A DNA stretch of 64,000 nucleotides, from positions 2,301,001-2,365,000 of the forward strand of contig NC_092673.1 in the NCBI RefSeq assembly GCF_964355755.1. The letters run 5' to 3'. The position numbers and the translations under genes are program-made. The notes beneath the pieces were generated by a model that did no database searches, was not told where the DNA came from, and saw only the letters and a list, made by a program, of their open reading frames with translations. Numbering within the stretch: the stretch's first letter is position 1; every line of letters starts with the position of its first letter. Source of the stretch: Antedon mediterranea (Eukaryota > Echinodermata > Crinoidea > Comatulida > Antedonidae). Below are positions 1-64,000 of the stretch, piece by piece.

Positions 1-1224
1 TATTATTGGATGAATGTGATGTATTATTGGATGAATGTGATGTATTATTGGATGAATGTGATGTATTGTTGGATGAATGTGATGTATTGTTGGATGAATG
101 TGATGTATTGTTGGATGAATGTGATGTATTATTGGATGAATGTGATGTATTATTGGATGAATGTGATGTATTATTGGATGAATGTGATGTATTATTGGAT
201 GAATGTGATGTATTGTTGGATGAATGTGATGTATTGTTGGATGAATGTGATGTATTGTTGGATGAATGTGATGTATTGTTGGATGAATGTGATGTATTGT
301 TGGATGAATGTGATGTATTATTGGATGAATGTGATGTATTGTTGGATGAATGTGATGTATTGTTGGATGAATGTGATGTATTGTTGGATGAATGTGATGT
401 ATTGTTGGATGAATGTGATGTATTATTGGATGAATGTGATGTATTGTTGGATGAATGTGATGTATTGTTGGATGAATGTGATGTATTATTGGATGAATGT
501 GATGTATTATTGGATGAATGTGATGTATTATTGGATGAATGTGATGTATTGTTGGATGAATGTGATGTATTATTGGATGAATGTGATGTATTGTTGGATG
601 AATGTGATGTATTGTTGGATGAATGTGATGTATTATTGGATGAATGTGATGTATTATTGGATGAATGTGATGTATTGTTGGATGAATGTGATGTATTGTT
701 GGATGAATGTGATGTATTGTTGGATGAATGTGATGTATTGTTGGATGAATGTGATGTATTATTGGATGAATGTGATGTATTGTTGGATGAATGTGATGTA
801 TTGTTGGATGAATGTGATGTATTGTTGGATGAATGTGATGTATTATTGGATGAATGTGATGTATTGTTGGATGAATGTGATGTATTGTTGGATGAATGTG
901 ATGTATTGTTGGATGAATGTGATGTATTGTTGGATGAATGTGATGTATTATTGGATGAATGTGATGTATTATTGGATGAATGTGATGTATTGTTGGATGA
1001 ATGTGATGTATTGTTGGATGAATGTGATGTATTGTTGGATGAATGTGATGTATTGTTGGATGAATGTGATGTATTATTGGATGAATGTGATGTATTGTTG
1101 GATGAATGTGATGTATTGTTGGATGAATGTGATGTATTATTGGATGAATGTGATGTATTATTGGATGAATGTGATGTATTGTTGGATGAATGTGATGTAT
1201 TATTGGATGAATGTGATGTATTGT
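1..1224. repeat. 21-bp satellite/minisatellite, 58 full units
   Basis: The unit TATTRTTGGATGAATGTGATG is repeated head-to-tail from base 1 to 1218, followed by a 6-base partial unit. By eye every unit is identical except at one base, A or G at the fifth position of the unit. Because 21 is a multiple of three, the array is open in two plus frames (406 and 419 codons). This is a by-product of the period, not evidence of a gene. The array begins at the window edge, so its true length is unknown. Confidence 0.98.
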
Positions 1225-1518
1225 AAACTTTTAATAAAATTCATATTTCTCTTACTAGCATTACTATAATTTTCAATGCTAAGAAACAGAAATAAATTTA
1301 GCTCATTTTATCATTTACAAATACCTTACTTTTGATTACTAGACTATTATGTTCCTGCAAACCTAATATTGTGTCTGATATCTAATTGTCCAGCCCTTGA
1401 TTTGTTAGGTGTGGTAGTGCAATCAGTCACCTAACACTTATAATTTCCCCGAGGTGAGCCATTTACAGTGCATCTAAATTTGGCACGACTACAAACAGCA
1501 CACCTAGAGCGCCGCTAA

Positions 1519-1670
1519 GGCTTGGTTTCCAATAGGACGTAAATGCAACGCAATTGTGTTGACCAATGACAAGCAACAGTTTGATTAATCCCCGCTTGTG
1601 ATTGGCCAAATCACTTACGTTGCGTTCATCATTGTGTTGCGTTTCTAGTGGGAACCAAGCATTAATGTGT
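1519..1670. mobile_element. MITE-2 (CCAAT-bearing inverted repeat), copy 1
   Basis: The ends GCTTGGTTTCC and GGGAACCAAGC are inverted repeats about 150 bp apart. Each arm carries a CCAAT-type motif next to an ACAAGC run (GACCAATGACAAGC on one side, CTTGTGATTGGCC on the other). Related copies are at 24010-24163, 29122-29223 and 53030-53205. Confidence 0.8.
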
Positions 1671-1853
1671 TTAGGAGTTTATTCAGAATGACTGTCACCT
1701 AGCAAAGCATTCCTTAGCAATTCTCCTAATAAATAATACAAAGTGGTTAGGATTCTGTTCTCAGTGTTAGTTTCTGTCGGAATCTGTTACAATAGGCAGT
1801 TGCGTTCTGGTGCCCGAATCCTAACTACGGCGTAAATAAAAAGTATACTGTAC

Positions 1854-1967
1854 TTTTCTTTTAAGTGCTGTTAGCTTATCCACCACTGAATCTAGTAACT
1901 CTACTACTTTTCCAACATTGCATGGTTCTTCAGTATCTTTCAAACTGTTTTCAAATTTACTCGTCAC
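1854..1967 (-). CDS. MAEA: MAEA coding exon 3
   Basis: The acceptor CATAG is followed by 38 codons from VTSKFENSLK to LTALKRK, then the donor GTACAG. The stretch VVELLDSVVDKL aligns with human VVSLLDGVVEKL. The first half of the exon (SKFENSLKDTEEPC) is poorly conserved, as expected for this linker. Confidence 0.92.
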
Positions 1968-4484
1968 CTATGAAGAAATAATAATAGAAAAGAACATAAA
2001 AGATGTATTGGCCCACAAAAAACAATAACAATAATAAAGATTAATAAAATCAAACTTTAAATAGGCCATTTTGCAGTTTTAACTTTTAATCAAGTTATTC
2101 ACTTCTGTTAAAAAAAAATAACCCAAAAAATAATTATTTCACTAATAAAAAGAGAAAAGAAACGTTTAATTTTAACTAAAAACCATTGTCTGACAGACAA
2201 TTTAAGTATTTTTGGCTTTTACATTACATTTTTTTCAGGTACATAATTTTTTTTCTTTTCGATCCAGTTTTTGACATTTGATTCCAAGATGATGACTAAT
2301 TAATTGTATAAAAGTTTACAGTAGGTGACTGGTATTGACAACAAATATGTATTGAATTCATTGAATGGTCAATATATATGTTGAAAGACTGTCTGTCCTA
2401 TTTCAATTCATTATCATTCAATATTCTCCCAATTCAACTTATAAACATTCATTTACAGTATACCATTTTTACGCCTTCCATTTTCCAAAATTCTATGCCA
2501 TGTTTTACACAATACCATACCAACAAAAACACTTCATAAATAGTTAGTTTTCTCAAATTATTATCAATATATTATTTTTAAATATTTTGAACAATTTGGC
2601 ATATGAAATTTAACAAACAAAATCCAATAAAAACATTTTTTCGAACAAATGAATCTTTAAAATTTCCAAGCATCACGGCAAAATAATTCTTAATACTCTG
2701 TACCTAATTATTAATAACAATATGAAATTCACTCTAGCTAGATTTACTTTACAATAACATGAAATAGATATTACATGTATATTCATAATAAATAAGCAAT
2801 GTACAATAATACATACTCCTGTTACGTGTGAAACTTCACGGTCGATAGCCTTCTGACTGTTTCTAAATCTTTTATTGAGCGTCTCGTATGGCACCTGAAA
2901 TTTAAACAAATTATATTTCACAAATTTATTCTTCTTATTACAAAAAAATTCAATAAATTATAAATCATGAAGCATATATATTTTACATTTCAGAACAATA
3001 AAATATGATCATACAATCTACAGTACCATCATTGATAACACCTGTCATTTTATAAAATTCAATGAAATATTAATTTCATAGAGGTTTTGTACAGTAAGTC
3101 CAGCTCTGAAAGAATTTAATCTTTGCTTTTATAAAGTTACTGCAAAATTTCCACTTTTTATTTAAAAATCTCTTTAAAAAATATAAAATCAATCTCAATC
3201 AATATTTTTTACCGTAATAATAAATAGTACTGACTGCATAAAAAATAAATATTATTTAAGGGAAATGATTAATTTTAATTTCTTGGGGTTTACTAATTGT
3301 ATAGACTAGATTTTAACACTTTTATTTCAGAACCCTTGTGCTACATATTTATACAAAAATAATAGTGGAAATTGTTGGGCATTTGGCCCACAGGAAAAAA
3401 TATACACAACAAAACACCTGCTCAAATGCGATGCCTACTGTAATAATATATATAGCCATTTAATAATAATAATATTGGTACAGTAATAATAATGTTGGTA
3501 AAGTAATAATATTTCTGAAGATCTGAATGCGATATGGAAGACATCTTTGATCGATGACACAATGATGTGCAGAGAAGCTTAACAAACAAAAATAACAATG
3601 TTTTATGGGGATTTGACAAAAAAATTTACTGTAAAATGTTGTTAAAAAGATTGGCTTATAAATTAATATGTAATTGAAAAAAATTTAAAAAAATTGTTTT
3701 GATAGGCAAAAAATGCAATGTCCTGTGTAGTCGTGTACACAGTTTTTTTGCTTTTCATCTTTTTCCGTTGGATTTTACGCGATCAAAAGAATTTTAAAAG
3801 CATTTTATAATAAAAATGTTGTCCATAAGACTGTTCATTAAGTAACTTGTCCTCCGAAAATATGCTCGTCTCCTCGCTATGTTATTTCTGTTGGTTACGC
3901 TTCCCTGAACAGCATTGTTTGTCGTCGATTCAATTTGTCTTCTGTATTGAGAAAAAGGCGTATTCAGAACTCATACACAATTCTTTTCACTACAAAACAT
4001 AATTACTAAATAAAAATGAATTAATAATAAACTGTCTGTGTTAGAATATTTAATTACATATCTATACTAGGCCTAGGCCGATAGGGCAGGGTGTCAACTC
4101 TAGGGTGTACTGTAGGAGCATACATTTAGGCCACCCATACTACACTGGGCCTAAGCATACCTTGTCCTAGTCAATTATTACCAGGTCTAGCTAGCTATAA
4201 GCTAGGGGACTAGCCTGCTAGGCCTACCTAGGCTAGGCTTCTGCTGTCTAGTTACAATAATACAGTGTACCGGTTTCGTCGGTGACGATTAAAAACAACA
4301 CTTTACAGAAACAAATTATAGCACAAAGCATACATATTACATTATTTCCAATCTATGATAAGAGCATTAACTTTATTGCTTTCAATTGCATCAATATACC
4401 ACTAAAAAAACGCAACATATAATTAAAAAATACAATTTTTATCACCTTTAATGTTGAGTGCTCCAATGCTTTGACGTCCGCCAT
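1854..4484 (-). CDS. MAEA: MAEA, CTLH/GID E3 ubiquitin ligase subunit (5' part, three exons)
   Basis: Joined coding exons are 4484-4446, 2894-2817 and 1967-1854. They give 13, 26 and 38 codons, all phase 0, with canonical GT-AG introns. The product begins MADVKALEHSTLK and continues with the signature [11 protein letters not shown], which is identical in human MAEA. Exon 3 ends DKLTALKRK, matching human EKLSVLKRK. MAEA is the RING-type subunit of the CTLH (yeast GID) E3 ligase. The LisH, CTLH and RING-like parts would lie beyond the left edge, so only about 77 N-terminal residues are visible. The start is chosen at 4484 because AAAATGGCGG is a strong initiation context and the exon matches the short human N-terminus. 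It is divergently oriented from CtBP. Confidence 0.92.
1968..2816. other. MAEA intron 2
   Basis: AT-rich intron. It includes a degenerate MITE-3 copy near 2000-2260 (AGATGTATTG at the left, AATAGGCCATTTTG internally). The 60-codon plus-strand open frame at 2365-2547 has no recognisable domain and is treated as chance. Confidence 0.8.
2000..2260. mobile_element. MITE-3, degenerate copy 1
   Basis: It shares AGATGTATTG, AAAGATTAATAAAATC, TTTAAATAGGCCATTTTG and an ACCATTGTCTGACAGACAAT core with the copies at 38566-38848 and 52000-52234. The right terminus is eroded. Confidence 0.55.
2817..2894 (-). CDS. MAEA: MAEA coding exon 2
   Basis: The acceptor TTTAAATTTCAG is followed by 26 codons, [11 protein letters not shown] through S-H-V-T-G, then the donor GTATGT. 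This is the most conserved visible MAEA block; human has [20 protein letters not shown] in the same place. Confidence 0.95.
2895..4445. other. MAEA intron 1
   Basis: Mostly AT-rich unique sequence with a short TAATAATA low-complexity tract near 3440-3510. A CTAGGCCTAG-rich patch lies at 4068-4240. No exon with acceptable splice sites was recognised. Confidence 0.75.
4068..4240. repeat. CTAGGCCTAG-rich patch
   Basis: Palindromic hexamers AGGCCT and CCTAGG and their fragments (CTAGGCCTAGGCC, GCTAGCTATAAGCTAGG, CCTAGGCTAGGC) are packed into about 170 bp. Similar patches lie at 20200-20285, 26335-26412 and 56528-56590. Confidence 0.7.
4446..4484 (-). CDS. MAEA: MAEA coding exon 1
   Basis: Thirteen codons, M-A-D-V-K-A-L-E-H-S-T-L-K, then the donor GTGATA. 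The length and the final TLK immediately before VPYETL agree with the human protein. The codons just after the start contain the YY1-like GCCATTTT on the plus strand, common at housekeeping promoters. Confidence 0.88.
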
Positions 4485-5070
4485 TTTAATTTTTGACAGA
4501 GGGCGCCGCATGGATTTAGCTCATACCATTTATGTCGAGGGAATTTTATTGTTTAGTTACATGCATTCAGGTTAACTTTAATTCATATAAATACTATTTA
4601 ATTAATATTAGGTGGTAAAAGAAATATAATTAATTATATTTATAACTCTAAAAAACATTCTATTCAAATTGATAATTATTACGATAATTGCGGATCCAAT
4701 CATTCAACAATTTTATTGACCCCACGTCTTCTTTATAATCATACAACCACCATAATGAGAGAAGAGAGTGTCTGGGATACGCTATAATCTTCGCTCTATC
4801 TTTCTTCTTGACCGGTGGAATTTATGAAAATTTGTCGGATTTTTTTCGTTGTATGTGGTTTCAAATGTCATTCCCGAATTAATGGACACCATTTTTGAAG
4901 ATATCTACTGGAAATAATTGGTAGAACAACGCCTCGAAAACGTGGTGTGGTGGAGGTTGGTTTCAGAGCGCATGCCACACTTGGTGCTACCATACCAATC
5001 AAGTAGTAGTAGAGTAGAGTGTGCATAGCGGTGTCTTTGTTTGGCTGAGCTAAATATTCTTTCATCCAAG
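4485..5070. promoter_or_regulatory. Divergent MAEA / CtBP promoter region
   Basis: The spacer lies between the MAEA start codon and the start of CtBP-side intronic sequence. It is repeat-free and has GC-richer islands (GAGGGCGCCGC near 4500, AACGCCTCGAAAACGTGG near 4930). The MAEA 5' end must be here. CtBP transcription probably also starts here, because the CtBP ATG exon at 13470 begins with a splice acceptor and therefore needs an upstream non-coding exon. TSS positions cannot be read from sequence alone. Confidence 0.55.
4900..5068 (+). other. Candidate CtBP non-coding first exon
   Basis: GC-balanced unique sequence ends in CATCCAAG followed by GTGAAAAT, an acceptable donor. It is the best-looking 5'-UTR exon candidate upstream of the coding-exon acceptor at 13469. 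This is inference only: no transcript evidence, and several other donors are possible. Confidence 0.25.
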
Positions 5071-5829
5071 GTGAAAATAGTTTATTTGTAAATGTTGTAT
5101 TTATGTCGTAATAGTAATTTATTTTTCTACAATTTATTTATGTGACTTTTTGATCTAAAGATGCATATGCTAAGCCATGTTTATTGTAAATTACTCGCAT
5201 AACGTGTGGTTACATACAACGACAATCAATGGTGTATAAAAAAAGATTTTGGAATTCATTTATGTCTGGTGGTGTAGAATGTCATAGGGAGGCCACACTC
5301 GAGTATGCATGGATAGTTTTCGTTTTATTAGCTCTCTCTCATCATTGTGAAATGTGTAGATTTTCTCTTTGGTGCGTGAAATTATTCCAAACTTAAAATC
5401 CTCAGAGAATGGAACATTTTCTACTATTTATGTAACTGGTTAATTAGTTTGAATGTTGTTTTTTGCTGGAACTGGTGAATGTGGTAAACATGCTAAATGA
5501 ATGTACAGTACATATGACCTTGGTAGTATTTGTTCTGTAAGCCTTGTGTTAGTATGTTATTGATTTGCCCTGCCTTACCATGCTATGAAGTGAAGGATAC
5601 TGTTAGTATTGTGTGATTAAATTCATAGCTGGTGGTGGTGGTATATTATAATCAGTTAAACACAAGGAAAAAATTATTCCTTTTCATTTTATTTTCTACA
5701 GTAATTTCATTAAAATATTCATAACTTCATTAGAATTTTTCTTTTGCTATTTAGAATGTACATTAACTAGATTGTTAAATAATTTTCATTTTATGATAGT
5801 TTAAAATATATTAAGGCTTACAACATTTT

Positions 5830-6060
5830 TTTTTATTAGACTTTAGAGCTGGTAGTCGTAGTAGTAGTTGGTACAGTATTTTGGGTTCTGTTGGTAGTGA
5901 TGATGATGATGGTATTGTAGTTGGCATGGTGGTGGAATATGGGGGGTGATGGTAGGGATGTGATGGTAGGGATGTGATGTTAGTGGTGGTGGGGATTTTT
6001 AAATTGACGATATTAATATGATTTTGGTGGTAATATGATGGTGATGATTAATAATAGTGT
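5830..6060. repeat. G/T-rich degenerate microsatellite (GTA/GAT/GGT)
   Basis: Runs such as GTAGTAGTAG, GATGATGATGATGG and a direct repeat of GTGATGGTAGGGAT give one strand almost without C. Low-complexity, no coding content. Confidence 0.8.
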
Positions 6061-6200
6061 CAGTGATTGGAAAACAGGAAAATTAATGTCAACTAACATT
6101 TTTTCTCAACTTTCTATCATCTAAAAGTCGTAGTTAGTCATGCCTCGGGTCACATTCTATGGTCACCGTACAGGTAGGCTACTACATTAGTACTTCTATG

Positions 6201-6720
6201 GGGTCATTCCATCTCAGTTCACCCAAAAAAAATGGAATTTTAAACCCTACCTCTTCCAATTTTGATGAAATTTGGTATATGTGTGATTCATAGCAATTAA
6301 AGCCAAAATTTCAAATTTTAACTTTATCGGACCAACGGTTTTCGAGATATCGCAATTTCAATTTTCGGTTTTTACGCAAAAAAGGGCGCGGCCACCACGT
6401 TTCAAAGAGCTGTATCTCGGGAACTATAGGTTCGATTTTAAAAGCAAAGGTATTTTTGTAAAGGGGAGACCATAAGGAATCTAAATATTCTAATTGTGTG
6501 TGTTTTATGTTAATTTTAAGTTGAATAAAACTTTGACATATATTTTGACCTTGAAATTGACCCTGTGGAACACGCCCGATTTGTTGGTGACTATCACGAA
6601 AAATGTAGCCCTACGTGTCAACTACAACATATAAAAAAATTGGAGGGGTTTTTTTCTTTGTTTCCATGAAATTACAATTTGAAGTTGACATACCTCTTCC
6701 TTTCAGTGTATTGTTGGTGT
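6201..6720 (+). repeat. Left terminal inverted repeat
   Basis: Pairs with 8272-8783. Shared blocks include TTCGAGATATCGCAATTTCA, ATAGGTTCGATTTTAAAAGC and GAAGTTGACATACCTCTTCC. Arm divergence is low, with point changes such as GCGCGGCC versus GCATCCGCC. Confidence 0.9.
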
Positions 6721-6890
6721 TGTTATACTTATACACAGTGTGAACACTAACTGTTAAGGTGTCTTATTGTTACGCTTTCTCATCAGGCCCACTTAAACAG
6801 TAGATATATTTTGATATGAGAAATACTGGGTAACTCACATACTTTTCAAATCAATTTTGACACATAGTTTAGTGTCCTTACTATGTTATT

Positions 6891-7231
6891 ATGCACATTA
6901 ACATATGCATAATAAGTGATTGCAGAGAACATACAACAGTTACTGTATATGCCTTTTTAAAGGTTGTCATCCCCTATTTAAAAACAAAACTACCAACCAT
7001 GAAAAAAGTTCAGTATTTCACAGATGGATGTGGCGGCCAATACAAAAACAAATATAACTTTATTAACCTTTGCCACCACCAGGAAGATTTTGGTTTAGAC
7101 GCGGCGCCGAGTGGAATTTTTTCGCTACATCACATGGCAAGAGTGCATGTGATTGTGATGGCATAGGTGGAACAGTTAAGAGGCTTGTCACTAAGAGAAG
7201 CTTATCAGCGTTTGACTGAATGTCATATTCT
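6891..7231 (+). pseudogene. Transposase-like remnant, core part
   Basis: The open frame 6891-7166 includes KVQYFTDGCGGQYKNKYNF and NLCHHQEDFGLDA. I recall this block from uncharacterised transposon-associated proteins in cnidarian and deuterostome genomes. The frame then shifts near 7107: in another frame SHGKSACDCDGIGGTVKRL continues to a stop near 7220. The aspartate in YFTDG may be one of a DDE triad, but this is inference. Frameshift and stops show a dead copy. Confidence 0.6.
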
Positions 7232-7264
7232 CACATCTCTTAGTATGTTCGACTACTGTGTAAT

Positions 7265-7622
7265 TTTTTATTTTTATTTTATGTCTTTAGGCAATGTGGC
7301 CAAGGATTACCAATAGTTAATTAATCACTGTCCTATCAGATAGGTGGTAATCCCCCTGATACAGGGGCTATTGTGTGAACCAGTTGACCGGGGTAACCCC
7401 CTACTCTTTTTCGAATAATGAACTGGGTTCTTTAAAGTACACACAGGTTATAACTGTGTACACTGGACCTACGGTTTATAGTCCTTATCCGAGAAGACTT
7501 GTTCCACCACCAGAACTAGGAGCGAGTCGGCCTCGAACCCTTGCCGATGTTGTTGTTGGCTCTTTAGGTACAGTAAACGGCGCCCCTGCCTTAAGCGCTC
7601 GGCCATATGACTCACTCATATG
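7265..7622 (-). mobile_element. SINE-A, copy 1 (inserted in the transposon)
   Basis: Shares CCGGGGTAACCCCCTACTC, TACACTGGACCTACGG, TATCCGAGAAGACTTG and a tRNA-like head (GGCCGAGCGCTTAAG on the minus strand) with the other SINE-A copies. It interrupts the transposase remnant, so it is younger than the transposon insertion. It belongs to the same subfamily as 58515-58762 (TTACCAATAGT and TCAGATARGTGGTAATCC shared). Confidence 0.85.
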
Positions 7623-7669
7623 GACATTCCAGGCATCAACATTTTTCATGTGGGAATAGATGAGGTATC

Positions 7670-8169
7670 TACTGTGGAAAAAAAAATAAAGCCGAGATTC
7701 AACCTCGCCCAGACCATCAAGGGTACATTACAATATCATTGTTCCCGTTTCTCTGGCACAGATGCAGGTCTACAAACTTAGTACCCAGATAAACCCTCCG
7801 GATGTGGTAGTGATTCAAGAATCTTTCAGTGATGAAAATGAAATTGTTGCTGATACACAACCCACCATTATTAGACTTCAGAATTTTGTGTGCTGTAGTT
7901 ATGATGGTGTCCCATGGATTGTTTTGGTTGTGGATGTCTCAGAAGAGTTTGGGGATTATCAAATTAAATTTATGCATCCTCATGGGCCAGCGAAAACCTT
8001 TTATTGGCCGTCCAAAGAAGACTGTTGTTGGATTTCTGAATCAAATATACATTGTATTATAGCCTCTCCGTTTATAAAATCCTCTTCGACTAGGAATTAC
8101 AGTATTTCCCAAAATGATCGCCACAACATTTCTAAATACTGTTTGAATTGGCCAGATGACAAGGAGTAA
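7670..8169 (+). pseudogene. Transposase-like remnant, C-terminal part
   Basis: Downstream of the SINE, an open frame (from about 7762 to a TAA at 8167-8169) encodes ADTQPTIIRLQNFVCC and IKFMHPHGPAKTFYWP, followed by EDCCWISESNIHCII. The FMHPxGPxxxFxWP pattern accompanies the YFTDGCGGQYKNK-type protein in the transposon family named above. It is followed at once by AT-rich sequence and the right inverted repeat, so it is the end of that protein. Confidence 0.55.
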
Positions 8170-8271
8170 AGGCCAGACATAGACAATTTAACATTATAAT
8201 ATTTATATTTAGTTTGTAAATAAAATTATTTTTGGAATACATCAAATTGACATTGAAGTAATGCATGGACA

Positions 8272-8783
8272 TACACCAAAAATACACTAAAAGGAAGAGG
8301 TATGTCAACTTCAAATTGTAATTTCATGGAAACAAAGAAAAAAACCCCTCCAATTTTTTTATATGTTGTAGTTGACACATAGGGCTACATTTTTCGTGAT
8401 AGTCACCAACAAATCGGGCGTGTTCCACGTGGTCAATTTCAAGGTCAAAATATATGTCAAAGTTTTATTCAAATTAAAATTAACATAAAACACACACAAT
8501 TAGTATATTTAGATTCCTTATGGTCTCCCCTTTACAAAAATACCTTTGCTTTTAAAATCGAACCTATAGTTCCCGAGATACAGCTCTTTGAAACGTGGCG
8601 GATGCGCCCTTTTTTGCGTAAAAACCGAAAATTGAAATTGCGATATCTCGTAAACCGTTGGTCCGATAAAGTTAAAATTTGAAATTTTGGCTTTAATTGC
8701 TATGAATCACCCATATACCAAATTTCATCAAAATTGGAAGAGGTAGGGTTTAACTCATTGGGTGATCTGAGATGGAATGACCC
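8272..8783 (-). repeat. Right terminal inverted repeat
   Basis: Reverse complement of 6201-6720; the outermost 17 bases are identical. The inner limit is near ATACACC/GGTGT, after which the arms diverge. Confidence 0.9.
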
Positions 8784-11700
8784 TATGAATGGATGACTAG
8801 CCAGTGACAATAACGCTAGTTGGTCATACCCAGTACCGTTTTGATTTTACGATCATTCGGGAAACCACCTCACGACGAAAATTGATCTTGAAATATCAAT
8901 AAATTTTAAAATTAGATTGGATTTATGGAGTTAAAAATTGTTTTAGCCTAAAATAATACGAATATGCCTTTGCGTCTACAGTTCGGAACTATTTACCATG
9001 AAAAATCTTGTGTGTTTTGTTCACGTTTTATTGATATAAAAGATTTCAAAGTGCGCACTAATTTTGTAATTGTTGCGAAAAGAATACATTTTTAACACTA
9101 GATTAAATTGTTGAAAATAGATTGTTTACTTGAGTAGTTTTACAGCTTTACATAGTTTAATAAACTAGTAATCATCAGTTAACCATCTTGTTAATACCTA
9201 CTGTACTTCTAATTTGTATTGTTAAAATGTATATTAGAATGAGTAGCATTGTGGTAAGGTGATTGGTTAAACAGGCAGTATGTATTTTTTTACATGAAAT
9301 GTATTCCAAAATATTAAGTAATTCAGATAATTATTGATGGTGGACAAATATATTTATGCATTATGATACTTTTTAAATTTAAGAGGAATTTAAAGTTTAT
9401 CAACACAATGAGATAATTATATACTGTAGTGCTATGGATGTCCAGTTGAATTGATATTTTGGGCATTTCTTTATCAATCTACCAGCCAATACAACAATAG
9501 GCTAACATTGCTAAATAATGTTAATCATTAAGGCACTCGGTATAAAGGTCATAACATACTGTACTTAACTGTAACCCTTATCCTTTACAGTATTTTGACA
9601 GTATTTTATTGGTTTTATCAGTTTTCTCTTGGTCAAAATTTTCTACAGTATGCAAGCGATTTTATCCATCTTTTTACTATAGTTTACCATGGTTAATGTA
9701 GGCCAAATACGTTTCTTAAATTCCTATTTTATAATTTACAATAGCCTGGTCAACTACATCCTCCAAGTACATACTATTTACCCCCTCTGTGGTTTTGCAT
9801 GTAGTATATAAATATATATTTATGATTATACCAGTGGCCCTTTATCTTGTGATATTAATAGCTAAAGATGTTTTTAAATGCTATAGTCTAAAACTCAGCT
9901 CTTATATAATTGTATTGAGAAAATGTACTTTATTACACAGTTAGGCTTTACAATGTCCACGCCATCAGACAATATGTAGGTATACATTACTACAGTAGTA
10001 CTGTACAGCAGGCCTGCTATACTATACACACATACTGGACAGTAACTATAAATAGACCAACTAGGTTTTAATTATATACATTGATACCATTTGTAATATA
10101 ACTTCTTTGTTTAAAAACTACAGACTTTATGACTTATAATACAATATGGGTTCTCGTATTACTTTGTGGGAAATTTTAAAAATCTATTTTAGTAATCAAA
10201 ACAAATTATTTATACTATAATATCACTTGTATTTTTAATACTGTGTAGTTTATTTTGTATTGTTGTTTATTCCTGGAAGAATCGTTTTGGATATTAATTA
10301 GGTTTATTTTGTTGATGTGCACAGTGTAAAACACATCATGTACTACAGGTACTGTACTGTACTGTTGACTAAATATTTTATGTTGACAATATTATCTGTA
10401 AAGAATGTTTAAATAGGAATTGTTCATTAAAACGGATATGACTGCTTGATAGGTCATGCAGCATTGTTGGAACTTTTGTGTTTCATTATGCTAGGCCCTG
10501 GGCATGTAGATTGCAGCATTCCGATGCATACCAGCTCAGTCTCCTTGTAATTGCTATGAAGCAGCAGACATTCTGTAGCATGGTGTTACATCCAGGTCAG
10601 TGCCTGCCACTCCCTATAAACATGAAATAAGCCTATTGTTCGTATAGTACAATGGGCCAAAAAACAGGAAAAGCAATTGATACCAGAAAAGTCTCAAAGA
10701 ACTTCGGAATACCACCAATAATTATAATAATTATTATTCTTTATTTCCCAATGATATCAAATCAATAATTGTATTTTATCAATTTTGTTATATTTAATCA
10801 TTAAAGATAATTTAATTGATTTAAGCTATTTTGGTATTAAACTTTTTAAATTTCAGTCTATTTGAAATGACTTTACTGGGCTGTATGAGAGAGACTACCT
10901 GTAGCTATAATATTTATGTTCATTCATTTTTTAGTCTCAAATTCAAAGAAATTATTTATATATTATAATACTTATTATTTAAAGAAATATGAATATTTTA
11001 AATTGTACTTAAATAGCAATAAAAAGTTAGAGACACTTCTAACCCTTTAGCAGATTATGTCTAGACAAACACAATGCACTTCGCTCCAAATATTTATAAA
11101 TCATAGGGTATTTTAAATTCTTTACATAATGTTATACCCCCTACCAAAGCTGTACAGTGTTAATTTTATTCGAGGTGATAAAGAGATTTAAATGTTCTCT
11201 AAAAAGCTTTAACTATTTTCATTTAAGAAACTGAATAAAAAAAATTACCCATACAAAAAATTATGTTTAAAATTATTACGAATTAATTAATGTTTGTCAT
11301 GTACTGAACCAACATTCATTTTAAATAGATAACAAAATAATTTTAGTTTAAACAAAGAAAAGAATACAAATCAGTCTTGAAACAGAATCCAAAGTCGTAA
11401 CACTAAACTTTCGTGAAATATAACGCTAATGTTATTCATAGATTTAAATTAGTTTATTTATGTTACATATTTGTGGTATCAAATATGAATTACCCCTTTG
11501 TGTGTGTGCATAATTTGGTGTGGCATTGTATTTACCAGGTCAGCACATTCCAGTGATAGTTGTTACATGATTTTATACCAGGTCCTCATTGTCATACCTT
11601 TTTCTTTGATGCAAATAATTTGTTGTCCTATATTTATAAAAATTAATTTAAAAATTTAATCGTTAGTGTTTTCTACTACTACAGTGTGAAATATTTTGGC

Positions 11701-12556
11701 ATACATTTTGCAATGATCCTTGTCACTTTGGTACCAAATTCCTTCCCTGAACTGGCCTGGAAATCTGTGATGTAATGTGAGAAGTTGGCATATAAACATG
11801 AATGTGGACTGATCTTTTTTAACCTATACATAACTTCATAAACATCACATCCAATAAGATTTGGAAATTTAATTAAAATGTACAGTAATTAAAATGTCTT
11901 AATATAAAATGCACACACCACACTTAGTATTAGTAAAAAACGAATAAAATTTTGTAGTCATTAAACATAGCTTTCCTGTCAAGTATGTCCAATTCATTAA
12001 CATTGATGTACAGTATTGTTATTTAATTAAAGTATATTATATGTTTTCACCTTCAAACATAATTGGCATTTTCTTTAATTTACAGTTAATTTTTGTATGC
12101 TTTTTTATTCATTATACTGGACAGTATACAATAAGAAATTTATAAAATCAAAATGATTGATAAAAAGTGTACAGGCTTGTTAAATAATGTTAATAAATAT
12201 ATTTTAATTTTTTCAGTTGCATTTGTTATTGTCTATAACTTTTTATTCTTGAAGCACTAACTTATCTTCATATTAATTCTGCAAAAAACCTGGGTATAAA
12301 TAATGTTATCTTCTGATCAAAATTCTGAAAAAAAAAAACAGTTTAAAGGGAAACTGTGTATGCATTTTTACCATGTTGATATAATAAATGTGTTGATTGT
12401 GGTGAAGAAGATTTACTTTTTACTTATAAATTTTGAGATGGCAGACCTCGGAGAACACAGCAAAGAGGTCTTGGAGAACACAGCAAAGATGTCTTGGAGA
12501 ACGCTAAAGATGGTTGTAGTACAACAATTAAAACATCACAAGACATTCTCAACCTT
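8784..12556. other. AT-rich unique sequence
   Basis: No exon, RNA gene or strongly repeated element recognised. Short motifs such as TACTGTACTGTACTG (near 10345) and a slightly GC-richer piece at 10490-10620 are the only local departures. Confidence 0.6.
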
Positions 12557-12732
12557 AAAGCTCTGTCTACACCATCAAACTTTATGTGACAACAAATTGT
12601 GATGTGCCCATACAGTATATGGGCATGGGCATGATGATGTCATAACACTACCATATTTGAGAATATCACTACCATATTTGAGCATGTCACACTTTTTTGT
12701 CAAAATAGTCTGATAGTGTAGACAGAGCTTTA
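12557..12732. mobile_element. MITE-1, copy 1
   Basis: Terminal inverted repeat AAAGCTCTGTCTACAC at the left and GTGTAGACAGAGCTTT at the right, about 176 bp apart. The interior has the family hallmarks GTGATGTGCCCATA, ATATGGGCATG and repeats of CACTACCATATTTGAG. No coding capacity. Confidence 0.9.
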
Positions 12733-13249
12733 CTTCGTTCCTATTTGAAAACACCTGGCATACTTTATTTGCCATGCAACTTTAAGTCCTTAAACAATAC
12801 AGCCAATTAATCCATTGTTATTGCAAATGCAATAGAAATGTTAAAGTATAAATTCCTCTTTAAAAGTCATTGTTCTGTGATTAGTATTCTAATCAGTATG
12901 AAGCCTGCCAACTAACAAATATTAGAATAATTTGTAATCATTTATATTGATGACTTTCTGTGATTGATGAATAGAACTTATTATTCCAATTTGGTATGCT
13001 TCTACTATGATGCATTCTTTATTACCTTTTTGCATTGCTATTGTACGTTTGTGTGTGAATATATTGTTCTCTTAAATACAGGAATCAATAAATTAATTTG
13101 TCTTTGTTTCTAGAATTGTACGAGATTGTTGTAAACATAACATCATCGTCGTACAAATTGTCCATTCTCATAATTTAATACAGTCTCAAAAAGGTTTGCC
13201 AAATTGAATTGATTAGGAACGTATTTGAGATCTTTTGGATCCTAAAGAT

Positions 13250-13359
13250 ACCAAATATGGTAGCGATGTGCTCAAATATGGTAGTGATATGACATCATCA
13301 TTTCCATACATGTGCACATTTTTTTTTCGCATAAAGTTTGATAGTGTAGACAGGGCTTA
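13250..13359. mobile_element. MITE-1, copy 2 (5'-truncated)
   Basis: Has the interior AAATATGGTAGTGATATGAC and the right end TTTGATAGTGTAGACAGGGCTT but lacks the left inverted repeat. It lies 110 bp upstream of the CtBP start-codon exon. Confidence 0.85.
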
Positions 13360-13469
13360 AGAAGACCCTAGGATTATTTTCTCAAGTTTTTTCGGTATAT
13401 TTATTATTAAAGACAAAAGATTGTAACTGTATCAATAAATTAATTAACTACTTTTCTATCTGTTCACAG

Positions 13470-54815
<41,346 letters not shown>

Positions 54816-55833
54816 CGTTAAATGAATGATTAGTGATGAATCGCAAACGTGATTAAAAATTTTCACCAGTTGTTTGGTCAGCTGATTTCTGCATCGTACA
54901 ATGCGCTGTTCTCTCTCATCCCTCCTTTTAGATACCTTGACGTGTAGTAAGGCACATTATGGATAGACCCTGCCAGGGTCTTTCTGCTTGGCATAAAAAC
55001 AAATGATTGTTTGATTTCTTGAGCATGCCGACAAATAGGCATGTGGACAGACAGTTGTGTAAATACGCAATTTTTGTTGACAATAAGTTATTGATAAAGA
55101 ACTAATATTAGCGGAGTGATAAAAGATTGATTTTTATATTTGTTTGCCACCGGGGACTACTACGTTAAAAGGAAGAATTACAGAAACAACTCTATTTGTT
55201 TGTCGGAAGGGAAGATGAAGGGGCAAAAGATATTTGTATTAAGAAGACCGATGATGCATAGATTTTTCGGGATGGTTATTTGTGGTGATTTTGGTGCTGA
55301 CTGATGTTGAACGCAGCATGTGGCTAGGAGAGAGAGGTTTAGGAGCGACTTCTTGCAAAGTCGATGAGAATTCCAGATGTAGAGTAGTCATGCTTCTATA
55401 GATAAGCAAAAATGTTTAGATGTTTTTAGGAAGACCAGTTAGCAAAAACCACAAGAGTTAGTTTGCTCTTCCGGTTACCAAATAAAGATTTGGTTTGTAA
55501 ACGAAAGTGCTCAAAATATCAATAGTGTGAAATAGATGTTTCAGGTATGATTCAAAATACATGGCTCCTATTGATGCCATGCTTGTATTTCACCGTGCTT
55601 TAAATCAGTTTTAACTAAACAAAAACAAATAAAAATTCCATCGTGTTTACCATTCATGATATCATGTGAAGAGAAAATGATTTCAAGAGTTTCGGGTAAT
55701 ACAATTTTGGGCTTACATACCAGATTCTGCTGTGCATGGCAGAATTTTAAAACCCCACAACTTAAATTGGTTTGCCCTGTATCAATCGATAGGGTAACAT
55801 ATTGTATATGACCTGACCCCTTGATTCAATAAT

Positions 55834-55843
55834 AATAAATAAA
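55834..55843 (+). promoter_or_regulatory. Candidate proximal poly(A) signal
   Basis: Overlapping AATAAATAAA about 1.0 kb after the CtBP stop, followed by GTTAATGTTATG. Confidence 0.4.
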
Positions 55844-56527
55844 ATGTTAATGTTATGCTATTGCATCATGTGTAAATAATTTGTTGACTGGATACCATGC
55901 TTTAAAATTGTTGTGTGAATTTAATACTCTTCCAGTATCCAGTAAACTTCTTACTAATTCAATTAAAATTTCATTTCAAATATGGATATTTATCAAAATT
56001 TGTTCCAATGACTGTCCCTTCAAATGTACGTAGGAAATTTTACAAGATCAAGATTTAATGTTTTATTATCACTATTCAGTGGTTGAGAATTTATTCTTGC
56101 CCAGGAAAGTTTTTTTATTGTATATATTAAACAACACACTGTTTTGTTATTGAAATATGTTGAAGCTTGTTTTCACCATATCAAACTCATTGTTTAGTTT
56201 GAAAAGGTAGGCATACATAATTACGACATACATTTGTCTGACAAGCATGTAGGTAGGGATGATAATGTAGACTGTATTTAATATATACAGCTCTACTTTT
56301 GTGGTTTTTAAATATTCAACCAATCAGAGCACAGAGATTTTGCAGACAATACTGTAAAACCATTCAAGATCAGATACATTGAGCATGGCCTGGATCATTA
56401 TTATTTACTAATTATTTCACGAAAATCATTGTTTTATGGAATATATTTGGCAATCATGCTCTACAAAAATAAAAGCTTAAAGACAAATCAGTTGGTGCCA
56501 AACTGGGGAGCAAAAGGTATGTTTATA

Positions 56528-56590
56528 AAGCTAGGCCTAAACTATATCAAATTGATCTAGGCCTAGGCCTAAGCTAGGCCTAGCTAAATT
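56528..56590. repeat. CTAGGCCTAG-rich patch
   Basis: GATCTAGGCCTAGGCCTAAG and GCTAGGCCTAGC in 60 bp. Confidence 0.75.
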
Positions 56591-58211
56591 AATGAAGGGG
56601 ACTTGGAGGCTGTTTGACCTGCCTGATAAATGTATATATGTGGTAATTTCTCATAGTGTATGCCTGCCTACAGATTTTCTTAGATTCAAAATACAGTCAA
56701 GCCAATTAAATCAATGGTTTCAATAGATCAATATGTACATTATTTCAACACAGGTATTTAAAGGATAAAGATTGCATGAAGGCTAATGCGTTTTTTACCT
56801 GTTTGTTTCACTGCATGCTAATAGTATAAACATCTTATGTATGAAATTATTTATAGCTACCTCAGAGGAACACGTAAATGTTTTAAATAGCCGAAGTATA
56901 AGCAGATGGTATATAAATGGGATTATATTCTTAAATGAGCTGGGCTCTGTTCTAACTGTTTTTATACCTGGACTGAAATGTTTCAAAGGGTTTAATTGCG
57001 ATGTAGCGGGGGAAGGAAGAAGAAGTAGTGGTATGAGTTGGGTTTGAAAGTTGGAACAGCCTCAAAATTACATTTCAAAATTGTCCAAAACTTATGCATT
57101 CTTATTAAATGTAGTATTTTGTTTATTAAAATCTTGTAGTAATTATTTTTCCATGTTTTGTTCAAGAAGATACCAAAACTAATTTGTGTAAGCTAACAAG
57201 TTCTTCCAGAAGGGGTATTATATTAATTTTCGATTTGTTGTCATCTCCCAAATAATGTAACATGATTGTATCTTTGTAATAATGTCAATATAGATATCAT
57301 ACCAAACTGTGACAAATAATTCAGCTGTTAAGTAAACATAGAAAGTCTTTTCGTTGCTAACTGTAGATTGTACAGTTTAATTGCATGTTCATAAAATATG
57401 TTTATATTTATTATACACGCCCTAAATTTGGATGATCTGCAATCGTATTGGTATTCTACGTCTACCAAACAATGGTGTATCCGAAGTTAATTATATCGTA
57501 AAAACAATAATTTAAGTACATATGCAAAAATGTTTGTTTTATGATTGGAAGTATATATTTCACAATATATGGAATATTGTGGCCAAAATCTATTCTATAT
57601 TGTTTTATCAATTTACTTTGTTTACAAAGAAGTAAATGCTGGATTTCTGGGATTGTATATTCACCATTTTTCTACAAATATATTCATTACCTTGTTTAAT
57701 GATGTTTGTATTTGTATTCCAGTTGTGTGGGGAAAAAACCGTTTAAAATGCCTTATGTTAATTGTAAAATTTGCGCGACTTCAAACACCCTTCTCCCGTA
57801 ATTGTGTAGTTTAGAAAATATGTTTGTAAAATGAAAAACAAAAAGACAAAAAAATACAGAATTAAAGCATAGTATGTCAAAATTGTGATCTTTGTAAAGA
57901 ATTTTGAAATTGTTGATTGGAGCAAATATTCTGGAGGTCCAATCTTTGTTCTTTTATTTTACTCCCTTACCCCCCTCCCTCATAATTTGTCATAGGTAAC
58001 CAAATTAATATTAATTTTGTATTACTGTTTTCTGTTGTCTTAATTAAGGGGTTTGATTTAAGTAGCCTACTATTAACTGTTGAGTTACAAAACCCTTTGA
58101 TTATTTTTATCTTTTTTATTTTCTACCATGTTTGCAGTAGTTTCTGTACAACAGGTTAATTTTAGTAGCAAGTAGATGAACTAGGTATGATGTTGACACT
58201 TTGTAGGTTTT

Positions 58212-58220
58212 TCAATAAAG
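58212..58220 (+). promoter_or_regulatory. Candidate distal poly(A) signal
   Basis: TTCAATAAAGC followed 30 bp later by TGTGTACATTGTGTTTCTG, a good GT-rich downstream element. Would give a 3.4-kb 3' UTR. Confidence 0.45.
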
Positions 58221-58315
58221 CTTCCAAAAATGGTGTTAAAATGTGTACATTGTGTTTCTGAACATATTAAAGTCCCCTATTCAATATTTGGACTCTTTCA
58301 TGATGTAGTGTAACC

Positions 58316-58489
58316 CAGTGGCGTAACAGCTATGAGCATTCACTGGCTAAACCCAGGGGCCCCGGAGCTTATGTCGGCCCATGAGCAGTGCCCAGAGGCT
58401 AAAACGGCAGAGGTCTCCAGCGTTGGAATTTGGAAGGCCACTTAGGTTTCCTAAACCAGGGGCATCAGGCCTCTTGCATTATGCCACCG
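58316..58489. mobile_element. Short element with hAT-like ends
   Basis: CAGTGGCGTAACAG at the left and GCATTATGCCACCG at the right are imperfect inverted repeats, and CAGnGGCGnA-type ends are common in hAT elements. The interior is GC-rich (AGGGGCCCCGGAGC). No clear 8-bp duplication. Confidence 0.5.
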
Positions 58490-58514
58490 ACCTTTCATGA
58501 AGCAAAATATTTAT

Positions 58515-58762
58515 TTTTTTATTTTTTGTTTGTCTTTAGGCTTTACCAATAGTAAATTAATCCCTGTCCTGTCAGATAAGTGGTAATCCATGATACAGTT
58601 GATATTTTGGGAACTAATTCACCGGATTAACCTCCCTACTCGTCTCGAATGATGAACTGGGTTCTTATAAAGTGTACACTGGACCTACCAGTTTATAGTT
58701 CTTTATGTTTCACCATCAAAACTAGGAGAGTGTCTGCCTTGAACCTACATTAATGTTGTTGG
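58515..58762 (-). mobile_element. SINE-A, copy 6
   Basis: GTCTTTAGGCTTTACCAATAG, CCTGTCAGATAAGTGG and TGTACACTGGACCTACC. Same subfamily as 7265-7622. The tRNA-like head is largely decayed. Confidence 0.8.
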
Positions 58763-58946
58763 ATATTCCGCCTTATTTTAGTAAAAAAACTACCTTCATA
58801 TACAAAAGATTGTATTGTATCCCCATTGTAAGACACTGGATAGGTCCCCTATTCACAGGACTCTTTCATGAATGTAGGTTTTCAACAACAAAATAGAATA
58901 GATATGTAGAGATTATAAGAAGGCACTAAACTTGTACACAAACAAA

Positions 58947-59315
58947 ATCAATCAATCAATCGTTCGATTTATATAGCGCCATTCCAACATTCATTGCTCA
59001 TGGCGCTGTAAAAAAAAATCAGAAAAGGTGAGTTTTGAGTAGTGACTTAAAGTGACTCAATAATGATGTGTGTTTAATGTTCAAGGGTAGGTGGTTCCAG
59101 AGCCTAGGTCCAGCAACACTGAAAGTCCGATCTCCCCAACTATGTTTGCTCCTTGGAATGTCCAGTAGCACCTGATGACTAGATCTTAGTTCTCGCTTTC
59201 CCTTCTTGACTGTCAACAATTCTGAGAGATATTTTGGAGCGCAACTGTTTAGGCATCGGAACACCAGCAGCAGGATCTTAAATTTAACACGCGACTCCAT
59301 GACTCAAAAGATGGG
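58947..59315 (-). mobile_element. CR1/L2-like LINE, 5'-truncated 3' end
   Basis: The minus-strand open frame 59300-59019 includes LLVFRCLNSCAPKYLSELL, LRSSHQVLLDIPRSKHSWGD and TFSVAGPRLWNHLPLNIK, ending FKSLLKTHLF. This is the standard C-terminal tail of CR1/L2/jockey-type reverse transcriptase proteins. It is followed by a GCGCCAT/ATGGCGC-type hairpin and a (TTGA)n tail at 58950-58968. The frame is still intact, so the copy is fairly young. Confidence 0.88.
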
Positions 59316-59324
59316 CAACTTGTA

Positions 59325-59542
59325 TAAAGCTCTGTCTACACTATCAAACTTTACGCAACAAAAAATGTGATGTGCCCAAATATGATTGATTGATTGAAAT
59401 ATATATTTATACTGGGTAACCTCTTCAGTCAATGACTGGTCTCCCAGAGGACCCAGTATGGTAGTGATATGACATCATCATCATGTCCATATATAGGCAC
59501 ATCACACTTTTGTCACAAAGTTTGATAGTGTAGACACTGCTT
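59325..59542. mobile_element. MITE-1, copy 7, with nested SINE-A fragment
   Basis: Ends AAAGCTCTGTCTACAC and GTGTAGACACTGCTT. The interior is interrupted at CAAATATG by 59384-59456. Confidence 0.88.
59384..59456 (-). mobile_element. SINE-A 3' fragment nested in MITE-1
   Basis: (GATT)n, AAATATATATTTATACTGGG, then CTCCCAGAGGACCCAGT: only the 3' end of SINE-A, so a 5'-truncated insertion into an older MITE. Confidence 0.9.
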
Positions 59543-59664
59543 GTGTAAGGCACTGGATAGGTCTCCTATCTATTATTGTGACTGCCTTGATAATCATCAA
59601 GAAATATATATATGAAAGTCTAAGGTAAAACAAAAATACAACTTTTTTTAATGTAAAGTGTCCC

Positions 59665-59670
59665 TTTATT
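59665..59670 (-). promoter_or_regulatory. PUS1 candidate poly(A) signal
   Basis: AATAAA on the minus strand, about 305 bp after the PUS1 stop codon. The open frame 59677-59985 overlaps this 3' UTR and is not considered coding beyond the PUS1 stop. Confidence 0.55.
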
Positions 59671-59974
59671 GTATTGTTACAAACTTGAATAAATCAAGAT
59701 ATGTTTACTATACATATCTATAAATACAATACACGACTTGTTTTGAAAAGGTTCCAACTTGGCAAAATGAAATATCGGAAGAGTCATCAAACCATAAAGG
59801 GGCGATGGGACTGAATCATCAGAGGGTCTCCAACTACCATCACAGTGAGGTGAGGTATGGAGGGGAAAATCATGTAGAGGTTGAGGGCTACACAATTTGT
59901 ACATCTGGCCTCGGTGAATTTCCATCCATAATTCACAACTATTGAATATTTTAGACATCTTCATAAGCACTGTA

Positions 59975-60145
59975 CTACCTAGCACTTTTTTCTTTTACTT
60001 GTAACCTCTCTTCCTCATCTGTAACATTATCTTCATTTTTTGCAGTTTCCTCTGTCATTGTTTCTGTTGTGTCTATATTTTGTTTGTCTGCTGAACTAGT
60101 AGGTATTTCCAATGCTTTAGAGTCTGTATCTGACTTCTCTTCCAT
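59975..60145 (-). CDS. PUS1: PUS1 exon I (last coding exon)
   Basis: The acceptor AATCTTCTAG, then [20 protein letters not shown] to LQVKEKSAR and TAG at 59977-59975, 57 codons with stop. Highly charged, Glu/Thr-rich and not conserved, but in phase with exon H and starting at a consensus acceptor. Confidence 0.85.
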   Translation of the reverse strand: MEEKSDTDSKALEIPTSSADKQNIDTTETMTEETAKNEDNVTDEEERLQVKEKSAR

Positions 60146-63100
60146 CTAGAAGATTAAATAAAAGTTTATTATTTATTTACAAGAAATTTGATTTGTTGGA
60201 AACTATTCCTAAAGCTCTGTCTACACTATAAAACTTTATGTGATGTGCCCTTATATGGACATGATGTTGTCATATCACTACCATATTTGGGCAGATCAAA
60301 TTAGTTTGATAGTGTAGACAGAACTTTACACTCTGTCATCATTCAGGTAATAATAGGTAATAATAAAATAGAGGTCACAGGAATTTTAACTCGGGGTACC
60401 CGAGTCTAGGACTCTCTCATCTTCTCCTCTTCCATTTCCTCCATCTGGACACTATTGAGTAAAAAGTGCGATTTATAAAGTGCTACTCCTCCCTTATTCG
60501 TAGTAGTATTGAGCTGGGATTTGGCATGAATATACTACAGGGACATGTCCTCAAAGCTATAGAGCCGGATTTTTAAATTTCAAACAGGATGCAGCCATAT
60601 CACGTCTCGAAGATGGTACCGTATTAGGTAGCTGATTTTGATGTGTATGTGACGTCATCCCGTCTTATGACGTCATTACAGCTTCTTTTGCTGTACCCCG
60701 AGTATCGCACATTCGTACTTGTTTAAACAAATACCACCCAACTACAATTTTTTTCTAAAACAAATAACCACCAAATAATAGAGGGCACTATTTAAATAAA
60801 GTTGGCAGGTATACCATGGATGTGTGAACTTCTTGCAAGTCTTTCTTAGCCTTTATCAGCTTTCCCCCTAATGATGTATTTGCATAACTGTGATATAGTA
60901 GTGTTCCTAGCCATGTCATCATACTAGTATAAAACTATTAAGAAAAACAATATTGGTCAGATGTGCTTGCGAAAAAATTACCATAGTAGCATTTTGGTAT
61001 TTTTCTTATTTATTTTTTATTTTATACGCATCCTAAAGCGAGTAACCCGCCAATTACAGGATGGATAAACTATTTAATAATTTATAAGCTACGTATCATT
61101 TGAGGCTTAGGAAGTGGAGTTGAAAGAGTCGAGAGTTACAACCCTAACACTAGGTCAGGATTGAACCCCCGACCTTGGGATTGGAAGGCAAGTACATTAA
61201 CCACTAAGCTACAGCTCCACTAAAAACAATACACAAATAGAAATATTGTATGAAGGATACGTATTCTCTGCCTTCTCTGTTGATATAATTGTTGGATAGA
61301 TGAAATCTGTTTTAAAGGCTTCTACTTTATCCTGAAATTATCAAAGAAAAGTCAACAAAATATTTATTAGAAAATAAGATGATATAAAAATTGCGTGTTC
61401 AACATGAATTTTATAGTTTGCATCCTCCTCTCAATGTAGGCTGTAAATGTAGACTCTCTGCCAATCTCCCTAATCCTAAAGGCTTATTTACACAGAAGAG
61501 TGGTAACGGTAACACAAATATAAATGTTATTCCTTATGACCATTTCCAAACAACACTGGCGGTTTCTGCTTCTAAGTAGGACAAGCTACGCGGTTTTCCT
61601 ACTTACAATTACCACCTGTCATAAAATGCTACCATAGACACTATTTATTCTCAATACTGTAATTTCAGCTTTGATGTGTCTCTGGTCTAATTCCTTATAT
61701 TCAATCTATGTTAGACCTTAGTGGAGAAATTATGTTCCAAAAATGGGAAAGAGATGTCAGTATATACCAAGTAAAGTAATTTGTTAAACATACCTTACTC
61801 TCGTCCCATGTCAAAGCTTCATGCATTCCATCGCTCCCCCATTTTTCATTATAATGATCATAGTGCACCTGTAGTTTCATTCAAAAATAATAAGTTTTTA
61901 ATTTTATTTATTATTTAAAAAAATACTGTCATCTGATAGTTTTGTTTACCTTATAGTGATTTGAATCAAAGTTATGCACAGCAGAATTAGTTCATTTATA
62001 GTAAAATGTACAAGAATTTTTGAAATTGTTATTTTATTTATACTGGGTAACCTCTTCAGTCAAAGACTGGTCTCCCAGAGGGCCCAGATATGATCCGTGG
62101 CTTTGAGTGTACTAGTACACCGGGGTGACCCCCTACTCATCTCGAATGATGTACTAGTTTCTATAAAGTGCACATGAGCTAGATGCGTACACTGGACCTA
62201 CGGTTTGTAGTCCTTATCCGAGAAGACTTGTTCTACCACCAGAACCATGGAGCGAGTGAGCCTTGACATAAGTTTGTGAAATGAAAACTAGTATTAACCA
62301 CATTAAGCAACACACTCCTCAGATTTGGTGTAAGGTTCAAATCTGTAAAATTATTATTCGCAGGTTTTAGTGTATGGACTGAACTGGAAATAATACTCAC
62401 ACTTTCAAGGACTAGGCCAAGACCTGGGGCCTTTGGAATGTCTAACTTATCTTCTTCGAAGGCCTTGTTTATTACTGATTCATGTGCCAGGCCTCTCACC
62501 ACAGCTAATATTAAGCCTGTTAAAGAAACAGGAAATGGTGTTATAACATATAGCCTACAGTAAAAAGACTGTTCTAAAAGTTAAAATTCTCCTATCTAAC
62601 TGAACACCATTTAAGGGGTTCAAATTTGACATGTGTATTGACTTAAGTGAAATACATAGTATTTGAGGGAAATATCCCACTTAAAAAATATCTTTCATGT
62701 TTGTAGTTTGTACAACTATTTCATCTGACATAAGATGCATTTATTCTCCTATATATACTACTGCAATCAAGATTTATTTTTTCGAGTATTGATGGGTGAA
62801 TAATGACTAGAAATATTAGGTTCAATAGTAACATGTTCTTATATATATGTTATTTAACCCATGACCTCACAATACGATGGTGAATAAAGAAAAACATCGG
62901 GAATTCCCCTTGCACTTACCAACCATCTTTCTGATTTGATGAAGCATAAAGCTTTGACCTCTGACCTTTAAGATCGAGAACTCCAATCCATCTTGTATGA
63001 ATGGTTTGTTACATGAGAAATCTTTTATATAACGAAAAGCACTTGGGTCGTTGAATTTTCTGTGGGAAATAACAAATATTTATATATAAACAGTTTTTTT

Positions 63101-63762
63101 ATCAGTGATTTTTTTTTACTCATTATAATTGAATAAATTATATTAACTTACTTGCCCGATGTAAAATTATGAAAATTCTTTGAACCATGGTAATATTTAA
63201 GTAAACTGTTTACTCTGTCAATAGTTTCATCTGCAATACAAACAATATAAATTATAATCAATTACAGTGTGTATATAGAAGCATTTAATTTATATTTTTT
63301 CAAACTTAGCCCCAAACAAATTTTAAGTATAATCCAACACCACTTGCATACAATTGTCGAGAGAACGGTTGTACACAAGCACCCTAGGAAAAAACGTACA
63401 GTCATTCCTTGTGGATGACGGCCATCACGCAAAGCATAGGTCACGAATAGGAAAGTAAAACACCTACCATTTGATCTATACGCTTCTACAACGATTTCTT
63501 CTGCTGGTGAAAACGCAAAAGTCGGGCAAACATAAATATATGTTCGCATTCCACACTCACGTCGAGAATCAAATCTACCCATTGTTCTCTTGATATCTAG
63601 ACATTCAATGTAAACAATAAGAAATTGGTTTACCTTTGACTCGAAATGCGTCGGTAGTGAATTGTTCGATGGGCTGGAAAGCGAAGGTAGGAGTCATGTA
63701 TGAATATGTACGGTAGTCGCAGCGATTTTTACTGTCGAAACTGTTGATCACTCGTTTATAAT
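59975..63762 (-). CDS. PUS1: PUS1, tRNA pseudouridine synthase (3' part, nine exons incl. a duplicated pair)
   Basis: Coding exons in order: 63762-63634 (A), 63596-63468 (B), 63230-63152, 63059-62920, 62516-62401, 61868-61794, 61331-61261, 60923-60815 and 60145-59975. Starting with A or B, phases close through to TAG. The product isomerises uridine to pseudouridine in tRNAs (TruA/PUS1 family). Diagnostic blocks are [48 protein letters not shown] and [10 protein letters not shown], each with a direct counterpart in human PUS1. The exon with the catalytic Asp (ARTDKG motif) lies right of the window. The C-terminal 56 residues are acidic, Thr/Glu-rich and unconserved. PUS1 is convergent with CtBP. 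Confidence 0.95.
60146..60814. other. PUS1 intron H-I
   Basis: 669 bp containing a MITE-1 copy (60210-60330) and otherwise unremarkable sequence with an unusual run of ACGTCAT-like CRE half-sites near 60650 (GTGACGTCATCCCGTC, ATGACGTCATTAC). Confidence 0.75.
60210..60330. mobile_element. MITE-1, copy 8
   Basis: AAAGCTCTGTCTACACTATA at the left, GATAGTGTAGACAGAACTTT at the right. The interior is shortened to 80 bp. Confidence 0.9.
60815..60923 (-). CDS. PUS1: PUS1 exon H
   Basis: The acceptor TTTATACTAG completes a Thr codon, then [20 protein letters not shown] and [16 protein letters not shown], with the donor GTATAC. The start resembles human SMAQWLSTLPIHNFSAT; the rest is lineage-specific and basic. 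Confidence 0.85.
60924..61260. other. PUS1 intron G-H
   Basis: 337 bp, mostly the SINE-C copy. Confidence 0.8.
61035..61222 (-). mobile_element. SINE-C, tRNA-derived
   Basis: On the minus strand GCTGTAGCTTAGTGGTTAATG (A-box-like) is followed 40 bp later by GGGGGTTCAATCC (B box). The tRNA-unlike body then reaches an AT-rich tail with CGGGTTACTCGC. Single copy in the window. Confidence 0.65.
61261..61331 (-). CDS. PUS1: PUS1 exon G
   Basis: The acceptor AATTTCAG, then [20 protein letters not shown] and AEN plus two bases. It matches human [20 protein letters not shown]. The donor GTATCC is weak (C at +5), but it is the only position giving the correct phase into exon H. Confidence 0.88.
61332..61793. 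other. PUS1 intron F-G
   Basis: 462 bp, AT-rich. The plus-strand 62-codon frame at 61391-61579 has no recognisable feature. Confidence 0.75.
61794..61868 (-). CDS. PUS1: PUS1 exon F
   Basis: The acceptor AACTACAG, then [19 protein letters not shown] and TWDESK, with the donor GTATGT. Human has [20 protein letters not shown] in the same place. Phase 0 on both sides. Confidence 0.95.
61869..62400. other. PUS1 intron E-F
   Basis: 532 bp, nearly half of it a SINE-A copy (62030-62268). Confidence 0.85.
62030..62268 (-). mobile_element. SINE-A, copy 7
   Basis: TATACTGGGTAACCTCTTCAG, ACCGGGGTGACCCCCTACTC, TACACTGGACCTACGG and CTACCACCAGAACCATGGAG. Truncated inside the tRNA-like head. Confidence 0.9.
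62401..62516 (-). CDS. PUS1: PUS1 exon E
   Basis: The acceptor TTCTTTAACAG, then [20 protein letters not shown] and [18 protein letters not shown], with the donor [16 protein letters not shown] is identical in human PUS1. The open frame continuing past the donor is read-through. Confidence 0.95.
62517..62919. other. PUS1 intron D-E
   Basis: 403 bp, no recognised repeat or conserved motif. Confidence 0.75.
62920..63059 (-). CDS. PUS1: PUS1 exon D
   Basis: The acceptor TTTCCCACAG, then [32 protein letters not shown] and [14 protein letters not shown], with the donor GTAAGT. [14 protein letters not shown] is among the most conserved PUS1 segments. Confidence 0.96.
63152..63230 (-). CDS. PUS1: PUS1 exon C
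   Basis: The acceptor TGTATTGCAG, then [26 protein letters not shown], and the donor GTAAGT, phase 2 out. Matches human [20 protein letters not shown] followed by NFTSQK. The Gly-(Ser/Thr)-(Lys/His)-Asn-Phe motif is a TruA-family hallmark. Confidence 0.95.
63231..63467. other. PUS1 intron between exon B and the FHNFTS exon
   Basis: 237 bp; contains no recognised repeat. Any competing splice elements controlling exon choice would be expected here, but none were identified by eye. Confidence 0.7.
63468..63596 (-). CDS. PUS1: PUS1 exon B (diverged tandem duplicate)
   Basis: The acceptor TGAATGTCTAG and donor GTAGGT bracket exactly 129 nt with the same phases as exon A. It reads [20 protein letters not shown] then [20 protein letters not shown]. 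About 20 of 43 residues match exon A; RTYxY and PTFAF are kept while SKNRCD becomes SRRECG. No stop or frameshift, so it is under constraint or recent. Probably used instead of exon A. Confidence 0.85.
63597..63633 (-). other. 37-nt spacer between the duplicated exons
   Basis: Starts GTAAAC and ends TGTCTAG, so formally a GT-AG intron, but shorter than most metazoan introns that can be spliced. Such spacing is a known steric cause of mutually exclusive splicing. Confidence 0.85.
63634..63762 (-). CDS. PUS1: PUS1 exon A (ancestral-type duplicate)
   Basis: The acceptor TTCGCCATAG and donor GTAAAC bracket 129 nt (2 + 42 codons + 1). It reads [20 protein letters not shown] then [20 protein letters not shown]. 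It keeps the SKNRCD and RTYxY residues seen in human PUS1 ([21 protein letters not shown]), so it is taken as the conventional exon. Confidence 0.95.
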
Positions 63763-64000
63763 CTATGGCGAAAAAAATATGAATTATGATAACTTGTAAT
63801 ATTGTTGAATGTATTGTATTTCATTTTTTAAAGAGTGACCACATTATCAATTTCGTTTAAAAAGGCACGGAAATCACGCGATGCCTATAATTCATTGGCC
63901 AGCCCAAGGTTGTCAGGTATTAGGATAGTTGACTGTACTCAGTATATTAATTAATTAATTAAATTATTGGATGAGATATGATGATGGATGATGTCTCGAA
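63763..64000. other. PUS1 intron upstream of exon A (partial)
   Basis: AT-rich sequence running off the right edge. The preceding PUS1 exon (human LPSHIRILGLKRV region) was searched for and is not here. It ends with TTAATTAATTAAATTATTGG low complexity. Confidence 0.7.

Follow-up and report, generated by a model that had tools for sequence, protein, structure and literature searches.

The PUS1 gene of the crinoid Antedon mediterranea most probably contains two mutually exclusive alternatives of exon 4, here termed A and B, which stem from an old tandem duplication and exclude each other by steric interference. The duplication itself probably took place in the crinoid lineage. Exon 3 would be joined to one of the two, A or B, and this one to the following exon C. 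Two full-length PUS1 proteins would be formed, differing solely in 42 residues, a β-hairpin plus loops beside the active site. Between A's donor and B's branch point there would be 16-23 nt, too little for U1 and U2 snRNPs to share the 37-nt spacer that separates the two exons. This closeness would block the joining of A to B, and use of A's donor would compete with use of B's branch point. Retention of the spacer would result in a premature stop. Three elements of this scheme are what we infer: that Antedon uses B, that A-B joining is blocked sterically, and that a signal governs the choice.

The PUS1 gene of Antedon mediterranea

The DNA examined here, the window, is a stretch of 64,000 nt from Antedon mediterranea (Crinoidea, Antedonidae; positions 2301001-2365000 of NC_092673.1). 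PUS1 is located on the minus strand. An exact spliced alignment of protein versus DNA with a GT/GC-AG exon model gives 11 coding exons for the Antedon isoform X1. Exons 1 through 3 are outside the window, just past its end (65704-65552, 65315-65218 and 64847-64618 on the window scale). Exon 4A (129 nt, 63634..63762) is present in the public isoform X1. It is followed by the 37-nt spacer (63597..63633; GTAAACC...GTCTAG), which holds the acceptor of B and two branch-point candidates, and by exon 4B (129 nt, 63468..63596), with B-type sequence in isoform X2 of another crinoid, Anneissia japonica. A 237-nt intron (63231..63467) leads to exon C, i.e., exon 5, the common acceptor exon (63152..63230). 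The spliced alignment further places exon 6 (...QIRKMV) at 62920..63059, exon 7 at 62401..62516, exon 8 at 61794..61868, exon 9 at 61261..61331, exon 10 at 60815..60923, and the last coding exon with the stop at 59975..60145.

The public Antedon protein, 'pseudouridylate synthase 1 homolog isoform X1', corresponds to exon 3-A-C with B skipped. Exon B is thus situated inside what isoform X1 treats as a 403-nt intron from A to C. With exons 4-9 as query no second PUS1 locus was found as a possible origin of B; all seven matches (7/7) fall in this gene. A tblastn search of 20 kb with seven PUS1 proteins revealed no credible third copy of exon 4, its two matches outside the PUS1 gene having E values of 0.38 and 0.92. 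No known RNA family was detected in the window at gathering thresholds.

Some features of the gene and its surroundings may be mentioned. Exon 1 starts with MLRK... and has a second Met about 20 residues later, as it does in Anneissia; we take this to resemble the mitochondrial/nuclear double start of human PUS1. An open frame with a 2-Hacid_dh_C domain (window 54141-54815, plus strand) presumably is CtBP, a neighbour gene of PUS1. Intron 3 of PUS1 contains a short MITE-like element (L002:1364-1542) in which inverted repeats (CTGTCTACACTATCAAACT and its complement) are nested, with a perfect inner palindrome of 26 nt. A 19-mer of this element recurs in the window at 59332, 60303, and 13335.

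Homology and age of exons A and B

Exons A and B both have an AG before and a GT after, and both frames are open. They share their phases: entry is after one base and exit with one base, in either case of a split Asp codon (G|AT). An earlier, sequence-only reading of this DNA, which had reported two adjacent 129-nt exons with identical phases, open frames, and a 37-nt spacer, is correct to the base. Its estimate of about 20 identical residues out of 43 is borne out as well: 19 of the 42 fully encoded residues are identical, 20/43 when the shared split-codon Asp is included. The motifs RTYxY and PTFAF are common to A and B, SKNRCD is found in A and SRRECG in B; the translations contain all of them as that reading had claimed.

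The similarity is far from random. Not one of 200,000 shuffles of B reached 19 identities with A; the maximum was 12. We also scanned both strands of 178.5 kb for pairs of equally long AG-open-GT stretches which possess a positive protein score and a DNA identity of at most 62%. The A/B pair ranks first of 16 matches, and the second match is a part of the same pair. Shuffles and pair scan reject a chance open frame as an explanation of B. A naive exon-pair scan with no limit on DNA identity is filled by near-identical repeats such as those of L003. The latter are arranged in tandem at about 1710-2200, would read GYTLSLSPNPLLPNHVEDPEGGGTV... in translation, and are probably non-coding. A recent DNA repeat is likewise rejected as an explanation of B.

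When A and B are compared codon by codon, codon positions 1, 2, and 3 agree at 22, 25, and 12 of 42 sites, and only 3 of the 19 identical residues use the same codon. dN is 0.62 (NG86) and dS is not computable due to saturation. Shuffle test, codon-position pattern, scarcity of shared codons, saturation of dS, and scan rank taken together argue that the similarity of A and B reflects protein constraint over saturated silent sites, i.e., judged from the DNA the duplication appears to be old and not a recent repeat.

The spacer and its splice signals

Branch points were predicted by scanning for the motif yUnAy. Two candidate branch-point adenines for exon B lie in the spacer (minus strand). The one at 63618 (CTTAT) is 16 nt from A's donor and 22 nt upstream of B; the one at 63611 (TTTAC) is 23 nt from A's donor and 15 nt upstream of B. 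No AG is present between these candidates and the acceptor of B. A third match, 62 nt upstream of B and past two intervening AGs, falls within exon A.

Two reports put the steric limit for the distance from donor (5'ss) to branch point at about 50 nt (PMC5740500, PMC7969005). At 16 and 23 nt both predicted candidates are well below this distance, the mark of steric interference. The sequence-only reading had regarded the spacer as a steric block of A-B joining. Its length indeed falls below the published limit; the block itself we infer. In a survey table of human ultra-short introns, as far as the accessible part of the source goes, candidates of 37 and 41 nt are listed as 'expressed', i.e., detected without being spliced, and the shortest one listed as 'spliced' has 43 nt (PMC4463651). 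The 37-nt spacer is probably too short for removal by the spliceosome. As human introns of 43 nt are removed, a block does not strictly follow from a length of 37 nt.

Splicing of A to B would stay in frame, and a retained 37-nt spacer introduces an in-frame stop. The spacer can fold into a weak hairpin, not better than those of shuffled sequences (z -0.29), which rejects a hairpin hiding A's donor. Upstream pyrimidines number 13/17 for A versus 10/17 for B, and the donor scores are 3.9 bits for B versus 3.4 for A. The stronger pyrimidine stretch of A and the slightly stronger donor of B leave room for regulation.

Intron lengths elsewhere in Antedon

How short is 37 nt by the standards of this animal? 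All 10 PUS1 introns of Antedon have at least 92 nt according to the spliced alignment. Estimates from profile matches gave 34 intervals in CCT genes, all at least 114 nt, and 11 in myosin genes, all at least 123 nt. Within these 10, 34, and 11 intervals, a sample of three gene sets and not of the genome, the shortest estimate besides the tandem pairs is 92 nt. The CCT set comprises 56 of 60 rows, and one of its 34 intervals (479 nt) skips an exon. The myosin set comprises 48 of 81 rows, leaving out 31 rows of an array on contig C3, one of C1 and one of C2; two of its 11 intervals run to a tandem pair. Intervals from profile matches miss introns which are bridged within one match. When all 60 CCT rows were checked for bridging, four rows with stops carried an excess of 117-210 nt, i.e., the match bridges an intron, and four open rows carried an excess of 21-54 nt, taken for coding insertions. 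In the one myosin row looked at in this way, the match overran into an intron.

Tandem homologous exons of a myosin head are located at C1:19159516-19159821 (L012:7516-7821; profile 107-152, ...EAFGNAKT.RNDNSSRF) and are separated by an 84-nt spacer. By their sequence they are likely to represent a further mutually exclusive pair. The 84-nt spacer indicates that short spacing is not required for tandem exon pairs in this genome. In the myosin gene the apparent gap of 39 nt between two matches had suggested a second tight pair; the DNA gives the 84-nt spacer. Two exons of a CCT gene that had looked like a tandem pair turned out, upon reading of the DNA, to be successive and not homologous. On contig C3, between 19.6 and 25.1 Mb, nineteen matches to one myosin-head stretch (profile about 342-408), one of them with a stop, spread over about 5.5 Mb, which suggests a large myosin array.

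Exon 4 in the protein

The catalytic Asp in ARTDKG is encoded by exon 3 and is hence common to the A and B forms. Exon B, set against the alignment columns by its own sequence, retains all seven exon-4 residues which are invariant over 40 PUS1 proteins (an alignment of 40 of 208). Y180 and R178, which belong to these seven, occur in all three crinoid exons, A, B, and that of Anneissia. By a hand count on the alignment Y180 equals Y201 of hPus1 and R178 equals yeast residue 188. Y201 is named among the active-site residues of hPus1 in PMC3983220, and in PMC10631681 yeast residue 188 is the last of the first RNA-contact cluster. At nearly invariant positions A has Ile instead of Thr at 166, whereas B has Met at 166 and Arg instead of Lys at 172; in the Anneissia exon 166 is Met and 172 is Trp.

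The A form of Antedon and the B form of Anneissia were modelled with AlphaFold at a mean pLDDT of 82.3 and 81.4, respectively. In these models exon 4 comprises two β-strands (157-164 and 177-185, Antedon numbering), the loop between them, and a loop thereafter. The differences between A and B are found in the hairpin loop (11 residues) and in the stretch after PTFAF. Compared with human PUS1 chains by Foldseek, both models have target TM-scores of 0.90-0.95, and Pfam PF01416 is present in the Antedon X1 and Anneissia X2 proteins. The active-site Tyr is within the exon; the sequence-only reading had assigned this segment to the catalytic fold. Both modelled forms should be active enzymes.

The B-type exon in Anneissia japonica

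Anneissia japonica is a crinoid of another family, Comatulidae. Its public PUS1 protein is designated 'isoform X2' and, as seen in the protein, carries a B-type exon between the counterparts of exon 3 and exon C. Its exon-4 stretch is identical to Antedon B at 24 of 42 positions versus 17 of 42 for Antedon A. M166, R173, and A192 are shared by Antedon B and Anneissia and are missing at these positions in A and in the 20 other homologues compared. This comparison used 21 of 208 listed proteins with rows anchored on RTY and no gaps; vertebrate and insect rows have one extra residue after PTFAF, which puts their final third out of register by one position and lowers their counts. The Antedon A form and the Anneissia protein are 92% identical in exon 3 and 85% in exon 5, but 42% in exon 4. 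The dip in exon 4 thus indicates that each database protein has a different exon of the pair.

A tree of exon 4 groups B with Anneissia (support 99/96). A grouping of A with Anneissia is rejected (p-AU 0.030), as is a grouping of A with B with the same p-AU of 0.030. The tree was calculated with LG+G4 (mixture off) from 20 rows, i.e., A, B, and 18 of the 21 compared proteins (P0127, P0131, and P0008 left out), and 42 columns; 4 of its 17 internal branches are starred. A single clade of the three crinoid exons is not rejected (p-AU 0.27), and because of this a crinoid origin of the A/B duplication is possible on the basis of these alignments.

Judging from the two crinoid database proteins, A-type and B-type exons both appear to be in use, a single one in each protein, and the B-type sequence appears to be conserved. 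For the claim of mutually exclusive splicing this means that A without B is seen in Antedon X1 and B-type without A in Anneissia X2; the use of B by Antedon itself is presumed. Of the exon pair that the sequence-only reading had proposed to look for in related echinoderms, the B-type half is present in Anneissia isoform X2, a protein with no A-type exon. The 90% cluster of each of the two species has two member sequences. The A and B forms of Antedon PUS1 would be 95% identical, hence would be united in one 90% cluster. Two members per cluster are as expected with both isoforms; a difference elsewhere, e.g., at the N-terminus, is possible. A protein search with the B region, which covered cluster representatives only, gave no match at E <= 10, not even the Anneissia protein. 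This is expected if B forms hide behind A representatives, and equally if they are absent from the collection.

Alternative explanations

Could each species have settled on a single exon? After a duplication in early crinoids, A would now be used in Antedon and B in Anneissia, and Antedon B would be a recently silenced relic. The proteins at hand fit, A alone being seen in that of Antedon and B-type alone in that of Anneissia, and the identity of the two B exons is modest (24/42). The B-type exon diverges faster between the crinoids than its neighbours (24/42 versus 92% for exon 3 and 85% for exon 5), which also fits relaxed constraint. However, Antedon B is open, its AG/GT borders and phases are intact, it has kept the seven invariant residues, and its donor is as good as that of A (3.9 versus 3.4). 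In addition, two cluster members and the numbering of the isoforms suggest more than one isoform per species. Reciprocal loss thus is unlikely. The joining of A, B, and C in one transcript, with a doubled β-hairpin and the 37 nt as a real ultra-short intron, is highly improbable. The A-B junction would be in frame, and human introns as short as 43 nt are spliced (PMC4463651), yet Antedon X1 has A without B, Anneissia X2 has the B-type exon without A, and none of the 14 PUS1 sequences compared for exon content (Antedon X1 and Anneissia X2 among them) carries both. Moreover, the other estimated intervals in Antedon are 84 nt or longer.

Regulated mutually exclusive pairs with longer introns exist. 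A and B might be alternative exons of the usual sort, selected by regulatory proteins or by RNA pairing, the short spacer being incidental. Several inverted repeats in PUS1 intron 3 and the 84-nt spacer of the myosin pair agree with such a mode of choice. Against it, the hairpin of the spacer does not surpass those of shuffled sequences (z -0.29), the strongest of the 17 inverted repeats listed are located within intron 3, and by the distance rules of PMC5740500 and PMC7969005 the spacer suffices alone. We hold an incidental spacer to be improbable.

Relation to known systems

Exclusion of homologous exons by steric interference, the reading preferred here, has precedents. A survey of human mutually exclusive exons (MXE) reports 57 steric-interference cases, 9% of human MXE clusters (PMC5740500). 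These are like the PUS1 pair in that homologous exons are adjacent and donor and branch point are less than 50 nt apart; the PUS1 spacer, however, has 37 nt, and gene and lineage are outside that survey. Exons 4a/4b of OGDH (PMC7969005) are likewise kept exclusive by branch points in the intron between them, at 25-41 nt from the 5'ss, and in OGDH an enzyme property is altered. In OGDH the branch points are unusually far from the acceptor, whereas the PUS1 candidates are 15 and 22 nt from it in a spacer of 37 nt overall. With human and yeast PUS1 (TruA family) the crinoid protein shares the fold, the catalytic Asp region, and the positions of Tyr201 (human) and Arg188 (yeast); for these enzymes titles and abstract starts of the literature disclosed no alternative exon in the catalytic core.

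The sequence-only reading knew of no described alternative of this kind in PUS1, and our searches concur. In the titles and abstract starts listed, with few subscription journals covered, no mutually exclusive exon pair of PUS1 was found, nor did one appear in the literature listed on alternative splicing in crinoids. For exon duplication in tRNA modification none was found either (few subscription journals). Steric MXE pairs are already known; the PUS1 pair apparently is undescribed, though its isoforms are implicit in public annotation.

A splice switch in the catalytic core of this crinoid enzyme might retarget pseudouridines such that the A and B forms modify different sets of tRNA or mRNA uridines. 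This is a tentative and rather doubtful idea, and the suggestion of the sequence-only reading that the forms could differ in tRNA site choice is speculative. How PUS1 chooses its uridines could be tested directly with the A/B pair, in which a single protein has its 42-residue hairpin region swapped and nothing else. With a B-type exon in two crinoid families, natural variants of a catalytic core are available from one gene. The 37-nt spacer, finally, is a very compact candidate for steric exclusion and is useful for learning how short a spacer may be.
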